Assembly: GCF_008642335.1 (NCBI RefSeq)
Contig: NZ_CP029191.1
Coordinates: 1,736,001 to 1,800,000, forward strand
Reading direction: 5' to 3'
DNA: 64,000 nucleotides
Origin: Streptomyces venezuelae
GTDB taxonomy: Bacteria > Actinomycetota > Actinomycetes > Streptomycetales > Streptomycetaceae
Position numbers and translations under genes: made by a program. The notes below the pieces were generated by a model. It made no database searches, was not told where the DNA came from, and worked only from the letters and a program-made list of their open reading frames with translations. Positions 1 through 64,000 of this stretch are shown piece by piece. How positions within the stretch are numbered: position 1 is the first letter of the stretch; every line of letters begins with the position of its first letter.

Positions 1-993
1 CGCGGCCGCACCGTCGCCTGGTTCACGCTGCACCTCGGCCTCGGCGGGGTCATCAGCGGCATGTCGCTCGCGCTGCCGCCGTTCGCGGCGTTTCTCGTCG
101 CGCTGCCGTTCGTCCCCGCGCTGCGGGACGACAGCACGGGGGCGCCCCCGTTCTTCGACGAGCCATGGTGGCTCGTCCTCTCCCCCGTCGCCGGCCTCCT
201 CTCGCTCGCCGCGCTCGCCGCCTGCGCCGCCGCGGCCGGCGGACTCCTCGCACGCCGGGCGCCCGACCTGCTCGGGCCGACGCCCGCCGACCGGCTCGCG
301 GCCGCCGAGCGCCGCGCCGCCGACCTCGCCGTGCGCAACCGCCTCGCGCGCGAGCTGCACGACTCGGTCGGCCATGCCCTGAGCGCCGTCACCCTCCAGG
401 CGAGCGCGGCCCGCCGGGTCCTCGACCACGACCCGGAGTTCGTGCGCGATGCGCTCGCCGCCATTGAGGACACCACGCGTCGCACGGTCGGCGAACTGGA
501 CGCCGTGCTCGGCGTGCTGCGGGAGACCGGCGAGGGCACCGGCGCCCGCCCGACGGCCCCCGCGCCCACACTCGCCGCCGACCTCGAAGGGCTGCTTCGC
601 CGCACCCGCGCGGGCGGCCTGCGCGTGTCCGCGACGGTGGACGCGGACCTCGGCACGGACCCCGACGCGCTGCCCCCGCAGGTCTCCCGCGAGGCCTACC
701 GCATCGTCCAGGAGGCCCTGAGCAACGCGCTGCGGCACGGCGACGACGCCACCTCCGTGACCCTGCGCATCGCCATGGACGGCACCGACCTGACCGTCAC
801 CGCCGAGAACCCGCTCCCGGCCCGGCCCACCACCGCCGCCTCCTCCCGGCCCGGCGGCGGCCACGGCCTGCGCGGCATCGCCGACCGGGCCCGGCTGCTC
901 GGCGGCACGGCGGACGCGGGCCCCCGGGACGGCACGTGGCGACTGGACGTACGACTTCCCCTGACAGGTGAGCGAGTGGAGAGACAGCGATGA
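1..993 (+). CDS. NarL-family sensor histidine kinase (5' end outside window)
   Basis: The frame is open from base 1 and reads into the ATG at 61, so the gene begins upstream of the window. Hydrophobic stretches come first (around LALPPFAAFLVALPF and the Ala/Leu-rich segment after VAGLLSLAAL). Next is a HisKA_3 dimerisation domain with the phospho-acceptor His in RELHDSVGHALS. A HATPase_c domain follows, with the N-box EALSNALRHG and the G-box GGGHGLRGIADRARLLGG. It is a membrane-anchored kinase that should autophosphorylate on His and pass the phosphate to the regulator encoded next, whose ATG overlaps this stop (ATGA, 990-993). The pairing and overlap make the two-component assignment firm. 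The signal sensed is unknown, and the gene upstream that might reveal it is not visible. Confidence 0.93.
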   Translation, partial: RGRTVAWFTLHLGLGGVISGMSLALPPFAAFLVALPFVPALRDDSTGAPPFFDEPWWLVLSPVAGLLSLAALAACAAAAGGLLARRAPDLLGPTPADRLAAAERRAADLAVRNRLARELHDSVGHALSAVTLQASAARRVLDHDPEFVRDALAAIEDTTRRTVGELDAVLGVLRETGEGTGARPTAPAPTLAADLEGLLRRTRAGGLRVSATVDADLGTDPDALPPQVSREAYRIVQEALSNALRHGDDATSVTLRIAMDGTDLTVTAENPLPARPTTAASSRPGGGHGLRGIADRARLLGGTADAGPRDGTWRLDVRLPLTGERVERQR

Positions 994-1649
994 CCGCGAA
1001 CGGCATCAGGGTCGTCCTCGCCGACGACGAACGCATGGTCCGCACCGCCCTGCGCGCGATCCTCTCGGCCGAGCAGGGCATCGAGGTGGTCGGCGAGGCG
1101 GCGACAGGTGCCGAGGCGGTCTCCGTCGTACGGGACCTGAAGCCCGACGTGGTCCTGATGGACGTCCGCATGCCGGAGGTCGACGGCATCCGCGCCACCG
1201 AGCAGATCCTGCGGACGATGTCCGGGCCGCCGCGCGTCGTCGTCGTGACGACCTTCGAGAACGACGCGTACGTGTACGAGGCGCTGCGCGCCGGAGCCGC
1301 CGGGTTCCTCCTCAAACGCGCGGACGCGGACGAGCTCGTCCAGGCGGTCCGGCTCGTCGCGCGCAGCGACTCGCTGCTCTTTCCCTCGGCGGTCCGCGCC
1401 CTGGCCGCGGAGTACGGCCGCGCCGAGCCCGCCCCGCCCGCCTGGGTGGCCCGCCTCACCGGCCGCGAGAGCGAGGTGCTGCGGCTGATGGCGGCGGGTC
1501 TGACCAACGCGGAGATCGCCGGACGGATGGGCGTGGGCGCGGCGACGGTGAAGACCCACGTGGCGTCCGTCCTCGCCAAGACGGGGGCGCGGGACCGCAC
1601 GCAGGCGGTGATCGCGGCGTACGAGGCGGGCTTCATGAAGGCTGGATGA
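990..1649 (+). CDS. NarL/LuxR-type response regulator
   Basis: A 219-residue two-domain regulator. The N-terminal receiver domain carries the acidic pair ADDE near the start, the phospho-acceptor Asp in VVLMDVRMPEVDG, the conserved Thr in VVVTTF, and Lys in FLLKRADADEL. The C-terminal LuxR-type helix-turn-helix reads LTGRESEVLRLMAAGLTNAEI then GVGAATVKTHVASVLAK. It is translationally coupled to the histidine kinase by a 4-base overlap, so it is that kinase's cognate regulator. In actinomycetes such pairs commonly control adjacent ABC exporters, but none is visible here because the upstream side is outside the window. The penicillin-binding protein gene 63 bases downstream is probably separate. 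Confidence 0.95.
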   Translation: MTANGIRVVLADDERMVRTALRAILSAEQGIEVVGEAATGAEAVSVVRDLKPDVVLMDVRMPEVDGIRATEQILRTMSGPPRVVVVTTFENDAYVYEALRAGAAGFLLKRADADELVQAVRLVARSDSLLFPSAVRALAAEYGRAEPAPPAWVARLTGRESEVLRLMAAGLTNAEIAGRMGVGAATVKTHVASVLAKTGARDRTQAVIAAYEAGFMKAG

Positions 1650-1712
1650 GAAAACGGTCTCAAGCACGGCAGAAGGGAACGAAACCCTTCCCTCCGTTCG
1701 TCCTCCCACGGG

Positions 1713-3161
1713 ATGAACAAGACGATCAGGCGCGCCTCGGTCTTCGCGCTGCTGCTCGTGCTCGCCCTGCTGGTGCGGGCGACATGGGTGCAGTTCCACG
1801 ACTCGACGGCTCTCGCGGACGACAAGCACAACCGGCGGAACGTGATGGCGCAGTACGCGAATCCGCTGGGCGACATCATCGTGGGCGGTGAGGCCATCAC
1901 CGGCTCCGAACGGACGAAGGGAGGAGACCTCGCGTACAAGCGCACGTACAAGAACGGCGACCTCTACTCGCCCATCACGGGGTACAGCTCGCAGGTGTAC
2001 GGCGCCACACAGCTCGAAGGCATCTACAAGGACCTGCTCGACGGCACCGACAACCGCCTGAAGAACCCCCTCGACGTGCTCACCAACAAGCGGGCCGCCC
2101 CCGGTGACGTGGTCACGACGATCGATCCGGCGGTGCAGAAGGCCGGGTACAAGGCGCTCGGCGACACCAAGGGCGCCGCCGTGGCCATCGACCCCAAGAC
2201 CGGCCGCATCCTCGGCATGGTCTCGACCCCGTCGTACGACCCGTCGAGGATCAGCGGCTCGTCGGACTCCAAGGCGTGGAAGGAGCTGACCACCGACAAG
2301 GAGAAGCCGATGGTCAACCGCGCGATGCGGCAGCCGCTCCCGCCCGGCTCCACCTTCAAGCTGGTCGTCGCGGCGGCGGCCCTGGAGGACGGTCTCTACG
2401 GCTCGGTGGACGAGCGGACGAGCAGCCCGAACCCGTACACGCTGCCCGGCACGCGCACGGTCCTCAGGAACGAGAACCAGTCGGCTCCCTGCGAGGACGC
2501 GAACATCCGCACGGCGCTGCAGTACTCGTGCAACAACGTCTTCGCGAAGATGGCCGTCGACCTGGGCCAGGACAAGGTCAAGGCGATGGCGGACAAGATG
2601 GGCTTCGACACGGACAAGCTGGACGTGCCCGTGCGCGCGGCCGAGAGCGTCTACCCCTCCGACATGGACAAGGCGCAGACCGCGCTCAGCGGCATCGGCC
2701 AGTTCGACGTCACGGCGACGCCGCTCCAGATGTCGATGGTCTCCGCGGCCATCGCCAACGGCGGCGTGCTGGCGAAGCCGCACATGGTGTCGCAGATCAG
2801 CGACTCCGGCGGCGACGTCCTGGAGAAGTACGACGACGGCGCGTCCCAGCGCGTGATGGACGCGTCGACCGCCGAGGGCCTGCAGTCCGCGATGCGGACG
2901 GTCGTGGAGAAGGGCACCGGCACCAACGCGAAGATCGACGGCGCGACGGTGGGCGGCAAGACCGGTACGGCGCAGCACGGCGAGAACAACAGCAAGACGC
3001 CGTACGCCTGGTTCACGTCGTATGCCAAGGGCGGCGACGGCAAGGAGGTGGCGGTCGCGGTGATGATCGAGTCGTCGAGCGCGGCGCGCGACGAGGTCAG
3101 CGGCAACGGTCTGGCGGCGCCGATCGCCAAGGCGATGATGGCGGCGGCGCTGAAGTCCTGA
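1713..3161 (+). CDS. pbpA: Penicillin-binding protein, transpeptidase domain (PbpA-like)
   Basis: A 482-residue class B penicillin-binding protein that crosslinks peptidoglycan on the outer face of the membrane. One N-terminal membrane anchor (about residues 8-22, ALLLVLALLV) precedes a short PBP-dimer region and the transpeptidase domain. The three active-site motifs are intact: SxxK as STFK (Ser213, Lys216), SxN as SCN (272-274), and KTG as KTGTA (416-418). Its length matches the actinobacterial PbpA group rather than the longer FtsI. PbpA is usually next to a rodA/ftsW gene, but here it stands alone after the two-component pair, so it may be a paralogue rather than the cell-cycle copy. It converges with the 3187-3975 gene, 25 bases away. 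Confidence 0.9.
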   Translation: MNKTIRRASVFALLLVLALLVRATWVQFHDSTALADDKHNRRNVMAQYANPLGDIIVGGEAITGSERTKGGDLAYKRTYKNGDLYSPITGYSSQVYGATQLEGIYKDLLDGTDNRLKNPLDVLTNKRAAPGDVVTTIDPAVQKAGYKALGDTKGAAVAIDPKTGRILGMVSTPSYDPSRISGSSDSKAWKELTTDKEKPMVNRAMRQPLPPGSTFKLVVAAAALEDGLYGSVDERTSSPNPYTLPGTRTVLRNENQSAPCEDANIRTALQYSCNNVFAKMAVDLGQDKVKAMADKMGFDTDKLDVPVRAAESVYPSDMDKAQTALSGIGQFDVTATPLQMSMVSAAIANGGVLAKPHMVSQISDSGGDVLEKYDDGASQRVMDASTAEGLQSAMRTVVEKGTGTNAKIDGATVGGKTGTAQHGENNSKTPYAWFTSYAKGGDGKEVAVAVMIESSSAARDEVSGNGLAAPIAKAMMAAALKS

Positions 3162-3186
3162 GCTCCTGCCCCCGGCCCTTCCCGGG

Positions 3187-3975
3187 TCAGGGGCGGCGCC
3201 CCCGCCACATCTGCAGGGCCCATGCCGCACCCACGACCGCGCCCCCTCCGGCGAGCAGCCCCACCACGAAGCCGTATCCGCTGCTCGCCTCCCCGTCGTC
3301 GACGGCTACGGAGACACCGGCGACGGCCACCGCGAGGGCGAGCACGGCGAGGAGCACGGAGAACTTGCGGCTGAAGAAGCGGGACCGCTCCGGCGCCGGC
3401 GGCGGCGACTCCAGCCGCGCCGCGGGGCCGAGGCTCGCCGCCCGCGGCCGCTTGAACCAGGCATAGACGACCCACGTCCCGCAGGCCTCCCAGCCGTCGG
3501 GGGCGAGCCGCTCGTCGAGGCCCTCGCGCCCGCGCGTGATCAGCTCGCGCCGGTACTCCCAGCGCTGCGGCTGCGCCAGGTCCCGATGGCTGACGAAGCG
3601 GCCGATGGCGTCGACGCGTTCGACCTCCCAGCCCTCGTCGCCGAAGCGGTTGAGGAGCTCCTCGTCGACGTAGGTGTCGGCGATCCAGCGCCAGGTCTCC
3701 ACCGTCTCGCCCGCGCCGTCCGGCTCGCCCGGCTCGTCCGCCGCCCCTGGTGCCCGCACCCCCGTGCCGGGCACCAGTTGGGCGGCGAACGCGTCGGCGG
3801 GCCCGAACTCGGACTCCGCGTCCTCGGCGCCGGACTCGTCGAGGTGCGCGGCGAGGTCGGTGACGGTCGCCTCGACACGGTCGGCGGGCAGGCCGCGCGC
3901 CTGGAGCCGCTCGGCGAGGTCGATGAGGTAACCGTCGCGCGCGTACTGCGTGTCCTGCTTGTACTGATTGCTCAT
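3187..3975 (-). CDS. PadR-associated HAAS/DUF2812-like membrane protein
   Basis: A 262-residue protein. The N-terminal helical region (YLIDLAERLQARGLPADRVE, then a conserved Asp/Glu-rich stretch) resembles the HAAS signalling domain that accompanies PadR regulators. The middle part contains WEVERVD and GWEACGTWVVYAWFKRP, typical of DUF2812. Two C-terminal membrane helices follow (LLAVLALAVAVAGVSVAV and GFVVGLLAGGGAVVGAAW). The start was chosen at 3975, where the ATG overlaps the padR stop (ATGA, 3972-3975) and is preceded by GGGAGTGG; a longer in-frame start inside padR is not needed. It is the last gene of the CPBP-PadR-HAAS operon and probably senses or relays a membrane signal, but its function is inferred only from context. 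Confidence 0.8.
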   Translation of the reverse strand: MSNQYKQDTQYARDGYLIDLAERLQARGLPADRVEATVTDLAAHLDESGAEDAESEFGPADAFAAQLVPGTGVRAPGAADEPGEPDGAGETVETWRWIADTYVDEELLNRFGDEGWEVERVDAIGRFVSHRDLAQPQRWEYRRELITRGREGLDERLAPDGWEACGTWVVYAWFKRPRAASLGPAARLESPPPAPERSRFFSRKFSVLLAVLALAVAVAGVSVAVDDGEASSGYGFVVGLLAGGGAVVGAAWALQMWRGRRP

Positions 3976-4316
3976 CGTGGTTCCACTCCCGCCTTCGCGA
4001 GGACGTCGCGTACGGATCCGTCGAAGGCGAGCCACAGGCCGCCCTGTTCGCCGAGGGTCTCGCGCCCGGCATCGGTGAGCCGGTAGTAGCGCCGCCCGGG
4101 GCCCTTCTCGGTGGCGCGGAACTCCGCGGCGACCAGGTCCGCCTCCTCCAGGCGGTTGAGCACGGGATAGAGCGTGCCGCCCTTGATCTGGCCGAAGCCC
4201 GCGGCTCCGAGCCGCTTGGCGATCTCGTAGCCGTAGCTCTCGCCGTCGGTGAGGGCGGCGAGGACGAGCAGGTCGAGGACGCCCTTGAACCAGCTGGCGC
4301 GGCGGTCGGTCGTCAC
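3972..4316 (-). CDS. PadR-family transcriptional regulator
   Basis: A 114-residue winged-helix repressor of the short PadR (s1) type. The opening WFKGVLDLLVLAALTDGESY leads into GYEIAKRL, and KGGTLYPVLNRLEEADLV then GRRYYRLTDAGRETL form the recognition helix and wing. The start is GTG at 4316, preceded by GAGGGAG at a good distance; a continuation of the frame upstream runs into the CPBP gene and is not real. It lies 14 bases after the CPBP protease-like gene and overlaps the following HAAS protein gene by 4 bases. It should repress its own operon, and PadR-HAAS co-occurrence is common in Gram-positive bacteria. The ligand is unknown. Confidence 0.93.
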   Translation of the reverse strand: MTTDRRASWFKGVLDLLVLAALTDGESYGYEIAKRLGAAGFGQIKGGTLYPVLNRLEEADLVAAEFRATEKGPGRRYYRLTDAGRETLGEQGGLWLAFDGSVRDVLAKAGVEPR

Positions 4317-4330
4317 GTCGGAACTCCCTC

Positions 4331-5068
4331 TCAGACGGCGGCTTCGGGCGCGGCGCGCAGCTTCTCCGGCGCGGGCAGCGTCAGGTCGCGCACGGAGAGG
4401 AAGACGTGCACGGCGACGGGGAGCAGGAGGCTGCCCGAGGCGAGGTAGAGACCCGCGAACACGACGCCGAAGAACGCGAAGGCGAGGACGCCCCGGCGGC
4501 CCTGGTAGAACCCGGCGACGGCGTAGACGAGCACCGAGAAGGCCGCCGCCACATACGGGTCGAGGCCGAGCGCTCCGACGCCGAAGGCGATGAGGAGGCC
4601 GCGGTAGACGAGCTCGGCACCGATGCCGTCGGTCACGGCGACGGCGATCGCGAGCCTGCGCTCCTGCTCCGTGCGCGGCAGCATCGCCTCGATGGAGGCG
4701 AGCCCCGGCACGTTCTTGCCCTGCTCGGCGAGGGCGCGGAAGTTCCGCCCGGACGTCACGGCGATCGCTCCGGCGAGGAGGACGGCGGTGACGGCGTACA
4801 CGGGCCGGTCCGGCATCGCGAGGCCGAAGTCGGCGGCGTCCGTGCCGGGCGAGAGCAGCAGGGCGGCGACGGCGAGGGCGGCGAAGGCCCACCACAGGGT
4901 GAGGACGAGGCCGAAGTAGCGGACCAGGGCGCGCGGTTCGGTGTCCCTGCGGCGGGCCAGCGACTCGTACATGCGCCGTCCCGCCCACGGCTCCCCGAGG
5001 AGCAGGTACGCGGCGAGCACGGCGGTGACGGCCGTCGAGGCGGCCGAGAAGTCCGGCGAGATGGTCAT
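4331..5068 (-). CDS. CPBP (CAAX/Abi) family membrane protein with degraded active site
   Basis: A 245-residue integral membrane protein with about six to eight hydrophobic segments, first gene of the operon with padR. It has the CPBP fold signature: the block GAELVYRGLL (residues 150-159), then VYAVAGFYQG (181-190), then PVAVHVFLS (217-225). In active family members these read EExxxR, FxxxH and HxxxN/D. Here the first Glu is Ala151, the His of motif 2 is Gly186, and the final Asn/Asp is Ser225; Glu152, Arg156 and His221 remain. It is therefore likely a pseudoenzyme or a protein with a non-proteolytic role. The start ATG at 5068 follows AGGGGG. Confidence 0.82.
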   Translation of the reverse strand: MTISPDFSAASTAVTAVLAAYLLLGEPWAGRRMYESLARRRDTEPRALVRYFGLVLTLWWAFAALAVAALLLSPGTDAADFGLAMPDRPVYAVTAVLLAGAIAVTSGRNFRALAEQGKNVPGLASIEAMLPRTEQERRLAIAVAVTDGIGAELVYRGLLIAFGVGALGLDPYVAAAFSVLVYAVAGFYQGRRGVLAFAFFGVVFAGLYLASGSLLLPVAVHVFLSVRDLTLPAPEKLRAAPEAAV

Positions 5069-5179
5069 GGGGTTCCCCCTACCCTGAGCGACTGAGCTAC
5101 CTAGACCGTATGCCGACCTAGTCAGGATTACAACCTATCTCGCGCCGCGACCCCTCGACGGCCGTCACCCGAGCAGCGG

Positions 5180-5977
5180 TCAGCCCACGAAGTACGTCGG
5201 GTTCGGGAGCTTGTACGTCCGGTCCGCGTAGCCGCCGGCGAGGTCGGAGACCTGGTCGCCGAAGCTGCCGATGATGTTGTAGCCGGTGGACTCGATGTGC
5301 TTGCGCGTGCCTTCCTTGAACTGGACGGTGTCGCACTTCCAGGCGTCGGGCGTGGCGCAGTGGCTCAGGTAGGCGGGCGGGTTCGGCTTGTTCTTGGTGA
5401 ACACGTGCGTGCGGTCGAGCGGCGTCTTGTAGCCCGCCTTGGCGAGGTTGGTGACGGCGCCCTCGCGCTGCGACTCGGCGAGGCCGGTGAGGAAGAAGAC
5501 CTCGACGCCGTGGCGCTTCGCGTACGCCACGAGCTCGGGCATGCCGAACACGGCGGGGCGCTTGGCCGCCTTGACGTACGCGTCCCAACTTTCGTTGTTG
5601 TACGTGTAGTTGGTGGACTTCTCGTAGTCGAAGCTGAGCAGGGCGGTGTCGTCCACGTCGAGGACGATGGCCGGCTTCTCGCCGTGCCCGCGGTGCGGGT
5701 GCCGCGCCGCCTTCCTGATGTCCTTCTTCGCCTTGTCCTGGATGCGGGCCAGGTCCTTGGCGTACGGGCTGTCGGGCGAGGACTTCCAGACGCCGTCCGC
5801 GCCCTTGGTCGCGCCGTAGTACTCGTCGATCTCGCCGACGAGCAGGCCTATGTTGTGGGGCTCCTTGGTGGGCCGGGGCCGGGCCTGGTCGGCACTGGCG
5901 GCGCCGGTGGTGTAGAGGGCGGCGCCGGCGACGGTGCAGGCAGTGGCCAGGCCGGCCACACGTAGGGACTTGCGCAT
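5180..5977 (-). CDS. Secreted HAD-superfamily acid phosphatase (class B-like)
   Basis: A 265-residue exported phosphatase. The chosen start at 5977 gives a classic Sec signal peptide (MRKSLRVAGLATACTVAGA..., probable cleavage after ASA). The upstream in-frame ATG at 6013 would bury it, and GGAG sits properly before 5977. The HAD nucleophile motif is DVDDTA (DxDxT), motif II is the Thr in FFLTG, and the conserved Asp of the last motif is in GSFGDQVSDLAGG. Class B/non-specific acid phosphatases hydrolyse organic phosphomonoesters outside the cell. No PHO box was identified next to it. It stands alone between the CPBP operon and a DinB-like gene. The family call is firm; the substrate is not known. 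Confidence 0.88.
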   Translation of the reverse strand: MRKSLRVAGLATACTVAGAALYTTGAASADQARPRPTKEPHNIGLLVGEIDEYYGATKGADGVWKSSPDSPYAKDLARIQDKAKKDIRKAARHPHRGHGEKPAIVLDVDDTALLSFDYEKSTNYTYNNESWDAYVKAAKRPAVFGMPELVAYAKRHGVEVFFLTGLAESQREGAVTNLAKAGYKTPLDRTHVFTKNKPNPPAYLSHCATPDAWKCDTVQFKEGTRKHIESTGYNIIGSFGDQVSDLAGGYADRTYKLPNPTYFVG

Positions 5978-6084
5978 GTGTTGCGTCTCCGCATCAGGGT
6001 TCGGGCAGGTCAAGGACTGTCTACGCGCATCGACCCGCCCCTGGGGAGCCCATGGCCCGACCCTTTACCTGATCCATACCTGGG

Positions 6085-6675
6085 TCAGGAGCGCGCTGCC
6101 CAGTGCGGGTCGCGCCCGCTGAGCCCGATCACCCGGTCGAGGAGGGGCGCGTCGTCGGCGACGGGAACGGGCGTCCCGAAGAACCCGCTGTCGTCCCCGT
6201 CGCCGCCCTCGACAGGCGTGAGGAGCGCCTCGGCGGCCCGCAGGCTCGCCTCGTCGGGGGCGTACTCCTGGCCGGTGGCGCGCGCCAGGTCCCAGCCGTG
6301 CACGACGAGTTCGTCGAGGGCGACGAGTCCGGCGACCTCGCCGGGCAGGTCGATGCCGCCCGCGCGGGTCATGCCCTCCCAGGCGGCCGGGTCGCGCCAG
6401 GCGTCGGCGAGGGTGGCGAGGGCCTTCGGCAGGTCGGCGCGCCAGCCCGGACCGACGTCCGGGAGCGTGCTGCCCGGGTCGCGGTCGAGTTCGGGCACGA
6501 AGTCCTTGTGCGCGGCCCGGTCGAAGGCGTGGGAGAGGCCGAGCACATGGCCCAGTACGTTGCGCACCGCGTACTCGGGGCAGGGGGTGGGCGCCGCGAG
6601 CTGCTCGTCGGTGATGTGTTCGGCGATGCGCGCCACGAGGCGGGCCTGCGGCCCGAAGTCGAACATGTCGGCCAT
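6085..6675 (-). CDS. TIGR03086-type DinB/mycothiol-dependent maleylpyruvate isomerase-like protein
   Basis: A 196-residue protein of the actinobacterial TIGR03086/MDMPI-N family, a DinB-like four-helix bundle that binds a divalent metal. Visible signatures are PTPCPEYAVRNVLGHV near the N-terminus (first metal-binding His in the helix), a central LAWRDP-type segment (LADAWRDPAAWEG), and DELVVHGWDLARATGQ carrying the third His. Many members act with mycothiol as cofactor, but most have no known substrate. The ATG at 6675 is preceded by AAGGAC at good spacing. It is divergent from the MFS gene, the two starts being 133 bases apart. Confidence 0.85.
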   Translation of the reverse strand: MADMFDFGPQARLVARIAEHITDEQLAAPTPCPEYAVRNVLGHVLGLSHAFDRAAHKDFVPELDRDPGSTLPDVGPGWRADLPKALATLADAWRDPAAWEGMTRAGGIDLPGEVAGLVALDELVVHGWDLARATGQEYAPDEASLRAAEALLTPVEGGDGDDSGFFGTPVPVADDAPLLDRVIGLSGRDPHWAARS

Positions 6676-6808
6676 GGGATGTCCTTCTGAGGATGCGAAT
6701 ACGGTACGTCTCCCCTTGTAGACCGCCCCCGCGCCCCGAACTCATCGCACCTGCTCGGTCAGTCGCCCGATACCGGGCAGGGGTCCTTAGACACCACCAT
6801 CACCACCC

Positions 6809-8017
6809 ATGGAAACTTCGATCGGGCGCGTCCTGCGGGACCGCAACGCGGGTCTGTACCTGGGTGCCGTGCTGGTCTCCGGCTTCGGGACCTCCGCGCT
6901 GTGGCTGGCCTCCGGGATCTGGGTGAAGGAGCTGACGGGTTCGGACGGACTCGCCGCCCTCTGCCAGCTCGCGCTGTGGGCCCCCACCCTCGCCGGCCCC
7001 CTCCTCGGCACCCTCGCCGACCGCACACGCCGCAGACCGCTCCTGGTGACGACCAACCTGGCCCTGGCCGCCCTGCTCCTCGCCCTCTTCACCGTGGACA
7101 CACCGGCCCGCCTGTGGATCCTCTTCACGGTCCTCGTGGTGTACGGGGCGTGCGGCGTCGTCACCGACGCGGCGGAGGCGGCCCTGGCCGCGACGGCACT
7201 CGACAAGGACCTCCTCGGCGACTTCAACGGCCTGCGGATGTCCGCGAACGAGGGCATGAAGCTGGTGGCACCGCTCGCCGGGGCGGGCCTGTACGCCGCG
7301 TACGGCGGCGCCCGGGTGGCCCTCCTGGACGCGGTGACGTTCGTGCTGGCGGCGGGCATGTTCGCGCTGCTGCGGGTCCGGGAGACAGCGCCTGCGCCCG
7401 ACCCCACGCCGCTGCGCGCAAGAACGGGAGACGGAGCCCGCCATCTCTGGGGGCACGCCCGCCTGCGCCCTCTCGTGGTGGCGGGCGGCCTGACGATGCT
7501 GACCTCGGGCATCAGCGGCGCCACGGTCTACGCCATCGCCGAGAACCTCGGCCGCCCCGCTTCCTACGCGGGCGTGCTGTACGTCGCCCAGGGCGTCGGT
7601 TCCGTCGCGGTGGGCGTGGCGTCGGGGGCGCTGATCCGCCGGTTCGGGGCGCGCCGATTCGGCGGCGCGGGCATCGCTCTGACCGCCGTGGCGGCCGCCC
7701 TCTCGGCGGTCCCGAACGACGCGTCGGCCCTCGCCGGAAGCCTCACGAACGGCGTCGGACTCCCGTGCGTCCTGATCGCCGGCCTGACCGCGGTGCAGCG
7801 CGAGACACCGGACGCACTCCTCGGCCGGGTGGCGGCCACGGCCAGCACGCTGATGTTCGCCCCGACCGCCCTCGGCATCGCGACGGGCGCGGCCCTGGTG
7901 GAGACCGTCGACATCGCGGTACTGCTCCCGGTGCTCGCAGGGGCACGACTGCTGATCGCCGCACCCCTGCTGAGGCCCTCCCGGGCCCGGGTTACTGCAC
8001 GTTCGCCCAGCGCTTGA
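6809..8017 (+). CDS. MFS transporter (exporter-like)
   Basis: A 402-residue major facilitator protein with about twelve predicted membrane helices. The loop 2-3 signature is LGTLADRTRRRPLL, and charged residues are typical of drug/metabolite exporters. Transport substrate is unknown. No Shine-Dalgarno sequence precedes the ATG (the upstream bases are a CAC/CAT-rich run), so the mRNA may have a very short leader. The 3' end runs 26 bases into the convergent S37 peptidase gene: this stop is at 8015-8017 and the other stop is at 7992-7994, so the last nine codons of each are read from opposite strands of the same DNA. Confidence 0.9.
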   Translation: METSIGRVLRDRNAGLYLGAVLVSGFGTSALWLASGIWVKELTGSDGLAALCQLALWAPTLAGPLLGTLADRTRRRPLLVTTNLALAALLLALFTVDTPARLWILFTVLVVYGACGVVTDAAEAALAATALDKDLLGDFNGLRMSANEGMKLVAPLAGAGLYAAYGGARVALLDAVTFVLAAGMFALLRVRETAPAPDPTPLRARTGDGARHLWGHARLRPLVVAGGLTMLTSGISGATVYAIAENLGRPASYAGVLYVAQGVGSVAVGVASGALIRRFGARRFGGAGIALTAVAAALSAVPNDASALAGSLTNGVGLPCVLIAGLTAVQRETPDALLGRVAATASTLMFAPTALGIATGAALVETVDIAVLLPVLAGARLLIAAPLLRPSRARVTARSPSA

Positions 8018-9407
8018 TGGTCGCGACGGCCTTCGCCTGCTCCGCTGCGGGGAGCTTCGCGATCGAGGCACCGTGGTTGGCGCCGGGGACCACGTAGCGG
8101 TAGGAGTCGTGGCGGCTCGGGGTGAACTTCTCGGCGCTCCACGGGTCGTTCTCGCCGTAGATGAACATCATGCGCTCACCGCGCTTCTTCACCCAGCGGT
8201 CGACGTCCGCGATGGTCCTGTTGTCGTACGTGCCGCGCATGGCGGCGGGCAGCACCGAGTTGGGCTGGTAGATGTCCGGGTAGTGGCGGACGTCCTTGAG
8301 GTGCTGGAACCTGAGGTCGGCCCAGCCGAGTTGGGTGGCGGCCTGGCGGTAGTAGGGGCCCGTGCCGTTGGTGCCGAGGGACTCGTCCTGGTAGACGCTG
8401 AAGCCGTGCTCCTTCGACCAGGAGTAGAGCTCGTCGTCGGTGGCCTTCTTCGCGTCGGGCACGGTCGGGCAGTCGGCGGCGGTGCCGGACTGCCAGAAGT
8501 TCCAGACCTGGTCGAGGACCGCGAACTCGTAGGCGCGGTCGGTGGTGCCGAGGGTCTCCTCGAACGTGTCACCCGCGGCCTTCGCGTCCGCCTCGAACTT
8601 GGGAAGGAGCGCGTCGCGGCGTACGAGCATCTCGCGCTGCACGGCGTTCAGCGCGGTCCTGCACTGCTGGTCGCCGACTGTCCGGAAGAAGCGTTCGTAC
8701 CCGGAGTCGTCGCGGTTGTCCGCGTCGTTCGGCGCGACGAACGCGACGACCGCGTCGAGGTCCCGGGGGTAGAAGCGCTCGTGGTACGTCGCGGTCATGC
8801 CGCCCTTGCTGGCGCCGGTGCCGAGCCACTTGCCCTTCTCGATGGTGCGCAGGGCCCGGGTGAGGCGGTGCTCGTCGGCGGCCTCCTGCTCGACGGTCAT
8901 CTTGGACCAGTCGTCGCCCGCGGCGCCCTTGGGCCGCGACTCGGCGAAGTAGCGGTGCTCGACGCTGACCTGGTTGGCGTCGATGAGCTTGGTGAGGGCG
9001 GTCGTGCCGCCTGCGAGGGTGTAGCCGCCGGTGTACAGGACGGTCGGCTTGTCCGTGGCCTTGTGCCAGAGCGTGGCGCGCTGCGTGAAGGTGGCGCCGT
9101 GGGGCCTGCGGTGGTCGACGGGCTGCCTGTACGTGAGCGTGTAGAGGGGGTGGCCCTCCTTGTCCGCCACGGAGACGACCGTCAGGCCCGGTATTCGCTC
9201 CAGGCGCTCGCGGATGTGGTCACGAGTGTCGGAGGCGGTGGTTCCGGCCGTGGTGTCCTTGCCGGTCGCCGTGGCCTCCTTGCCGGGTGCCGCGGCCGCC
9301 TCGTGAGCTGCCGTCGGCTGCGCGGCCGCGGACGGCGCGGCGCCGAACGCCGCGGCGCCCGCCATCACTCCGGCGCAGACCAGCGCGGATATCCCCTTGT
9401 TGCGCAC
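7992..9407 (-). CDS. Secreted S37 (PS-10) family prolyl aminopeptidase
   Basis: A 471-residue exported serine peptidase of family S37, known from Streptomyces as the PS-10/prolyl tri- and tetrapeptidyl aminopeptidase that processes secreted proteins. The N-terminus is a Sec signal peptide (MRNKGISALVCAGVMAGAAA, cleavage near SAAAQ), followed by an Ala/Thr-rich linker. The alpha/beta-hydrolase triad is visible: nucleophile Ser in GTGASKGGM, Asp in FIYGENDPWS, and His in PGANHGAS. The GTG start at 9407 is preceded by AGAGGGGGAAGA. It is monocistronic and overlaps tail-to-tail with the MFS gene by 26 bases. Confidence 0.9.
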   Translation of the reverse strand: MRNKGISALVCAGVMAGAAAFGAAPSAAAQPTAAHEAAAAPGKEATATGKDTTAGTTASDTRDHIRERLERIPGLTVVSVADKEGHPLYTLTYRQPVDHRRPHGATFTQRATLWHKATDKPTVLYTGGYTLAGGTTALTKLIDANQVSVEHRYFAESRPKGAAGDDWSKMTVEQEAADEHRLTRALRTIEKGKWLGTGASKGGMTATYHERFYPRDLDAVVAFVAPNDADNRDDSGYERFFRTVGDQQCRTALNAVQREMLVRRDALLPKFEADAKAAGDTFEETLGTTDRAYEFAVLDQVWNFWQSGTAADCPTVPDAKKATDDELYSWSKEHGFSVYQDESLGTNGTGPYYRQAATQLGWADLRFQHLKDVRHYPDIYQPNSVLPAAMRGTYDNRTIADVDRWVKKRGERMMFIYGENDPWSAEKFTPSRHDSYRYVVPGANHGASIAKLPAAEQAKAVATIKRWANVQ

Positions 9408-9468
9408 TCTTCCCCCTCTGTCCCGTGGTACGGGAGTGACGGTTGTGGTGCGCGGATCGTATCGGTGA

Positions 9469-10641
9469 TCACTTCGCGTGCGACAGGGCCTTCGCGATGT
9501 GCGCGAGGTCGGCGTCCGAGGCCAATCCCGCGTGGTAGAGCCGCAGTTCCGTGGCGCCGAGCTCGGCCGCCCGTGCGGCGTCCGCAGCGAGGGTCGCGGG
9601 GCTGCCGCCCATGCCGCTCACGACGGTGAGGTTGGCCGCGAGGACCGCGTCGTCCCCGGCCCGCGCGGCGAACGGCTCCAGGAGGTGCGCGCCGCCCGTG
9701 CAGGGCACGACCACGCCGTCGGCGACGGAGAGGATGTGCCCGGGGTCGACGCCCGCGTTGGCGCCGCAGTGGTAGGGCACCGGGTCGGCGTGGAGCAGTA
9801 CCTGGAAGCCGGTCGGGGCCGCCGCGCGGACGGCGACGACGACGGTCTCCTGGAGGGTGCGGGCGGTTTCCTCGCGCCACGCGCGCGTGGCCGCCGCCCG
9901 GTCCGCGCCGAGCAGCTTCTCGACGGCAGGCCAACCGTCGCCCCCCTCGCCGCCGCGCCACACCGGCTCCAGGCCGCCGCGCACGGCCCGGGCCAGCTCG
10001 TCGGGGTCGAGGCCCTGTCCCGCGTACCCCTCCCGGCAGGAGCCGCAGAAGCAGAGTGACATCAGGTACTGCCCGGCCTCGCCGAGGGTGACGCCGCCGA
10101 TCTTGTCGTGGGCGTGCAGGTGCGCCAGGCCGTACCAGCCGCAGGACTCCAGTTCGGTGCCGCGCGTCTCCTGCCCGGGGCGTACGGCTGCCTCGGCCGC
10201 GAGAGCGGTGAGGTACGCGCGCGTGGCGGGCTGCGCGATGCAGGGCGCCCAGGGATAGCGGTCTCCGTAGGCGTTGACCACCGAGGTCGCCGGGTGCTCG
10301 GCGCCCATGCGGGAGTTGTGGGCGAGGACCACCCAGCTGTGGACGTCCAGCCCGGCGTCGCGCAGGGCTCGCTCCGCCTCTCCGTAGGCGTCGCCCGGCG
10401 CCCAGTCCCCGGCCGCGTACGGCCGCAGCTCGCGGCCGCGCCAGCGGTCGCCCGGCGGGTAGAGCACCGCGGCGTGCGCGGCCGTGACGACGCGGTGGCG
10501 CGGGTGGCGCGGGGTCAGCGCGCGCGTGGAGTGGTAGGCGGAGGCGAGGGTGACCTGGCGGATGCCGAGGTCGGCGAGGCGTGCGGGCGCGTCGGGGTCG
10601 CCGACGACGTCCCACGGGTAGAGGAACGCGGCGGCCTTCAC
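9469..10641 (-). CDS. Uncharacterised protein translationally coupled to kdgD
   Basis: About 390 residues, beginning at the GTG at 10641 that overlaps the kdgD stop (GTGA, 10638-10641); the longer reading frame upstream lies inside kdgD in another frame. I do not recognise a characterised family. The sequence looks like a soluble TIM-barrel-type enzyme: alternating beta-strand and helix segments, YPWDVVG near the start, a conserved-looking GWYGLAHLHAHDK, a cysteine cluster CFCGSC around the middle, and HADPVPYHCG further on. No signal peptide is present. Its tight coupling to 5-dehydro-4-deoxyglucarate dehydratase and proximity to uronate dehydrogenase suggest a role in sugar-acid release or catabolism, for example a hydrolase acting on uronate-containing sugars. 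That is inference only. Confidence 0.72.
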   Translation of the reverse strand: MKAAAFLYPWDVVGDPDAPARLADLGIRQVTLASAYHSTRALTPRHPRHRVVTAAHAAVLYPPGDRWRGRELRPYAAGDWAPGDAYGEAERALRDAGLDVHSWVVLAHNSRMGAEHPATSVVNAYGDRYPWAPCIAQPATRAYLTALAAEAAVRPGQETRGTELESCGWYGLAHLHAHDKIGGVTLGEAGQYLMSLCFCGSCREGYAGQGLDPDELARAVRGGLEPVWRGGEGGDGWPAVEKLLGADRAAATRAWREETARTLQETVVVAVRAAAPTGFQVLLHADPVPYHCGANAGVDPGHILSVADGVVVPCTGGAHLLEPFAARAGDDAVLAANLTVVSGMGGSPATLAADAARAAELGATELRLYHAGLASDADLAHIAKALSHAK

Positions 10642-11603
10642 GCGCCCGCCCCCGGGTGCGTGGTCCCGAGCAGCTCCCGGCCCTGCGCGACGAGTTCGGC
10701 GAGGCGCTTGACGTGTTCGCCGGCCGGCTCGTGCAGCGGCGGCCGCACGGGCCCGACGTCCAGACCACCCAGGCGCACGCCCGCCTTGACGAGGGAGACC
10801 GCGTACCCCCGGCCGAGGCCGCGCAGCTCCACGAAGGGCCGGTAGAAGCCGTCGACGAGGCGGTTCACCAGGGCGTCCCCCTCCGGCGTACCGGCGTTGA
10901 ACGCGCGGTGGAAGGCGAGCGCGATGTCCGGCGCGAAGCAGAAGACCGCCGAGGAGTAGAGGGTCACGCCGATGCCGCGGTAGGCGAGGCCGGTCAGCTC
11001 GGCGGTCGGCAGGCCGTTGAAGTACAGGAAGTCGCCCGGCACCTCGGCGCGCACGGCGCTGACCGTGCGCTGCATCAGGTCCATGTCGCCGAGGCCGTCC
11101 TTGAAGCCGATGATCCCGTCCGCGCGGGCGAGTTCGACGACCGTCTCCGGGGTGAGGACGGCGTTGTCGCGCTGGTAGACGATGACGTCCAGGGAGGTGG
11201 CGGCGGCCAGCTCCGTGTAGTGCCGGACGAGCCCCTCCTGCTCGGCGACGACGAGGTAGGGCGGCATGGCGAGCAGCCCGTCGGCGCCCGCCTCCTCGGC
11301 GAGGCGCGCGTACCGCACGGCGAGCGCGGTGCCGTATCCGGCGCCCGCGACCACCGGCACCCGGCCCGCCGTCTCCTCGACCGCGGCGGTGACGCACTCC
11401 TGGAACTCCTCGGGGGTCAGCGCGTGGAACTCGCCCGTGCCGCAGCACGCGAACACGGCCGCCGCCCCGGCCTCGATGCCGCCGCGCACATGGGTGCGGA
11501 AGGTCTCCACGTCGAGGGAGCCATCGGGCCCGTATGCGGTGACCGGGAAGAACAGCGGCCCGCTGGGGACGCGCAGTCGGGAAGCGAGGGAAGCTGACGT
11601 CAC
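10638..11603 (-). CDS. kdgD: 5-dehydro-4-deoxyglucarate dehydratase
   Basis: A 321-residue member of the DHDPS/NAL aldolase superfamily. It dehydrates and decarboxylates 5-dehydro-4-deoxy-D-glucarate to 2,5-dioxopentanoate (alpha-ketoglutarate semialdehyde) in aldarate catabolism. Diagnostic features are the opening SGPLFFPVTAYGPDG, ACCGTGEFHAL, the active-site Tyr143 in VIVYQRDN, and the Schiff-base Lys168 in GFKDGLGDM. The CCGTGE and GFKDG wording separates it from DapA (compare the dapA gene at 33.8 kb). It is divergent from uronate dehydrogenase, the enzyme that makes the aldarate precursor, and is followed by a coupled unknown gene. The next enzyme (semialdehyde dehydrogenase) and the aldarate dehydratase are not in the window. 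Confidence 0.92.
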   Translation of the reverse strand: MTSASLASRLRVPSGPLFFPVTAYGPDGSLDVETFRTHVRGGIEAGAAAVFACCGTGEFHALTPEEFQECVTAAVEETAGRVPVVAGAGYGTALAVRYARLAEEAGADGLLAMPPYLVVAEQEGLVRHYTELAAATSLDVIVYQRDNAVLTPETVVELARADGIIGFKDGLGDMDLMQRTVSAVRAEVPGDFLYFNGLPTAELTGLAYRGIGVTLYSSAVFCFAPDIALAFHRAFNAGTPEGDALVNRLVDGFYRPFVELRGLGRGYAVSLVKAGVRLGGLDVGPVRPPLHEPAGEHVKRLAELVAQGRELLGTTHPGAGA

Positions 11604-11841
11604 GGACTCTCCCTAGGCGTGCACGTTTCTGATTCACGTCCATATCTCTGAACAGCACCACGCTAAGGCGCCCCATCGGCGCCGGTCAAGCGGCTGAACT
11701 GCCCGCGGCGAGACGGACACACCGCCCCCCACGTCTCCTTGACGCCACTCGGCGGAGATCCTTAACCTGCCACTCGTCCATACATGTGAATCTCGTACGC
11801 GCATGAGTACGCGCGCACGTACGCCGCCCGAGGAGACCCGC

Positions 11842-12651
11842 ATGCCCGCTCCCCGCACCGTCCTGCTCACCGGCGCAGCCGGCGGCCTCGGCACCCTGAT
11901 GCGCGGCCTCCTGCCCGCGTACGGCTACGACCTGCGCCTGCTGGACGTCCGCCCCGTCGACGGCGAGCCGGACGCCCGCAAGGCCGACCTCGCCGACCGG
12001 GACGCCCTGCGCGACGCCGTGCGCGGGACCGACGCCGTACTCCACCTCGCGGGCATCTCCCTGGAGTCCACCTTCGACAAGATCCTCAAGGCCAACATCG
12101 AGGGCACGTACCACCTGTACGAGGCGGCCCGCGAGGAAGGCGTCCGGCGGATCGTCTTCGCCTCCTCCAACCACGCCGTGGGCTTCACCCCGCGTCCCCA
12201 AGGCGACGATCCGCTGATCCCGGTCGACACACCGCGCCGTCCCGACACCTTCTACGGCCTGTCGAAGTCGTTCGGCGAGGACCTGGCCCAGTTCTACTGG
12301 GACAAGCACGGCATCGAGACCGTGTCGGTCCGCATCGGATCGTGCTTCCCCGAGCCGACGAGCGTGCGGATGCTGTCGGTCTGGATGAGCCCCGAGGACG
12401 GCGCCCGGCTCTTCCACGCGGCCCTCACCGCCGAGGACGTGCGGCACACCGTGGTGTACGGCTCGTCGGCCAACACCCGCCTGTGGTGGGACCTCTCCTC
12501 CGCGCGGGCGCTCGGTTACGACCCGCGGGACGACTCCGAGCAGTACGCGCCGAAGCTGCTCGCCGAGCAGGGCGAACTGGACCCCGCGAACCCGGACCAC
12601 GCACACCTGGGCGGCCACTTCTGCACGAACCCGCCGGTCTGGCCGTACTGA
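11842..12651 (+). CDS. udh: Uronate dehydrogenase (NAD-dependent)
   Basis: A 269-residue extended short-chain dehydrogenase closely resembling Agrobacterium Udh, which oxidises D-glucuronate and D-galacturonate to the aldaro-lactones. It has the Rossmann motif TGAAGGLG, the early Asp DLADRDA, then VLHLAGIS, the long shared stretch RIVFASSNHAVG, the catalytic pair in FYGLSKSFGEDLA (YxxxK), VRIGSC, and the WW pair before the C-terminus. I chose the ATG at 11842 because GAGGAGACC lies correctly before it and the length then matches the family. An earlier ATG at 11803 lacks a ribosome site. With kdgD across the divergent promoter this supports an oxidative uronate pathway. Confidence 0.9.
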   Translation: MPAPRTVLLTGAAGGLGTLMRGLLPAYGYDLRLLDVRPVDGEPDARKADLADRDALRDAVRGTDAVLHLAGISLESTFDKILKANIEGTYHLYEAAREEGVRRIVFASSNHAVGFTPRPQGDDPLIPVDTPRRPDTFYGLSKSFGEDLAQFYWDKHGIETVSVRIGSCFPEPTSVRMLSVWMSPEDGARLFHAALTAEDVRHTVVYGSSANTRLWWDLSSARALGYDPRDDSEQYAPKLLAEQGELDPANPDHAHLGGHFCTNPPVWPY

Positions 12652-12686
12652 GGAATCCGCGCCCCGATCCGCGCCCGCCCGCCCCC

Positions 12687-12857
12687 GTTCGGGCACCGAA
12701 CGGGCACACCGTGCCCCTTAAACGGGCACGCCCGCACCCCGCACCCCTGGCCCCCGCCCCGCCAAGCGGGCAGATACGGGCATCATCGTGCCCGCTCGGA
12801 GCCTGGTAACCCCCCTCGTCCGCGCTGTAGAACTTCCCCACAGGCCCGAACGGGCAC
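12687..12857. repeat. Array of ACGGGCA-type repeats, candidate DeoR operator
   Basis: The gap between udh and the DeoR gene holds a family of 10-base direct repeats, best written as (G/A)A(A/G/T)CGGGCA(C/G/T). Copies are at 12687-12696 (GTTCGGGCAC), 12698-12707, 12720-12729, 12764-12773, 12774-12783 and 12848-12857. Inverted copies are at about 12711-12717 and 12787-12797. Two copies (12698 and 12848) are identical, GAACGGGCAC. DeoR/GlpR-type repressors typically bind several short direct or inverted repeats near their own promoter. The array was not noticed upstream of the ABC binding-protein gene or kdgD. Confidence 0.6.
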
Positions 12858-12917
12858 CGCGCCGGACCACGGACCGCAGCCCGCGGACCGCAGACCCAGG
12901 GGAAGAAGGTGGCGCCG

Positions 12918-13688
12918 ATGACCGCGGAGGAACGTCAGCGGCGGATCGTCAACGCGGCCCGGCACGCCGGCTCCGTCGACGTGACGGCCCTCGCCGGTGA
13001 GCTCGGCGTCGCCAAGGAGACCGTCCGCCGCGACCTGCGGGCCCTGGAGGACCACGGCCTGGTCCGCCGCACCCACGGCGGCGCCTATCCCGTGGAGAGC
13101 GCGGGGTTCGAGACCACCCTCGCCTTCCGCACGACCATGCACGTCCCGGAGAAGCGGCGCATCGCCGCTGCCGCCGCCGAACTCCTCGGCGACGCCGAGA
13201 CGGTCTTCGTCGACGAGGGCTTCACCCCGCAACTGATCGCCGAGTCGCTGCCCGGGGCCGCGGCGGGCCGCCCGCTCACCGTCGTCACCGCCTCCCTGGC
13301 CACCGCGGGGTCCCTCGCCGAGGCCGAGAACATCACCGTGCTGTTGCTCGGCGGCCGGGTGCGGCCCGGCACGCTCGCCACCGTCGACCACTGGACGACC
13401 CGCATGCTCGCCGGGTTCGTCATCGACCTGGCGTACATCGGCGCCAACGGCATCTCCCGCGAACACGGCCTGACGACGCCCGATCCCGCCGTCAGCGAGG
13501 TGAAGGCGCAGGCCATCAGGGCGTCGCGGCGCACGGTGTTCATGGGCGTGCACACCAAGTTCGGGGCGACGAGCTTCTGCCGGTTCGCGGGGATCGGCGA
13601 CCTCGACACGATCGTCACGAGCAGTCGTCTTCCCGCGTCCGAAGCGCACCGCTACTCCCTCCTGGGCCCGCAGGTCCTCCGCGTCTGA
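12918..13688 (+). CDS. DeoR/GlpR-family sugar-responsive repressor
   Basis: A 256-residue regulator. The N-terminal DeoR helix-turn-helix reads TAEERQRRIVNAARHAGSV then VTALAGELGVAKETVRRDLR and the wing GLVRRTHGGAYP, all highly diagnostic. The C-terminal sugar-phosphate isomerase-like sensor domain includes VFVDEGFT, TVVTASLATAG, LLLGGRVRPGT, YIGANGIS and KAQAIRAS. The start could be GTG at 12909 or ATG at 12918; I use the ATG because AAGGTGG lies 6 bases upstream. It immediately precedes the ABC sugar importer and polyol dehydrogenase genes, so it most likely represses that operon and is induced by a phosphorylated sugar or polyol. The repeat array just upstream is its probable operator. Confidence 0.92.
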   Translation: MTAEERQRRIVNAARHAGSVDVTALAGELGVAKETVRRDLRALEDHGLVRRTHGGAYPVESAGFETTLAFRTTMHVPEKRRIAAAAAELLGDAETVFVDEGFTPQLIAESLPGAAAGRPLTVVTASLATAGSLAEAENITVLLLGGRVRPGTLATVDHWTTRMLAGFVIDLAYIGANGISREHGLTTPDPAVSEVKAQAIRASRRTVFMGVHTKFGATSFCRFAGIGDLDTIVTSSRLPASEAHRYSLLGPQVLRV

Positions 13689-13799
13689 CGCCCACCCCGT
13701 CCCTTTTCCGCCCACGGTCACCACTCCCCACTCCCCTCCCCCATTCCCCGTACGCCGATCCGGGGTCCCGCACGCCCCGAAACACCCTCAGGAGCTTTC

Positions 13800-15164
13800 A
13801 TGCGAACCCCGAGCCGACGGAGGCCGCGCGCGCTCGCCGCGGCCGCCGCAGGGGCGCTGCTCGTCCCGCTGCTCGCCGGCTGCTGGGCCGGCGCCGGCGG
13901 GGCAGGTTCAGGCGACTCCATCAACGTCCTCATGGTGAACAACCCGCAGATGGTGGAGTTGCGCAAGCTCACCGCCGCCCACTTCACCGAGGAGACGGGC
14001 ATCAAGGTGAACTTCACCGTCCTGCCCGAGAACGACGTCCGCGACAAGATCAGCCAGGACTTCGCCAACCAGGCGGGCCAGTACGACGTCGCGACGCTCA
14101 GCAACTACGAGATACCGATCTACGCCAAGAACGGCTGGCTGCACGAGGTCGGTTCGTACGCGCGCAAGGACAGGACGTACGACGAGAAGGACATCCTGCC
14201 GCCCATGCGCCAGTCGCTCACCGGCAGCGACGGCAAGCTCTACGGACAGCCCTTCTACGGAGAGTCGTCCTTCCTGATGTACCGCAAGGACGTCTTCGCG
14301 AAGGCCGGCCTGACCATGCCGAAGCACCCCACCTGGCAGCAGGTCGCGGACCTCGCCGCCCGCGTGGACGGTAAGGAACCGGGGATGAAGGGCATCTGTC
14401 TGCGCGGACTCCCCGGCTGGGGCGAGGTGATGGCACCGCTCACGACCGTGGTGAACACCTTCGGGGGCACCTGGTTCGACAAGGACTGGAAGGCCCGACT
14501 GGACTCCCCCGAGTTCGAAAAGGCAACCCGCTTCTACGTAGACCTCGTCCGCGAGCACGGCGAGTCCGGAGCCGCGCAGTCCGGCTATGCCGAGTGCCTC
14601 AACAACCTCACCCAGGGCAAGACGGCCATGTGGTACGACGCCACGGCCGCCGCCGGGTCCCTGGAGTCCGCCAAGTCCCCGGTCAAGGGCAAGATCGGCT
14701 ACGTACCGGCCCCCGTGGCGAAGACCGGGAACTCCGGCTGGCTCTACACCTGGGCCTGGGGCATGCAGAAGGCCTCCCGCAACCCGGACAAGGCCTGGAA
14801 GTTCATCTCCTGGGCCTCCGGCAAGGAGTACGAGAAGCTCGTCGGCGAGAAGATCGGCTGGTCGAACGTCCCCGCGGGCAAGCGCGCGTCGACCTACGCC
14901 AACCCCGCGTACCGCGAGGAGGCCGCCGCCTTCCAGGACGTCACCCGCGCCGCCATCGAAGGCGCCAGGCCCCGCGACCCCGGCGTGCAGCCACGCCCGG
15001 CGCCCGGCATCCAGTTCGTGGGCATCCCCGAGTTCACCGACCTCGGCACCAAGGTCTCCCAGGAGATCAGCGCGGCCATCGCCGGACGCCAGTCCGTCGA
15101 TTCGGCCCTCAAGAAATCACAGGACCTCGCCGAGAAGATCTCCGAGGAGTACGAGGGACGATGA
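13800..15164 (+). CDS. ABC sugar/polyol transporter substrate-binding lipoprotein
   Basis: A 454-residue extracytoplasmic binding protein of ABC family 1. The signal sequence ends in the lipobox LLAG-Cys28, so it is anchored to the outer face of the membrane by a lipid. The mature part shows the SBP_bac_1 pattern: INVLMVN, ELRKLTAAHFTEETGIKV, YDVATLSNYEIPIYAKNGWL, GQPFYGESSFLMYRKD and WDDTAAA-like WYDATAAAG. The long NTFGGTWFD region and the neighbouring Zn-dehydrogenase resemble mannitol/sorbitol importers (SmoE type). AGGAG precedes the ATG. The stop overlaps the first permease gene (ATGA, 15161-15164). The transported sugar is an inference from neighbours. Confidence 0.92.
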   Translation: MRTPSRRRPRALAAAAAGALLVPLLAGCWAGAGGAGSGDSINVLMVNNPQMVELRKLTAAHFTEETGIKVNFTVLPENDVRDKISQDFANQAGQYDVATLSNYEIPIYAKNGWLHEVGSYARKDRTYDEKDILPPMRQSLTGSDGKLYGQPFYGESSFLMYRKDVFAKAGLTMPKHPTWQQVADLAARVDGKEPGMKGICLRGLPGWGEVMAPLTTVVNTFGGTWFDKDWKARLDSPEFEKATRFYVDLVREHGESGAAQSGYAECLNNLTQGKTAMWYDATAAAGSLESAKSPVKGKIGYVPAPVAKTGNSGWLYTWAWGMQKASRNPDKAWKFISWASGKEYEKLVGEKIGWSNVPAGKRASTYANPAYREEAAAFQDVTRAAIEGARPRDPGVQPRPAPGIQFVGIPEFTDLGTKVSQEISAAIAGRQSVDSALKKSQDLAEKISEEYEGR

Positions 15165-16114
15165 CCGCCACCGCGAACACCCCCACCGTGCGGCACACGC
15201 GCGTGCCCACCCCCAAGACCGCGTCACCCTCGAACCGACTGCGCGCCTGGGCCACCAGGGCGCCCCTGCTGCCCGCCCTCATCTTCATGATCGCCGTGAC
15301 CCAACTGCCCTTCGTGGCGACCCTGGTGATCTCCTTCTTCGACTGGAACGCCCTCTACCCCGACGCCCGCAGCTTCACCGGGTTCGGCAACTACTCCGAG
15401 GTCCTCACCGACCCCGACCTGCGCAAGTCCGTGCTCACCACGATCCTCCTGACCGCGACCGTGGTGCTCGCGAGCCTGGTACTCGGACTCGGTCTCGCCC
15501 TGCTCCTGAACCGGAGGTTCAAGGGGCGCGGCCTGGTCCGCACACTGCTCATCGCGCCGTTCCTGCTGGTCCCCGTGGCCGCCGCGCTGCTGTGGAAGCA
15601 CGTGCTCTACAACCCCGAGTACGGGCTCTTCAACGGGCTGCTGCACTGGGTCGGCGGGGACTCGGCGGCCCAGCCGGACTGGATCTCCGACACGCCGCTC
15701 CTGGCCATCGAGGCGTCCCTCGTGTGGCAGTGGACGCCCTTCATGATGCTGATCCTGCTCGCGGGGCTGCAGAGCCGCGACTCCGAGCTGATCGAGGCGG
15801 CCCGCATGGACGGCGCGAGCAACTGGCAGGTCTTCCGCCATCTGACGCTGCCGCATCTGCGCCGCTACCTCGAACTGGGCGCGCTGCTCGGCTCGATCTA
15901 CATCGTGCAGAACTTCGACGCCGTCTTCACCCTCACCTCGGGCGGCCTCGGCACGGCGAACCTGCCGTACACCGTCTACCAGAGCTTCTACCAGGCCCAC
16001 GAGAACGGCCTGGCGTCCGCGGCGGGCGTGCTCGTCGTCATCGGATCGATCATCATCGCGACGTTCGCCCTGCGGGTCGTCTCGTCCCTGTTCCGTGAGG
16101 AGGTGTCCCGCTGA
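15161..16114 (+). CDS. ABC sugar transporter permease (MalF-like)
   Basis: A 317-residue inner-membrane permease of the carbohydrate ABC importers, with six to seven hydrophobic helices beginning at LLPALIFMIAVTQLPFVATL. The EAA loop that docks the ATPase is present: EAARMDGASNWQVFRHLTLP. The start at 15161 overlaps the binding-protein stop, and the end (TGATG, 16112-16116) touches the second permease start, so the three genes form one translational chain. There is no ATP-binding protein gene in the operon. In Streptomyces such importers usually share the MsiK ATPase encoded elsewhere. Confidence 0.93.
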   Translation: MTATANTPTVRHTRVPTPKTASPSNRLRAWATRAPLLPALIFMIAVTQLPFVATLVISFFDWNALYPDARSFTGFGNYSEVLTDPDLRKSVLTTILLTATVVLASLVLGLGLALLLNRRFKGRGLVRTLLIAPFLLVPVAAALLWKHVLYNPEYGLFNGLLHWVGGDSAAQPDWISDTPLLAIEASLVWQWTPFMMLILLAGLQSRDSELIEAARMDGASNWQVFRHLTLPHLRRYLELGALLGSIYIVQNFDAVFTLTSGGLGTANLPYTVYQSFYQAHENGLASAAGVLVVIGSIIIATFALRVVSSLFREEVSR

Positions 16115-16944
16115 TGAAGAACGCGCGCGGCAAGGGAATCGGCCTGGGGCTCACCGCCTGGCTCGCCGGGATCCTGTTCTTCCTGCCCATCGCCTGGATG
16201 GCCCTGACCTCCTTCCACTCGGAGGAGGACGCCGCGACCAACCCGCCCTCGCTGGCCGCCCCGCTCACCCTCGACGGCTACCGGGACTTCTTCGGGACGG
16301 GCGGCGGCGCGAGCCCCTGGCCGTCCCTGATCAACTCGACCGTCGCCTCGCTCGCCTCGACCCTGCTGGTCCTCGTCCTCGCGCTGCCGGCCGCGTACGC
16401 CCTGTCCCTTCGGCCCGTGAAGAAGTGGACGGACGTGCTCTTCTTCTTCCTGTCGACGAAGATGCTGCCGGTCGTGGCGGGTCTTCTGCCGATCTACCTC
16501 TTCGCCAAGAACACCGGCCTGCTGGACAACATCTGGCTGCTCGTCCTGCTCTACACCTCGATGAACCTGCCGATCGCGGTGTGGATGATGCAGTCGTTCC
16601 TCGCCGAGGTGCCCAGACCCGTCGTCGAGGCCGCGCAGATCGACGGGGCGCGGCTGCCGACGATCCTCACGCGCGTGGTGGCGCCCATCGCGCTCCCCGG
16701 GATCGCCGCGACCTCCCTGATCTGCTTCATCTTCAGCTGGAACGAGCTGCTCTTCGCGCGGGTCCTCACGGGCGTCGTCGCCCAGACCGCGCCCGTCTTC
16801 CTGACCGGCTTCATCACCAGCCAGGGCCTGTTCCTGGCGAAGGTGTGCGCCGCGTCGCTCGTGATCTCCCTGCCGGTGCTCGCCGCGGGGTTCGCCGCCC
16901 AGGACAAGCTGGTCCAGGGCCTGTCGTTGGGAGCCGTCAAATGA
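16114..16944 (+). CDS. ABC sugar transporter permease (MalG-like)
   Basis: A 276-residue second permease. Six hydrophobic segments start with LTAWLAGILFFLPIAWMAL, and the EAA motif reads EAAQIDGARLPTILTRVVAP followed by IALPG. It pairs with the preceding MalF-like subunit to form the membrane channel. It starts with the last base of the upstream stop. The final bases are unusual: a 16-base segment that includes its stop codon is duplicated 20 bases downstream, where the copy supplies the ribosome site and start of the dehydrogenase gene. Confidence 0.93.
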   Translation: MKNARGKGIGLGLTAWLAGILFFLPIAWMALTSFHSEEDAATNPPSLAAPLTLDGYRDFFGTGGGASPWPSLINSTVASLASTLLVLVLALPAAYALSLRPVKKWTDVLFFFLSTKMLPVVAGLLPIYLFAKNTGLLDNIWLLVLLYTSMNLPIAVWMMQSFLAEVPRPVVEAAQIDGARLPTILTRVVAPIALPGIAATSLICFIFSWNELLFARVLTGVVAQTAPVFLTGFITSQGLFLAKVCAASLVISLPVLAAGFAAQDKLVQGLSLGAVK

Positions 16945-16964
16945 ACCAGGGAGCCGCCAAGTGA
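16941..16964 (+). CDS. Possible 7-codon coupling minicistron
   Basis: An ATG at 16941 overlaps the permease stop (ATGA) and reads seven codons (MNQGAAK) to a TGA at 16962-16964, which itself overlaps the GTG start of the dehydrogenase gene (GTGA, 16961-16964). The block arose from an imperfect 20-base-period duplication: GGGAGCCGtCAAaTGAA at 16929-16945 and GGGAGCCGcCAAgTGAA at 16949-16965. It may pass ribosomes from the permease to the dehydrogenase. The peptide itself is unlikely to have a function, and the dehydrogenase also has its own AGGGAG ribosome site inside the minicistron. Confidence 0.4.
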   Translation: MNQGAAK

Positions 16965-17950
16965 AGGCCGCCATCATCGAGTCCGTGGGCAAGGCCGTCG
17001 TCGGGGAAGTGCCCGACCCGACCCCGGGCCCCCGTGACGTCGTCGTCGAGGTCGCCGCGTGCGGCCTGTGCGGCACCGATCTGCACATCCTCCAGGGGGA
17101 GTTCGCACCGACCCTGCCGGTCGTGCCGGGGCACGAGTTCGCCGGGGAGGTCGTCGCGCTCGGCAGCGACGTCCGGACCCTCGCCGTCGGCGACCGGGTC
17201 GCCGTGGACCCCTCGCTGCACTGCCACGAGTGCCGCTACTGCCGGGACGGCCGGGGCAACCTCTGCGAGCGGTGGGCCGCGATCGGCGTGACCACCGCGG
17301 GCGGCGCGGCCCAGTACGCGGTGGCGCCCGCCGCCAACTGCGTACGCCTGCCCGACCATGTCCGCACCCAGGACGCCGCCCTCATCGAGCCGCTGTCCTG
17401 CGCGGTGCGCGGCTACGACGTGCTGCGCTCCCGGCTCGGCGCCCACGTCCTGATCTACGGCTCCGGGACGATGGGCCTGATGATGCTGGAACTCGCCAAG
17501 CGCACGGGCGCGGCGAGCGTGGACGTCGTGGACCTGAACGCGGACCGGCTCGCGACGGCACGACGCCTCGGCGTCTCCGGGTCGGCGGCCGGCGCGGACG
17601 AGCTGGACCGCCCCCAGGGCTGGGACGTCGTCATCGACGCGACCGGCAACGCAGCCGCGATCCAGGACGGTCTCGAACGGGTCGCCAAGGCGGGCACGTT
17701 CCTGCAGTTCGGCGTCGCCGACTACGCCACACGGGTGCGGATCGACCCGTACCGCATCTACAACCAGGAGATCACCATCACCGGTTCGATGGCGGTCCTG
17801 CACAGCTACGAGCGGGCGGCGGAACTCTTCGCGGCCGGCGTCCTCGACCCCGACGTCTTCATCAGCGACCGGCTGCCCCTGACGGAGTACCCGGAGGCAC
17901 TCGAACGGTTCGCCGCCGGGGTGGGACGGAAGATCGTGGTCGTGCCGTAA
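16961..17950 (+). CDS. Zinc-dependent polyol/alcohol dehydrogenase (MDR family)
   Basis: A 329-residue medium-chain dehydrogenase of the sorbitol/threonine dehydrogenase type. Catalytic zinc ligands are Cys37 (CGLCGTDLH), His58 and Glu59 (PGHEFAG). Structural zinc ligands are the four cysteines C88, C91, C94 and C102 (HCHECRYCRD...NLC). The NAD site motif is YGSGTMGLMMLELAKR. It is the last gene of the ABC importer operon and probably oxidises the imported polyol or sugar alcohol to a ketose. It starts with GTG at 16961, preceded by AGGGAG. The exact substrate cannot be read from the sequence. Confidence 0.9.
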   Translation: MKAAIIESVGKAVVGEVPDPTPGPRDVVVEVAACGLCGTDLHILQGEFAPTLPVVPGHEFAGEVVALGSDVRTLAVGDRVAVDPSLHCHECRYCRDGRGNLCERWAAIGVTTAGGAAQYAVAPAANCVRLPDHVRTQDAALIEPLSCAVRGYDVLRSRLGAHVLIYGSGTMGLMMLELAKRTGAASVDVVDLNADRLATARRLGVSGSAAGADELDRPQGWDVVIDATGNAAAIQDGLERVAKAGTFLQFGVADYATRVRIDPYRIYNQEITITGSMAVLHSYERAAELFAAGVLDPDVFISDRLPLTEYPEALERFAAGVGRKIVVVP

Positions 17951-17991
17951 TTCGGTACCGCGCGGGCGGGCCGGGACATACGCTCCCGGCC

Positions 17992-18213
17992 ATGCCGAGA
18001 CCTCATGGATTCACGTACGAAGAGCGCGTCGACGGAACCGTCCTGATCACCCACGGCGGACGTGCCGCGGGAACGCTGCGCGGCGGCCGCGCCGAGCAGT
18101 TCCTCGGCGAGGTGACGGGCGGCGACCCGCAGCTGGTGATGGCCCGCTGGACCGGGAACTACAAGCGAGGCAACGAACGCGTGGCCCGCGCGCACCCGCG
18201 CAACCGCGGCTGA
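17992..18213 (+). CDS. Small conserved hypothetical protein
   Basis: A 73-residue basic soluble protein: MPRPHGFTYEERVDGTVLI at the start, GGRAAGTLRGGRAEQFL in the middle, and a strongly basic tail WTGNYKRGNERVARAHPRNR. I recall similar small proteins in other Streptomyces genomes but no function. There is no Shine-Dalgarno before the ATG. Instead TACGCT, a good -10 hexamer, ends 8 bases upstream, so a leaderless message is likely. It sits between the sugar operon and terD and shares strand with both. The basic C-terminus hints at nucleic-acid binding, which is only a guess. Confidence 0.7.
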   Translation: MPRPHGFTYEERVDGTVLITHGGRAAGTLRGGRAEQFLGEVTGGDPQLVMARWTGNYKRGNERVARAHPRNRG

Positions 18214-18226
18214 AAAAACCTTCGCC

Positions 18227-18263
18227 GGGTAAGGGAACGGCAAAGCGGGATCGTTCGTTACCC
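18227..18263. promoter_or_regulatory. Imperfect inverted repeat upstream of terD
   Basis: GGGTAAGGGAACG at 18227-18239 and CGTTCGTTACCC at 18252-18263 are near-inverted copies separated by 12 bases, ending 5 bases before the terD ATG. It could be a regulator site overlapping the transcription start or a hairpin in the leader that occludes the ribosome site. No T-run follows, so a terminator is less likely. Confidence 0.4.
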
Positions 18264-18268
18264 CTGGC

Positions 18269-19504
18269 ATGACAGCTATGACCCCCGGCTCGAACATCCC
18301 GCTGACCGCCGCCCGCGTGGCGGTGGACGTCGCCGCTCCGGTGCGGCTCGACGTATCGGGCCTGCTGCTCACCGCCGACGGCAAGGTGCGCTCCGACGAC
18401 GACTTCATCTTCTTCAACCAGCCCTCCGGGCCCGGCGTGACCTACCAGTCGGGCGGCGGCACGACCCCCGACAAGGTCACCGTCGACACGGCCGCCGTGC
18501 CGTCCGGCATCGAGAAGATCGTCGTGACCGCGAGCCCGGACGCCGCGGGCCAGACCTTCCAGGGCATCGAGCCGACCGCCACGATCCGCAACGCCGACGA
18601 CGGTTCGGTGCTCGCCACCTTCACGCCGCCGCAGCTCGGCACCGAGACCGCCCTCGTGATCGTCGAGATCTACCTGCGCAACGGCGCGTGGAAGGCCCGC
18701 GCGGTCGGCCAGGGGTACTCCAACGGTCTCGCGGGCATCGCCACGGACTTCGGCGTCTCGGTGGAGGAGCCCGCCCCGGCCCCGGCCGCCGCGCCCGTGG
18801 CACCTCCCGCTCCCCCGGCTCCTCCGGTGGGTCAGCCGGTGCAGGGCCCGCCCCCGCCGGTCGCCGACCCGCGTCAGGCCGCGCCCGTCGCCGCGGCGGC
18901 CCCCGCCGCGCCCGCGCCCGGCGCCGGGAAGATCAACCTGGACAAGGGCCGCGTCAGCCTCCAGAAGAACCAGACGGTGTCCCTGGTCAAGGGCGGCCGT
19001 CCGCTGCTCTCGCAGGTCAAGATGGGTCTCGGCTGGGAGCCCGCGTTCCGCGGCAAGGACATCGACCTCGACGCGTCCGTCATCGCGTACGGCCCGCAGC
19101 GCAACCACGTCGACAGCTGCTACTTCGGCAAGCTGTCGATCGTGAACGGCGCGATCAAGCACTCCGGCGACAACCTCACGGGCGAGGGCGGCGGTGACGA
19201 CGAGGTGATCGTCGTCGACCTCGGCCGTCTCCCGCAGGACGTCACGGGCCTGGTCTTCACGGTGAACTCGTTCTCCGGCCAGAAGTTCACGGAGGTCGCG
19301 AAGGCGTACTGCCGCCTGATCGACGCGGCGTCCGGCGAGGAGCTGGTCCGCTTCGACCTCACCAACGCCGAGGCGCAGACGGGCGTCATGATGGCGAAGC
19401 TGATCAAGCAGTTCACCGGCGAGTGGGAGATGACCGGTATGGGGCAGTTCGTCAAGTCCCGTACGGTGCGCGGCATGGTGAAGCCGGCGGCGCAGGCGCT
19501 CTGA
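18269..19504 (+). CDS. TerD-family protein with two TerD domains
   Basis: A 411-residue protein made of an N-terminal TerD-like domain (about residues 5-165, including DDDFIFFNQP and IEKIVVTASPD), a Pro/Ala-rich linker (about 170-220), and a second, more canonical TerD domain (about 225-405, KINLDKG, QTVSL, MGLGWEP, IDLDASVIAYG, GDNLTGEGGGDDEVI). TerD domains bind calcium through Asp-rich loops; DDD and GEGGGDDE are visible. The family is linked to tellurite resistance, phage inhibition and developmental signalling. No other ter genes are nearby, so this is a stand-alone member. A strong hairpin terminator follows. Confidence 0.92.
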   Translation: MTAMTPGSNIPLTAARVAVDVAAPVRLDVSGLLLTADGKVRSDDDFIFFNQPSGPGVTYQSGGGTTPDKVTVDTAAVPSGIEKIVVTASPDAAGQTFQGIEPTATIRNADDGSVLATFTPPQLGTETALVIVEIYLRNGAWKARAVGQGYSNGLAGIATDFGVSVEEPAPAPAAAPVAPPAPPAPPVGQPVQGPPPPVADPRQAAPVAAAAPAAPAPGAGKINLDKGRVSLQKNQTVSLVKGGRPLLSQVKMGLGWEPAFRGKDIDLDASVIAYGPQRNHVDSCYFGKLSIVNGAIKHSGDNLTGEGGGDDEVIVVDLGRLPQDVTGLVFTVNSFSGQKFTEVAKAYCRLIDAASGEELVRFDLTNAEAQTGVMMAKLIKQFTGEWEMTGMGQFVKSRTVRGMVKPAAQAL

Positions 19505-19520
19505 GGCCCCCAGGAACACG

Positions 19521-19562
19521 CCGAGGGGCGGCGGTCCGCATCAGCGGTCCGCCGCCCCTCGG
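19521..19562. terminator. Hairpin terminator after terD
   Basis: A 19-base stem (CCGAGGGGCGGCGGTCCGC against its inverted copy, one mismatch) with a 4-base loop ATCA. It lies 17 bases after the terD stop and 45 bases after-the-end of the opposing 19608-19835 gene, so it can serve both strands. There is no T-tract, as is usual in Streptomyces. Confidence 0.75.
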
Positions 19563-19607
19563 GCGGTTCGGGTCACGGCATCAACATCGGCATCGACGTC
19601 GTCGGTG

Positions 19608-19835
19608 TCAGAGCTTGGCCAGCTTCGGATAAGGGCTCAGGAACCGTCCCTGACGGCCGGCGAAGTCGATGACGACCGCGTCCTCTCCCTCGACGCCCAC
19701 GATCCTTCCCAGGCCGTACTGGTCGTGGGAGACCCTGTCACCCACCTCGAAGTGCTCCACGGGTGGGGCGGGCGGGGCAGGCACGTTGAAGGGACTGTTC
19801 GGCAGGTGTCGGCGCGAGCCGGGGGGCCTCGTCAT
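19608..19835 (-). CDS. Small Tudor/CarD-like hypothetical protein
   Basis: A 75-residue protein with a disordered Pro-rich N-terminus (SPFNVPAPPAPPV) and a small beta-barrel-like C-terminal half: FEVGDRVSHDQYGLGRIV, GEDAVVIDF and KLAKL. The GDRVSHDxYGLGxI pattern is the one found in the C-terminal Tudor-like domain of PcrA/UvrD helicases and in CarD-type RNA-polymerase binding domains. It may therefore contact RNA polymerase or a helicase. It is widespread in Streptomyces to my recollection and has no assigned role. It is convergent with terD across a shared terminator. Confidence 0.75.
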   Translation of the reverse strand: MTRPPGSRRHLPNSPFNVPAPPAPPVEHFEVGDRVSHDQYGLGRIVGVEGEDAVVIDFAGRQGRFLSPYPKLAKL

Positions 19836-20009
19836 ATTCGCAGTATGGGCCTTCGGGGACCCGCGGCACCATGCTCTGTACTGACACTGCCCTCACATCG
19901 GTATGGAACAGACACACAAGTCACGGTGTGTGCGCCATCGGCGACGGTCCGGATACGACCCGAACGGGGGATGCGCCCGACGGTTCACGGTCAGTGATCG
20001 TTCCCCCGC

Positions 20010-21473
20010 TCAGCGCCGCTGCCGCTTCCACGGGCCGGTGATGGCGAGCATGATGCCGGGGGTCTGGATGTTGGCGTAGAGCGTCCGGCCGTCGGGGGAG
20101 AACGTGACGCCGGTGAACTCGCTGTACTCCGGCTTCTCCGCCGTGCCCGCGTTGAGTTCGTTGCGCGCGATCGGGTACGTGCGGCCGCTCTCCGTCGCGC
20201 CGAACAGGTGCTGGATGCCGTCGCCGTCCTCGGCGATGACGAGGCCGCCGTAGGGCGAGACGGTGATGTTGTCGGGGCCGTCGAAGGCGCCGTCCTTGCC
20301 GGGCTCGCGGTTCACGCCGAGGAGCACCTTCAGGGTGAGGGTGCGGCGGCCCGGGTGGTAGAACCACACCTGCCCGTCGTGCGGGACGGGGCTCTCGCCG
20401 CGGGCGAAGGACGCGACGATGTAGACGCCGCCGTCGCCCCACCACATGCCTTCGAGCTTGCGGGCGCGCGTGATGTCGCCGTCGTCGAACTGCTCGCGCA
20501 CGGGCACGGTCCGCGCGTCGCGGTCGGGGACCTCGACCCAGTCCACGCCGTAGACCGTGCCGGTCTTCGTGGCGCGGGACAGGTCGTCGACGAAGCGGCC
20601 GCCGGAGTCGTAGCACTTGGGGGCCTTCAGGACGCCCGCGTCGTCGGCGAGGGTGCGCAGCCTGCCGCGACCGTGCGCGAAGCCGCGGGGTGGGGTCCAG
20701 CGGTAGAGGAGCCCGTTCGGCCCGGAGGCGTCCTCGGTGAGGTAGAGGTGGCCGCGCTTGGGGTCGACGACGACGGCTTCGTGGGCGTAGCGGCCCAGCG
20801 CCTTGATGGGCTTGGGGGCGCGGTTGGCACGCCGGTCGAGGGGGTCGACCTCGAAGACGTAGCCGTGGTCCTTGGTCATGCCGTTCTGACCGGCCCGGTC
20901 CTCGGTCTCCTCGCAGGTGAGCCAGGTGCCCCACGGGGTGCTGCCGCCCCCGCAGTTGGTGGCGGTGCCGGCTATGCCGACCCACTCGGCGACGCGCCCG
21001 TCGGGGCGCACCTCGACGACGGTGCAGCCGCCGGACGCGGCGGGGTCGTAGACGAGGCCGTCGGTGAGCGGTACGGGGTGCTTCCACTTGCTGCGGGGGC
21101 CGCCCAGCTCGTGGTTGTTGACGAGGAGCGTGGTGCCGCGCGGGCCGCGGAAGGTGGCGGTGCCGTCGTGGTGGGAGGGCGTGAACTCGCCGCTCTCCAG
21201 CTTCGTCCTCCCGCTGTGCGTGAGGACGCGGTACGAGAATCCGGCGGGCAGGGCGAGGAGGCCGTCGGGGTCGGGGATCAGCGGACCGTAACCGGGGCCG
21301 TGGTGACCGTGGTGACCGTGACCCTGGGCGTCCTCCGCGTCGTGCACGCTGTCGACGTCCGTCGCGGCGAGGGCCCCGGGGGCCGTGGCGAGCGCGCCGA
21401 CGCTGCCGGCCAGGGCGACCCCGGCCCCGGTGAGCGCGGAGTGTCTGGCGAAATCCCTGCGGGTGAGCGACAT
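20010..21473 (-). CDS. phoX: PhoX-type (DUF839) secreted alkaline phosphatase
   Basis: A 487-residue Tat-exported protein. The twin-arginine signal is LTRRDFARHSALTGAG with a hydrophobic core and cleavage near ALA. The mature protein has the DUF839/PhoX beta-propeller signatures: GTTLLVNNHELGG, PWGTWLTCEETED (metal-binding acidic residues), GRYAHEAVVVDP, GLLYRW, EFTGVTFSPDGRTLYANIQTPG and ITGPW. PhoX enzymes bind Ca and Fe and release phosphate from organic esters outside the cell. A His-rich stretch (HGHHGHHGPG) follows the signal. The ATG at 21473 is preceded by AGGAGAAACG; a further upstream in-frame start would hide the Tat motif. A candidate PHO box lies 66-87 bases upstream. Confidence 0.9.
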   Translation of the reverse strand: MSLTRRDFARHSALTGAGVALAGSVGALATAPGALAATDVDSVHDAEDAQGHGHHGHHGPGYGPLIPDPDGLLALPAGFSYRVLTHSGRTKLESGEFTPSHHDGTATFRGPRGTTLLVNNHELGGPRSKWKHPVPLTDGLVYDPAASGGCTVVEVRPDGRVAEWVGIAGTATNCGGGSTPWGTWLTCEETEDRAGQNGMTKDHGYVFEVDPLDRRANRAPKPIKALGRYAHEAVVVDPKRGHLYLTEDASGPNGLLYRWTPPRGFAHGRGRLRTLADDAGVLKAPKCYDSGGRFVDDLSRATKTGTVYGVDWVEVPDRDARTVPVREQFDDGDITRARKLEGMWWGDGGVYIVASFARGESPVPHDGQVWFYHPGRRTLTLKVLLGVNREPGKDGAFDGPDNITVSPYGGLVIAEDGDGIQHLFGATESGRTYPIARNELNAGTAEKPEYSEFTGVTFSPDGRTLYANIQTPGIMLAITGPWKRQRR

Positions 21474-21538
21474 CGTTTCTCCTGAGGCGCGAAGGTGGCT
21501 GCGTACGGCCGGGCTGCTGTCGGCGTCACCGTCCCGCT

Positions 21539-21560
21539 CGCGTATAAACGGCGGTTGAAC
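21539..21560 (-). promoter_or_regulatory. Candidate PhoP-binding PHO box upstream of phoX
   Basis: Reading on the minus strand, 21560 to 21539 gives two adjacent 11-base units, GTTCAACCGCC and GTTTATACGCG. Streptomyces PhoP binds tandem 11-base units resembling GTTCACCCGGC. The first unit fits well and the second moderately. The location in the phoX upstream region and the gene's function support it. Confidence 0.5.
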
Positions 21561-21588
21561 ACCGTTCGACGTCGAGGGGCCTCCTTCC

Positions 21589-22368
21589 ATGAACCTGCCC
21601 ATGAACCCGTCAGGCACCGGTCGCCGCGTCCTGATCAGCGGGGCCTCCCGGGGTCTCGGCCGCGCGCTCGCGCGGGCCTTCGCGGAGAACGGCGACCGGG
21701 TCGCCGTGCACTACGGCTCGCGTGAGGAGGACGCGCGGGCGACGCTCGACTCGCTGGCGGGCGAGGGGCACGTGCTGGTGGGCGGCGACCTGTCGGACCC
21801 GGCGGGCGCGGCGGACGTCGCGGGACGCGCGGCCGAGGCGCTCGGCGGCATCGACGTCCTGGTCAACAACGCCGCCGTGAACCTGCCGCACCCCCTCGCC
21901 GACACGCCGTACGAGGAGTGGGCGGCCCTGTGGCAGCGGCACGTCTCCGTGAACCTGCTCGCCACGGCGAACCTCAGCCACCTCGCCGCCCGCCGCATGA
22001 TCGACCAGGGCACGGGCGGCCGGATCGTGAACATCGGCTCGCGGGGCGCGTTCCGCGGCGAGCCGGACCACCCGGCGTACGGCGCGACGAAGGCCGCCGT
22101 CCACGCGCTCGGCCAGTCCCTCGCGGTCTCCCTCGCGCCGCACGGGATCGCGGTGGCGTCGGTGGCGCCCGGGTTCTTCGGTACGGAGCGGGTGGCGCAC
22201 CGCCTCAGCGGCGCCGAGGGCGAGGCGATCCGCGCGCAGAGCCCGTTCGGGCGGGCGGGCACGGCGGAGGAGATCGCGGCCGCCGTGCTGTGGCTGGCGT
22301 CCCCGGTCGCCGAGTGGGCGTCGGGCGCGGTGCTCGACCTCAACGGCGCGTCGCACCTGCGTACGTGA
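21589..22368 (+). CDS. Short-chain dehydrogenase/reductase (FabG-like)
   Basis: A 259-residue classical SDR. The NAD(P) motif is SGASRGLGRALA, NNAA follows at the expected place (LVNNAAVN), the catalytic Ser is in NIGSRGAF, and Tyr/Lys are in YGATKAAVHALG. The C-terminal GAVLDLNGA is typical. The basic residues after the glycine motif (HYGSREEDA) favour NADPH. It is divergent from phoX and probably monocistronic. The substrate is not predictable. The start could also be the second ATG at 21601. A 17-base sequence covering its stop codon is tandemly repeated 23 bases downstream. Confidence 0.88.
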   Translation: MNLPMNPSGTGRRVLISGASRGLGRALARAFAENGDRVAVHYGSREEDARATLDSLAGEGHVLVGGDLSDPAGAADVAGRAAEALGGIDVLVNNAAVNLPHPLADTPYEEWAALWQRHVSVNLLATANLSHLAARRMIDQGTGGRIVNIGSRGAFRGEPDHPAYGATKAAVHALGQSLAVSLAPHGIAVASVAPGFFGTERVAHRLSGAEGEAIRAQSPFGRAGTAEEIAAAVLWLASPVAEWASGAVLDLNGASHLRT

Positions 22369-22421
22369 GCGTGTCGTGCCTGCGTACGTGAACGTAAAGC
22401 CAAGAATCACCGCAGAACACC

Positions 22422-22450
22422 TTGACCCGGGATGCACACCGCAATAGACA
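22422..22450 (+). promoter_or_regulatory. Strong housekeeping-type promoter for the protease cassette
   Basis: TTGACC at 22422-22427 and TAGACA at 22445-22450 are separated by exactly 17 bases, a near-consensus HrdB-type promoter. The expected start point lies about 40 bases before the GTG at 22497. It shows that the following three genes have their own transcription start, separate from the SDR gene. Confidence 0.7.
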
Positions 22451-22496
22451 TCACCTACGTGCAGTGCTGCACCACCCGCACGGGGAGGCGAGCCGA

Positions 22497-22736
22497 GTGG
22501 ACGCACATCAGGCACGCAGCCTCCATGAGGGCCGGCTGATGAGGCTGGCCAATGTCACCGGAGTCGGCACCGGTAGAGACGAACACACGGGTCAGGACGT
22601 GATCGTCGTCTTTGTCACCCACCTGGTGCCCCGTGACCGTCTCCGTGACGCAGATGTGGTTCCGGACACGCTCGAAGGCGTCCCCGTACGCGTACTCGCC
22701 ATCGGCGAGGTCGACGCCCACGACGGCGGGGCGTAG
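22497..22736 (+). CDS. Free-standing copy of the protease N-terminal domain
   Basis: A 79-residue protein starting at GTG 22497 behind GGGGAGG. Its sequence (LANVTGVGTG, DVIVVFVTHLVPRDRL, ADVVPDTLEGVPVRVLAIGEV) aligns with residues 33-96 of the adjacent protease (LSNVVGFGHG, AVIVFVTQKVPESML, RDVVPRQMDDGTPTDVVAVGHI). It is therefore a stand-alone version of that protein's N-terminal domain. It has no signal peptide. Such a duplicate could act as a decoy, inhibitor, chaperone or activator of the protease. Nothing in the sequence decides between these. It is the first gene of the three-gene cassette. Confidence 0.8.
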   Translation: MDAHQARSLHEGRLMRLANVTGVGTGRDEHTGQDVIVVFVTHLVPRDRLRDADVVPDTLEGVPVRVLAIGEVDAHDGGA

Positions 22737-22807
22737 CGGGAACGACACCCCGACGCCCCCGGCGCGCCCGGAACTCCCACCCTTCAAAGGGGAAGAGGTG
22801 GTCTGGC

Positions 22808-23974
22808 GTGGTGAGCCAGCCCGAATTGATGCGAGGACCCACCGGCGGTCAGCTGAGCGACAGCTCCCGCCAGCAGGCGATGTCCGACTTCCTGCGGCCC
22901 CAGCAGCCGCTCTCCAACGTGGTCGGCTTCGGCCACGGCGTGAAGTGGAGCGACGGGGAGCCCACGGGCGAGCCCGCCGTCATCGTGTTCGTCACCCAGA
23001 AGGTCCCGGAGTCCATGCTCCCGGAGCGGGACGTCGTCCCGCGCCAGATGGACGACGGCACCCCGACCGACGTCGTCGCGGTGGGCCACATCGCGGCGCA
23101 GCGCCAGCAGAGCCGCGCGGGCGGCCGGCGTGCCGACGACCGCGCCTCGGTGACGTACGGACCGGACGGCAGCGTCAGCGAGCAGCTCTCGGGGCTCGGG
23201 CAGCCGCAGCTCGAGGAGCTCGCCGGGCGCGGCGCGTTCGAGCCGCAGCTGTTGAAGCGCCGGATGCGTCCGTGCCCCTCGGGCTTCTCGGTCGGCAACG
23301 TCCGGGTGACCGCGGGCACGCTCGGCAGCGTGGTCTACGACTTCCTGCCCGGCGCCTCCGTCGACCCGCCCGGCGCCGGTCTCGGCGTACCGGCGAAGTT
23401 CTACATCCTGTCCAACAACCACGTGCTCGCGGACTCCAACCGGGCGCAGCTGGGCAGCGCGATCGTGCAGCCCGGTGTCTTCGACGGCGGCCAGGACCCG
23501 GCCGACCGGATCGCGACCCTGGAGCGGTTCATCACGATCCAGTTCGCCCCGCAGATCCCGGTGGAGCGGCACAACAACATCGTGGACGCGGCGCTCGGCG
23601 CGGTCGACTTCCAGGACGCGACGCGCGAGCAGTACTTCAGCGGCGCCCCGCGCGCCTGGCGACGCAAGGCCAACGTGGCCGTCGGCGACCTGGTGAAGAA
23701 GACCGGCAGGACGACGAACATCAGCTTCGGCCGGATCATCGCGGTCGACGCGACGGTCGACGTGAACTACGGCACGGCGGGCACGGCCCGCTTCAAGGAC
23801 CAGATCGTCACGACGAACATCTCCGCGGGCGGCGACTCCGGTTCGCTGGTCACCTCGCAGGACGACGTCGCGGTGGGTCTGCTCTTCGCCGGTTCGTCGG
23901 TCGCGACCATCGTCAACCACATCGAGAACGTCCGCGCGCTGCTGCGTGTGGAGATCGCCGAGCTGCTGGCCTGA
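22808..23974 (+). CDS. Trypsin-like serine protease without signal peptide
   Basis: A 388-residue protein. Residues 33-96 form a small alpha/beta domain also encoded separately by the preceding gene. A low-complexity Arg/Gln-rich linker follows (about 97-115), then a chymotrypsin-fold domain. The triad is visible: His205 in LSNNHVLAD, Asp260 in NNIVDAALGAV, and Ser344 in GGDSGSLV. No signal peptide or membrane helix is present, so it should act in the cytoplasm unless exported by an unusual route. The start is GTG at 22808, preceded by AGGGGAAGAGG. Similar nephrosin/trypsin-type proteins are known from actinobacteria without a defined role. It lies 71 bases after the small domain gene and 26 bases before the next. 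Confidence 0.85.
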   Translation: MVSQPELMRGPTGGQLSDSSRQQAMSDFLRPQQPLSNVVGFGHGVKWSDGEPTGEPAVIVFVTQKVPESMLPERDVVPRQMDDGTPTDVVAVGHIAAQRQQSRAGGRRADDRASVTYGPDGSVSEQLSGLGQPQLEELAGRGAFEPQLLKRRMRPCPSGFSVGNVRVTAGTLGSVVYDFLPGASVDPPGAGLGVPAKFYILSNNHVLADSNRAQLGSAIVQPGVFDGGQDPADRIATLERFITIQFAPQIPVERHNNIVDAALGAVDFQDATREQYFSGAPRAWRRKANVAVGDLVKKTGRTTNISFGRIIAVDATVDVNYGTAGTARFKDQIVTTNISAGGDSGSLVTSQDDVAVGLLFAGSSVATIVNHIENVRALLRVEIAELLA

Positions 23975-24000
23975 CGGTCAGGACGGGAGGAGGGTTTTCC

Positions 24001-24453
24001 ATGACCACTCAGGCACGTAGGCAGAAGGGCGGCCAGACGCGGACGGAGCACCGCTTCCACAATCCGCAGGGCGCCGAGGTCAAGACGCGCGACGAGGCGT
24101 TCGCCGCGCCGATGGCCGAGGTGTCGGCCGAGGCGCTGTCGACGGAGTGCAAGCTGACGCTCCACGCGGGCGCGGTCACGTTCGTCCTCGAGGTGAAGTA
24201 CAACCCCAACACCTATCCGCACGTGGTGACGGGCGGGCAGATCACGTCCGGCATCTGCGGCGCGCCGTGGGACATCACGGGCGGCACGCTCGGCGAGACG
24301 ATGCGGCTCGACGCGAAGCGGGCGGGGCAGGGGTCGTGCGCGAACACGATCACGATCGTGGGCGAGTACCAGAATCCTCCGGCGTACCGGGGGACGTACG
24401 GGTTCGACGGTGCGACGTCGTCGTTCAAGCACACGACGCGGTACGAATGTTGA
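24001..24453 (+). CDS. Hypothetical four-cysteine protein, third gene of protease cassette
   Basis: A 150-residue protein that I do not recognise. The N-terminal third is polar and basic (TTQARRQKGGQTRTEHRF). The rest looks like a beta-sandwich: CKLTLHAGAVTFVLEVKY, GGQITSGICGAPWDITGG, ITIVGEYQNPPAYRGTYGF. Four cysteines occur, in TEC, GIC, GSC and the C-terminal YEC. It has no signal peptide although the fold and cysteines resemble secreted proteins. GGAGG precedes the ATG, and the gene is 26 bases after the protease stop, so it belongs to the same operon. It could be a substrate or effector released by the protease. Confidence 0.75.
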   Translation: MTTQARRQKGGQTRTEHRFHNPQGAEVKTRDEAFAAPMAEVSAEALSTECKLTLHAGAVTFVLEVKYNPNTYPHVVTGGQITSGICGAPWDITGGTLGETMRLDAKRAGQGSCANTITIVGEYQNPPAYRGTYGFDGATSSFKHTTRYEC

Positions 24454-24558
24454 TCTGAGCGGGACTCGGGTGGGCCTGGACCGTTGCGTACAGGCCCACC
24501 CGGGGTGCCGTTCATCGCCCTTCGGGCTCGTCCTCAATCGCCGGACGGGCTCAATCGC

Positions 24559-26019
24559 TCAGAGGTTCCTCGCCTTGAACGCCGCCTTGCGGGCCTCCTT
24601 CGCCACCTTCTTGTCGGGGTGCAGGCGGCCCATCGCCTCCAGGACGTCGGCCGTGGCGGGGTGTTCGACGCGCCATGCCGTGGCGAAGAAGCCGCTGTGC
24701 TGCTGGGCGAGGCCCTCGACGAGGCCCTGCAGTTCGTCCGAGTTGCCCTCGACGGAGAGCTGCGCGGCGAGCGTGTCAATGGTGAGCCAGAAGATGAGCT
24801 CCTCCGACGGCGCGGGCACGTCCGTGGCGCCGTGCTCGGCGAGCCAGACCCGGGCGAGGCCGCCGAGCTGCGGGTCGTCGAGGACGTCGCGCAGCGCCGG
24901 TTCCGCCTCGTCGCCGACCAGGGAGAGCGCCTGCTGGCAACGGAGCCTGCGCAGCGGTGCGCCCTCGTCGGCGCCGCGCGCCGCGGCCAGCAACTCCCGC
25001 GCCGCGACCAGCGGTTCGTGCCGGCCGAGCCACTGCTCGATCTCCGCCTGCGCGGCGTGCTGCGGGAAGCCGGACGTGCCGTCGAGCAGCGCGTCCGCGC
25101 CCTTGTCCGCGAGGTCGCCGACGGCGGGCGCGTCGACGCCGGCCTCCAGCATGCGGGCGCGGACGCCGTACAGGCCGAGCGGGGTGAGGCGGACCATGCC
25201 GTAGCGGCTGACGTCCTCGTCGTCGACGGGCGCGGGCCCGGGCCGGTCCGTCTCGTCGTCGATGTCGGCCATGAGCGCCTCGTCGACCGGCTGGTACTCG
25301 ACGAGGCCGAGCGGCTCGAAGAGCCGGAACTGGTCGTCGAGCTTCATCATCGCGTCCGACACCTGCTCAAGGATGTCGTCCGTGGGCTCGCCCATGTCGT
25401 CGGGGACGATCATCGAGGCGGCGAGCGCGGGCAGCGGCACGGGGCTCTCGCCGCCCGCGGCGTCGCCGACGGTGAGCAAGTAGAGGTTGCCGAGGACGCC
25501 GTCGAGGAAGTCGGCCTCGGCCTGCGGGTCCCAGCCGAGCTCGTCGAAGTCGACCTGGCCGTTCTCCTCCAGGACGTCGAGGAGGTTCTCCATGTCGGGC
25601 ACGGTCGCGTCCGCGTACACGGTGTCGAGGGCGCCGAGCCAGATGCCGAGGACGTCCTGCGGGCTGCCCTCGGAGAGCAGCGCGAGGTCCTCGCCCTGGG
25701 TGACGGTGCCGTCCGCGCCCTCCTCCTCGGCGTCCGTGACGTCGATGAGCCCGGTGTCCACGGCGACCCGCCACGCCTCGCTCGCGTACGCGGCCGCGTC
25801 TGCGCCCTCGACGGCATCCGCCGAGAGGCCCAGCTCGGCCGCGGCGGCCGGGAGCTGTGCGTCGACGAGTTCGCCGCCCGCGCCGACGCGCGTCTCCGGT
25901 CCCGCCCAGCGGGCGAGGCGCACGGCGCGGGAGAGCAGCGGCGTGGCGAGCGCGGCCCGCGCGAGTTCCGCTTCGGAGTGCAGCAGCACCGGCGGCAGGG
26001 TGGCGGGGCTTACGGACAT
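24559..26019 (-). CDS. Conserved hypothetical protein (acidic, helical)
   Basis: A 486-residue, very acidic, mostly helical protein without signal peptide or membrane segment. The start at 26019 (MSVSPATLPPVLLHSE) follows GGAGGAGAACC; an upstream extension has no ribosome site. Recognisable landmarks are only general: repeated Ala/Leu/Glu-rich helices, VDFDELGW, DDETDRPGPAPVDDED, RLTPLGLYGVRARM, and a basic C-terminus KKVAKEARKAAFKARNL. The last third contains armadillo/HEAT-like helical pairs (LRDVLDDPQLGGLARVWLAE). I recall homologues in other Streptomyces but no function. It is divergent from the secreted nuclease gene. Confidence 0.75.
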   Translation of the reverse strand: MSVSPATLPPVLLHSEAELARAALATPLLSRAVRLARWAGPETRVGAGGELVDAQLPAAAAELGLSADAVEGADAAAYASEAWRVAVDTGLIDVTDAEEEGADGTVTQGEDLALLSEGSPQDVLGIWLGALDTVYADATVPDMENLLDVLEENGQVDFDELGWDPQAEADFLDGVLGNLYLLTVGDAAGGESPVPLPALAASMIVPDDMGEPTDDILEQVSDAMMKLDDQFRLFEPLGLVEYQPVDEALMADIDDETDRPGPAPVDDEDVSRYGMVRLTPLGLYGVRARMLEAGVDAPAVGDLADKGADALLDGTSGFPQHAAQAEIEQWLGRHEPLVAARELLAAARGADEGAPLRRLRCQQALSLVGDEAEPALRDVLDDPQLGGLARVWLAEHGATDVPAPSEELIFWLTIDTLAAQLSVEGNSDELQGLVEGLAQQHSGFFATAWRVEHPATADVLEAMGRLHPDKKVAKEARKAAFKARNL

Positions 26020-26140
26020 CGGCTGGTTCTCCTCCGGAGGGGCGGGCTCTGCAGTGGGCAAGCCTAGACGGATTTGGGACCATGCCGCCCGGTTCATGTC
26101 CCTGTCAGGGAACGTACAACGTGGGAACACCCTCAGAACC

Positions 26141-26169
26141 TTGACAACTCCCCTGGTCACACAAGAGAT
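26141..26169 (+). promoter_or_regulatory. Candidate promoter of the EEP nuclease gene
   Basis: TTGACA at 26141-26146 followed after 17 bases by AGAGAT at 26164-26169. The -35 hexamer is perfect and the -10 is moderate. It lies about 75 bases upstream of the ATG at 26244. Upstream, GTTCATGTCCC at about 26091-26101 resembles one PHO-box unit but its neighbour does not. Confidence 0.5.
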
Positions 26170-26243
26170 TGACGCGCGTAGAGCGCCCGACCGGCCCTGC
26201 ACCGCCGCAGCTTCGTTCCCACACCCTCATCCGGAGTTCCCTG

Positions 26244-28103
26244 ATGTCTCACATATCGTCGCCCCGCGTTCCGAGATCAGCCGCCGTCGGCGCGGTGGTC
26301 GCCGCCGCCCTGGCGGCGGGCCTGCTCGCCGTCACCTCGTCCCCGGCCTCCGCCGACGGGGTCCGCATCCACGACATCCAGGGCACCACGCGTACGTCGC
26401 CCCTGGTGGGGCAGCAGGTCAGCGACGTGCCCGGCATCGTGACGGGCGTGCGCGGCTACGGCTCCAAGGGCTTCTGGATCCAGTCCGCCGAGGGGACCGC
26501 CGACGACGACGCGGCCACCAGCGAGGGCATCTTCGTCTTCACCGGCTCCGCGCCGCTCACGGTGAAGGCGGGCGACGCGGTACGGGTCTCCGGCACCGTC
26601 GGCGAGTATGTGCCCGGGGGCACCGGATCCGGCAACCAGTCCCTCACTCAGATCACCAGGCCGACGGTGACCGTGGACTCCGCAGGCAACGCGCTGCCCG
26701 CCCCGGTCGCGGTCACCGCGAAGTCCGTGCCCGGCCGTTACGCGCCCGCGGGCGACCCCGCGCAGGGCGGCAGCATCAACGCGCTGCCGCTGAAGCCGCG
26801 CTCGTACGCCCTCGACCTCTACGAGTCCCTCGAGGGCATGAACGTACGGATCGGGAGCTCCCGCGTCGTCGGTGCGACCGACGCGTACAACGAGCTCTGG
26901 GTGACGGTGAAGAAGCACGAGAACCCGAACCGGCGCGGCGGCACCGTCTACGGCTCGTACGACGCGCAGAACGGCGGACGCCTCCAGATCCAGCAGCTCG
27001 CCCCCGTCTCCGAGCAGCCGTTCCCCAAGGCGAACGTCGGTGACGTCCTGCGCGGCGGCGCCGAAGGCCCCATGGACTTCAACCAGTTCGGCGGCTACAC
27101 CCTCGTGGCGCGCGAGCTCGGCACCGTCGACGACAAGGGTCTGAAGCGCGAGAAGACGCGGAAGCAGGCCAAGGGCGAGCTCGCCGTGGCCACGTACAAC
27201 GTCGAGAACCTCGACCCGACCGACCCGCAGACGAAGTTCGACGCGCTGGCGGGCGCGGTCGTCGCGAACCTCTCCTCGCCCGACATCGTGGCCCTTGAGG
27301 AGATCCAGGACGACAACGGGGCGAAGAACGACGGCACGGTCTCCGCCGAGACGACGCTGAAGAAGTTCACGGACGCGATCGTCGCCGCGGGCGGACCGCG
27401 CTACGCGTGGCGGTCCGTCGACCCGCAGAACAACAAGGACGGCGGCGAGCCCGGCGGCAACATCCGCCAGGTCTTCCTCTACAACCCGGAGCGCGTCTCG
27501 TTCACCGAGCGCGCGCCCGGCGACGCGACGACGCCCACCGAGGTCGTGCGCGAGGGCGGCCGCGCCGCGCTGAGCCACTCCCCCGGGCGCGTCGCCCCGG
27601 GCAACGCGGCGTGGGCGGACAGCCGCAAGCCGCTGGCCGGCGAGTTCACGTTCCGCGGCCGCACCGTCTTCGTGATCGCCAACCACTTCGGGTCCAAGGG
27701 CGGCGACGAGTCGCTGACCTCGCACCACCAGCCGCCGGTGCGCTCCTCCGAGGCCAAGCGGCTGCTGCAGGCGCAGGCGGTGAACGGGTTCGTGAAGGAC
27801 ATCCGCAAGGTCCAGCGGAACGCCGACGTCGTCGTGCTCGGCGACATCAACGACTTCGAGTTCTCGGCCGCCACCAAGGCCCTGGAGGACGGCGGCGCGC
27901 TGCGCTCGGCCGTCCGCTCGCTGCCGAGGAGCGAGCGCTACTCGTACGTCTACCAGGGCAACTCGCAGGTCCTGGACCAGATCCTGACCAGCCCGGGGGT
28001 GGGCGACGCGGACGACTTCAGCTTCGACAGCGTGCACATCAACGCGGAGTTCGCGGAGCAGAACAGCGACCACGACCCGCAGGTGCTGCGCTTCAGGCCC
28101 TGA
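26244..28103 (+). CDS. Secreted endonuclease/exonuclease/phosphatase (ExeM-like) nuclease
   Basis: A 619-residue exported protein. The start at 26244 has GGAG 8 bases before it and gives a Sec signal (VGAVVAAALAAGLLAVTSSP, cleavage after ASA). The N-terminal part (about residues 40-290) is an OB-like domain (IHDIQGTTRTSPLVGQ, VPGIVTGVRGYGSKGFWIQ), as in ExeM-type extracellular nucleases. The C-terminal EEP domain has AVATYNVENLDP, VALEEIQDDNG (Glu metal ligand), VFVIANHFGSKGGDE, VVLGDINDFEFS and NSDHDPQVLRF (final His). It should degrade extracellular nucleic acids to release nucleotides and phosphate. It is monocistronic. Confidence 0.92.
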   Translation: MSHISSPRVPRSAAVGAVVAAALAAGLLAVTSSPASADGVRIHDIQGTTRTSPLVGQQVSDVPGIVTGVRGYGSKGFWIQSAEGTADDDAATSEGIFVFTGSAPLTVKAGDAVRVSGTVGEYVPGGTGSGNQSLTQITRPTVTVDSAGNALPAPVAVTAKSVPGRYAPAGDPAQGGSINALPLKPRSYALDLYESLEGMNVRIGSSRVVGATDAYNELWVTVKKHENPNRRGGTVYGSYDAQNGGRLQIQQLAPVSEQPFPKANVGDVLRGGAEGPMDFNQFGGYTLVARELGTVDDKGLKREKTRKQAKGELAVATYNVENLDPTDPQTKFDALAGAVVANLSSPDIVALEEIQDDNGAKNDGTVSAETTLKKFTDAIVAAGGPRYAWRSVDPQNNKDGGEPGGNIRQVFLYNPERVSFTERAPGDATTPTEVVREGGRAALSHSPGRVAPGNAAWADSRKPLAGEFTFRGRTVFVIANHFGSKGGDESLTSHHQPPVRSSEAKRLLQAQAVNGFVKDIRKVQRNADVVVLGDINDFEFSAATKALEDGGALRSAVRSLPRSERYSYVYQGNSQVLDQILTSPGVGDADDFSFDSVHINAEFAEQNSDHDPQVLRFRP

Positions 28104-28127
28104 CCCGGTACGGGCCGGCGGACCGCC

Positions 28128-28874
28128 TCAGCCGTAGAGGTGGTCCAGCCAGTCCTGCCACGCCAGTTCGGTGCGCTTGGCGTCGGCGTGCGCGCCGAAG
28201 TCGTGGACGCTGACGCCGACCGGGGCGCCGAAGTGGTTGCGGCCGTAGAAGCGGTGCAGCGTCTCGTCGGCGCGCAGCCCGATGAAGTACCGGCTGCGGA
28301 AGTCGATGATCGCGTCCAGTTCCCCGCCCGGGGCCTGCACCCGTACACGCGCGCCGTCCGTGGCGTCGTCGGGCAGGCCCAGCGCCCTGGCCAGTCTGAC
28401 GAAGGCGTCCGGGGCGGCGGAGGCGCGCGGTCCGTGCGGGGCGGAGTAGGCGACGGGGCGGCCCTCGAAGTGCGCCATGTACTGGCCCAGGGTGTGCAGG
28501 TGGAAGTCGGTGTGCTGCACCGCGCCGTCGTACTGCGTGTCCCAGTCGCCGGTGAAGATGCCGCTGTGCAGGTGGCGCAGCCAGGAGCGGCGGCCGCCGT
28601 CGCGCGGCTCGATGACGTGGTCGAGCTCGTCGAGGGTCTGGCCGGGTATGCCGTCCGGGTCCTCGACGCGTGCGGTGAGGCGGTGGGGCGGGTCCCAGCG
28701 GGTGACGGTGCCGCCGGAGGGGGCGGCGCCGCCCTCGCGGGGCTCGTACTCCATGGGCCGCAGCCAGCCGCCGGTGCCGGTGGTGAGGGCGGCCCAGAGC
28801 CTGGCCGGGGAGCCCTCGACCTCCAGCTCGCGGACGATCTCGAAGGCCTTGCCGGTGGCGCCGTTCCCGCTCAT
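28128..28874 (-). CDS. SRPBCC (AHSA1-like) domain protein
   Basis: A 248-residue soluble protein of the START/Bet v1 superfamily. The N-terminal half is a typical AHSA1 segment: FEIVRELEVEGSPARLWAAL, TGGWLRPMEYEPREGG and GTVTRWDPPHRLTARVE. The second half (IDFRSRYFIGLRADETLHRFYGR) resembles a further SRPBCC-like lobe, so the protein may be a tandem of two. Such domains bind hydrophobic ligands or act as activators. It lies downstream of the ABM gene on the same strand, 73 bases away, and may share its promoter. Start ATG at 28874. No specific ligand can be proposed. Confidence 0.82.
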   Translation of the reverse strand: MSGNGATGKAFEIVRELEVEGSPARLWAALTTGTGGWLRPMEYEPREGGAAPSGGTVTRWDPPHRLTARVEDPDGIPGQTLDELDHVIEPRDGGRRSWLRHLHSGIFTGDWDTQYDGAVQHTDFHLHTLGQYMAHFEGRPVAYSAPHGPRASAAPDAFVRLARALGLPDDATDGARVRVQAPGGELDAIIDFRSRYFIGLRADETLHRFYGRNHFGAPVGVSVHDFGAHADAKRTELAWQDWLDHLYG

Positions 28875-28947
28875 GGCCCCACCGTCCCGCCGCCCCCGGG
28901 GGCTGTCCAGGAGAGCGGCGCGGGTGGCGTCGCGGGGCGGGGAAAAT

Positions 28948-29571
28948 CTACGCCTTGCTCGGTACGAAGCCGTACGCGAACCGGTACCGGGCGCCTTCTC
29001 CGCCGCCCTCGGCGTAGGTGATGACGCGCTTGCCGTCCAGGGTGAGGTGGAAGTGCGCGGCATGCGGGCCGGGGGTGTCGGCGGCGTCCCCGGCCAGGGC
29101 CTCGGCCGCCCGGTCCGCCCAGGCGCGCTGCTCTTCGGGGCCGGGGTTCTCGAGGTCGGTCAGGGCGATCGCCACCGTGCCGGGCTCGCCGCCGCTGCCC
29201 CCGTCCCAACTGCGGTACAGCCGCGTCTTGTTGAGGCCGAGCCGCTCGATGCCGGGCACGGCCGCGTCGATCTCCGTGTTCCTGGCGTCCCTGCCGTTGG
29301 CGACGCCCGCGAAGAAGTCCTGGTACGCCTCTTCGTCCCGCCACTGCGAGTAGTGCAAGACGGTCGCCCCGTCGGCGCCCGCGTACACCGTGTAGGAAAG
29401 GAGCCCTTCGTGCGGCCAGGGGCGGGTCTCCCAGGCCTTCGCGACGGCGTCCAGGGTGGCCCGCAGCCGCTCGGGCGAGCCGGTGCTCCACGTGCTGATG
29501 AAGGTGAGGCCTCCGTCGGCGCGGGCCGGGTCGGGGAGGGTGCCGGTGCTGAGGGTGGTGGTCGCGGGCAT
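28948..29571 (-). CDS. Antibiotic biosynthesis monooxygenase (ABM) domain protein
   Basis: A 207-residue protein with tandem ABM-like ferredoxin-fold halves: LTFISTWSTGSPERLRATLD, GLLSYTVYAGADGATVLHYS, QWRDEEAYQDFF in the first, and HAAHFHLTLDGKRVITYAEG in the second. Small ABM enzymes oxidise quinone-like or polyketide substrates without metal or flavin cofactors. The ATG is at 29571. The promoter carries a strong dyad of the MerR/SoxR kind, which suggests induction by redox-active compounds or drugs. No merR gene is nearby. Confidence 0.85.
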   Translation of the reverse strand: MPATTTLSTGTLPDPARADGGLTFISTWSTGSPERLRATLDAVAKAWETRPWPHEGLLSYTVYAGADGATVLHYSQWRDEEAYQDFFAGVANGRDARNTEIDAAVPGIERLGLNKTRLYRSWDGGSGGEPGTVAIALTDLENPGPEEQRAWADRAAEALAGDAADTPGPHAAHFHLTLDGKRVITYAEGGGEGARYRFAYGFVPSKA

Positions 29572-29616
29572 GGTGTGGTCCGTCCGTCTCGGTCGAGGTT
29601 GTGCGTTCCACACTCC

Positions 29617-29638
29617 GACCTCAACCGAGGTTGAGGTC
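29617..29638 (-). promoter_or_regulatory. MerR/SoxR-type operator in the ABM promoter
   Basis: GACCTCAACC-GA-GGTTGAGGTC is a perfect 10-base-arm inverted repeat with a 2-base centre, 46-67 bases upstream of the ABM start. On the minus strand it is preceded by TT, giving TTGACC as a -35 hexamer that the dyad overlaps, the arrangement used by MerR-family activators with long promoter spacers. CCTCAA-TTGAGG half sites match SoxR-like operators. The site also overlaps the last two bases of the SGNH hydrolase gene. Confidence 0.75.
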
Positions 29639-30437
29639 AAGCCCGTTCGGGATGGGCGACCGTCACCGCCTCCAGCGCGGGGCGTTTCGCCTCCCGGCCG
29701 TCGCCCGAGGAGCGGCCCCGCACCCGCCGCCACACCCAGGGGCCCATGAACCCGGCGAACCACCGCGCCTCCGCCGTCACCGCCCCGAACACCGAGACGG
29801 GGGCGAGCGGCGGCAGCGGGCTGAGCCAGCTCTCGTGTCCTGCGAGGCCGAGCGCGTCCGCCATGCCCGCGGCGATCCGCGCGTGGCCGAGCGGGCTCGC
29901 GTGCATGCGGTCGCGGCTCCACAGCCGCGGATCGGTGGTGATGCGGTGCGGGAACGTGTCGAAGACGGTCACGCCGTGCCGGTCGGCGGCCGCGCGGATC
30001 CGGGCGTTGAGGTCCAGGACGCGGGGCAGCGCGCGCCGCGCCATCGGCGAGACGCGCCCGATGTCGGGAAAGGTGACGGTGGCCACGCGCGCGCCCGCCG
30101 CGGTGAGCTCGGTGAACATCTCCTCGACGTCCGCGGCGACACGCGCCGCGTCGTAACCCGGCCGCACCAGGTCGTTCATGCCCGCCATGACGGTCACGAG
30201 GTCCGGCTTCAGGGCGAGGGCGGGGCCGAGCTGCTCCGCCTTGATCAGCGCCGTCCGACGGCCGCGCACGGCGAGGTTGGCGTAAGTGAAGTCCGGGTGC
30301 CCGGCGGCGAGGATCTCGGCGAGCCGGTCGGCCCAGCCGCGGTAGCCGCGCTCCTCGTCGCCGTCCCCGAGGCCCTCCGTCTGACTGTCGCCGATCGCGA
30401 CGTACCGCGCGTACGGATGCTGCTGCGTCGTGGCCAT
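29637..30437 (-). CDS. SGNH/GDSL hydrolase (esterase-like)
   Basis: A 266-residue cytoplasmic hydrolase. Block I is AIGDSQTEGLGD (nucleophile Ser), block II Gly is in NLAVRGRR, block III Asn is in MAGMNDLVRP, and block V is DRMHASPLGH (Asp/His). These are the four SGNH residues. No signal peptide was found (MATTQQHPYARYVAIGDS). Substrate ester is unknown. It ends inside the ABM promoter, with its stop codon touching the MerR-type dyad. It lies 51 bases after the SDR gene on the same strand. Confidence 0.92.
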   Translation of the reverse strand: MATTQQHPYARYVAIGDSQTEGLGDGDEERGYRGWADRLAEILAAGHPDFTYANLAVRGRRTALIKAEQLGPALALKPDLVTVMAGMNDLVRPGYDAARVAADVEEMFTELTAAGARVATVTFPDIGRVSPMARRALPRVLDLNARIRAAADRHGVTVFDTFPHRITTDPRLWSRDRMHASPLGHARIAAGMADALGLAGHESWLSPLPPLAPVSVFGAVTAEARWFAGFMGPWVWRRVRGRSSGDGREAKRPALEAVTVAHPERA

Positions 30438-30488
30438 GGCCCGAGCTTCCTCCGGGCGTCCGGCCCCGTCAACGCGTCCCTTTCGCGG

Positions 30489-31277
30489 CTAGAGGAGGTG
30501 GCCGCCGCCGTCGACGAGGAGCACTTCGCCGGTGATGTACGAGGAGTTGGTCAGGTCGGCCACCGCCTCGGCGATGTCCTCCGGACGGCCCACGCGGCCC
30601 AGCGGCAGCCGCCCGGCCACCGCCTCCATGGACGCCTCGATGCCCTCGACGCCGTCGAACCACGGTGTGTCGATCATGCCGGGCGCCACCGCGTTGACCC
30701 GTACGGCCGGGCCGAGCGTCTTGGCGAGCAGCTTGGTCATGTGGTTCACGGCCGCCTTGCTCACCGCGTACGGGATGGAGCTGCCGTTCGGGCGCACGCC
30801 CGCCTGCGAGGAGATGTTGACGATGCTGCCCGAGCCGCTCGCGCGCAGGTGCGGGACGGCGGCCGTGATGGTCTGCCACACGCCGATGACGTTGACGTCG
30901 TACAGCTCCCGCCACACGTCGGGGCTCGCCGCCGCCAGGTCGTCGTGGTCGATGAAGCACGTGGTGCCCGCGCAGTTGACCAGGATGTCCAGGCGGCCGT
31001 ACGTGTCGACGGCGGTCCGCACGAGCCGCGCGGCGTCGGCCTCGTCGGCGACGCTCGCCTGTACGTAGACGGCGTCCGGCAGTTCGGCCGCCAGCTTCTC
31101 GCCCGCCTCGACCGAGCGGGCGGAGTTGACGACGACGCGGACGCCGGCGGCGGCGAGCCGGCGGGCGACGGCGGCGCCGATGCCGGACGAGGAGCCCGTC
31201 ACCAGTGCGACGCGGCGCTCGTCCCGGCCGACGCCGTCGCCGCCGCCGTGGGTGCTGCTGTGTTCAGTGTTGTTCAT
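30489..31277 (-). CDS. Short-chain dehydrogenase/reductase
   Basis: A 262-residue classical SDR. The cofactor motif is TGSSSGIGAAVARRL, then NCAG (LVNCAGTTC), the catalytic Ser in NISSQAGV, and Tyr/Lys in YAVSKAAVNHM. The C-terminal ITGEVLLVDGGGHLL is typical of FabG-like enzymes. Asn at the start of the second strand (VVNSAR) fits NADP use. The chosen start at 31277 gives a short polar leader (MNNTEHSSTHGGGDG) before the Rossmann fold; the ORF extends further upstream without a ribosome site. Substrate unknown. Confidence 0.88.
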   Translation of the reverse strand: MNNTEHSSTHGGGDGVGRDERRVALVTGSSSGIGAAVARRLAAAGVRVVVNSARSVEAGEKLAAELPDAVYVQASVADEADAARLVRTAVDTYGRLDILVNCAGTTCFIDHDDLAAASPDVWRELYDVNVIGVWQTITAAVPHLRASGSGSIVNISSQAGVRPNGSSIPYAVSKAAVNHMTKLLAKTLGPAVRVNAVAPGMIDTPWFDGVEGIEASMEAVAGRLPLGRVGRPEDIAEAVADLTNSSYITGEVLLVDGGGHLL

Positions 31278-31364
31278 CGTGCCTTGGCCTCTGTGTCGGT
31301 CCGGCCTGTCGGCGCCCGCGCCGATCATGTCAGACGGACCCGGCCGGGGTGATGACACAGGCTC

Positions 31365-31631
31365 CTAGCCCGGCCAGCGGCCCGTCACGCGCCGCACGCC
31401 GATCGCGCCGCCGCGGTCCACCGCGGCCTTGACCACGGCGAAGATGGCGCCCTGGAGCGCGGCGGCGACGAGGATCTCGTTCCAGGAGCGCTCCTCGTCG
31501 TGCGCGTCCGGCGCGTCGTCCTCGCCCGCCACGGCCTTCCAGGTGCGGCGGAACACCGCGCCCGCGACCGCGCCGCCCAGCATGCCGAAGGCCATGCCGA
31601 GCGGCTTGTAGAGGATCGTGGCCCCGCTCAT
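31365..31631 (-). CDS. DUF4235 membrane protein
   Basis: An 88-residue protein with two hydrophobic segments (LGMAFGMLGGAVAGAVF and EILVAAALQGAIFAVVKAAV) and the family pattern YKPLGMAFG, FRRTWKAVAGED and VRRVTGRWPG. DUF4235 proteins are small actinobacterial membrane proteins typically found with DUF3618 and holin-X genes, as here. The start overlaps the DUF3618 stop by one base. Last gene of the trio, and function unknown; a role in cell-envelope stress is often suspected. Confidence 0.9.
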   Translation of the reverse strand: MSGATILYKPLGMAFGMLGGAVAGAVFRRTWKAVAGEDDAPDAHDEERSWNEILVAAALQGAIFAVVKAAVDRGGAIGVRRVTGRWPG

Positions 31632-32299
31632 CAGCGGCCGTTCCTCTTGCCGCGGCGGAGCACCAGCCAGGCCACCAGGACACCCGCCCCGGCCGCGGCG
31701 ACCGTCCGCGGGTGGCGGCCGCCGATCCGCGCGACGCTGCTCGCGGCGGCCCGCACGGGCTCGGGCGCGCCGTCCTGCACGCGGCGCGCGGCCTCGGCGA
31801 CCTTCTCCTCGGCCTGGACCACGGCGGGGTACTGTTCCGCGCGCGCCTTGCCCTCGAGCACGGCGCCCTTCGCGCGTCCGGCGCCCTCGGCCGCGATGCC
31901 CTTGGCGCGTCCGGCGCCTTCCGCCGCCAGGCCCTTCGCCCGGGCGGCGCCCTCGACCGCCTTGCTCTTGGCGCCTGCCACGCCATCGGCCGCCATGGTC
32001 TTGGCGCCTGCCGCGGTCTCGGCCGTGGCGTCCTTCGCCTGTCCGGCCCCGTCCGCGGCCTTGCCCTTGGCGCGCGCCGCCTGTTCCGTCACCTTGTCCT
32101 TCACCTGTGCCGCCGTCCCTTGTACGTGGTCCTTCACCGCCGCGGCCCGTTCCCGGGCGCGGGCCTTCACATCCGCCTTCGCGGCGAGTTCCTCGACGGT
32201 CTCGCCGAGGTTGCCGCGGGTCTCCTCGATCTGCCGGCGCAGTTCGTCGGGACCCTTCGCGCCGGCGTCCTTCTTCGCGTCCTTGGGGGTGTCCGTCAT
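31631..32299 (-). CDS. DUF3618 protein with alanine/glycine helical repeats
   Basis: A 222-residue protein. The N-terminal DUF3618 motif is PDELRRQIEETRGNLGETVE. Next is a long amphipathic repeat region (about residues 60-160) built of 11-residue units like GAGRAKGIAAE, resembling LEA-type helices. A C-terminal membrane segment follows (TVAAAGAGVLVAWLVL) with a basic tail. It starts with an ATG overlapping the holin-X stop (32296-32299). The repeats are also visible at DNA level as tandem CTTGGCGCGTCCGGCGCC-like units. The group is thought to sit at the membrane; no biochemical function is known. Confidence 0.9.
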   Translation of the reverse strand: MTDTPKDAKKDAGAKGPDELRRQIEETRGNLGETVEELAAKADVKARARERAAAVKDHVQGTAAQVKDKVTEQAARAKGKAADGAGQAKDATAETAAGAKTMAADGVAGAKSKAVEGAARAKGLAAEGAGRAKGIAAEGAGRAKGAVLEGKARAEQYPAVVQAEEKVAEAARRVQDGAPEPVRAAASSVARIGGRHPRTVAAAGAGVLVAWLVLRRGKRNGR

Positions 32300-32718
32300 C
32301 GGTGCGCCCTTTCCTTGATCTCCTCGACATCCGCCTTGACGCTGTCCATCGCCTGCTGGGGCACGGGGGGCACCGCGCGGGCCAGCTGCTTGCGGCCCAG
32401 CGCGGCGAGCACCCCGGCCACGACGAAGAGCACGCCGGTGACGATGAGGGCCGCGCCCCAGACGGGCAGCGTGAGTGCGAGTGCCGCGACCGCCGTGGCC
32501 GCGAGCGCCATGAGTCCGACGTACGAGACCGCGCCGGCCGCTCCGAGGAGCCCTCCGCCGCGGCCCGCGCGTTTGCCCTTGGCCGCCATCTCCTGTCCGG
32601 CGAGCCGCATCTCCTGGCGTACGAGTTCCGAAAGCTGCGCGGTGGCACGTTCGACGAGCTCTCCCACCGAGTGCTGCGCGTGATCGCGCGTCGGCTGCTC
32701 GCCCATGGTCCCGGTCAC
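32296..32718 (-). CDS. Phage holin family/actinobacterial holin-X protein
   Basis: A 140-residue membrane protein with the conserved VGELVERATAQLSELVRQEM then LAGQEMAAKGKRAG opening and two strongly hydrophobic helices (VGLMALAATAVAALALTLPV and AALIVTGVLFVVAGVLAAL), ending in an amphipathic helix (VKADVEEIKERAHR). Despite the name these are chromosomal proteins of unknown function. GTG at 32718 is used because GGGAGG lies at the right distance. It is the first gene of the operon with DUF3618 and DUF4235. Confidence 0.9.
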   Translation of the reverse strand: MTGTMGEQPTRDHAQHSVGELVERATAQLSELVRQEMRLAGQEMAAKGKRAGRGGGLLGAAGAVSYVGLMALAATAVAALALTLPVWGAALIVTGVLFVVAGVLAALGRKQLARAVPPVPQQAMDSVKADVEEIKERAHR

Positions 32719-32770
32719 GGGGTCCGCCTCCCTTCTGGCTGGGATGGCCGAGTACCCGCGCCGGGCGACG

Positions 32771-33454
32771 CTATCCCCGCTGATCCCCGGAACCCGGCTC
32801 GTCGCCGGAGAACCGCGCCAACTCCGCCTGGAAATGGTCGAGTCGCGCCTGGAGGAGCGCGGCCTCCGCCATCAGCTCGGGCATCCCGAGCCCCGGGAGC
32901 CCGTCCCCGGTCGCGGGCGGATCCGCCGCGACGACCGTCACCCCCTCCCCCGCGAGCCGCGCGAACCCCGCGACGGACCGCGCCTGCCGCCCGCCCCGGC
33001 ACCGCCCGCACACCCCCTCGACGACCCGCCACCCGGGCCTGCCCCAGCCGGCGTCGGCGAGCAGCGTGGCGGCGGCGCCGCAGCCGCACGGCGGCAGGGT
33101 GACGTGGCGCACCCGCTGGCGCGCGTACCGGAAGCCGCGCTCGAACCGTATGTAGGCGCCGAGCACGGTCACTTCGAGGAGCACGGCCCCGCGGTGCCCG
33201 GCGGTGCACAGGAGGGCCTCGGCGGTCGTCCGGTCGTGGACGCAGTGGAAGCCGCAGTCGCAGCGGCGGTGCGGGGCGCGGTGCCTCCTGCCGTAGACGC
33301 AGGCGGCCTCGGCGAGGACTCCGTAGGGCAGGGCCGCGCCGAGGGAGACGCCGGTGAAGCCCGCCCGGGTGCCGTCGTGGGACAGCACCGGGCGGGCGAT
33401 CTTGTATCCGGTGGGCGGCTCCGTCGGGTGTTCCTCGGGGAGCCGCAGCCTCAT
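32771..33454 (-). CDS. Cysteine/histidine-rich hypothetical protein
   Basis: A 227-residue protein, probably zinc-binding: RRCDCGFHCVH (three Cys, flanking His) near residue 68, PPCGCGA and CGRCRGG form a second set. Between them is a beta-rich core (GAVLLEVTVLGAYIRFERGF). The C-terminus is helical (PELMAEAALLQARLDHFQAEL). The ATG overlaps the stop of the 60-residue gene upstream (33451-33454). I recall the pair from other Streptomyces without a function. Zinc-ribbon-like cysteines suggest binding to nucleic acid or protein. No signal peptide or membrane helix. Confidence 0.75.
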   Translation of the reverse strand: MRLRLPEEHPTEPPTGYKIARPVLSHDGTRAGFTGVSLGAALPYGVLAEAACVYGRRHRAPHRRCDCGFHCVHDRTTAEALLCTAGHRGAVLLEVTVLGAYIRFERGFRYARQRVRHVTLPPCGCGAAATLLADAGWGRPGWRVVEGVCGRCRGGRQARSVAGFARLAGEGVTVVAADPPATGDGLPGLGMPELMAEAALLQARLDHFQAELARFSGDEPGSGDQRG

Positions 33455-33633
33455 CGGACGGCCGCGGCCTCGACGCCGACTCCGGCCGCGACGCCGACTC
33501 CGGTCTCGACCGCGGCCCCGGTCTCGACGCGGGCCTCGGTCTCGACCGGGGTCCGCTGCTCCGGGGCGGGCTCCTCGTGCCGCGACGGACGCTCTTCGGC
33601 GATTCCGGTGGAGAGTGCCTTGCCGAGCCTCAT
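33451..33633 (-). CDS. 60-residue protein coupled to the Cys-rich gene
   Basis: A small protein (MRLGKALSTGIAEERPSRHE at the N-terminus) with an acidic-basic middle and a low-complexity Val/Glu/Ala/Gly tail (VETEARVETGAAVETGVGV). AGGAGGCGTC directly before the ATG is an excellent ribosome site, and its TGA overlaps the ATG of the next gene, so it is almost certainly translated. The repetitive tail comes from tandem hexamers in the DNA. Function unknown. It probably acts with or secures translation of the Cys-rich protein. Confidence 0.72.
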   Translation of the reverse strand: MRLGKALSTGIAEERPSRHEEPAPEQRTPVETEARVETGAAVETGVGVAAGVGVEAAAVR

Positions 33634-33794
33634 GACGCCTCCTAGGGACCGACTGTCCCGCCATAGTGGCCTACATGGGGGCGAGTTGGCACCAGTGCAT
33701 GCCGAGTCCCGACGCGCTCCTCGTAGCGCTCCTGTCCATTACCTCGTAGAAGAATTAAGTGGAGCTTCAGCGTCGGCGCACCGAGACTGCTGCC

Positions 33795-34679
33795 ATGACC
33801 TCCCGAACCGCGGCGCCCTTCGGCCGCGCCCTCTGCGCGATGATCACCCCCTTCACCGCCGCGGGCTCCCTCGACCTCGACGGCGCACGGCACCTCGCCG
33901 ACCACCTCGTGTCGCGGGGCTGCGACGGGCTCGTCCTGTCCGGCACGACCGGCGAGTCGCCGACCACCTCCGACGCCGAGAAGGCGGCTCTCATCCGGGC
34001 CGTGGCCGATACGGTCGGCGACCGCGCCGCCATCGTCGCGGGCGTCGGCAGCAACGACACCCGGCACGCCGTCGAGCAGGCGCGGGAGGCCGAGAAGGCG
34101 GGCGCCGACGGCCTGTTGGTGCTCACCCCGTCCTACAGCCTGCCGCCGCAGGACGCCGTCGAGGCCCACTTCCGCACGGTGGCCGACAGCTGCGGGCTGC
34201 CCGTGCTGCTCTACGACATCCCGGGCCGCACCGGCACCCGCATCGCGACGGAGACGGTGCTGCGGCTCGCGGACCACCCGCGCGTCGTCGGCGTGAAGGA
34301 CTGCGCGTACGACATCCTCGGCAGCCAGAAGGTCATCTCCCGCACGGACCTGGCGTACTACGCGGGCTGCGACGAGTTCAACCTCGCGCTGTACGCGGTG
34401 GGCGGCGCGGGCTGCGTCAGCACCGTGGCCAACGTGCTCCCCGGCCGCCCCCGCGAGATCTTCGACGCGTTCGACGCCGGTGACACGGAGGGCGCGCGCC
34501 GGGCGCAGCTGGCCGCGACCCCGCTGATCGAGGCGATGATGGCGTCGGGCCTGCCGGGCGCCGTCACGGCGAAGGCGCTGCTCGGCGCGCTCGGTCTGCC
34601 GTCGGGTCCGGTACGGGCACCGCTGCTGCCCGCCGGCCGTGAGGCGACCGACGGGCTGCTCGCCGCGTACGGGGGGTGA
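33795..34679 (+). CDS. dapA: 4-hydroxy-tetrahydrodipicolinate synthase
   Basis: A 294-residue (beta/alpha)8 aldolase that condenses pyruvate with aspartate semialdehyde in lysine/diaminopimelate synthesis. The motifs are GTTGESPT, active-site Tyr140 in LLYDIPGRT and Schiff-base Lys168 in GVKDCAYD. The ATG at 33795 is used; a GTG at 33759 would add 12 residues. Neither has a strong ribosome site. dapD lies 3.5 kb away on the other strand, so lysine genes are loosely clustered. Its stop directly abuts the stop of the convergent 34680-35906 gene (TGA|TCA, no spacer). Confidence 0.9.
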   Translation: MTSRTAAPFGRALCAMITPFTAAGSLDLDGARHLADHLVSRGCDGLVLSGTTGESPTTSDAEKAALIRAVADTVGDRAAIVAGVGSNDTRHAVEQAREAEKAGADGLLVLTPSYSLPPQDAVEAHFRTVADSCGLPVLLYDIPGRTGTRIATETVLRLADHPRVVGVKDCAYDILGSQKVISRTDLAYYAGCDEFNLALYAVGGAGCVSTVANVLPGRPREIFDAFDAGDTEGARRAQLAATPLIEAMMASGLPGAVTAKALLGALGLPSGPVRAPLLPAGREATDGLLAAYGG

Positions 34680-35906
34680 TCAGCGCTTCGCGAAGATCGG
34701 CGTCCAGCGCCCGACGCGGTCGGCCTTCGAGGAGCGGTAGCCGCTGAGCGGGACGGTCTTCTTGCTCCCGATGGTGACCAGGACGAGCCGGTTGCGGTAC
34801 TCGCTCGTGCCGGGGGCGATGTCCCAGGCGATGAGCCGCTTGTCGTCGGCCCAGGCGAGCAGCTGCTGACCGGGGATCTTGGCGACCCGCTTGCCGGTGA
34901 GGGGGTCGAGGACCTCCGTGGCGGTGGTCTTTGCCCCGCCCGCGAAGTCGCCCGCGGCGAGCTTCCCGTTCGGGGAGAGGCGCGCGTCGACGTGCCAGGC
35001 CAGGTGCCTCTCCCGCGGCGGGGGGCTCTTCTTCCGTCCCCGGAAGTCGTAGTACTGCTGGGCGGGTTCGCGGATGCGGCCCGTGTAGACCAGCGAGCCG
35101 TCCCGGCTGAAGTCGAAGTCCTGCCGGGTGTTGATGTCCGCGAGACCCCACCCGCCGCGCTTGGTCTTCACCTCGCTCCAACCGCCGTCCCCCGAGGCCA
35201 CGTCGAGGACGTAGAAGCCGGTCCTTGTGGGGTCGGCGGGGCCCGGCTCCTCGTGCTTGCCGTCGTTGATCGGCCGGTCGCCGTCGAGCCGGTCGGGGTT
35301 CTCGGCGTACGTCGTGGCGACGAGCTTCCTGCCGTCGGGCGAGAACTCGACGCCGCCGACCCCGTGCCGCACGGGGAGCCACCGGTCGACCTTGCCGGTG
35401 ATCAGGTTCAGCAGGCCGATCCTCTTGACGGGGAGCCCTTGCTCCAGGACGGCGGCGGTCCGCATGCCGGGCGCGACGTCGACCCAGGACCAGCGGGCGT
35501 CCTCGCGGTAGGTGCCGGTCTTCTGGTCGAGCAGCCGGTAGGTACGGGTGACGATGGCGTCGCCGTCGGGCTGCTTGACGTCCTTGCTCGTGCTGTACGC
35601 GGCGAGCGCCGTGCCGCCCGCGGCGATCAGCTCGCGCGGCGGTGTCTGGCCGGGGTGGGCGATGACGTCGTCGGTCTGCGACGCACTGGCCGGGCGCGGG
35701 CCCCGCTCGTCGGAGTCGGAGTGGATGGCGGGCACCGCCACGCCCACGACGGCGGCCGTGGCCACGGCGAGCGCGGCGCCCACCGTCGTCCGGTTCCTGC
35801 GCCGCCGGCGCACGGCCAGCACACGGTCGGCGAAATCGCCCGGCACGGGCGGCCCTTGGTCCGCCTGCTCCCGCAGCGACTCGCGCACCAGTTCTGCCAC
35901 GTTCAC
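34680..35906 (-). CDS. Membrane-anchored partner of SigE-type sigma factor (propeller domain)
   Basis: A 408-residue protein starting at GTG 35906, which overlaps the sigma factor stop (GTGA, 35903-35906) and follows GGAGGTATC. A cytoplasmic N-terminus (VAELVRESLREQADQGP...RVLAVRRRRRNR) precedes one membrane helix (TVGAALAVATAAVVGVAV). The long extracellular part contains beta-propeller-like repeats (VEFSPDGRKLVATTY, DFSRDGSLVYTG, ARLSPNGKLAAGDFAGG). The arrangement suggests it regulates the sigma factor from the membrane, like the partner proteins of SigE/Sig-family factors in Streptomyces. Direct binding is inferred, not seen. Confidence 0.8.
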   Translation of the reverse strand: MNVAELVRESLREQADQGPPVPGDFADRVLAVRRRRRNRTTVGAALAVATAAVVGVAVPAIHSDSDERGPRPASASQTDDVIAHPGQTPPRELIAAGGTALAAYSTSKDVKQPDGDAIVTRTYRLLDQKTGTYREDARWSWVDVAPGMRTAAVLEQGLPVKRIGLLNLITGKVDRWLPVRHGVGGVEFSPDGRKLVATTYAENPDRLDGDRPINDGKHEEPGPADPTRTGFYVLDVASGDGGWSEVKTKRGGWGLADINTRQDFDFSRDGSLVYTGRIREPAQQYYDFRGRKKSPPPRERHLAWHVDARLSPNGKLAAGDFAGGAKTTATEVLDPLTGKRVAKIPGQQLLAWADDKRLIAWDIAPGTSEYRNRLVLVTIGSKKTVPLSGYRSSKADRVGRWTPIFAKR

Positions 35907-36472
35907 GGTGATACCTCCATGGGCGAGAAGTCGCGGGAGTGGGGGGAAGCCTCGGCGGGGCCGGACCGGTCGAGCTGCGCGAGCTCGGGCGCGAGGCCGC
36001 GGAGCCGGGCGAGCGAGCGGTGCGTGGTGCTGCGCACCGTGCCGACGGAGCAGCCGAGCACGGCGGCGACCTCCGCCTCCGGCAGGTCCTCGTAGTAGCG
36101 CAGGACGAGTACGGTCCGCTGCCGCGCGGTGAGCTTGGCGAGGGCCCCGCGCATCACGATGCGCAGCTCCGCCGCGGCCGTGCCGTCCCCCGACGCGGCA
36201 CGCTCCGGCGGTTCGGCGACGGCCAGTTCGCGCCGCGGCCACTTCAGCCGCCACCGGCCGACCTGCTGCCGGTACAGGATCCGGCGTACGTACGCCTCCG
36301 GCTCGTCGATCCGCTGCCACCGCCCGGCCGCCTTGACGAGCGCGTTCTGCAGCAGGTCCTCGCCCGCGTGCCGGTCGCCCCCGCTGAGCAGTACGGCGGT
36401 CTTCAGCAGCGCCGACGATCTGGTCGCCACGAATTCCCGGAAACTGTCCTGCTCATGGGCATCCATCGTCAC
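35903..36472 (-). CDS. SigE-family extracytoplasmic RNA polymerase sigma factor
   Basis: A 189-residue ECF sigma factor. Region 2 is seen as FREFVATRSSALLKTAVLL, DRHAGEDLLQNALVKAAGRW and YVRRILYRQQVGRWR. Region 4 is LTARQRTVLVLRYYEDLPEA followed by VAAVLGCSVGTVRSTTHRSL, diagnostic of the SigE (SCO/Streptomyces SigE-like, TIGR02983) family. The start is GTG at 36472 with GGGAG before it; an ATG six bases later is possible. It is translationally coupled to the membrane partner. Target promoters are unknown. Confidence 0.92.
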   Translation of the reverse strand: MTMDAHEQDSFREFVATRSSALLKTAVLLSGGDRHAGEDLLQNALVKAAGRWQRIDEPEAYVRRILYRQQVGRWRLKWPRRELAVAEPPERAASGDGTAAAELRIVMRGALAKLTARQRTVLVLRYYEDLPEAEVAAVLGCSVGTVRSTTHRSLARLRGLAPELAQLDRSGPAEASPHSRDFSPMEVSP

Positions 36473-36575
36473 CTTCGCTCCCTGGTGGGCCTGTTGCCCT
36501 CCCGCATGGATGAGGACGGGTCCGGAGGGCCCCCGCTATGCCTCTCCGGCGCGGAAAGTTGACGGGCGAAGAAAA

Positions 36576-36610
36576 CGGAGCGGCCACCCCGTGAAGGGGT
36601 GGCCGCTCCG
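36576..36610 (-). terminator. Perfect hairpin terminator
   Basis: CGGAGCGGCCACCCC (36576-36590), loop GTGAA, and its exact inverted copy at 36596-36610 make a 15-base perfect stem 14 bases after the lipoprotein stop. It ends the dapD-lipoprotein transcript and insulates the sigma operon. On the minus strand the stem is followed by TTTTC. Confidence 0.85.
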
Positions 36611-36623
36611 GTCGAGGTGCGCG

Positions 36624-37232
36624 TCAGCGTGGAGCGGGGAACCCCGCCGCCTTGGTCCAGCGCAGCGTGTCGCTGCCCCGGCTGAACGTGACCTTCTTGC
36701 CTCCGGGGGCGACGACGATCTTCTCCCAGCCGTCGAAGTCCTTGGTGAGGTGCTTGTCCCACGTGGTCAGCGGGCCCACGGCCACCGCGGCGACCGACTC
36801 GGTCGGCGGCTCGCCGTCCGCGCAGTACGTGCCGAAGTCACCGAAGGCCGCGACCGTGCCGTCCTTGGCCTTGAGCGTGATGCCCTGGCAGGCGTCGGTC
36901 TTCGTCCCGTACACGAGGGCCGGCTTGGACCAGCCCTTCGCGCGGGGGCTGTAGTCCTGCACGAACAGGCCCTTGCCGCGCATGTAGTGCATGGCCACGC
37001 GGCGCCCGTCGGCGAGCTTGATCTGCGCGTTGAACGGGCTGGGGCTGCCGCTCCAGGGGATGTCGCTCTTGCGCAGCGGGTGGCCGTGGTCGCCGGTGGC
37101 CGCGCGACTCGCCTGGTGTGCGCCGCCGCGGACGTCGTCGCGGGGCTGGCCCACGCTCTGTCCGCACCCGGCCACCAGGCCGAGCACCGCGGCGGCGCCG
37201 ACGGCCAGTGCCCTCGCACCCGTTCTGTTCAT
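36624..37232 (-). CDS. Putative lipoprotein
   Basis: A 202-residue exported lipoprotein. The signal peptide (ALAVGAAAVLGLV) ends in the lipobox LVAG-Cys23. The mature part shows no family I recognise; it has a beta-rich character (ADGRRVAMHYMRGKGLFVQD, KPALVYGTKTDACQG, WEKIVVAPGGKKVTFSRGSD) and two further Cys (DACQG, TYCADG) probably forming a disulfide. It follows dapD by 35 bases on the same strand and is closed by a strong terminator. Function unknown. Confidence 0.8.
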   Translation of the reverse strand: MNRTGARALAVGAAAVLGLVAGCGQSVGQPRDDVRGGAHQASRAATGDHGHPLRKSDIPWSGSPSPFNAQIKLADGRRVAMHYMRGKGLFVQDYSPRAKGWSKPALVYGTKTDACQGITLKAKDGTVAAFGDFGTYCADGEPPTESVAAVAVGPLTTWDKHLTKDFDGWEKIVVAPGGKKVTFSRGSDTLRWTKAAGFPAPR

Positions 37233-37267
37233 GTCGTTCCCCCTGAAACTGCGTTGGTCGGTGGCGA

Positions 37268-38257
37268 CTAGTTGTGGCTGTGCAGTACGTCGTTCAGCCC
37301 GCCCCACACCGCGTTGTTCGGGCGGGCCTCGACGGCGCCGGTGACCGAGTTGCGGCGGAAGAGGATGTTCGAGGCGCCGGAGAGCTCGCGGGCCTTGACG
37401 ATCTGTCCGTCGGGCATGGTCACGCGCGTGCCCGCGGTGACGTACAGGCCGGCCTCGACGACGCACTCGTCGCCGAGCGCGATGCCCACGCCCGCCTCGG
37501 CACCGACCAGGCAGCGCTCGCCGATGACGATGCGCACGTTGCCGCCGCCGGAGAGCGTGCCCATGGTGGACGCGCCGCCGCCGATGTCCGAGCCGTTGCC
37601 CACGACGACACCGGCGGAGATGCGGCCCTCGACCATGGAGGTGCCGAGCGTGCCCGCGTTGAAGTTCACGAAGCCCTCGTGCATGACCGTGGTGCCCTCG
37701 GCGAGGTGCGCGCCGAGCCGCACGCGGTCGGCGTCGGCGATGCGGACGCCCTTCGGCGTGACGTAGTCCGTCATGCGCGGGAACTTGTCGATGGACGTCA
37801 CCGCGAGGTGGAGGCCCTCGGCGCGGGCGTTGAGGCGCACCTTCTCGACGTCGTCGACGGCGACCGGGCCGAGCGAGGTCCACGCGACGTTGGCGAGGAA
37901 GGCGAACTGGCCGTCGAGGTTCACGCCGTGCGGCTTGACCAGGCGGTGCGAAAGCAGGTGCAGGCGCAGGTAGACGTCGTGCGCGTCCAGCGGCTTGTCG
38001 TCGAGGGACCCGATGACCGTACGGACCGCGATGATCTCCACGCCACGGCGGGCGTCAGGGCCGATGGCCTTGGCGGCGCCCTCACCGAGCAGTTCCACGG
38101 CGCGCTCGGCGGTGAGCCGCTCGCTGCCGGCGGGGCCCGGCTCGGCGGCGAGCTCGGGGGCGGGGAACCAGGTGTCGAGAACGGTGCCGTCGGCGGTGAC
38201 GGTGGCGAGGCCTGCGGCGACGGCGCCGGTGGTGCGGGAAGCGTTCGTGTCGGTCAT
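37268..38257 (-). CDS. dapD: Tetrahydrodipicolinate N-succinyltransferase
   Basis: A 329-residue trimeric acyltransferase of the actinobacterial DapD type, catalysing succinyl-CoA + tetrahydrodipicolinate to N-succinyl-L-2-amino-6-ketopimelate in lysine/peptidoglycan synthesis. The C-terminal left-handed beta-helix hexapeptide repeats are visible: [77 protein letters not shown]. The N-terminal domain has [15 protein letters not shown]. It lies 9 bases after the MFS gene and may be cotranscribed with it. Its succinyl specificity is inferred from the family. Confidence 0.93.
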
Positions 38258-38266
38258 GGGTGAAAC

Positions 38267-39535
38267 CTAACCGGAGGTGCGCCGCGCGGGCGAACCGGTC
38301 TCAAGGTCCGGGCCGGCCACGGTGCCGCCCGCGGCCACGGCTGCGGGCACCGCCGCGGAGGGCTGTCGCGCGCGGCCCCGGCCCGCCGCGAGGACCAGGC
38401 ATCCCGCCGCCCCCGCGACCGCCGCGCAGACCGGCCACAGCAGCCCCGGCGCCACGGAGTAGAGCGCCCCGCCGAGCGGTGCCGACAGCACGACGCCGCT
38501 GACCGAGACGCCCGAGTACAGGCTCTGGAAGCGGCCCTGCACGTGCGCGGGCGCGTGGTCGGCGACGTACGCGGTGGCCGGGGTCTTGTAGAGGATCTCC
38601 CCCGCGGTGAGCAGCAGCATCATCGCCACGGCGGTGCCGAGCCCGGTGCCGAGGGCGAGCACGGCGCAGCCCGCGCCGACGAGCAGCAGGCCGGAGCCGA
38701 TGATGCGCAGCGGTGCCCGGTCGCGCAGGGCGAGGGTGGCGGGGAGTTCGAGGAGCAGGATGACGCCGCCGTTGATCGCGAGAAGCCATCCGTAGACGCC
38801 GGTGCCGAGTCCGTGCCGGTCGAGGTCGACGGGGAGGGTCGAGTACTGCTGCCGGTAGACGAGGTCGGTGAGGAGGATGGCGACGAGGAGGACGAGGACG
38901 GTGGGCCGCTCGCGCAGGGTGGCGAAGACCCCCTGCCGCGGCCCTTCCTTGGCCTCCGCGCGGTCCGCTCCGGTGCGGGCGGCACCGCGGGCGGGCAGGA
39001 TCCGCGCGGCGTACCCGGCGAAGATCAGCGTGCCGATGCCGTCGATGACGAAGAGCCAGGTGTACGACGTGTGGGCGATGAGGAGCGCGCCGAGCGGGGG
39101 TCCGACGGTGAAGCCCGCGTTGCCCGCGAACCGGTGCACCGCGAACCCCTGACGGCGGGCGCCCTCCGGCACGGACACGGCGACGAGGGCGCCGGTGGCG
39201 GCGCGCACGCAGCCGCCCGCGTACTGGCTCAGCGGCGGCACGACGTACAGCAGCTCGACCGGCAGGAACGGCAGCGCCAGCACGCCCGCGCCGCCGATCA
39301 GCGATCCGGCGAGCAGGACGCGCCGGTGGCCGGAGCGGTCGCCGAACCAGCCGCCGGTGAAGTTGCCCACGACCATGCCGACGCCGCCGATGCCGCTGAT
39401 CAGTCCGGCCTGGGCGACGGGGAGGCCGCGTTCGTCCGTCAGGTAGACGAAGAAGTAGACGAAGGTGAAGGCGACGACCATGTTGAAGAACTGACCGGCG
39501 GCGAGCAGCCACACGGTCCTCGGCACATCACGCAC
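38267..39535 (-). CDS. MFS transporter (MdtH/exporter-like)
   Basis: A 422-residue major facilitator with about twelve helices. The N-terminal signature is FNMVVAFTFVYFFVYLTDE, followed by GGWFGDRSGHRRVLLAG, the loop 2-3 motif of drug/H+ antiporters. The C-terminal tail is Ala/Gly-rich. GTG at 39535 (after GGGGGGCGAC) was chosen; a hairpin lies 22 bases upstream in the leader. It is divergent from an HxlR-peroxiredoxin regulator gene, which may control it. The substrate is unknown. Confidence 0.9.
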   Translation of the reverse strand: MRDVPRTVWLLAAGQFFNMVVAFTFVYFFVYLTDERGLPVAQAGLISGIGGVGMVVGNFTGGWFGDRSGHRRVLLAGSLIGGAGVLALPFLPVELLYVVPPLSQYAGGCVRAATGALVAVSVPEGARRQGFAVHRFAGNAGFTVGPPLGALLIAHTSYTWLFVIDGIGTLIFAGYAARILPARGAARTGADRAEAKEGPRQGVFATLRERPTVLVLLVAILLTDLVYRQQYSTLPVDLDRHGLGTGVYGWLLAINGGVILLLELPATLALRDRAPLRIIGSGLLLVGAGCAVLALGTGLGTAVAMMLLLTAGEILYKTPATAYVADHAPAHVQGRFQSLYSGVSVSGVVLSAPLGGALYSVAPGLLWPVCAAVAGAAGCLVLAAGRGRARQPSAAVPAAVAAGGTVAGPDLETGSPARRTSG

Positions 39536-39556
39536 GTCGCCCCCCGGCAGATCGGT

Positions 39557-39580
39557 GGACCGCCCCCTCAGGGGCGGTCC
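39557..39580. other. Perfect hairpin in the divergent MFS/HxlR region
   Basis: GGACCGCCCC-CTCA-GGGGCGGTCC, a 10-base perfect stem with a 4-base loop. It lies in the 5' leader of the MFS gene or between the promoters, where a terminator is not expected. It might be an attenuator-like structure or a regulator site. Confidence 0.5.
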
Positions 39581-39597
39581 GCAGCCCCCAGGGGTCA

Positions 39598-39612
39598 GTT
39601 CCTTTTGGGAAC
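39598..39612. promoter_or_regulatory. Candidate operator for the HxlR-type regulator
   Basis: GTTCC-TTTTG-GGAAC is an inverted repeat centred 21 bases before the first ATG of the HxlR-peroxiredoxin gene, and 70 bases from the divergent MFS start. HxlR regulators bind short dyads in the divergent promoters next to their own genes. Confidence 0.45.
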
Positions 39613-39625
39613 GGACTATGTCAGC

Positions 39626-40525
39626 ATGTGCGTCATGGCGCAACGGACCCGACTCGACGACGACCACTGCGCGATCGCGCAGGCCCTGGACGTCGTGGGC
39701 GACTGGTGGACCCTGCTGATCGTGCGCGACGCGGCGCGGGGGGTGCGCCGCTTCGACGAGATGCAGCGCGAACTGGGCGTGTCCCGCAAGGTGTTGAGCG
39801 AGCGGCTGAAGCTCCTGGTGGAGGCGGACGTCGTCACGCGCGTCCCGTACCAGGACCGCCCGGTGCGCCATGAGTACCGCCTGACGCCACGCGGCCGCGC
39901 GCTGCTGCCCGTCCTGGTCGCCCTCCAGGACTGGGGGGACACATGGGTTCTGGGAGAGGGAGAGACGATGGCGACGGCGGCGGAGACCTCACGGGAGGCG
40001 CAGCGGGTGCACGCGCTGCTCGGCACGCGCCTGCCGGAGCTGCGGCTCGTGGGCCACGACGGGGAGCTGCTCGACCCGGTGGCCACGGACACGCCGTTCA
40101 CGGTCCTGTACTGCTTCCCCGGCGCGTACGCCCGCAAGGACGCCTACCCGCCGGGCTGGGCCCGGATTCCCGGCGCGCGCGGTTGCACGCTGGAGTCCTG
40201 CTCGTACCGCGACCAGCTGGCGGAGTTCACCGCGGCGGGCGCGACGGTGCACGGGGTGTCGTCGCAGCGCCCGGACGAACAGCGGGCGTTCGCGGAGAAG
40301 GAGGGCCTGCGCTTCCCGCTCCTCTCGGACGCGGACCTGGCCCTCACGGCGGCTCTGCGCCTGCCGACGTTCCGCGCGGCGGGGGTGAGCCGTCTGAAGC
40401 GCCTGACGCTGGTGCTCGACGGCGACCGGACCGTCCGTGACGTGCAGTACCCGATCACGGACGTCACGGCGAGCGTCGAGGCGGCGCTGCGGACGGTCAG
40501 GGGCCTCGCGTCCCGCTCCGGCTGA
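39626..40525 (+). CDS. HxlR winged-helix/peroxiredoxin fusion protein
   Basis: A 299-residue fusion. Residues about 10-105 are an HxlR-type winged helix: CAIAQALDVVGDWWTLLIVRD, RRFDEMQRELGVSRKVLSER, and RPVRHEYRLTPRG. Residues about 125-290 are an AhpC/Bcp-like peroxiredoxin: LPELRLVGHDG, FTVLYCFPGAYARKD, GARGCTLESCSYRDQL (Cys187 and Cys192, a CxxxxC pair as in Bcp), GVSSQRPDEQRAFAEKEG. Peroxide may thus be sensed by the enzyme domain in the same polypeptide as the DNA-binding domain. Start at 39626 or 39635. An in-frame ATG at 39968 behind GGGAGAGGGAGAGACG could also produce the peroxiredoxin alone. Confidence 0.88.
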   Translation: MCVMAQRTRLDDDHCAIAQALDVVGDWWTLLIVRDAARGVRRFDEMQRELGVSRKVLSERLKLLVEADVVTRVPYQDRPVRHEYRLTPRGRALLPVLVALQDWGDTWVLGEGETMATAAETSREAQRVHALLGTRLPELRLVGHDGELLDPVATDTPFTVLYCFPGAYARKDAYPPGWARIPGARGCTLESCSYRDQLAEFTAAGATVHGVSSQRPDEQRAFAEKEGLRFPLLSDADLALTAALRLPTFRAAGVSRLKRLTLVLDGDRTVRDVQYPITDVTASVEAALRTVRGLASRSG

Positions 40526-40542
40526 GGGTGCGCGCCGGAGCG
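40514..40542 (+). terminator. Hairpin over the end of the HxlR-peroxiredoxin gene
   Basis: CGCTCCGGC at 40514-40522 and GCCGGAGCG at 40534-40542 are exact inverted copies with an 11-base loop that contains the stop codon. It probably terminates transcription of the fusion gene. Confidence 0.55.
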
Positions 40543-40583
40543 GAACGAGCGAGTGACACCGCATCACGCATGACGCGCCGCAT

Positions 40584-40859
40584 TCACTGGGACTGCGCGC
40601 GCTCCCGCATGAAACGCAGCCCGAAGAAAACCATTCCCGCTGCTCCGGCCACCGCCGCGACGACACACAGCACGACCGCCCACTGAGCCAATTCCCGAGT
40701 CATCCAGAGAAGGCCTACGGCGACCAATGCAAGAGAGAGCAGAAATCGTTCGCCATTTCCCGGAGCACGTCCGGAAGCGCGTCCGGGAGTGCGGCTCTCG
40801 TTCAGTCCCTTGTCGCGGTGCACGAGTACTTGACGCCCTTCATTTTGATGGTCCGCCAT
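40584..40859 (-). CDS. Small membrane protein overlapping the upstream secreted-protein gene
   Basis: A 91-residue protein with a polar N-terminal half and two hydrophobic helices (LLSLALVAVGLLWM and WAVVLCVVAAVAGAAGMVFF). The ATG at 40859 lies 58 bases inside the preceding gene (40802-41290) in another frame, with GGTGGGGGTG just before. A GTG at 40823 is an alternative that shortens the overlap. No family recognised. It is in a stretch of lower gene density that looks accessory, so I give moderate weight to the start. Confidence 0.6.
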   Translation of the reverse strand: MADHQNEGRQVLVHRDKGLNESRTPGRASGRAPGNGERFLLSLALVAVGLLWMTRELAQWAVVLCVVAAVAGAAGMVFFGLRFMRERAQSQ

Positions 40860-41290
40860 CCTGCCATCACCCCCACCGTCGACGTGGAATTCACCGGGGC
40901 GACATCGGTCCCGCCACCACCGCCGCCGCCCTGCTTCCGGCAGTAATAGCCGAGGGCGTCGAGCTTCTTGAGGTCACTCATCGCCTGGTACTTCTTGTAC
41001 GACTTGATCATGGCCGCACGCTTCTGCGCAGGCGTCGCTTCCTTGGCCTTCGTGTACGCGTAGCAACCGACGCTGGCGCCGATCCCTACCCACGATGCCC
41101 CCTTGGCCAGCGCTTTGGCAAGGCCTGCCGCCCCGCTGCCTATCCCGAGGACGGCACAGATCTCGTCCGCGCCGAGGGCCTGCCGCTGCGTCGCCTCCGC
41201 CGGCTCCGAAGCCGCGTACGCCGCACTTCCCGCTACCCCGGTCAAGGCGCAGGCAATCACGACGGAAATACCTTTATGACGCATGCTCAT
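40802..41290 (-). CDS. Secreted hypothetical protein with glycine run
   Basis: A 162-residue exported protein. The signal peptide (MRHKGISVVIACALTGVAGS, cleavage after AYA) is clear, and GGGGAACG precedes the ATG at 41290. The mature part has four Cys (EICAVLG, VGCYAYTK, YYCRKQ, YSCTAT), likely two disulfides, a helical Lys-rich middle (KRAAMIKSYKKYQAMSDL) and a seven-Gly run before VAPVNSTSTVGVMAG. The sequence resembles small secreted actinobacterial proteins of unknown role. Codon use is less GC-biased than the flanking genes. It runs with the small membrane protein gene. Confidence 0.72.
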   Translation of the reverse strand: MSMRHKGISVVIACALTGVAGSAAYAASEPAEATQRQALGADEICAVLGIGSGAAGLAKALAKGASWVGIGASVGCYAYTKAKEATPAQKRAAMIKSYKKYQAMSDLKKLDALGYYCRKQGGGGGGGTDVAPVNSTSTVGVMAGWRTIKMKGVKYSCTATRD

Positions 41291-41404
41291 GAACTCGTTC
41301 CCCCAAGTTCTCGCAATTGCTTGGTCAATGCACGCGGGACGCTACCAGCGGGAACTCGGCGCACGCAATGATCTTTGTCAGCAAATAGCGATTCCTTCAC
41401 GCAT

Positions 41405-41950
41405 CTACACAAGCAGCCGTCCGAGCATCTGCCGCGCATACTCCTCGTCGTACGCGCCGCCCGTGAGAAGCACGTGCAGACTGATTCCGTCCATCAGCGC
41501 GACGAGGGCGCGCGCGGTGACCGGGTCGGTGCGGAGCTCGATGACGTCGGTGAGCCCCGCGCACCATTCGGCGGCCACGGGCCGCAGCGCGGGCCGTCGC
41601 ACGGCGGCGAGATAGAGCTCGTACTCCAGCTCCACCCCCGCCCGCTCCCCCGCGAACCACTCGCCGAGGACGCGCGCGAGCCCGCGGGCAAGATCGGCGA
41701 GGTCGGCCGCCGGATCCTCGAACACGTCACTGGCGGCCATCACCTTCGCGAAGCCCTCGTTGCTCTGCCGCAGCGCGGCTATGAGCAGCTCGTCGAGCGT
41801 CTTGAAGTGGTACGTGGTCGACCCGAGCGGCACGTCGGCCTCGGCGGCGACCGAGCGGTGACTGAGCCCGCCGATCCCCTTCGCCCCGACCACGCGGATC
41901 GCGGCGTCGATGATCCGCTGCCGCCGCTCGGGATCGTAACGGCGCCCCAT
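41405..41950 (-). CDS. TetR-family regulator of the SMR pump
   Basis: A 181-residue TetR repressor. The helix-turn-helix is RQRIIDAAIRVVGAKGIGGL then SHRSVAAEADVPLGSTTYHFKTLDELL, with the C-terminal helical ligand domain after it. The ATG overlaps the SMR stop by one base (TGATG). It is therefore cotranscribed after the efflux gene, from the promoter that carries the palindrome at 42279-42300. It most likely represses that promoter and is released by a toxic cation. Confidence 0.92.
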   Translation of the reverse strand: MGRRYDPERRQRIIDAAIRVVGAKGIGGLSHRSVAAEADVPLGSTTYHFKTLDELLIAALRQSNEGFAKVMAASDVFEDPAADLADLARGLARVLGEWFAGERAGVELEYELYLAAVRRPALRPVAAEWCAGLTDVIELRTDPVTARALVALMDGISLHVLLTGGAYDEEYARQMLGRLLV

Positions 41951-42270
41951 CAGTGGGCCCCGCCCAGATTGAGCACGACGACCCCCGCGATGACGAGCGC
42001 GATCCCCGCGATCTTGACCATGTTGGCCGACTCCCCCAGGAAGACCATGCCGATGGCGGCCACGGCGGCGGTGCCGATGCCGGCCCAGATCGCGTAGGCA
42101 GTCCCGACGGACAGGGTCTTCAGGGTCTGCGCGAGCAGCGTGAACGCGAGCAGATACCCCGCGACCGTGATCAGCGAGGGAACCAGCTTGCTGAACCCCT
42201 CGCTGTACTTCATGGCCGTGGTCCCGGCCACCTCCGCCGCGATGGCCCCGGCCAGCAGTGCGTATCCCAT
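41950..42270 (-). CDS. Small multidrug resistance (SMR/QacE-type) efflux protein
   Basis: A 106-residue four-helix membrane protein. The conserved Glu of helix 1 is in AIAAEVAGTTAMKYSEGF (Glu13). Other SMR signatures are AYLLAFTLLAQTLKTL-like YLLAFTLLAQTLKTLSVGTAYAIW and GESANMVKIAGIALVIAGVV. It exports quaternary ammonium or guanidinium-type cations by proton antiport. It is the first gene of the SMR-TetR operon, with the regulator coupled downstream. Confidence 0.95.
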   Translation of the reverse strand: MGYALLAGAIAAEVAGTTAMKYSEGFSKLVPSLITVAGYLLAFTLLAQTLKTLSVGTAYAIWAGIGTAAVAAIGMVFLGESANMVKIAGIALVIAGVVVLNLGGAH

Positions 42271-42278
42271 GCGTACGA

Positions 42279-42300
42279 GTGTACATATCGATGCGTACAC
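42279..42300. promoter_or_regulatory. Candidate TetR operator upstream of the SMR gene
   Basis: GTGTAC-N10-GTACAC (42279-42284 and 42295-42300), starting 9 bases upstream of the SMR start. Neighbouring GTAC elements extend it on both sides (CGTACGAGTGTAC and GTACACCCGTACAC at 42295-42308). This is a typical TetR-family palindrome in the right place for autoregulation. Confidence 0.6.
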
Positions 42301-42515
42301 CCGTACACAACTGGCTACAACCCGGAGGGTACGGTGACACTCCTGCTTGCACTGAACCTCGCTCAGCTCGCGCGGCGGTCTTCCTCCCCCATGGTGACCG
42401 CACTCCTGTACCTGGACCGACGCATCCGCACCGAAGGCCTGGCCCACACGTCACCGAGGGCATGGAAACCAGAAATCCACGGCATGCGCGTTCACTGCGG
42501 GTACGGCGCTGAGCA

Positions 42516-44807
42516 ATGATGCACAACATGCCGCCGAACCACCTCCCTACCCCGCAAGGAGCTCGTGAGCAGTTCGCGTCACTGTTGCAAGAAGAGCTCA
42601 AGGGGTTGGGCAGCCCCACGCTCGTCCAGATCGTGGAAGCCGGCCGCGCTCGCAGATCAGCGCCGCTCAACAAGTCCTCGGTAAGTGAATGGCGGCGAGG
42701 CAAAAGCCTGCCCGAGACTACAGAGCTCCTGGAGTCGCTGTTGTGCGCACTCGACCGCATATCCGGTGTACGAGGGCGCGTGGACCGCGAAGTATGGCTT
42801 CGCGCCTACGCCGCCGCACAGCGTGAGACACCTGTACCGTCTCTGACCCATCCCCTCACGGTGAGGGACGCTGGAGCCCTAGAACTCGGTGTGCACCGAG
42901 CTCAGTCCTTGGCGGGCATGACACTCGTGCCGTCATACATCCCCCGGGATCTGGACGGCCAGGTGCGCGGGGCACTCAGCCGGCTGATCGGAGAGGGCGG
43001 GATGCTTCTCCTCACTGGCGACTCCGCGGTCGGCAAGACGCGAACCGCGCACCAGGCCATGCTGGACACCGTTCCGGACCACGTGCTCCTGGCCCCGGAG
43101 AGCAGTACACACCTCGAGCGATCCATCGCCTCGGCAATTGATCACGCGTCGAGTGGCATTCCCACCCTGCTCTGGCTGAACGACGCCGAGCGGTTTCTGG
43201 GCCCTCAAGGTCTTGGCATGCAGGAGTTCCGTACACTCCGGTCCGCTCGTGTCGTCATCGTGGCCACCATGCGCGATTCGTTCCGACTGCGCCTGGTCAG
43301 GGAACGCGTCTCCGTAGACATCTTGAACTTGGCCGAAGAGATCCACCTCGAGCGCATCTGGTCTCCTGACGAACTGGCACGCACACGGAAGAGTCTTGAG
43401 ACGGAGCGCGACCCCCGCGTCGCGGAGGCCCTGCGGGCAGCGCGCGAACACGGGGTAGCGGAGTACCTGGCGGCAGGTCCTCAACTCTGGCGGGAGCTCC
43501 AGGAGGCGCCCCGGGTTCATGGGCACCCGCGAGGAGCAGCGCTGGTGCATGCGGCGATCGACCTGGCCAGGGCGGGGATCAGCAGCCCGATTTCGCTCCA
43601 GGACCTGACCGACCTCCACGAGGAATACCTCCCCGGCAGCAACAAGTCCCTCATCTCGCCCGAGTCGCTCGACGAGGCGCTGACCTGGGCCACGGAACCA
43701 CGCTACGGAGTCACGCGGCACCTGCTACCTGCGAGCGGCGGGTGGCACGCCTTCGACTTCCTGGTAGACGCCCAACTACGCAGAGAGCAGTCGCCTCCCC
43801 TGCCGGACCGGACTTGGGACGCAGCGCTGGCCATTGCGACTGAGGACCACCATCACCACGACGTGGCGCTCGCGGCCTTCGCAAACGACCGTCCAGACAT
43901 CGGAGACCGAGCCCTGGTCCCACTGGCGAAGAAGGGCAATGCGGTCGCCATGCGCTCCCTTGGGGTCCTTCACCGGAGAGCCGATCCCAAGCAGGCGAGG
44001 AAGTGGCTGAAGCGAGCGATCAACGCTGGTGACGTCGTGGCCATGCGACTGCTTGGCAACCAGCACGTCTTCCAGAATGAATGGGACAAGGGTGTCAAGT
44101 GGTACCGAAGAGCGGCCAAAGCCGGGGATGCCGAGTCCGTGGCCTACTTCTGCGAACCGTTCATCTACCAACAGCCGAACCCCACGGCGCCGCCCGCCCC
44201 CGACGACGAGGACTACGAGGAAAACAGCGAACCGTGGGCTCCAACTCCCCGCACGCTCAAGGTTCTTGAAGCAGCGCTGGATATCGCCTGCGACATGACG
44301 TACGACGAGATCGAGGAACACGGCGGCAAGCCCATGAAGGCCGGCAAGGTCAACAAGGGCTGGTACTTCATGCTCGGATACCTGCCGTCCCAGGCCTGGC
44401 GCCAGACCCGGCGATGGCGCCGTGAGTTCGCCCGATGCTACGACGATCTGGCCAACGACATCCGGACCGGACAGACACCTCGACCTACATGCACCGGGGA
44501 AGAACTGGCTCTGCACATCGCGCTACTGCACGCATCGGCGATGACGCTCGACGAAATGGATTTCGTCGACGAGCTGACCACCGGCCTACCTGAGTCATCA
44601 CAGGATTTCGACTGGGACGCGTGCAAGGACCTGCTCTTCGAGGACCACGACGTTCTCTGGCTCTACTGGCCCTGGATGTCAGGAATCGAAGATCCCGCGA
44701 ACCCAATCAACGAGTTCGCACGCGTCGCACATCTGCGGCCGGACGACTGGTTCCTGCCGTTTCGTGAGGCCCATACCCGAGATCCACACCGGGGACACCG
44801 TCGGTGA
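42516..44807 (+). CDS. HTH-STAND ATPase-Sel1 repeat protein, possible defence protein
   Basis: A 763-residue protein of visibly lower GC than its neighbours. The N-terminal 20-80 is helix-turn-helix-like (LNKSSVSEWRRGKSLPETTE). A P-loop NTPase of the STAND type follows: Walker A GDSAVGKT (168-175), Walker B TLLWLND (217-223), sensor-like VVIVATMRDS (246-254), then a helical NACHT/winged region. Sel1-like repeats occur around 466-545 (AVAMRSLGVLHRR, KWLKRAINAGDVVAMRLLGN, GVKWYRRAAKAGDAESVAY). The acidic linker (DDEDYEENSE) and an unrecognised 170-residue C-terminal domain end it. STAND proteins with repeat sensors often mediate antiviral or signalling responses. No ribosome site is evident. 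It is followed by a tiny membrane-protein gene. Confidence 0.85.
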   Translation: MMHNMPPNHLPTPQGAREQFASLLQEELKGLGSPTLVQIVEAGRARRSAPLNKSSVSEWRRGKSLPETTELLESLLCALDRISGVRGRVDREVWLRAYAAAQRETPVPSLTHPLTVRDAGALELGVHRAQSLAGMTLVPSYIPRDLDGQVRGALSRLIGEGGMLLLTGDSAVGKTRTAHQAMLDTVPDHVLLAPESSTHLERSIASAIDHASSGIPTLLWLNDAERFLGPQGLGMQEFRTLRSARVVIVATMRDSFRLRLVRERVSVDILNLAEEIHLERIWSPDELARTRKSLETERDPRVAEALRAAREHGVAEYLAAGPQLWRELQEAPRVHGHPRGAALVHAAIDLARAGISSPISLQDLTDLHEEYLPGSNKSLISPESLDEALTWATEPRYGVTRHLLPASGGWHAFDFLVDAQLRREQSPPLPDRTWDAALAIATEDHHHHDVALAAFANDRPDIGDRALVPLAKKGNAVAMRSLGVLHRRADPKQARKWLKRAINAGDVVAMRLLGNQHVFQNEWDKGVKWYRRAAKAGDAESVAYFCEPFIYQQPNPTAPPAPDDEDYEENSEPWAPTPRTLKVLEAALDIACDMTYDEIEEHGGKPMKAGKVNKGWYFMLGYLPSQAWRQTRRWRREFARCYDDLANDIRTGQTPRPTCTGEELALHIALLHASAMTLDEMDFVDELTTGLPESSQDFDWDACKDLLFEDHDVLWLYWPWMSGIEDPANPINEFARVAHLRPDDWFLPFREAHTRDPHRGHRR

Positions 44808-44966
44808 CGGCTTCCTTCCGGTCCGGAATTCCGTACGACCGTTGCTGACCTGCGGCTACAAGCCAGCACCGAACACACGACGAGCCGGCGGCCACAGGCA
44901 GCGCGTTCACTGAGAGACGCCAACGCATCCGAGCGATGGCCGATGTTCCCGAAAGGTATGTCCACA

Positions 44967-45122
44967 ATGGCCTCAGTCAGCGACATCATGCCCCTGCTCA
45001 TCGCGCTGGCGGCACTGGCACTACTCGTCTTGCTGGTGTGCACGTTGGTAGCCCTACGCGGCCTTCACAGTGAGCAACGCGTAGCCGTGTACCGCTCCTT
45101 CCTCCGTGCTCTTCGGCGGTAG
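44967..45122 (+). CDS. 51-residue single-pass membrane protein after the STAND gene
   Basis: A short reading frame beginning at ATG 44967 (or ATG 44943, giving 59 residues), with AAAGG about 10 bases upstream of 44967. The product starts MASVSDIM, has one strong hydrophobic helix (PLLIALAALALLVLLVCTLV), and ends in a basic amphipathic tail (RSFLRALRR). It ends 25 bases before a strong terminator hairpin. The lower-GC codon use matches the STAND gene, 159 bases upstream. A small membrane protein next to a STAND ATPase is compatible with a membrane effector. That is a hypothesis. Confidence 0.6.
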   Translation: MASVSDIMPLLIALAALALLVLLVCTLVALRGLHSEQRVAVYRSFLRALRR

Positions 45123-45146
45123 CCGAGCACGCGAAGAGGAGTAAAG

Positions 45147-45185
45147 CCCTGTGGGGTGCCACTGGAACAGTGACACCCCACAGGG
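45147..45185. terminator. Strong bidirectional terminator
   Basis: CCCTGTGGGGTGCCACTG against its inverted copy at 45168-45185 (one mismatch), with a 3-base loop GAA. It lies between the small membrane gene and the end of the suf operon, whose final stop is at 45205-45207, so it can stop transcription from both sides. Confidence 0.85.
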
Positions 45186-45204
45186 GAACAGACGCAAGGA
45201 CTCC

Positions 45205-45543
45205 TCAGACGTTGAACCCGAGCGCCCGAAGCTGCTCGCGCCCGTCGTCCGTGATCTTGTCGGGGCCCCACGGCGGCATCCAGACCCAGTTGATCCGGAG
45301 CTCGTTGACGATGCCCTCCGTCGCCGACTTCGCCTGGTCCTCGATGACGTCGGTCAGCGGGCAGGCCGCGGACGTGAGCGTCATGTCGATCGTGGCGATG
45401 TTGGCGTCGTCGATGTGCACGCCGTAGATCAGGCCGAGGTTGACGACGTCGATGCCCAGTTCGGGGTCGACGACGTCGTACAGCGCCTCGCGGACCTCTT
45501 CCTCGGAAGCGGGCTTCGTGGTCAGGGTCTCGTTCTCGCTCAT
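45205..45543 (-). CDS. SufT/PaaD-like iron-sulfur assembly factor (MIP18/DUF59)
   Basis: A 112-residue MIP18-family protein: EEVREALYDVVDPELGIDVV, NLGLIYGV, TLTSAACPLTD (conserved Cys) and WVWMPPWGPDKITDDGREQL. It helps mature Fe-S clusters or transfer them to client proteins. Last gene of the suf operon, and its start overlaps the sufU stop (ATGA, 45540-45543). A strong terminator follows 20 bases later. Confidence 0.92.
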   Translation of the reverse strand: MSENETLTTKPASEEEVREALYDVVDPELGIDVVNLGLIYGVHIDDANIATIDMTLTSAACPLTDVIEDQAKSATEGIVNELRINWVWMPPWGPDKITDDGREQLRALGFNV

Positions 45544-46013
45544 GCGGTCTTCCTCTCGGCGACGGCGGCGTCGGTGCCCAACGCCTGAGCCGTCGCGTCC
45601 TTCCACGCCATCCAGCTCAGCAGAGCACACTTCACGCGCGCCGGGTACTTGGAGACCCCGGCGAACGCCACCGCGTCCTCCAGGACCTCCTCCATCGCGT
45701 CGTCCGGCTCCAGCTTGCCCTTGGACTGCATCAGCTCCAGGAAGACCTCCTGGATCTGCTGCGCCTGCGCGAGCTCCTTGCCGACCAGGAGGTCGTTCAG
45801 GACGGACGCGCTGGCTTGGCTGATGGAGCAGCCCTGGCCCTCGTACGACACGTCGGCGATCGTCGACCCGTCGTACTTGACGCGCAGCGTGATCTCGTCG
45901 CCGCACGTCGGGTTGACGTGGTGCACCTCGGCGTCGCCATCGCGCAGACCACGCCCGTGCGGGTGCTTGTAGTGGTCCAGGATGACTTCCTGGTACATCG
46001 AATCCAGCTTCAC
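45540..46013 (-). CDS. sufU: Iron-sulfur cluster scaffold/sulfurtransferase SufU
   Basis: A 157-residue SufU that receives persulfide sulfur from SufS and passes it to the SufBCD scaffold. The three conserved Cys that bind zinc/substrate are in NPTCGDEI, GQGCSISQASASVL and RVKCALLSW. It is the U-type insertion form typical of actinobacteria and Firmicutes. GTG at 46013 is the start (KLDSMYQEVILDHYKHP follows). It overlaps the SufT-like gene by 4 bases and follows sufS by 16 bases. Confidence 0.95.
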   Translation of the reverse strand: MKLDSMYQEVILDHYKHPHGRGLRDGDAEVHHVNPTCGDEITLRVKYDGSTIADVSYEGQGCSISQASASVLNDLLVGKELAQAQQIQEVFLELMQSKGKLEPDDAMEEVLEDAVAFAGVSKYPARVKCALLSWMAWKDATAQALGTDAAVAERKTA

Positions 46014-46029
46014 GTTCCCAGCCAGCCCC

Positions 46030-47286
46030 TCAGCCGAAGAAGTTCCGTACGTGCTCCAGGCCGTCGACGAGAGCGTCGATCTCGCCGGGCGTGGAGTACA
46101 GATAGAACGACGCTCGCGTGGTCGCAGGAATTCCGTACCGGAGACAGACCGGACGCGCGCAGTGGTGTCCCACGCGCACCGCGATGCCCTGCTCGTCGAG
46201 GACCTGGCCCACGTCGTGCGGGTGGATGTCGCCGAGCGTGAAGGAGATCGCGGCGCCGCGCTCCTCGGCCGTGGTCGGGCCGATGATCCGGAGGTCGGGG
46301 ACCTCCAGGAGGCGCTTGACCGCGTACTCGGTGATCGCCTGCTCGTGCGCGGCGATCTTGTCCATGCCGATGGCCGTGAGGTAGTCCACGGCCGCGCCCA
46401 GGCCGACGGCCTGGGAGACCGGCGGCGTGCCGGCCTCGAACTTGTGCGGCGCGGGAGCGTACGTCGACGAGTTCATCGACACGGTCTCGATCATCTCGCC
46501 GCCACCCAGGAACGGGGGCAGGTCCTCCAGGAGCTCCTGGCGGCCCCACAGCACGCCGATACCCGTCGGGCCGCACATCTTGTGGCCGGTGAAGGCCACG
46601 AAGTCGGCCTGCAGCGCCTGCACGTCCAGCGGCATGTGCGGGGCGGCCTGCGAGGCATCGATGAGGACGAGCGCGCCGACCTCCTGGGCGCGGCGCACGA
46701 TGGCCTCGACCGGGTTGTGCGTGCCCAGGATGTTGGAGACGAGCACGAAGGAGACGATCTTCGTCTTCTCGGTGATGACCTCGTCGATGTTGGAGAGGTC
46801 CAGACGGCCGTCGTCGGTGAGGCCGAACCACTTCAGCTTCGCGCCGGTGCGCTGCGACAGCAGCTGCCACGGAACGATGTTGGAGTGGTGCTCCATCTCC
46901 GTGATGACGATCTCGGTCTCGTGGTCCACGCGGTAGGGCTCGTCGGCCCAGCCCAGCATGTTGGCCACGAGGTTGAGCGACTCCGAGGCGTTCTTGGTGA
47001 AGATCACCTCGTCGCGGCTGGGCGCGTTGATGAACTCCGCGACCTTGTCACGGGCGCCCTCGTACAGCGCCGTGGCCTCCTCGGCGAGGACGTGCACGCC
47101 GCGGTGAACGTTGGCGTTGTGCTGCTCGTAGTACTCGTTCAGTACGTCGAGGACCTGCCGCGGGGTCTGCGAGGTCGCCGCGTTGTCCAGGTACACGAGC
47201 TTCTTGCCGTCGTGGATCGTGCGATCCAGGATCGGGAAGTCCTTGCGGATCGCCTCGGTGTCGAGGAGGCCCGGCAGCTGTGTCAC
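46030..47286 (-). CDS. sufS: Cysteine desulfurase SufS
   Basis: A 418-residue PLP-dependent aminotransferase-fold desulfurase, providing sulfur from L-cysteine. It has LVYLDNAATSQTPRQVLD at the N-terminus, His in VITEMEHHSNIVPWQLL, Lys236 in FTGHKMCGPTGIG as the PLP Schiff base, and catalytic Cys376 in RVGHHCARP. The short active-site loop is typical of SufS (type II). The start overlaps the sufC stop by 4 bases. Its partner SufU is the next gene. Confidence 0.96.
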   Translation of the reverse strand: MTQLPGLLDTEAIRKDFPILDRTIHDGKKLVYLDNAATSQTPRQVLDVLNEYYEQHNANVHRGVHVLAEEATALYEGARDKVAEFINAPSRDEVIFTKNASESLNLVANMLGWADEPYRVDHETEIVITEMEHHSNIVPWQLLSQRTGAKLKWFGLTDDGRLDLSNIDEVITEKTKIVSFVLVSNILGTHNPVEAIVRRAQEVGALVLIDASQAAPHMPLDVQALQADFVAFTGHKMCGPTGIGVLWGRQELLEDLPPFLGGGEMIETVSMNSSTYAPAPHKFEAGTPPVSQAVGLGAAVDYLTAIGMDKIAAHEQAITEYAVKRLLEVPDLRIIGPTTAEERGAAISFTLGDIHPHDVGQVLDEQGIAVRVGHHCARPVCLRYGIPATTRASFYLYSTPGEIDALVDGLEHVRNFFG

Positions 47287-48047
47287 GAAGATGCGCCGCC
47301 CTTCGTGTAGGCCTCGTAGCCCTCGGCCTCGAGCTTGTCGGCGAGCTCGGCGCCGCCGGACTCGGCGATGCGGCCGTTCGCGAAGACGTGCACGAAGTCG
47401 GGCTTGATGTAGCGCAGGATGCGCGTGTAGTGCGTGATCAGCAGGGTGCCGACCTCGCCCGTCTCGCGGACGCGGTTGACGCCGTCCGAGACCTGGCGGA
47501 GCGCGTCGACGTCCAGACCGGAGTCCGTCTCGTCGAGGATCGCGATCTTCGGCTTGAGGAGCTCCATCTGGAGGATCTCGTGGCGCTTCTTCTCACCGCC
47601 GGAGAAGCCCTCGTTCACGTTGCGCTCGGCGAAGGCCGGGTCCATCTGGAGCTGCTCCATCGCGGACTTGACCTCCTTCACCCAGGTGCGCAGCTTGGGG
47701 GCCTCGCCGCGGATCGCCGTCGCCGACGTGCGCAGGAAGTTGGAGACCGAGACGCCGGGGACCTCGACCGGGTACTGCATGGCCAGGAACATGCCGGCGC
47801 GGGCGCGCTCGTCGACGGACATCTCGAGGACGTCCTCGCCGTCGAGGGTCACGCTGCCCTGGGTGATCGTGTACTTGGGGTGACCCGCGACCGAGTAGGC
47901 GAGCGTCGACTTGCCGGAGCCGTTCGGGCCCATGATGGCGTGGGTCTCGCCCTGCTTCACGGTCAGGTCGACGCCCTTGAGGATCTCCTTCGTGGCGTTG
48001 TCGGCCTCGACGGTGACGTGCAGGTCCTTGATTTCAAGCGTTGCCAT
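47283..48047 (-). CDS. sufC: Fe-S cluster assembly ATPase SufC
   Basis: A 254-residue ABC-type ATPase of the SufBCD scaffold complex. Walker A is GPNGSGKST, the signature is FSGGEKKRHEILQ, Walker B is AILDETDSGLDVDAL, followed by THYTRIL with the switch His. The SufC-specific DSGLD and GGEKKR forms separate it from exporters. The start ATG at 48047 follows GAGG; an earlier in-frame ATG lies in the Rieske gene. It sits 7 bases after the Rieske gene and overlaps sufS. Confidence 0.96.
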   Translation of the reverse strand: MATLEIKDLHVTVEADNATKEILKGVDLTVKQGETHAIMGPNGSGKSTLAYSVAGHPKYTITQGSVTLDGEDVLEMSVDERARAGMFLAMQYPVEVPGVSVSNFLRTSATAIRGEAPKLRTWVKEVKSAMEQLQMDPAFAERNVNEGFSGGEKKRHEILQMELLKPKIAILDETDSGLDVDALRQVSDGVNRVRETGEVGTLLITHYTRILRYIKPDFVHVFANGRIAESGGAELADKLEAEGYEAYTKGGASS

Positions 48048-48054
48048 GGGTGCC

Positions 48055-48399
48055 TCAGGACTCCTGGGAAAGGGAGGCGTGCACGTCAACGAGTACATCG
48101 CCCCCTTCGATCTTTACGGGGTATACGGGGACGGGGCGCGTCGCGGGGAGGCCGGACGGCTTGCCGGTGCGGAGGTCGAAGCTGGAGCCGTGCAGCCAGC
48201 ACTCGATCTGACAGTCCTCCACCTCGCCCTCGGAGAGGGAGACGTTCGCGTGCGAGCAGATGTCGTGGATCGCGTACACCTCGCCCTCGGTGTGGACGAC
48301 CGAGACCGGCGTGCCGTCGAGTTCCACCCGCTTCGGGGTGTCCTCCTCCAGCTCGCTCAGTCCGCACGCCCGAACGAATCGGGCCTGGTCGATGCTCAT
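48055..48399 (-). CDS. Rieske-type ferredoxin of the suf operon
   Basis: A 114-residue Rieske [2Fe-2S] protein of the non-heme oxygenase ferredoxin family. The cluster ligands are CSH in DICSHANVSL and CWLH in IECWLHGSSFDLR (CxH and CxxH). It is a soluble electron carrier that probably supplies electrons during cluster assembly. It is inserted between sufD and sufC, as in many actinobacteria. ATG overlaps the sufD stop (48396-48399). Confidence 0.94.
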   Translation of the reverse strand: MSIDQARFVRACGLSELEEDTPKRVELDGTPVSVVHTEGEVYAIHDICSHANVSLSEGEVEDCQIECWLHGSSFDLRTGKPSGLPATRPVPVYPVKIEGGDVLVDVHASLSQES

Positions 48400-49577
48400 G
48401 CGACCGTCGCCTCCAGCTCCTCTTCGATTTTCGCGATGAGGCGCTCCTCGACGTCGGGCAGGCCGATCTGCTGGACCAGCTCGGCGAAGAAGCCGCGGAC
48501 GACGAGGCGGCGGGCCTCCTCCTCCGGGATGCCGCGCGACTGCAGATAGAAGAGCTGCTCGTCGTCGAAGCGGCCGGTCGCCGAGGCGTGGCCCGCGCCG
48601 ACGATCTCGCCGGTCTCGATCTCGAGGTTCGGCACCGAGTCGACCCGGGCGCCGTCGGTCAGAACCAGGTTGCGGTTCATCTCGTACGTGTCCGTGCCCT
48701 CGGCGGCGGCCTCGATGAGGACGTCGCCGATCCACACCGCGTGGGCTTCGTCGCCCTGGAGCGCGCCCTTGTAGACGACGTTCGACTTGCAGTGCGGCGT
48801 GTTGTGGTCGACCAGGAGGCGGTGCTCCTGGTGCTGGCCGGCGTCGGTGACGTACAGGCCGAAGAGCTCGGCCTCGCCGCCGGTGCCCGCGTAGTTCACG
48901 CGCGGGTGGAGGCGGACCAGGTCGCCGCCGAAGGTGACGACCACGGACTTGAAGGACGCGTCACGGCCGACCAGCGCGTTGTGCTGGGCGACGTGCACCG
49001 CGGTGTCGTCCCAGTCCTGGACGGAGACGACGGTGAGCTTGGCGCCGTCGCCGACGACGAAGTCGACGTTGGCGGCGAGCACGGCGTCACCGGTGTGGTC
49101 GATGACGACGAGGGCCTCGGCGAACGCGCCGAGCTCGACGACCTGGTGCGCGAAGGCGGTGCCGCCCTCGCCGTGCACGGCGATGCGGATGGGCTCGGTG
49201 AGCACCGTGTCCTTGGGGACGGTCACGACCGAGGCCTTCTCGAAGGAGGAGTAGGCCTGGGCGGCGACGCGGTCGACGGGCTTGCCGGCCTTGCCGACGC
49301 GGGCGTCGTCGCGGCCGACGGTCTCCTGAGTGACGCCCTCGGGGGCGCTCACCTCGACGCGGATGCCGCCGTCGGCGACCGCGGTGCCGTCGTGCAGCCC
49401 GCGCAGGCGCTCCAGCGGCGTGAACCGCCACTCCTCCTCCCGGCCGTGCGGGACCGGGAAGCTGTCCACGTCGTAGGACGGGGGCGCGCTCATGCGGGTG
49501 GCGACGGTGGACTCGGCGGCCACCGCGATCGATCCGGCGGTGGTGCTCCCCACCGGGATGTTCTGAGCCTCAGCCAT
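48396..49577 (-). CDS. sufD: Fe-S cluster assembly protein SufD
   Basis: A 393-residue subunit of the SufBCD scaffold, with the parallel beta-helix core seen as repeated VV/LVV strand patterns. The family landmark is the C-terminal HASATGRFDDEQLFYLQSRG followed by IPEEEARRLVVRGFFAEL, near-identical in SufB and SufD. His in HASATG is conserved for cluster assembly. It starts at ATG 49577 and follows sufB by 61 bases. Confidence 0.95.
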   Translation of the reverse strand: MAEAQNIPVGSTTAGSIAVAAESTVATRMSAPPSYDVDSFPVPHGREEEWRFTPLERLRGLHDGTAVADGGIRVEVSAPEGVTQETVGRDDARVGKAGKPVDRVAAQAYSSFEKASVVTVPKDTVLTEPIRIAVHGEGGTAFAHQVVELGAFAEALVVIDHTGDAVLAANVDFVVGDGAKLTVVSVQDWDDTAVHVAQHNALVGRDASFKSVVVTFGGDLVRLHPRVNYAGTGGEAELFGLYVTDAGQHQEHRLLVDHNTPHCKSNVVYKGALQGDEAHAVWIGDVLIEAAAEGTDTYEMNRNLVLTDGARVDSVPNLEIETGEIVGAGHASATGRFDDEQLFYLQSRGIPEEEARRLVVRGFFAELVQQIGLPDVEERLIAKIEEELEATVA

Positions 49578-49638
49578 GGCTGTCGTCGTGCTCTCTCTCT
49601 GCGTAAGAAGTCAGTCGCTGCGGGGACGGTGTCCGGTC

Positions 49639-51060
49639 TTAGCCGACCGAACCCTCCATCTGCAGCTCGATCAGCCGGTTGAGCTCCAGGGCGTACTCCA
49701 TGGGGAGCTCCTTGGCGATCGGCTCGACGAAGCCGCGCACGATCATCGCCATGGCCTCGAACTCCGTCATGCCGCGGCTCATCAGGTAGAAGAGCTGGTC
49801 GTCGGAGACCTTGGAGACGGTGGCCTCGTGTCCCATGGAGACGTCGTCCTCGCGGACGTCGACGTAGGGGTAGGTGTCCGAGCGCGAGATCGTGTCGACG
49901 AGCAGTGCGTCGCAGAGCACGTTCGACTTCGATCCGGCGGCGCCCTCACCGATCTCGACGAGGCCGCGGTACGACGTACGGCCGCCGCCGCGCGCCACCG
50001 ACTTGGAGACGATGTTGGAGGACGTGTTCGGCGCCATGTGGACCATCTTGGAGCCGGCGTCCTGGTGCTGGCCCTCGCCCGCGAAGGCGATGGACAGGGT
50101 TTCGCCCTTGGCGTGCTCGCCCATGAGGTAGACGGCGGGGTACTTCATCGTCACCTTGGAGCCGATGTTGCCGTCGATCCACTCCATGGTCGCGCCCTCG
50201 TACGCCACGGCGCGCTTGGTGACCAGGTTGTAGACGTTGTTCGACCAGTTCTGGATCGTCGTGTAGCGGCAGCGGCCGCCCTTCTTGACGATGATCTCGA
50301 CGACGGCGGAGTGCAGCGAGTCCGACTTGTAGATCGGGGCGGTGCAGCCCTCGACGTAGTGAACGTACGCGTCCTCGTCGACGATGATCAGGGTCCGCTC
50401 GAACTGGCCCATGTTCTCCGTGTTGATGCGGAAGTAGGCCTGGAGCGGGATCTCGACGTGCACGCCCTTGGGGACGTAGATGAACGAGCCACCGGACCAG
50501 ACGGCGCTGTTCAGCGAGGCGAACTTGTTGTCACCGACGGGGATGACGGTGCCGAAGTACTCCTTGAAGAGCTCCGGGTGCTCCTTCAGCGCCGTGTCGG
50601 TGTCGAGGAAGATGACGCCCTGCTCCTCCAGGTCCTCGCGGATCTGGTGGTAGACGACCTCGGACTCGTACTGGGCCGCGACACCTGCGACGAGGCGCTG
50701 CTTCTCCGCCTCGGGGATGCCGAGCTTGTCGTACGTGTTCTTGATGTCCTCGGGCAGGTCCTCCCAGGACTCCGCCTGCTTCTCCGTGGAGCGCACGAAG
50801 TACTTGATGTTGTCGAAGTCGATGCCCGAGAGGTCCGAGCCCCAGTTGGGCATGGGCTTCTTGTCGAAGAGGCGCAGGCCCTTGAGGCGGAGCTTGGTCA
50901 TCCACTCCGGCTCGTTCTTCTTCGCCGAGATGTCGCGGACGACGTCCTCGTTGATGCCGCGCTTGGCAGAGGCACCGGCGACGTCGGAGTCGGCCCAGCC
51001 GTATTCGTAGTTGCCCAGGCCCTCGAGTTCGGGGTGGGCAGTCTCCGTGGGGAGCGTCAT
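49639..51060 (-). CDS. sufB: Fe-S cluster assembly protein SufB
   Basis: A 473-residue core scaffold subunit. Typical segments are [56 protein letters not shown] (conserved Cys), and the C-terminal [22 protein letters not shown] block with a conserved Glu/His. It accepts sulfur from SufU and iron to build clusters in the SufBC2D complex. The start ATG overlaps the sufR stop (51057-51060). It is the first structural gene of the operon. Confidence 0.97.
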
Positions 51061-51800
51061 GCGGGGTTCCTCCCGGCCGTGCTTGCTGATGCTGGTGTGG
51101 TGGCTTGCCTGGTGGTGGTGCTGCCGCTGCCGCCGCTGCGCGGAATGAACGTCGTGCAGACGCCGTCTCCGTGGGCGATGGTGGCGAGGCGCTGCACATG
51201 CGTGCCGAGGAGTTCGGAGAACATCTCCGTCTCCGCCTCGCAGAGCTGCGGAAACTGTTCGGCGACATGGGCGACCGGGCAGTGGTGCTGGCAGAGCTGT
51301 TCGCCGACCGGTGCGCTGCGCGCCGTAGCAGCGTACCCGTCGGCGGTCAACGCCTTCGCCAGAGCCTCGGTGCGCTGTTCGGGGGACGCGGCGTCGATCG
51401 CCTGCCGGTACGTCTCCGCCTGGGCGGTGATCCTCGCGCGGGCGAACGCGACGACGGCCTCTTCGCCGTGGTGCTCGGTGATCCACCGCAGCGCTTCCGC
51501 GGCCAGCTTGTCGTACGACTGGTCGAAGGCATCGCGCCCGCAGTCGGTCAGCGCGAAGACCTTGGCGGGGCGGCCACGGGTCCTGGCGCCGTAGACCCGC
51601 TGTTCGCGGGGCTCGACCACGTTCTCGTGGGCGAGGGCGTCCAGGTGCCTGCGGACGGCCGCCTGGGTGAGGCCGAGGCGCTTCGCGAGATCGGCGACGG
51701 TGGACGGGCCGTGATCCAGGATGGACCGCGCGACACGGTTGCGCGTCGAACGCTCACCGGTCGCGAGTTCCTCCTGCGGAGCCTCGCCAACGTTTTTCAC
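51057..51800 (-). CDS. sufR: Fe-S cluster-sensing repressor SufR
   Basis: A 247-residue regulator with an N-terminal winged helix ([29 protein letters not shown]) and a C-terminal cluster-binding region with Cys170, Cys174, Cys187 and Cys215 ([20 protein letters not shown]). This is the [4Fe-4S] pattern of actinobacterial and cyanobacterial SufR. The longest frame starts with TTG at 51836; I prefer GTG at 51800 because it matches family N-termini (VKNVGEA) and lies directly after the promoter and operator. The start is probably leaderless: TTGTCA at 51831-51836 is a -35 and the transcription start should fall at about the GTG. It represses the operon when clusters are plentiful. Confidence 0.93.
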
Positions 51801-51813
51801 AACGCCATTGTTG
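51800..51813 (-). promoter_or_regulatory. SufR operator (CAAC-N6-GTTG)
   Basis: CAAC at 51800-51803, six bases GCCATT, and GTTG at 51810-51813 form exactly the palindrome described for SufR. It lies directly before the sufR GTG start and downstream of TTGTCA, overlapping the -10 region of a probable leaderless promoter, so repression of the whole operon is expected. Confidence 0.85.
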
Positions 51814-51872
51814 CGTAATTCCTCAGAGCCTGACAACCCGCGTCCTGATCACCGGACGGTGCGCTGCATCAC

Positions 51873-51891
51873 TTAGGCAAACCTAAGCTGA
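51873..51891. promoter_or_regulatory. DtxR/IdeR/DmdR-type iron box between suf and aac(3)
   Basis: TTAGG-CAAA-CCTAA-GCTGA matches about 14 of 19 positions of the iron-box consensus TTAGGTTAGCCTAACCTAA, with both core arms TTAGG and CCTAA exact. It lies 73 bases from the sufR start and 71 bases from the divergent acetyltransferase start. Iron control of suf by DmdR1-like repressors, in addition to SufR, would be consistent with this. Confidence 0.6.
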
Positions 51892-51961
51892 CCTGCGGAA
51901 ACGATCACTGATCGATCAATTCGGTGGCGCTCGCGCGCTCCGTCCAGGAGACTCCCTGACC

Positions 51962-52783
51962 ATGCCGACACCCCCTCCCACCGGCCCTTTGTGCACGCGC
52001 GAGTCGCTCACGCGCGAGCTGCTCGCGCTCGGTGTGCGCCCCGGAGAGACCCTCCTCGCCCACACCTCGCTCAGCGCGCTCGGCTGGGTGAGCGGTGGCG
52101 CCGTAGCCCTCGTCCAGGCCCTCCTGGACGCCCTGGGCCCCGAGGGCACGCTCGTGGTCCCCGCCCATTCCGGCGACAACTCCGAACCATCGGTGTGGCA
52201 GAACCCGCCCGTGCCCGAGGACTGGTGGCCGGTGCTGCGCGCGTCGATGCCCGCGTACGACCCGCTGACCTCGCCCACGTACGGCGTCGGCATCGTCCCG
52301 GAGACCGTCCGCACCTGGCCCGGCGCCCTGCGCAGCGCCCACCCGCAGACGTCGTTCGCCGCGCTCGGCCCCGCCGCCGCCACGATCACCGCCGGGCACG
52401 CCCGCGACTGCCGCCTCGGCGAGCGCAGCCCCCTGGCCCGCCTGGAGAAGGCGGGCGCCCGCGTCCTCCTCCTCGGCGCGGGCTACGGCTCGTGCACCTC
52501 GTTCCACCTGGCCGAATACCGCATCCCCGGCCCGGAGGAGGAGAACTCCTTCGCCGCGATGACCTCGCGGGGCCGCGTCTGGAAGACCGTGCGGGAGCGC
52601 TCGATCGACGAGGAGGACTTCGGCGAGCTCGGCGCGGCCTTCGAAAAGGACACGGAGGTCGTACGCGGCTTCGTCGGCGCCGCCGAGTCGCGCCTCTTCC
52701 CCGTGGCCGACGCCGTGGCGTACGCGGAGCGGTGGCTTGCGGCGAACCGCCCCGCGCATCCGGGACCCCAGGACCGTCCCTAG
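51962..52783 (+). CDS. Aminoglycoside N(3)-acetyltransferase family protein
   Basis: A 273-residue AAC(3)/antibiotic-NAT family protein that uses acetyl-CoA. Motifs are TLLAHTSLSALGWVSGGA, TLVVPAHSGDNSEP, YGVGIVPETVR, RSAHPQTSFAALGP and VLLLGAGYGSCTSFHLAEY. It is similar to chromosomal family members with unknown natural substrate, so resistance should not be assumed. AGGAG lies about 12 bases before the ATG. It is divergent from suf, with the iron box between, and is followed after 11 bases by an ABC exporter operon. Confidence 0.88.
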   Translation: MPTPPPTGPLCTRESLTRELLALGVRPGETLLAHTSLSALGWVSGGAVALVQALLDALGPEGTLVVPAHSGDNSEPSVWQNPPVPEDWWPVLRASMPAYDPLTSPTYGVGIVPETVRTWPGALRSAHPQTSFAALGPAAATITAGHARDCRLGERSPLARLEKAGARVLLLGAGYGSCTSFHLAEYRIPGPEEENSFAAMTSRGRVWKTVRERSIDEEDFGELGAAFEKDTEVVRGFVGAAESRLFPVADAVAYAERWLAANRPAHPGPQDRP

Positions 52784-52794
52784 ACTTGCTCACC

Positions 52795-53718
52795 ATGCGA
52801 AACGAGCCCGTCGTCCAGGTCGAGAATCTGGTCATGCGGTACGGCCCCAAGACCGCGGTGGACGGTCTCGACCTGACGGCGGGGGTCGGCATCACCGCCG
52901 TCCTCGGCCCCAACGGTGCGGGCAAGACCACCACGATCGAGACCTGCGAGGGCTACCGGAAGCCGGACTCCGGCACCGTCCGCGTCCTCGGCCTCGACCC
53001 GGTCCGCGAGGCGCGGGCGCTGCGGCCCCGCGTCGGCGTGATGCTCCAGTCCGGCGGCGTCTACTCCGGCGCCCGCGCCGACGAGATGCTCCGTCACGTG
53101 GCCAAGCTCCACGCGCACCCGCTCGACGTCGACGCGCTGATCGAGCGCCTCGGCCTCGGCGGCTGCGGCCGCACCACCTACCGGCGGCTCTCCGGCGGCC
53201 AGCAGCAGCGCCTCGCGCTCGCCATGGCCGTCGTCGGCAGGCCCGAGCTGGTCTTCCTCGACGAGCCGACCGCGGGCCTCGACCCGCAGGCGCGCCGGGC
53301 GACCTGGGAGCTCGTGCGGGACCTGCGCCGCGACGGGGTCTCCGTCATCCTCACCACGCATCACATGGACGAGGCCGAGGAGCTCTCCGACGACGTCGCG
53401 ATCGTCGACGCGGGCAAGGTCATCGCCCAGGGCAGCCCCGACGAGCTGTGCCGCGGCGGCGCCGAGAACACCCTGCGCTTCACCGGCCGCCCCGGCCTCG
53501 ACGTCGGCTCGCTCCTCAAGGCGCTGCCCCCGGACTCCGCCGCCGCCGAACTCACCCCCGGCAGCTACCGCGTGAGCGGCACGGTCGACCCGCAGCTGCT
53601 CGCCACGGTCACCTCGTGGTGCGCCCAGCACGGCGTCATGCCGGACCGCATCTCGGTCGAACGCCACACCTTGGAAGACGTCTTCTTGGAGCTCACGGGT
53701 AAGGAGCTGCGCGGATGA
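52795..53718 (+). CDS. ABC-2 exporter ATP-binding protein
   Basis: A 307-residue ABC ATPase. Walker A is GPNGAGKTTT, Q-loop VMLQSGGV, signature RLSGGQQQRLALAMAV, Walker B LVFLDEPTAGLD and H-switch TTHHMDEAEE. A C-terminal extension follows, as in DrrA-type proteins. Start ATG at 52795 has no ribosome site but TAGACT ends 8 bases upstream, so a leaderless message is plausible. It overlaps the permease gene by 4 bases. The substrate is unknown; haem or drug export are possible because ctaA follows. Confidence 0.94.
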   Translation: MRNEPVVQVENLVMRYGPKTAVDGLDLTAGVGITAVLGPNGAGKTTTIETCEGYRKPDSGTVRVLGLDPVREARALRPRVGVMLQSGGVYSGARADEMLRHVAKLHAHPLDVDALIERLGLGGCGRTTYRRLSGGQQQRLALAMAVVGRPELVFLDEPTAGLDPQARRATWELVRDLRRDGVSVILTTHHMDEAEELSDDVAIVDAGKVIAQGSPDELCRGGAENTLRFTGRPGLDVGSLLKALPPDSAAAELTPGSYRVSGTVDPQLLATVTSWCAQHGVMPDRISVERHTLEDVFLELTGKELRG

Positions 53719-54485
53719 GCGCCGCCGGAACGTACACGCCGGAGCCGGGCGCCGCCCCGCTCCCCCGCATGATCGCGGCGCAGGCGGCCCTGGAGACGAA
53801 GATGCTGCTGCGCAACGGCGAGCAGTTGCTCCTCACGGTCATCATCCCGACGCTGCTCCTGGTGCTGTTCAGCGCGGTCGACATCGTCGACACCGGCAAG
53901 GGCGAGGCGGTGGACTTCCTCGCGCCCGGCATCCTCGCGCTCGCCGTGATGTCGACGGCGTTCACCGGGCAGGCCATCGCGACGGGCTTCGAGCGCCGGT
54001 ACGGAGTGCTCAAGCGGCTCGGCGCGTCACCGCTGCCGCGCTGGGGCCTGATGACGGCCAAGACGCTCTCGGTGCTTGTCACCGAGGTGCTCCAGGTCGT
54101 GCTCGTCACGGTCATCGCGTTCGCGCTCGGCTGGTCGCCGCACGGCAACCCGTTCGCCGTCCTGCTGCTCCTGGTGCTCGGCACGGCGGCGTTCTCCGGG
54201 CTCGGCCTGCTGATGGCGGGCACGCTCAAGGCGGAGGCGACGCTGGCCGCCGCGAACCTCGTCTTCCTGCTGCTGCTCATGGGCGGCGGCGTGATCGTCC
54301 CGCTCGACAAGTTCCCCGACGCGGCCCAGACGCTCCTCGGGCTGCTCCCCATCTCCGCGCTCTCGGACGGCCTGCGCGACGTTCTGCAGCACGGCGCGGG
54401 CATGCCGTGGGGCGACCTCGGGATCCTCGCCGTATGGGCGGTGCTCGGGCTCGGCGCGGCGGCGAAGTTCTTCCGCTGGGAGTGA
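53715..54485 (+). CDS. ABC-2 type exporter permease
   Basis: A 256-residue permease with six hydrophobic helices (LLLTVIIPTLLLVLFSAVDI, ILALAVMSTAFTGQAIATGF, VLVTEVLQVVLVTVIAFAL, VLLLLVLGTAAFSGLGLLM, LVFLLLLMGGGVIVPLD, ILAVWAVLGLGAAAKFF). The ABC-2 loop FERRYGVLKRLGASPL is typical. It is coupled to the ATPase gene (ATGA overlap) and ends 89 bases before ctaA. Confidence 0.93.
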   Translation: MSAAGTYTPEPGAAPLPRMIAAQAALETKMLLRNGEQLLLTVIIPTLLLVLFSAVDIVDTGKGEAVDFLAPGILALAVMSTAFTGQAIATGFERRYGVLKRLGASPLPRWGLMTAKTLSVLVTEVLQVVLVTVIAFALGWSPHGNPFAVLLLLVLGTAAFSGLGLLMAGTLKAEATLAAANLVFLLLLMGGGVIVPLDKFPDAAQTLLGLLPISALSDGLRDVLQHGAGMPWGDLGILAVWAVLGLGAAAKFFRWE

Positions 54486-54574
54486 GGGCGCGCCCGGCGT
54501 AACCGCGGTCACAGAAGCGCCGGATACGTCCCCCTCGTGAAGCCGTGCACAAGCGGCCCCCTACGATGGGGCCC

Positions 54575-55573
54575 GTGCCAAACGTGACCCGAGCCGACAT
54601 CGCTCAAGCCGTGCGGAACCCGCTCGCCTTCATCGCCGAGCGCTGGACCCCCACCCAGCGGACCGTCCAGCAGGCGGCCCTGATCTCCCTCGTCATGACG
54701 GTCCTCATCGTGGTGACGGGTGGCGCCGTCCGCCTGACCGGCTCGGGCCTCGGCTGCCCGACCTGGCCCAAGTGCACGGACGACTCGCTGACCGCGACCC
54801 ACGAGATGGGCGTCCACGGCGCCATCGAGTTCGGCAACCGCATGCTGGCGTACGTGCTCTCCGCGGCCGTCGGCTGGGCGATCATCGCGGCCCGCTCGCA
54901 GAAGCCCCTGCGGCGCAGCCTCGTCCGCCTCGGCTGGGCGCAGTTCTGGCTGGTCATGGGCAACGCGGTGCTCGGCGGCATCGTCGTGCTCGTCGGCCTC
55001 AACCCGTACACGGTCGCGGCACACTTCCTGCTCTCCTCCGCCCTGATCGCGGTCGCCGTCGTCATGTGGCAGCGGGCGCAGGAGGGCGACGCGGAGCCCC
55101 GGCCGCTGGTCGGCAAGGCCGTGGCGCAGCTCGTGTGGTTCCTGGTCGCGGCGTCCGCCCTGCTGATCGTGGTGGGCACCGTCGTGACGGGCGCGGGCCC
55201 GCATGCGGGCGACTCGAGCGACGTGCCGCGGATGGGCGTCGACTGGGAGGCGGTCGCCAAGCTGCACGCGGTCCTCGCGTGGATCGTGGTGACGCTGACG
55301 TTCGCGCTGTGGTTCGTCCTGAAGGCCGTCGACGCGCCGCCGGGACCGCTGACCCGCACCCGCCAGCTGTTCCTGATCCTGCTGTCGCAGGGCGCGATCG
55401 GTTACGTCCAGTACTTCACGGACCTGCCGGAGCTCCTCGTCGGCCTGCACATGCTCGGCTCCTGCGTCGTGTGGATCGCCGTGCTGCGCGTCCTGCTCTC
55501 GCTGCGGGAGCGCCCGCTCACCACGGCCGACCTGCCCGCCCAGGCGGACGACTCACGGCTCTCGGCCGTCTGA
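54575..55573 (+). CDS. ctaA: Haem A synthase (CtaA/COX15)
   Basis: A 332-residue eight-helix membrane enzyme converting haem O to haem A for cytochrome c oxidase. The haem-ligand histidines are in EMGVHGAIEFGNRM, PYTVAAHFLLSS, KLHAVLAWIVV and GLHMLGSCVVW. The paired Cys of the extracellular loop are in GLGCPTWPKCTDD. I place the start at GTG 54575: TACGAT at 54562-54567 is a good -10 with the start point at the GTG, a leaderless message. The last 21 bases overlap the convergent amidohydrolase gene. Confidence 0.93.
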   Translation: MPNVTRADIAQAVRNPLAFIAERWTPTQRTVQQAALISLVMTVLIVVTGGAVRLTGSGLGCPTWPKCTDDSLTATHEMGVHGAIEFGNRMLAYVLSAAVGWAIIAARSQKPLRRSLVRLGWAQFWLVMGNAVLGGIVVLVGLNPYTVAAHFLLSSALIAVAVVMWQRAQEGDAEPRPLVGKAVAQLVWFLVAASALLIVVGTVVTGAGPHAGDSSDVPRMGVDWEAVAKLHAVLAWIVVTLTFALWFVLKAVDAPPGPLTRTRQLFLILLSQGAIGYVQYFTDLPELLVGLHMLGSCVVWIAVLRVLLSLRERPLTTADLPAQADDSRLSAV

Positions 55574-56674
55574 GAGCCGCTGCCTGGGCCCGTCCGGCAG
55601 GCCGTACACCCGCCGTGCGTTGCCCGCGGCGATGAGACCCGCCACGCGCTGCGCGTCGGTGAGCGACCAGGCGCCCTCCGCGACCCAGGTGCCGAGCACC
55701 CGTCCGAGGGCCTCCCTGAACAGCTGTGCCCCGACGACGTGCAGCTCGGGCAGGCCGTGGGCGCCGCTGGAGAACAGCAGCTTGCCGAACGGCGCGAGTT
55801 CCAGGATCTCGGCGAGCACGGCCGCCGCGCGGGCCCCGGTGCGCACCAGCGCGGGGCCCAGATCCGCGTACACGTGCGGGAAGACGGCCGCGAGGTGCGC
55901 GGCGCCGCGATGGTACGGGTAGCCGTGCAGCAGCACCAGGTCGGTGCCGAGCCCGGCGGTGGCCCGCGCGAACTCCCCGAAGTACGTCTGCGGGTCCCCG
56001 GCGCCCGCGTGCAGTTGGAGCGGCCGTCCCGAGGCCACCGCGATCCACAGCAGGTGCCGCAGCAGCACCGGGTCGGCGAGCACCCCGCCGACCTGCCGCC
56101 CCGCCAGCCAGCGCCCCACCGCGCCCCGCACCTCGCCCGGCCCGGGCGGTTCCGGGGCGAGGGCGAGCGGATGCCGTGCGCCCGCGACGGAGGTGAAGGC
56201 GACGGCCCCTACGGCGGCCGCGTGCACGGACTCGGCGAGGTTGGCGAGGAACGAGTCGGCGGTGCCCGAGGTGTCCGCGACCTGCTCGGCCAGTAATTCC
56301 AGGCGGACGATCTCGCGCGCGTCGGCGCCGCCGGCGGACGCCATCTCGCGGGGCCCCGTGAGGTCCCCGGGAAGTCCCGTGTCGACGAGGTACGTGGTGA
56401 TGCCGCTGCCGCGCAGGAGGCGCCGCCCCGACTCCAGGACGCCCAGTTCGCGGCGGCGGGCGAGATAGCGGGCCGGCGGGCAGTGCGGTTCGATGCCGAG
56501 CAGCGGCGGGCACCAGCGGCGCACCGCGAAGCCGGTCTGGGTGTCGAAGAAGGTGGTGCCGGGGGCGGGCGGCCCCTCGCCCCGGCCGAGGTGGGCCTCG
56601 AAGGTGCCGAGGCCCAGCTCCGTGCGGAGGACGCCATGGCAGTACTGGTCCACCAGGGACGGCGTTTCGATCAT
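55553..56674 (-). CDS. Amidohydrolase-family (FluG N-domain-like) protein
   Basis: A 373-residue amidohydrolase-like TIM barrel: SLVDQYCHGVLRTELG at the N-terminus, RRWCPPLLGIEPHCPPARYL, GRPLQLHAGAGDP, LVLLHGYPYHRGAAHLA, VYADLGPALVRTG, GKLLFSSGAHGLPELH. This resembles the N-terminal domain of FluG-like proteins and related decarboxylating/hydrolytic enzymes. The opening DxHxH motif is altered (DQYCHG), so metal binding or catalysis may differ. It converges with ctaA with a 21-base overlap. Substrate unknown. Confidence 0.82.
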   Translation of the reverse strand: MIETPSLVDQYCHGVLRTELGLGTFEAHLGRGEGPPAPGTTFFDTQTGFAVRRWCPPLLGIEPHCPPARYLARRRELGVLESGRRLLRGSGITTYLVDTGLPGDLTGPREMASAGGADAREIVRLELLAEQVADTSGTADSFLANLAESVHAAAVGAVAFTSVAGARHPLALAPEPPGPGEVRGAVGRWLAGRQVGGVLADPVLLRHLLWIAVASGRPLQLHAGAGDPQTYFGEFARATAGLGTDLVLLHGYPYHRGAAHLAAVFPHVYADLGPALVRTGARAAAVLAEILELAPFGKLLFSSGAHGLPELHVVGAQLFREALGRVLGTWVAEGAWSLTDAQRVAGLIAAGNARRVYGLPDGPRQRLSDGREP

Positions 56675-56778
56675 CCGGACTCCCGATCGGTGGACCTTGC
56701 TTCTACGGTCCTAACGGGTGACCCGGGTGTCAGGTGTTGCTTTCGGCGTTTATCGGCGGAAGCGGTTGGCGGCTGCCG

Positions 56779-57126
56779 TCAGCCGTTGCTGGGGCCGCCG
56801 ACCTGGATGCCGGCCATGCGCGTCCATTCGTAGGGTCCGGTCTTCACCTTGGCGGCGAATTCCCCGGCGAACTCCTCGTGGACGGTGATACCGGCCTTCT
56901 CCACGGCGCTCTGCGCGACGGCGTAGGTGGGCGCCACCAGGTCGCCCCAGCCGCCGTCCTCGCCGACGAGGAGGATCCGGGTGCCCTCGTGCCCGATGTA
57001 CGCGATCTGCCCCTCGGCGCCGCCGTGGGCCTGCGCGAAGGCACCGATCTCCTTGGCGAGCCGGGCGGCCTTGCGCTCGGCACGAGCTGCCTGCTTGCTG
57101 TCCTCAACCTGCTGGATCTCTGCCAT
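56779..57126 (-). CDS. Conserved hypothetical protein
   Basis: A 115-residue soluble protein: basic helical N-terminus (KQAARAERKAARLAKEIGAF), then AYIGHEGTRILLVGEDGGWG, and C-terminal EEFAGEFAAKVKTGPYEW. I recall it as conserved in Streptomyces beside ctaB, with no function. ATG at 57126. It follows ctaB by 33 bases on the same strand and may be cotranscribed with it. Confidence 0.8.
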   Translation of the reverse strand: MAEIQQVEDSKQAARAERKAARLAKEIGAFAQAHGGAEGQIAYIGHEGTRILLVGEDGGWGDLVAPTYAVAQSAVEKAGITVHEEFAGEFAAKVKTGPYEWTRMAGIQVGGPSNG

Positions 57127-57159
57127 GGCCAGGATGCTACCGACGGGTAGCCAACTTGA

Positions 57160-58107
57160 CTAGCGCAGGAAGGGGTCCACCGCCACGGCCACGAAGAGCA
57201 GCGACACGTAGGTGATCGACCAGTGGAAGAGGCGCATCTCCTTGAGCTTGCCGCCCGTGACCTCGGCCTTGGCGCGGTTCTGCAGCCCGTGCGCCTCCCA
57301 CAGCCACCAGCCGCCGGTCACCAGCGCCACCGCGGTGTAGAACCAGCCGGTGTAGCCGAGGGGCTGGAGCAGCAGCGAGACGGCCACCATGACCCAGCTG
57401 TAGAGGACGATCTGGCGGGCGACCACCTTGTTGGAGGCGATGACCGGCAGCATCGGCACGCCGACGCGCGCGTAGTCGTCCTTGACCTTCATGGAGAGCG
57501 GCCAGTAGTGCGGCGGCGTCCAGAAGAACATCACCATGAAGAGGACGATCGGCGCCCACGACATGGAGTTGGTGACCGAGGACCAGCCGATGAGGACCGG
57601 CAGGCAGCCCGCGATGCCGCCCCAGACGATGTTCTGCGAGGTCCGGCGCTTCAGGATCATCGTGTAGACGACCACGTAGAAGAGCAGGGCGCCGAGCGAC
57701 AGCCAGGCGGAGAGCCAGTTGACGGCGAAGCCGAACAGCAGCGTCGAGACGACCGCGAGGGTGATGCCGAAGACCAGGCACTCGCGTGGGCTGACCATGC
57801 CGGTCACGAGCGGCCGCTGCGACGTGCGGTCCATCAGCGCGTCGATGTCGCGGTCGATGTACATGTTGAGGGCGTTTGCGCCCCCCGCGGAGAGGTACCC
57901 GCCCAGACAGGTCACGAAGACCAGCCACAGGTCGGGCACGCCCTGCTCGGCGAGGAACATCACCGGAACGGTGGTGATGAGCAGAAGCTCGATGATCCGC
58001 GGCTTGGTCAGCGCCACGAACGCCTTGACACGAGCCCCGAACGGCCGATGGCTCGGGCTAAGGTCCGTCCCGGAAACCCCCGCTGGACGGGATTCAACGG
58101 CCGTCAC
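57160..58107 (-). CDS. ctaB: Protohaem IX farnesyltransferase (haem O synthase)
   Basis: A 315-residue UbiA-type membrane prenyltransferase that adds a farnesyl group to haem B. Signature motifs are [19 protein letters not shown] (NxxxDxxxD) and [14 protein letters not shown]. Nine hydrophobic helices are visible. The start is uncertain: GTG at 58107 gives the N-terminus [11 protein letters not shown], typical of the family; GTG 58113 and ATG 58128 are alternatives. It converts haem B to haem O, the substrate for CtaA encoded 1.6 kb away on the other strand. The 420-base region to tkt lies upstream. Confidence 0.93.
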
Positions 58108-58282
58108 GCACACCCCTGACAGAGACATCCCAGCAGGCCGACCAGCACCTTCTGACATGAAGATCCGGTAAAGCCCGCGCGTACCACGCCACTGTAGACG
58201 TTGCCCATACCTCGCCCTTCGCGGGGGTGGGTTCGTGTTGGGCGACCGGCCGAACGGCGTCCGGGGCGGTCCGGGTCGCCAC

Positions 58283-58351
58283 ATGAGCGGAACCGTGCGT
58301 TCATTGAGCGGACAAATGGGCGATACCTATGGCCTTTTGAGCGGACATATG
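58283..58351. repeat. Direct repeats in the ctaB-tkt intergenic region
   Basis: TTGAGCGGACAaATG at 58304-58318 and TTGAGCGGACAtATG at 58337-58351 differ at one base, 33 bases apart. A weaker copy ATGAGCGGAACCGTG is at 58283-58297, 21 bases before the first, and a partial ATGAGCGAGCC follows at 58349. The spacings of about two and three helical turns are typical of a same-face binding array. The surrounding 424-base gap otherwise holds no credible gene; TAGGCT near 58461 is a candidate -10 for tkt. Confidence 0.6.
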
Positions 58352-58531
58352 AGCGAGCCCGTATTCACTTGCGGAATGCCTCCGCTTTCCTTTCGGGAGG
58401 CGCGTCCTCGCATGTCGCTGCAGTCTGGAATGACTCGAAAAAATGAGCGTTCTAGCAGCGGTAGGCTCGACAACGGCCGGTGGGATCTACGCCGCCGGCA
58501 TTCGACATGTGGAGAGGAGCCCTGACTCAGG

Positions 58532-60634
58532 GTGAGCACCAAGCCGACCACCACAGACCTCGAGTGGACCGAACTGGACCAGCGGGCCGTTGACACCGCC
58601 CGCGTCCTGGCCATGGATTCCGTACAGAAGGTCGGCAACGGCCATCCCGGTACGGCCATGAGCCTCGCGCCCGCCGCGTACACCCTTTTCCAGAAGGTGA
58701 TGCGCCACGACCCCGCGGACGCCGACTGGACCGGCCGCGACCGGTTCGTCCTCTCTGCGGGACACTCGTCCCTGACCCTCTACATCCAGCTGTACCTGGC
58801 CGGTTTCGGCCTGGAGCTGGACGACCTGAAGGCCTTCCGCACCTGGGGCTCGAAGACCCCGGGCCACCCGGAGTACGGCCACACGGTGGGCGTGGAGACG
58901 ACCACGGGGCCGCTGGGCCAGGGCGTGGCCAACGCCGTGGGCATGGCGATGGCCGCCCGCTACGAGCGCGGCCTGTTCGACCCGGAGACGACGGACGGCT
59001 CGTCCCCGTTCGACCACTACGTGTACGCCATCGCCGGTGACGGCTGCCTCCAGGAGGGCATCTCCGGCGAGGCCTCGTCGCTGGCCGGGCACCAGAAGCT
59101 CGGCAACCTGATCCTGCTGTGGGACGACAACCACATCTCGATCGAGGGCGACACCGAGACCGCCGTCTCCGAGGACACCCTCAAGCGGTACGAGGCGTAC
59201 GGCTGGCACGTCCAGCGCGTGGCCCCCAAGGAGGACGGCGACCTCGACCCCGCCGCGCTCTACGCCGCGATCGAGGCCGCCAAGGCCGAGACCGAGCGCC
59301 CCTCCTTCATCGCGATGCGTTCGATCATCGCCTGGCCCGCCCCGAACGCGCAGAACACCGAGGCCGCGCACGGCTCGGCGCTCGGCGAGGAGGAAGTGGC
59401 CGCCACCAAGCGCGTCCTCGGCTTCGACCCGGAGCAGACCTTCGAGGTCTCCGACGAGGTCCTCGCGCACACCCGCAAGGCGCTCGACCGGGGCCGTGAG
59501 GCCAAGGCCGAGTGGGAGAAGGGCTTCGCCTCGTGGCGCAGCGCCGACCCGACGCGCGCGGCCGAGTTCGACCGCATCGCCGCGGGCGAGCTGCCCGAGG
59601 GCTGGGAGGAGAAGCTGCCGGAGTTCGAGACCGGCAAGGGCGTCGCCACGCGCGCCGCGTCCGGCAAGGTCCTCCAGGCGCTCGGCGCGGTCATCCCCGA
59701 GCTGTGGGGCGGCTCCGCCGACCTCGCGGGCTCGAACAACACGACGATCGACAAGACGTCGTCGTTCCTGCCGAAGGGCAACCCGCTGCCGGGCGCCGAC
59801 CCGTACGGCCGCACGATCCACTTCGGCATCCGCGAGCACTCCATGGCCGCGGAGATGAACGGCATCGCGCTGCACGGCAACACGCGCATCTACGGCGGCA
59901 CCTTCCTGGTGTTCTCCGACTACATGCGCAACGCCGTGCGTCTGTCCGCGCTGATGCACCTGCCGGTGACGTACGTGTGGACGCACGACTCCATCGGTCT
60001 CGGCGAGGACGGCCCGACCCACCAGCCGGTCGAGCACCTGGCCTCGCTGCGCGCCATCCCGGGCCTGAACGTCGTGCGCCCGGCCGACGCGAACGAGACC
60101 GCCATCGCCTGGCGCGAGATCCTCAAGCGCTACACCAAGGAGTTCGGCAAGGGCGCCCCGCACGGCCTCGCGCTGACCCGCCAGGGCGTGCCGACGTACG
60201 AGCGCAACGAGGACGCCGCCAAGGGTGGCTACGTCCTGTTCGAGGCCGAAGGGCCCGACGGAAAGAGCACAGCGCCCGAGGTCGTGCTCATCGGCACCGG
60301 CTCCGAGGTCCAGCTCGCCGTCGAGGCGCGCGAGCAGCTGCAGGCCGCAGGCGTGCCGACGCGTGTCGTCTCGATGCCGTCGGTCGAGTGGTTCGAGGAG
60401 CAGGACCAGGGGTACCGGGACGCGGTGCTGCCTCCGTCGGTGAAGGCGCGCGTGGCGGTCGAGGCGGGCATCGGCCTGACCTGGCACCGCTTCGTGGGCG
60501 ACGCCGGACGCATCGTCTCGCTGGAGCACTTCGGTGCCTCGGCGGATGCCAAGGTGCTGTTCCGCGAGTTCGGTTTCACCGCTGACGCGGTGGCCGAGGC
60601 GGCGCGGGAATCGATCGCCGCCGCTCAGCGCTGA
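58532..60634 (+). CDS. tkt: Transketolase
   Basis: A 700-residue thiamine-diphosphate enzyme of the non-oxidative pentose phosphate pathway, transferring two-carbon units. Visible motifs are [11 protein letters not shown] (His), [12 protein letters not shown], the ThDP motif [19 protein letters not shown] with NN later (DDNHIS), the Glu/Phe stack in [36 protein letters not shown] and the C-terminal [11 protein letters not shown] start at 58532 follows GGAGAGGAG. First gene of tkt-tal-zwf-opcA. Confidence 0.97.
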
Positions 60635-60668
60635 CGCCCATATACGACCAAGTAGGAGATGTAATTCC

Positions 60669-61787
60669 ATGACAGACGCACTCAAGCGCCTTTCAGAAGA
60701 AGGCGTCGCGATCTGGCTGGACGACCTGTCGCGCAAGCGGATCACGTCCGGCAACCTCGCCGAGCTGATCGACCAGCAGCACGTCGTGGGCGTCACGACC
60801 AACCCCTCGATCTTCCAGAAGGCGATCTCGCAGGGCGACGGTTACGACCAGCAGCTGTCGGACCTCGCCGCGCGCGAGGTCACCGTCGAAGAGGCCATCC
60901 GCATGATCACGACGGCGGACGTCCGTGACGCCGCCGACATCCTGCGCCCGGTCTTCGACGCCACCGGCGGCCAGGACGGCCGGGTGTCGATCGAGGTCGA
61001 CCCGCGGCTCGCGCACAACACGAAGGCGACGGTCGCCGAGGCCAAGCAGCTCGCGTGGCTGGTGGACCGGCCGAACGCGCTGATCAAGATCCCGGCCACC
61101 AAGGCGGGCATCCCGGCGATCACCGAGGTCATCGGCCTCGGCATCAGCGTCAACGTGACGCTGATCTTCTCGCTCGAGCGCTACCGCATGGTGATGGACG
61201 CGTACCTGGCGGGCCTGGAGAAGGCCAAGGAGCGCGGCCTGGACCTGTCGAAGATCCACTCGGTGGCGTCCTTCTTCGTGTCCCGCGTGGACACCGAGAT
61301 CGACAAGCGCCTGGACGGCATCGGCACGGACGAGGCCAAGTCCCTCAAGGGCAAGGCCGCGCTCGCCAACGCCCGGCTCGCGTACGAGGCGTACGAGGAG
61401 GTCTTCTCCTCGGACCGCTGGGCCGCCCTGGACAAGGCGCAGGCCAACAAGCAGCGTCCGCTGTGGGCCTCGACCGGCGTCAAGGACCCGGCGTACAAGG
61501 ACACCCTGTACGTCGACGAGCTCGTCGCGCCGAACACGGTGAACACGATGCCCGAGGCGACCCTGGAGGCCACGGCCGACCACGGGCAGATCACGGGCAA
61601 CACCATCGCGGGCACGTACGACCAGGCGCGCGCCGAGATCGCCGCGGTGGAGAAGCTCGGCATCGGCTACGACGAGGTCGTGCAGCTCCTCGAGGACGAG
61701 GGCGTCGAGAAGTTCGAGGCGTCCTGGACCGACCTGCTCAAGTCCACCGAGGCCGAGCTCAAGCGCCTCGCTCCCGCGAAGGGCTGA
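60669..61787 (+). CDS. tal: Transaldolase
   Basis: A 372-residue transaldolase that moves dihydroxyacetone units between sugar phosphates. Key residues: [13 protein letters not shown], the Schiff-base Lys in [15 protein letters not shown], and [20 protein letters not shown]. The actinobacterial type has the long C-terminal part ([20 protein letters not shown]). ATG at 60669, preceded by AGGAGATG. It follows tkt by 34 bases and precedes zwf by 6. Confidence 0.97.
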
Positions 61788-61793
61788 CCCACT

Positions 61794-63317
61794 TTGTCAA
61801 GCAGCAATCCGCTGCGTGACGCCGCAGACCGACGGCTCCCGCGTATCGCGGGGCCGTCGGGCCTGGTCATTTTCGGCGTCACGGGCGATTTGTCCCGTAA
61901 AAAGTTGATGCCTGCCGTGTACGACCTCGCCAACCGGGGTCTCCTGCCGCCGGGCTTCGCCCTCATCGGCTTCGCCCGCCGCGAGTGGCAGGACGAGGAC
62001 TTCGCGCAGGAGGTGCACGACGCCGTCAAGCAGCACGCGCGCACGCCCTTCCGCGAGGAGGTCTGGCAGCAGCTCATCCAGGGCATGCGCTTCGTCCAGG
62101 GCAACTTCGACGACGACGAGGCCTTCGAGCAGCTGAAGGCCACCATCCAGGAGCTGGACAAGGCGCAGGGAACGGGCGGCAACTTCGCCTTCTACCTCTC
62201 CGTGCCCCCCAAGTTCTTCCCCCAGGTCGTCCAGCAGCTCAAGAAGCACGAGCTCGCGGACGCCCCCGAGGGCTCCTGGCGGCGCGCCGTCATCGAGAAG
62301 CCGTTCGGCCACGACCTGGCGTCGGCCCAGGACCTCAACGCGATCGTGCACGAGGTGTTCGACCCGGACCAGGTGTTCCGGATCGACCACTACCTCGGCA
62401 AGGAGACCGTCCAGAACATCCTGGCGCTCCGCTTCGCCAACCAGATGTTCGAGCCGATCTGGAACCGGTCGTACGTGGACCACGTCCAGATCACGATGGC
62501 CGAGGACATCGGCATCGGCGGCCGCGCCGGCTACTACGACGGCATCGGCGCCGCCCGTGACGTCATCCAGAACCACCTGCTCCAGCTGATGGCGCTGACC
62601 GCGATGGAGGAGCCCGCCTCCTTCGACGCCGACGCGCTCGTCGCGGAGAAGGCGAAGGTGCTCGGCGCCGTCCGGCTGCCGAAGGACCTCGGCAAGGACA
62701 CGGTGCGCGGGCAGTACGCCGCGGGCTGGCAGGGCGGCGAGAAGGCCGTCGGCTACCTCCAGGAAGACGGCATCGACCCCAAGTCGAAGACCGACACCTA
62801 TGCCGCGATCAAGCTGCAGGTGGACAACCGCCGCTGGGCGGGCGTCCCGTTCTACCTGCGCACCGGCAAGCGCCTCGGCCGGCGCGTCACGGAGATCGCG
62901 GTCGTCTTCCAGCGCGCGCCGCACTCCCCCTTCGACCACACCGCCACCGAGGAGCTCGGGCAGAACGCGATCGTCATCCGCGTCCAGCCCGACGAGGGCA
63001 TCACGGTGCGGTTCGGCTCGAAGGTGCCCGGCACCTCCATGGAGATCCGGGACGTCTCGATGGACTTCGCGTACGGCGAGTCCTTCACCGAGTCCAGCCC
63101 GGAGGCGTACGAGCGTCTGATCCTCGACGTCCTGCTCGGCGACGCCAACCTCTTCCCGCGCACGGAGGAGGTCGAGCTGTCCTGGAACATCCTCGACCCG
63201 ATCGAGGAGTACTGGGACAAGCACGGCAAGCCCGCGCAGTACCCGGCCGGCACCTGGGGCCCGACCGAAGCGGACGAAATGCTCGCACGAGACGGACGGA
63301 GCTGGCGCCGGCCATGA
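61794..63317 (+). CDS. zwf: Glucose-6-phosphate 1-dehydrogenase
   Basis: A 507-residue dehydrogenase producing 6-phosphogluconolactone and NADPH. The coenzyme motif is FGVTGDLSRKK, the active-site peptide is RIDHYLGKETVQN (His and Lys), and EKPFGHDL lies before it. The frame begins with a rare TTG codon at 61794, six bases after the tal stop and with no Shine-Dalgarno, so translation probably depends on coupling. The N-terminus SSSNPLRDAADRRLPRIAG agrees with the family. Its stop overlaps the opcA start (ATGA, 63314-63317). Confidence 0.96.
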   Translation: MSSSNPLRDAADRRLPRIAGPSGLVIFGVTGDLSRKKLMPAVYDLANRGLLPPGFALIGFARREWQDEDFAQEVHDAVKQHARTPFREEVWQQLIQGMRFVQGNFDDDEAFEQLKATIQELDKAQGTGGNFAFYLSVPPKFFPQVVQQLKKHELADAPEGSWRRAVIEKPFGHDLASAQDLNAIVHEVFDPDQVFRIDHYLGKETVQNILALRFANQMFEPIWNRSYVDHVQITMAEDIGIGGRAGYYDGIGAARDVIQNHLLQLMALTAMEEPASFDADALVAEKAKVLGAVRLPKDLGKDTVRGQYAAGWQGGEKAVGYLQEDGIDPKSKTDTYAAIKLQVDNRRWAGVPFYLRTGKRLGRRVTEIAVVFQRAPHSPFDHTATEELGQNAIVIRVQPDEGITVRFGSKVPGTSMEIRDVSMDFAYGESFTESSPEAYERLILDVLLGDANLFPRTEEVELSWNILDPIEEYWDKHGKPAQYPAGTWGPTEADEMLARDGRSWRRP

Positions 63318-64000
63318 AGATCGACCTCACGGACACCACGTCCAGCAAGATCAACAAGGCGCTCGTGCAGGGCCGCCGCGCGATCGGCACCCCGGCCGTC
63401 GGCATGGTCCTCACCCTCGTCATCGTCACCGACGAGGAGAACGCCTACGACTCCCTGAAGGCGGCGAGCGAGGCCTCCCGCGAGCACCCCTCGCGCACCC
63501 TCGTGGTCATCAAGCGCGCCGCCCGCTCGCCCCGCGACCGCACCACCTCGCGCCTCGACGCCGAGGTCAGGGTCGGCGCGGACGCGGGCACCGGCGAGAC
63601 GGTGATCCTGCGGCTCTACGGCGAGGGCATCAACCACGCCCAGTCCGTCGTCCTGCCGCTGCTGCTCCCCGACGCCCCCGTGGTCGCCTGGTGGCCGGTG
63701 AACGCCCCGCTGGACCCCGCCAAGGACCCGCTGGGCGCCCTGGCCCAGCGCCGCGTCACGGACACGTACGCCGCCGAGCAGCCGATCCACGAGCTGACCG
63801 CGCGCGCCGAGGCCTACAGCCCCGGCGACACGGACCTGTCCTGGACCCGCATCACGCCGTGGCGCTCCATGCTGGCCGCCGCGCTCGACCAGGTCACCTG
63901 CAAGGTCACCTCGGTACAGGTGGAGGGCGAGGAGTTCAACCCGAGCTGCGAGCTGCTCGCCATGTGGCTCGCGGACCGCCTCGACGTCCCGGTGAAGCGC
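63314..64000 (+). CDS. opcA: Glucose-6-phosphate dehydrogenase assembly protein OpcA (3' end outside window)
   Basis: The first 229 codons of opcA, starting at ATG 63314 inside the zwf stop. Typical segments are KIDLTDTTSSKINKALVQGR, LVIVTDEENAYDSLKAA, HPSRTLVVIKRAAR, GETVILRLYGEG and VLPLLLPDAPVVAWWP. OpcA is needed for or allosterically regulates G6PDH activity. The frame is open to the last base of the window. Known order tkt-tal-zwf-opcA(-pgl) is conserved in Streptomyces. Confidence 0.95.
   Translation, partial: MKIDLTDTTSSKINKALVQGRRAIGTPAVGMVLTLVIVTDEENAYDSLKAASEASREHPSRTLVVIKRAARSPRDRTTSRLDAEVRVGADAGTGETVILRLYGEGINHAQSVVLPLLLPDAPVVAWWPVNAPLDPAKDPLGALAQRRVTDTYAAEQPIHELTARAEAYSPGDTDLSWTRITPWRSMLAAALDQVTCKVTSVQVEGEEFNPSCELLAMWLADRLDVPVKR

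Follow-up and report, generated by a model that had tools for sequence, protein, structure and literature searches.

In known members of the STAND family, sensing at the C-terminus is coupled to an output at the N-terminus. In Streptomyces coelicolor the large SARP AfsR, a member of this family, carries a DNA-binding N-terminus, a STAND (NOD) core and a TPR domain and acts on the promoter of afsS through a box of direct repeats (PMC10936776), with AfsS being termed a small sigma-like protein (PMC2267785), according to the portions of these sources used here. Within the same limits MalT from Escherichia coli is reported as a STAND protein controlling transcription (PMC10427625) and Avs5 as sharing the STAND core and TPR/Sel1 motifs (PMC12931631), and Kaur and co-workers described STAND conflict systems of multicellular bacteria in which N-terminal peptidases or other domains are exchanged on the NTPases (PMC7159879, PMC8195603). 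The locus presented here lies in a window of 64,000 nucleotides from Streptomyces venezuelae (positions 1,736,001–1,800,000 of the single 8.05-Mb contig; coordinates below count from the first letter of the window) and combines a protein of the order HTH-STAND-Sel1 and C-terminal domain (CTD) with a tiny membrane protein. This arrangement was not found in the portions used of the two papers on conflict systems, and a small set of literature, searched by title and the start of the abstract, held no description of the pair.

The larger protein (42516..44807, plus strand like all its parts) has 763 residues. The P-loop GDSAVGKT (Walker A, residues 168–175, 43017..43040), the motif LLWLND (Walker B, residues 218–223, 43167..43184) and Sel1-like repeats had been read from the sequence in the first-pass annotation, and the frame and its motifs were confirmed. 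Both motifs fall into a STAND NTPase core at about residues 147–423 (42954..43784), which is supported by weak Pfam signals, the model and Foldseek, and are followed by Sel1/TPR-like repeat helices at residues 431–544 (43806..44147), visible as weak Pfam matches and in the model. Sel1 stays below the Pfam threshold, scoring 27.2 bits where 30.7 are required (E 5.6e-6), and the AAA_16, nSTAND3 and TPR signals are likewise weak, those of AAA_16 and nSTAND3 being weaker than Sel1. In the AlphaFold model from 26 sequences (mean pLDDT 82.9, pTM 0.59) five N-terminal helices, an alpha/beta NTPase, helical repeats and a helical CTD follow each other, with uncertain placement of the domains as the pTM is only 0.59. 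Top Foldseek matches of the model were SAMD9, Avs3, the archaeal STAND structure 6mfv, a microtubule doublet structure and CED-4, with E-values of 5.0e-8 to 5.5e-4 and low TM-scores of 0.08–0.22 for SAMD9, Avs3, 6mfv and CED-4, and dyneins and AAA+ proteins are found among the matches as well. With a second structure aligner AAA+ proteins (NSF, Trip13-type) came out on top, and EfAvs5 took rank 44. From its Walker A motif and the predicted STAND-type core fold the protein can be classified as a STAND NTPase.

At the N-terminus, where the first-pass annotation had seen an HTH-like region, residues 16–103 (42561..42824) show the motif SSVSEWRRGKSLP and five predicted helices (16–30, 36–42, 53–61, 69–83 and 91–103 in the model), and are taken as a putative XRE-like HTH, but Pfam does not recognize it. 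No Pfam HTH model scored above its cut-off, with HTH_31 appearing in only one of ten members at E 0.15, and a profile of the region found no HTH among PDB sequences; HTH-like stretches are among its best matches outside the family, none of them better than E 0.008. The same profile is present in all 18 STAND-CTD frames read from the loci described below. We also searched the first 300 residues of 97 proteins for the XRE-type recognition-helix pattern S-x-W-[RK]-x-G-x-x-x-P and detected it in 25, all among P0001–P0037; the 63 more distantly related proteins P0034–P0036 and P0038–P0097 lack it. AfsR differs in its OmpR-type DNA-binding and BTA domains, neither of which gave a Pfam match at E up to 1 in the 763-residue protein, and in having no CTD. 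MalT differs from the protein in the position and type of its DNA-binding domain and in its target genes, and it is not known to have a small membrane partner. Avs5 has a SIR2 effector, whereas the system described here combines an N-terminal HTH-like region with an undescribed CTD and has a small membrane protein encoded separately. No Pfam effector match was found at the N-terminus, the place of a fused effector being taken by the five-helix HTH-like region, and none of the curated defence models of PADLOC was matched.

Among 7,996 candidates scored in the protein database, 95 were relatives of the 763-residue protein. The more distant of them attach the same STAND core to a trypsin-like peptidase (Trypsin_2), to TPR or WD40 repeats or to DUF5753 or DUF5710, and Trypsin_2, TPR and WD40 on such a core resemble the conflict systems of Kaur and co-workers. 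In its own genome the protein has no close second copy, since the next-best match reaches E 1.8e-11 over residues 137–359 only. An alignment of the window protein with 25 of the 95 relatives is, by eye, best conserved in the CTD (residues 578–763, 44247..44804). For this domain, noted before as unrecognized, no Pfam or significant PDB match was found, and modelled separately it is helical with pLDDT 91 and pTM 0.89. Using two CTD peptide patterns against a collection of 84,980 species we obtained 64 loci, of which 17 have the CTD in one frame with a Walker A motif and 47 have it without STAND. The CTD is a domain of its own that is also present in other proteins, a point overlooked before. In a draw of 325 genomes from the class CTD matches occur in ten and the small protein in one, the genome of the window itself.

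The window locus and the 17 fetched STAND-CTD loci fall into two groups. Nine (the window, L030–L035, L039 and L043) lie convergent to the suf genes, and nine (L036–L038, L040–L042 and L044–L046) share an upstream DUF255 gene, at a distance of no more than about 1 kb except in L038, where it is 4.9 kb. Walker B, for which hhhhD[D/E] is the pattern expected of a STAND NTPase, reads WLND, with N where most relatives have D, in seven of the nine suf-site loci (the window and six others) and WLDD in L030, L031, all nine loci of the second group and most distant relatives.

Downstream of the STAND gene, at 44967..45122 on the plus strand, a small gene codes for a protein of 51 residues with one membrane span and a conserved basic tail. 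From its first ATG the frame would cover 44943–45122 and 59 residues, and a further ATG is found at 44958, but comparison with the relatives favours the start at 44967, which is preceded by GAAAGG and gives the length proposed earlier. At all 17 fetched loci the relatives (49–77 residues across loci) likewise consist of a hydrophobic stretch and the conserved tail, and the start codon immediately upstream of the membrane span has a ribosome-binding-like site in front of it; in six second-group loci a start two codons on shares this site. Best conserved is the tail after the span, LRGL..(Q/E)R(V/I)..(F/Y), which the positive-inside rule places inside the cell, where it probably lies. That the frame is spurious and the pairing an accident of a common neighbourhood is hardly conceivable to us. 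A direct search of 5.8 billion predicted proteins found no relative of the 51-residue frame, which would agree with such an explanation, but the frame is conserved at two sites with different neighbours, has its ribosome-binding-like site at 17 of 17 loci and shows codon-position differences of 0.362/0.219/0.503 (suf-site loci) and 0.144/0.058/0.260 (second group), a pattern as expected for a translated frame. Conservation and codon constraint thus contradict the case, raised by the first-pass annotation against itself, that the small frame is not translated. Its strong terminator after the small gene was retained in part: between this gene and the convergent suf genes a hairpin is indeed present at 45147..45185 (RNA folding −33.3 kcal/mol, z −5.7), but it has no T run and was not called by a terminator scan, leaving it a probable terminator.

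A small gene follows the STAND-CTD gene in all 18 loci (window and 17 fetched), and it was found in none of the 47 CTD loci without STAND, within the flanks examined, and in none of 12 loci whose STAND proteins are more distantly related and have no CTD (L012–L023, 1.5-kb flanks). Solitary homologues, which would have spoken against a pair, thus exist among distant relatives lacking the CTD but not among the 18 STAND-CTD loci. Searching 392 Streptomyces genomes with a profile of nine small proteins, we found the small protein in nine genomes, the same nine that have the STAND-CTD gene; in one of them, G050, the CTD part stayed below the threshold but is present in L045, a contig of identical length (12,328) that was taken as the matching locus. 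The hypergeometric value for this co-occurrence is 1.8e-18, a number that ignores the relatedness of the genomes. With 17 of 17 fetched loci the pairing is more than chance. The two-gene unit is rare and patchily distributed in Streptomyces, in contrast to a locus common to the whole genus, and the module suggested earlier, a STAND switch with a conserved tiny membrane protein, is borne out as an accessory one.

A feature overlooked in the first-pass annotation is a near-palindromic element, located by alignment or script before all 18 small genes and followed by a second motif at fixed spacing. In the window it reads CCGGTCCGGAATTCCGTACGACCGTTGCTGACC (44818..44850, plus strand). The distance from its core to the start codon is 128–143 nt at all loci but one and 153 nt in L041, where two tandem copies exist and the script anchored on the upper one; the spacing to the second motif was measured in the other 17. 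In the suf-site group the most conserved intergenic block is CGGG-AAWW-CCCG followed by TGACCTG, and the second group has a nearly invariant TCCGGACCGGAAGTCCGGAC followed by YGACCAGG. The elements of both groups align in register with arms that change together, and the CCGGTCCGGAATTCCG of the window is intermediate between the two versions. From GGA to the YGACC-type motif the distance is 21 nt in nine of nine suf-site loci and 22 nt in eight of nine of the second group, L035 having GGCC instead of GACC in its second motif. The element stays with the small gene in the second group even though the gap from the STAND stop codon varies from 230 to 1788 nt, and also in L042, in which a frame that we read as transposase-like (L042:7664-9452) separates the two genes. 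No shared copy precedes the STAND start, where only L046 has a single match. RNA folding of the element was no better than that of shuffled sequences at three loci. In its own 8.05-Mb genome the element pattern matches exactly once, at this site. Among the 392 Streptomyces genomes it matches in 32, six of them at the module (G000, G050, G060, G115, G187 and G311), compared with four for the backwards control. Most genomes with a match do not contain the module, two module genomes (G102, G181) are matched only elsewhere and G213 not at all, as the module copies of these three deviate, and the pattern is therefore neither complete nor exclusive. Just before the STAND start codon L032, L033, L034 and L043 have a common stretch like TGTCAGTGC or TGTCAGTAC, perhaps the promoter of the STAND gene.

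A rigid cis-element of this kind points to transcriptional control, and as for AfsR and afsS a conserved, putatively regulatory box precedes a neighbouring small gene; AfsS, described as sigma-like, is no membrane protein. With an HTH-like N-terminus and a single shared DNA site found, located in front of the small gene, transcriptional control of this gene by the putative HTH makes the simplest model. Our preferred reading, which we hold tentatively and with somewhat less than even confidence, is a two-gene NLR-like signalling module in which the HTH-STAND sensor controls the gene of the tiny membrane protein, possibly as part of conflict or defence. A ligand sensed by the CTD together with the Sel1-like repeats would free the ATPase to oligomerize, as in other members of the STAND family, and the XRE-like HTH, which occupies the place of other domains in relatives such as the trypsin-like peptidase, would then act on the near-palindromic element and turn on, or release, the small gene. 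Its product would span the membrane and alter the state of the envelope, in all likelihood to arrest growth or damage the membrane within an immune-like response; infection as the trigger and harmfulness of the small protein are both suppositions of this model. The strict pairing, the element and the HTH profile at 18 of 18 loci, the STAND identities at the suf site that disagree with those of SufS (see below) and the AfsR-afsS precedent speak for such a switch, but Pfam does not recognize the HTH, the element pattern also matches outside the module, and the pair of the window has neither a phage homologue nor a PADLOC match. Alternatively, the element could serve as a promoter belonging to the small gene and read by an alternative sigma factor, and the HTH would then play no part. 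If the preferred reading holds, NLR-like STAND receptors gain a new output, the transcription of a dedicated membrane protein, and within one superfamily a link would arise between the antibiotic-regulator type (AfsR) and the immune type (Avs).

The main rival, possible but in our opinion doubtful, keeps one module as well and explains the best-conserved tail of the small protein and the strict co-occurrence by direct contact: the STAND protein would bind the cytoplasmic tail of a membrane anchor or pore-forming effector in an Avs-like abortive response, with the element as a dedicated promoter only. The resemblance of the STAND fold to Avs3 and Avs5, among others, would suit this, but an HTH-like domain holds the N-terminal position, the separate fixed regulatory element would need its own explanation, and the two genes are up to 1788 nt apart in L042.

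The nine suf-site loci share their place beside suf, which had also been overlooked. SufT/SufU DNA is present in 61 of 61 genomes drawn, and among 30 same-side suf flanks, which fall into ten similarity groups (the largest with 13 members), the STAND gene occurs in two, L120 and L103, the latter being the window, and seven contain an SMR pump; the suf flank is thus a variable slot beside a fixed operon. The lower GC content reported for the pair is seen against the upstream side (61–68% versus 63–78%), but the contrast to the suf side is small, as that region has 63–74%. Between suf-site loci SufS is 89–99% identical, compared with 38–77% for the STAND proteins, and the order is discordant: L030 and L031 share 97.6–98.1% of SufS with L039 but 44.7–45.8% of the STAND protein, whereas L034 and L039 share 91.6% and 74.9%, respectively. 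Allele replacement at a fixed slot would explain these pairwise identities better than uneven rates. Extended to an immune receptor and a tiny membrane killer linked by a conserved operator in place of protein contact, with the CTD sensing a ligand and divergent alleles being swapped beside suf, the preferred reading becomes rather unlikely as a whole.

The fast discordant evolution at one site and the presence in nine of 392 genomes would be unusual for a housekeeping regulator and weigh against an ordinary AfsR-like accessory regulator that serves development, secondary metabolism or the response to envelope stress and has no part in conflict, as does the fact that relatives of the STAND core vary in their N- and C-terminal domains and that partial matches to the protein are common on actinobacterial plasmids (81 plasmid records). 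For such a regulator AfsR-afsS is a direct precedent in Streptomyces, and the suf, DUF255 and haemolysin-III surroundings are no evident defence islands; we regard it as unlikely. Of the expectation that such pairs sit in variable loci or next to defence genes, the first part fits the slot beside suf; for the second, no defence island is evident at this slot or where DUF255 and haemolysin-III genes are close by, the neighbours having been read unsystematically. On one plasmid (L153) the STAND-like gene begins 7 nt after the gene of a 144-residue protein that has no Pfam match.

PADLOC assigned no family to either window protein at E up to 1 nor to the relatives P0011 and P0018 at E up to 0.001, and no homologue of the pair was found in phage records at E 1e-5. 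A candidate antiviral role of the pair, as proposed from its architecture, is plausible. In seven of the nine second-group loci an intact gene matching Pfam Uma2 directly precedes the STAND gene, and the copy of L040 matches the PADLOC candidate family PDC-S03. This could be taken as a two-part defence module with the Uma2 nuclease and the small membrane protein as exchangeable outputs, but two loci (L038, L041) contain only a Uma2 remnant and yet keep both the STAND and the small gene, and the Uma2 loci also keep the small gene, so the two are not alternatives and this explanation appears highly improbable.

Roughly 20 nt separate the end of the intact Uma2 gene from the STAND gene in L036, L037, L040, L042, L044, L045 and L046, and at 11668-12225 L042 contains another copy of Uma2. 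In L044 the small gene is directly followed by the gene of a DUF4365 protein (L044:12183-12953) that matches the PADLOC family Aga_REase-PNTD1-PNTD2 at E 4.6e-9. At three loci (L037:13278-13463, L042:11267-11434 and L046:12413-12568) the first 52–62 codons of the DUF255 gene recur on the downstream side of the module, oriented like the full gene, and possibly the module is set between DUF255 direct repeats as a trace of insertion.

Regardless of the mechanism, the locus brings to view a tiny membrane protein family absent from the result of the 5.8 billion protein search and, with the CTD, an actinobacterial domain without Pfam match. In the 47 loci without STAND (L047–L093) many actinobacterial proteins end in the CTD or consist of it, none of ten scanned ones having a Pfam match better than E 0.1, and at least two N-terminal parts recur, of the CEHT..KSRV and the HVHRL..ARVRATR type. 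In L081 and L085–L089 the CTD lies in the middle of the protein and is followed by a further part of about 270–280 residues.
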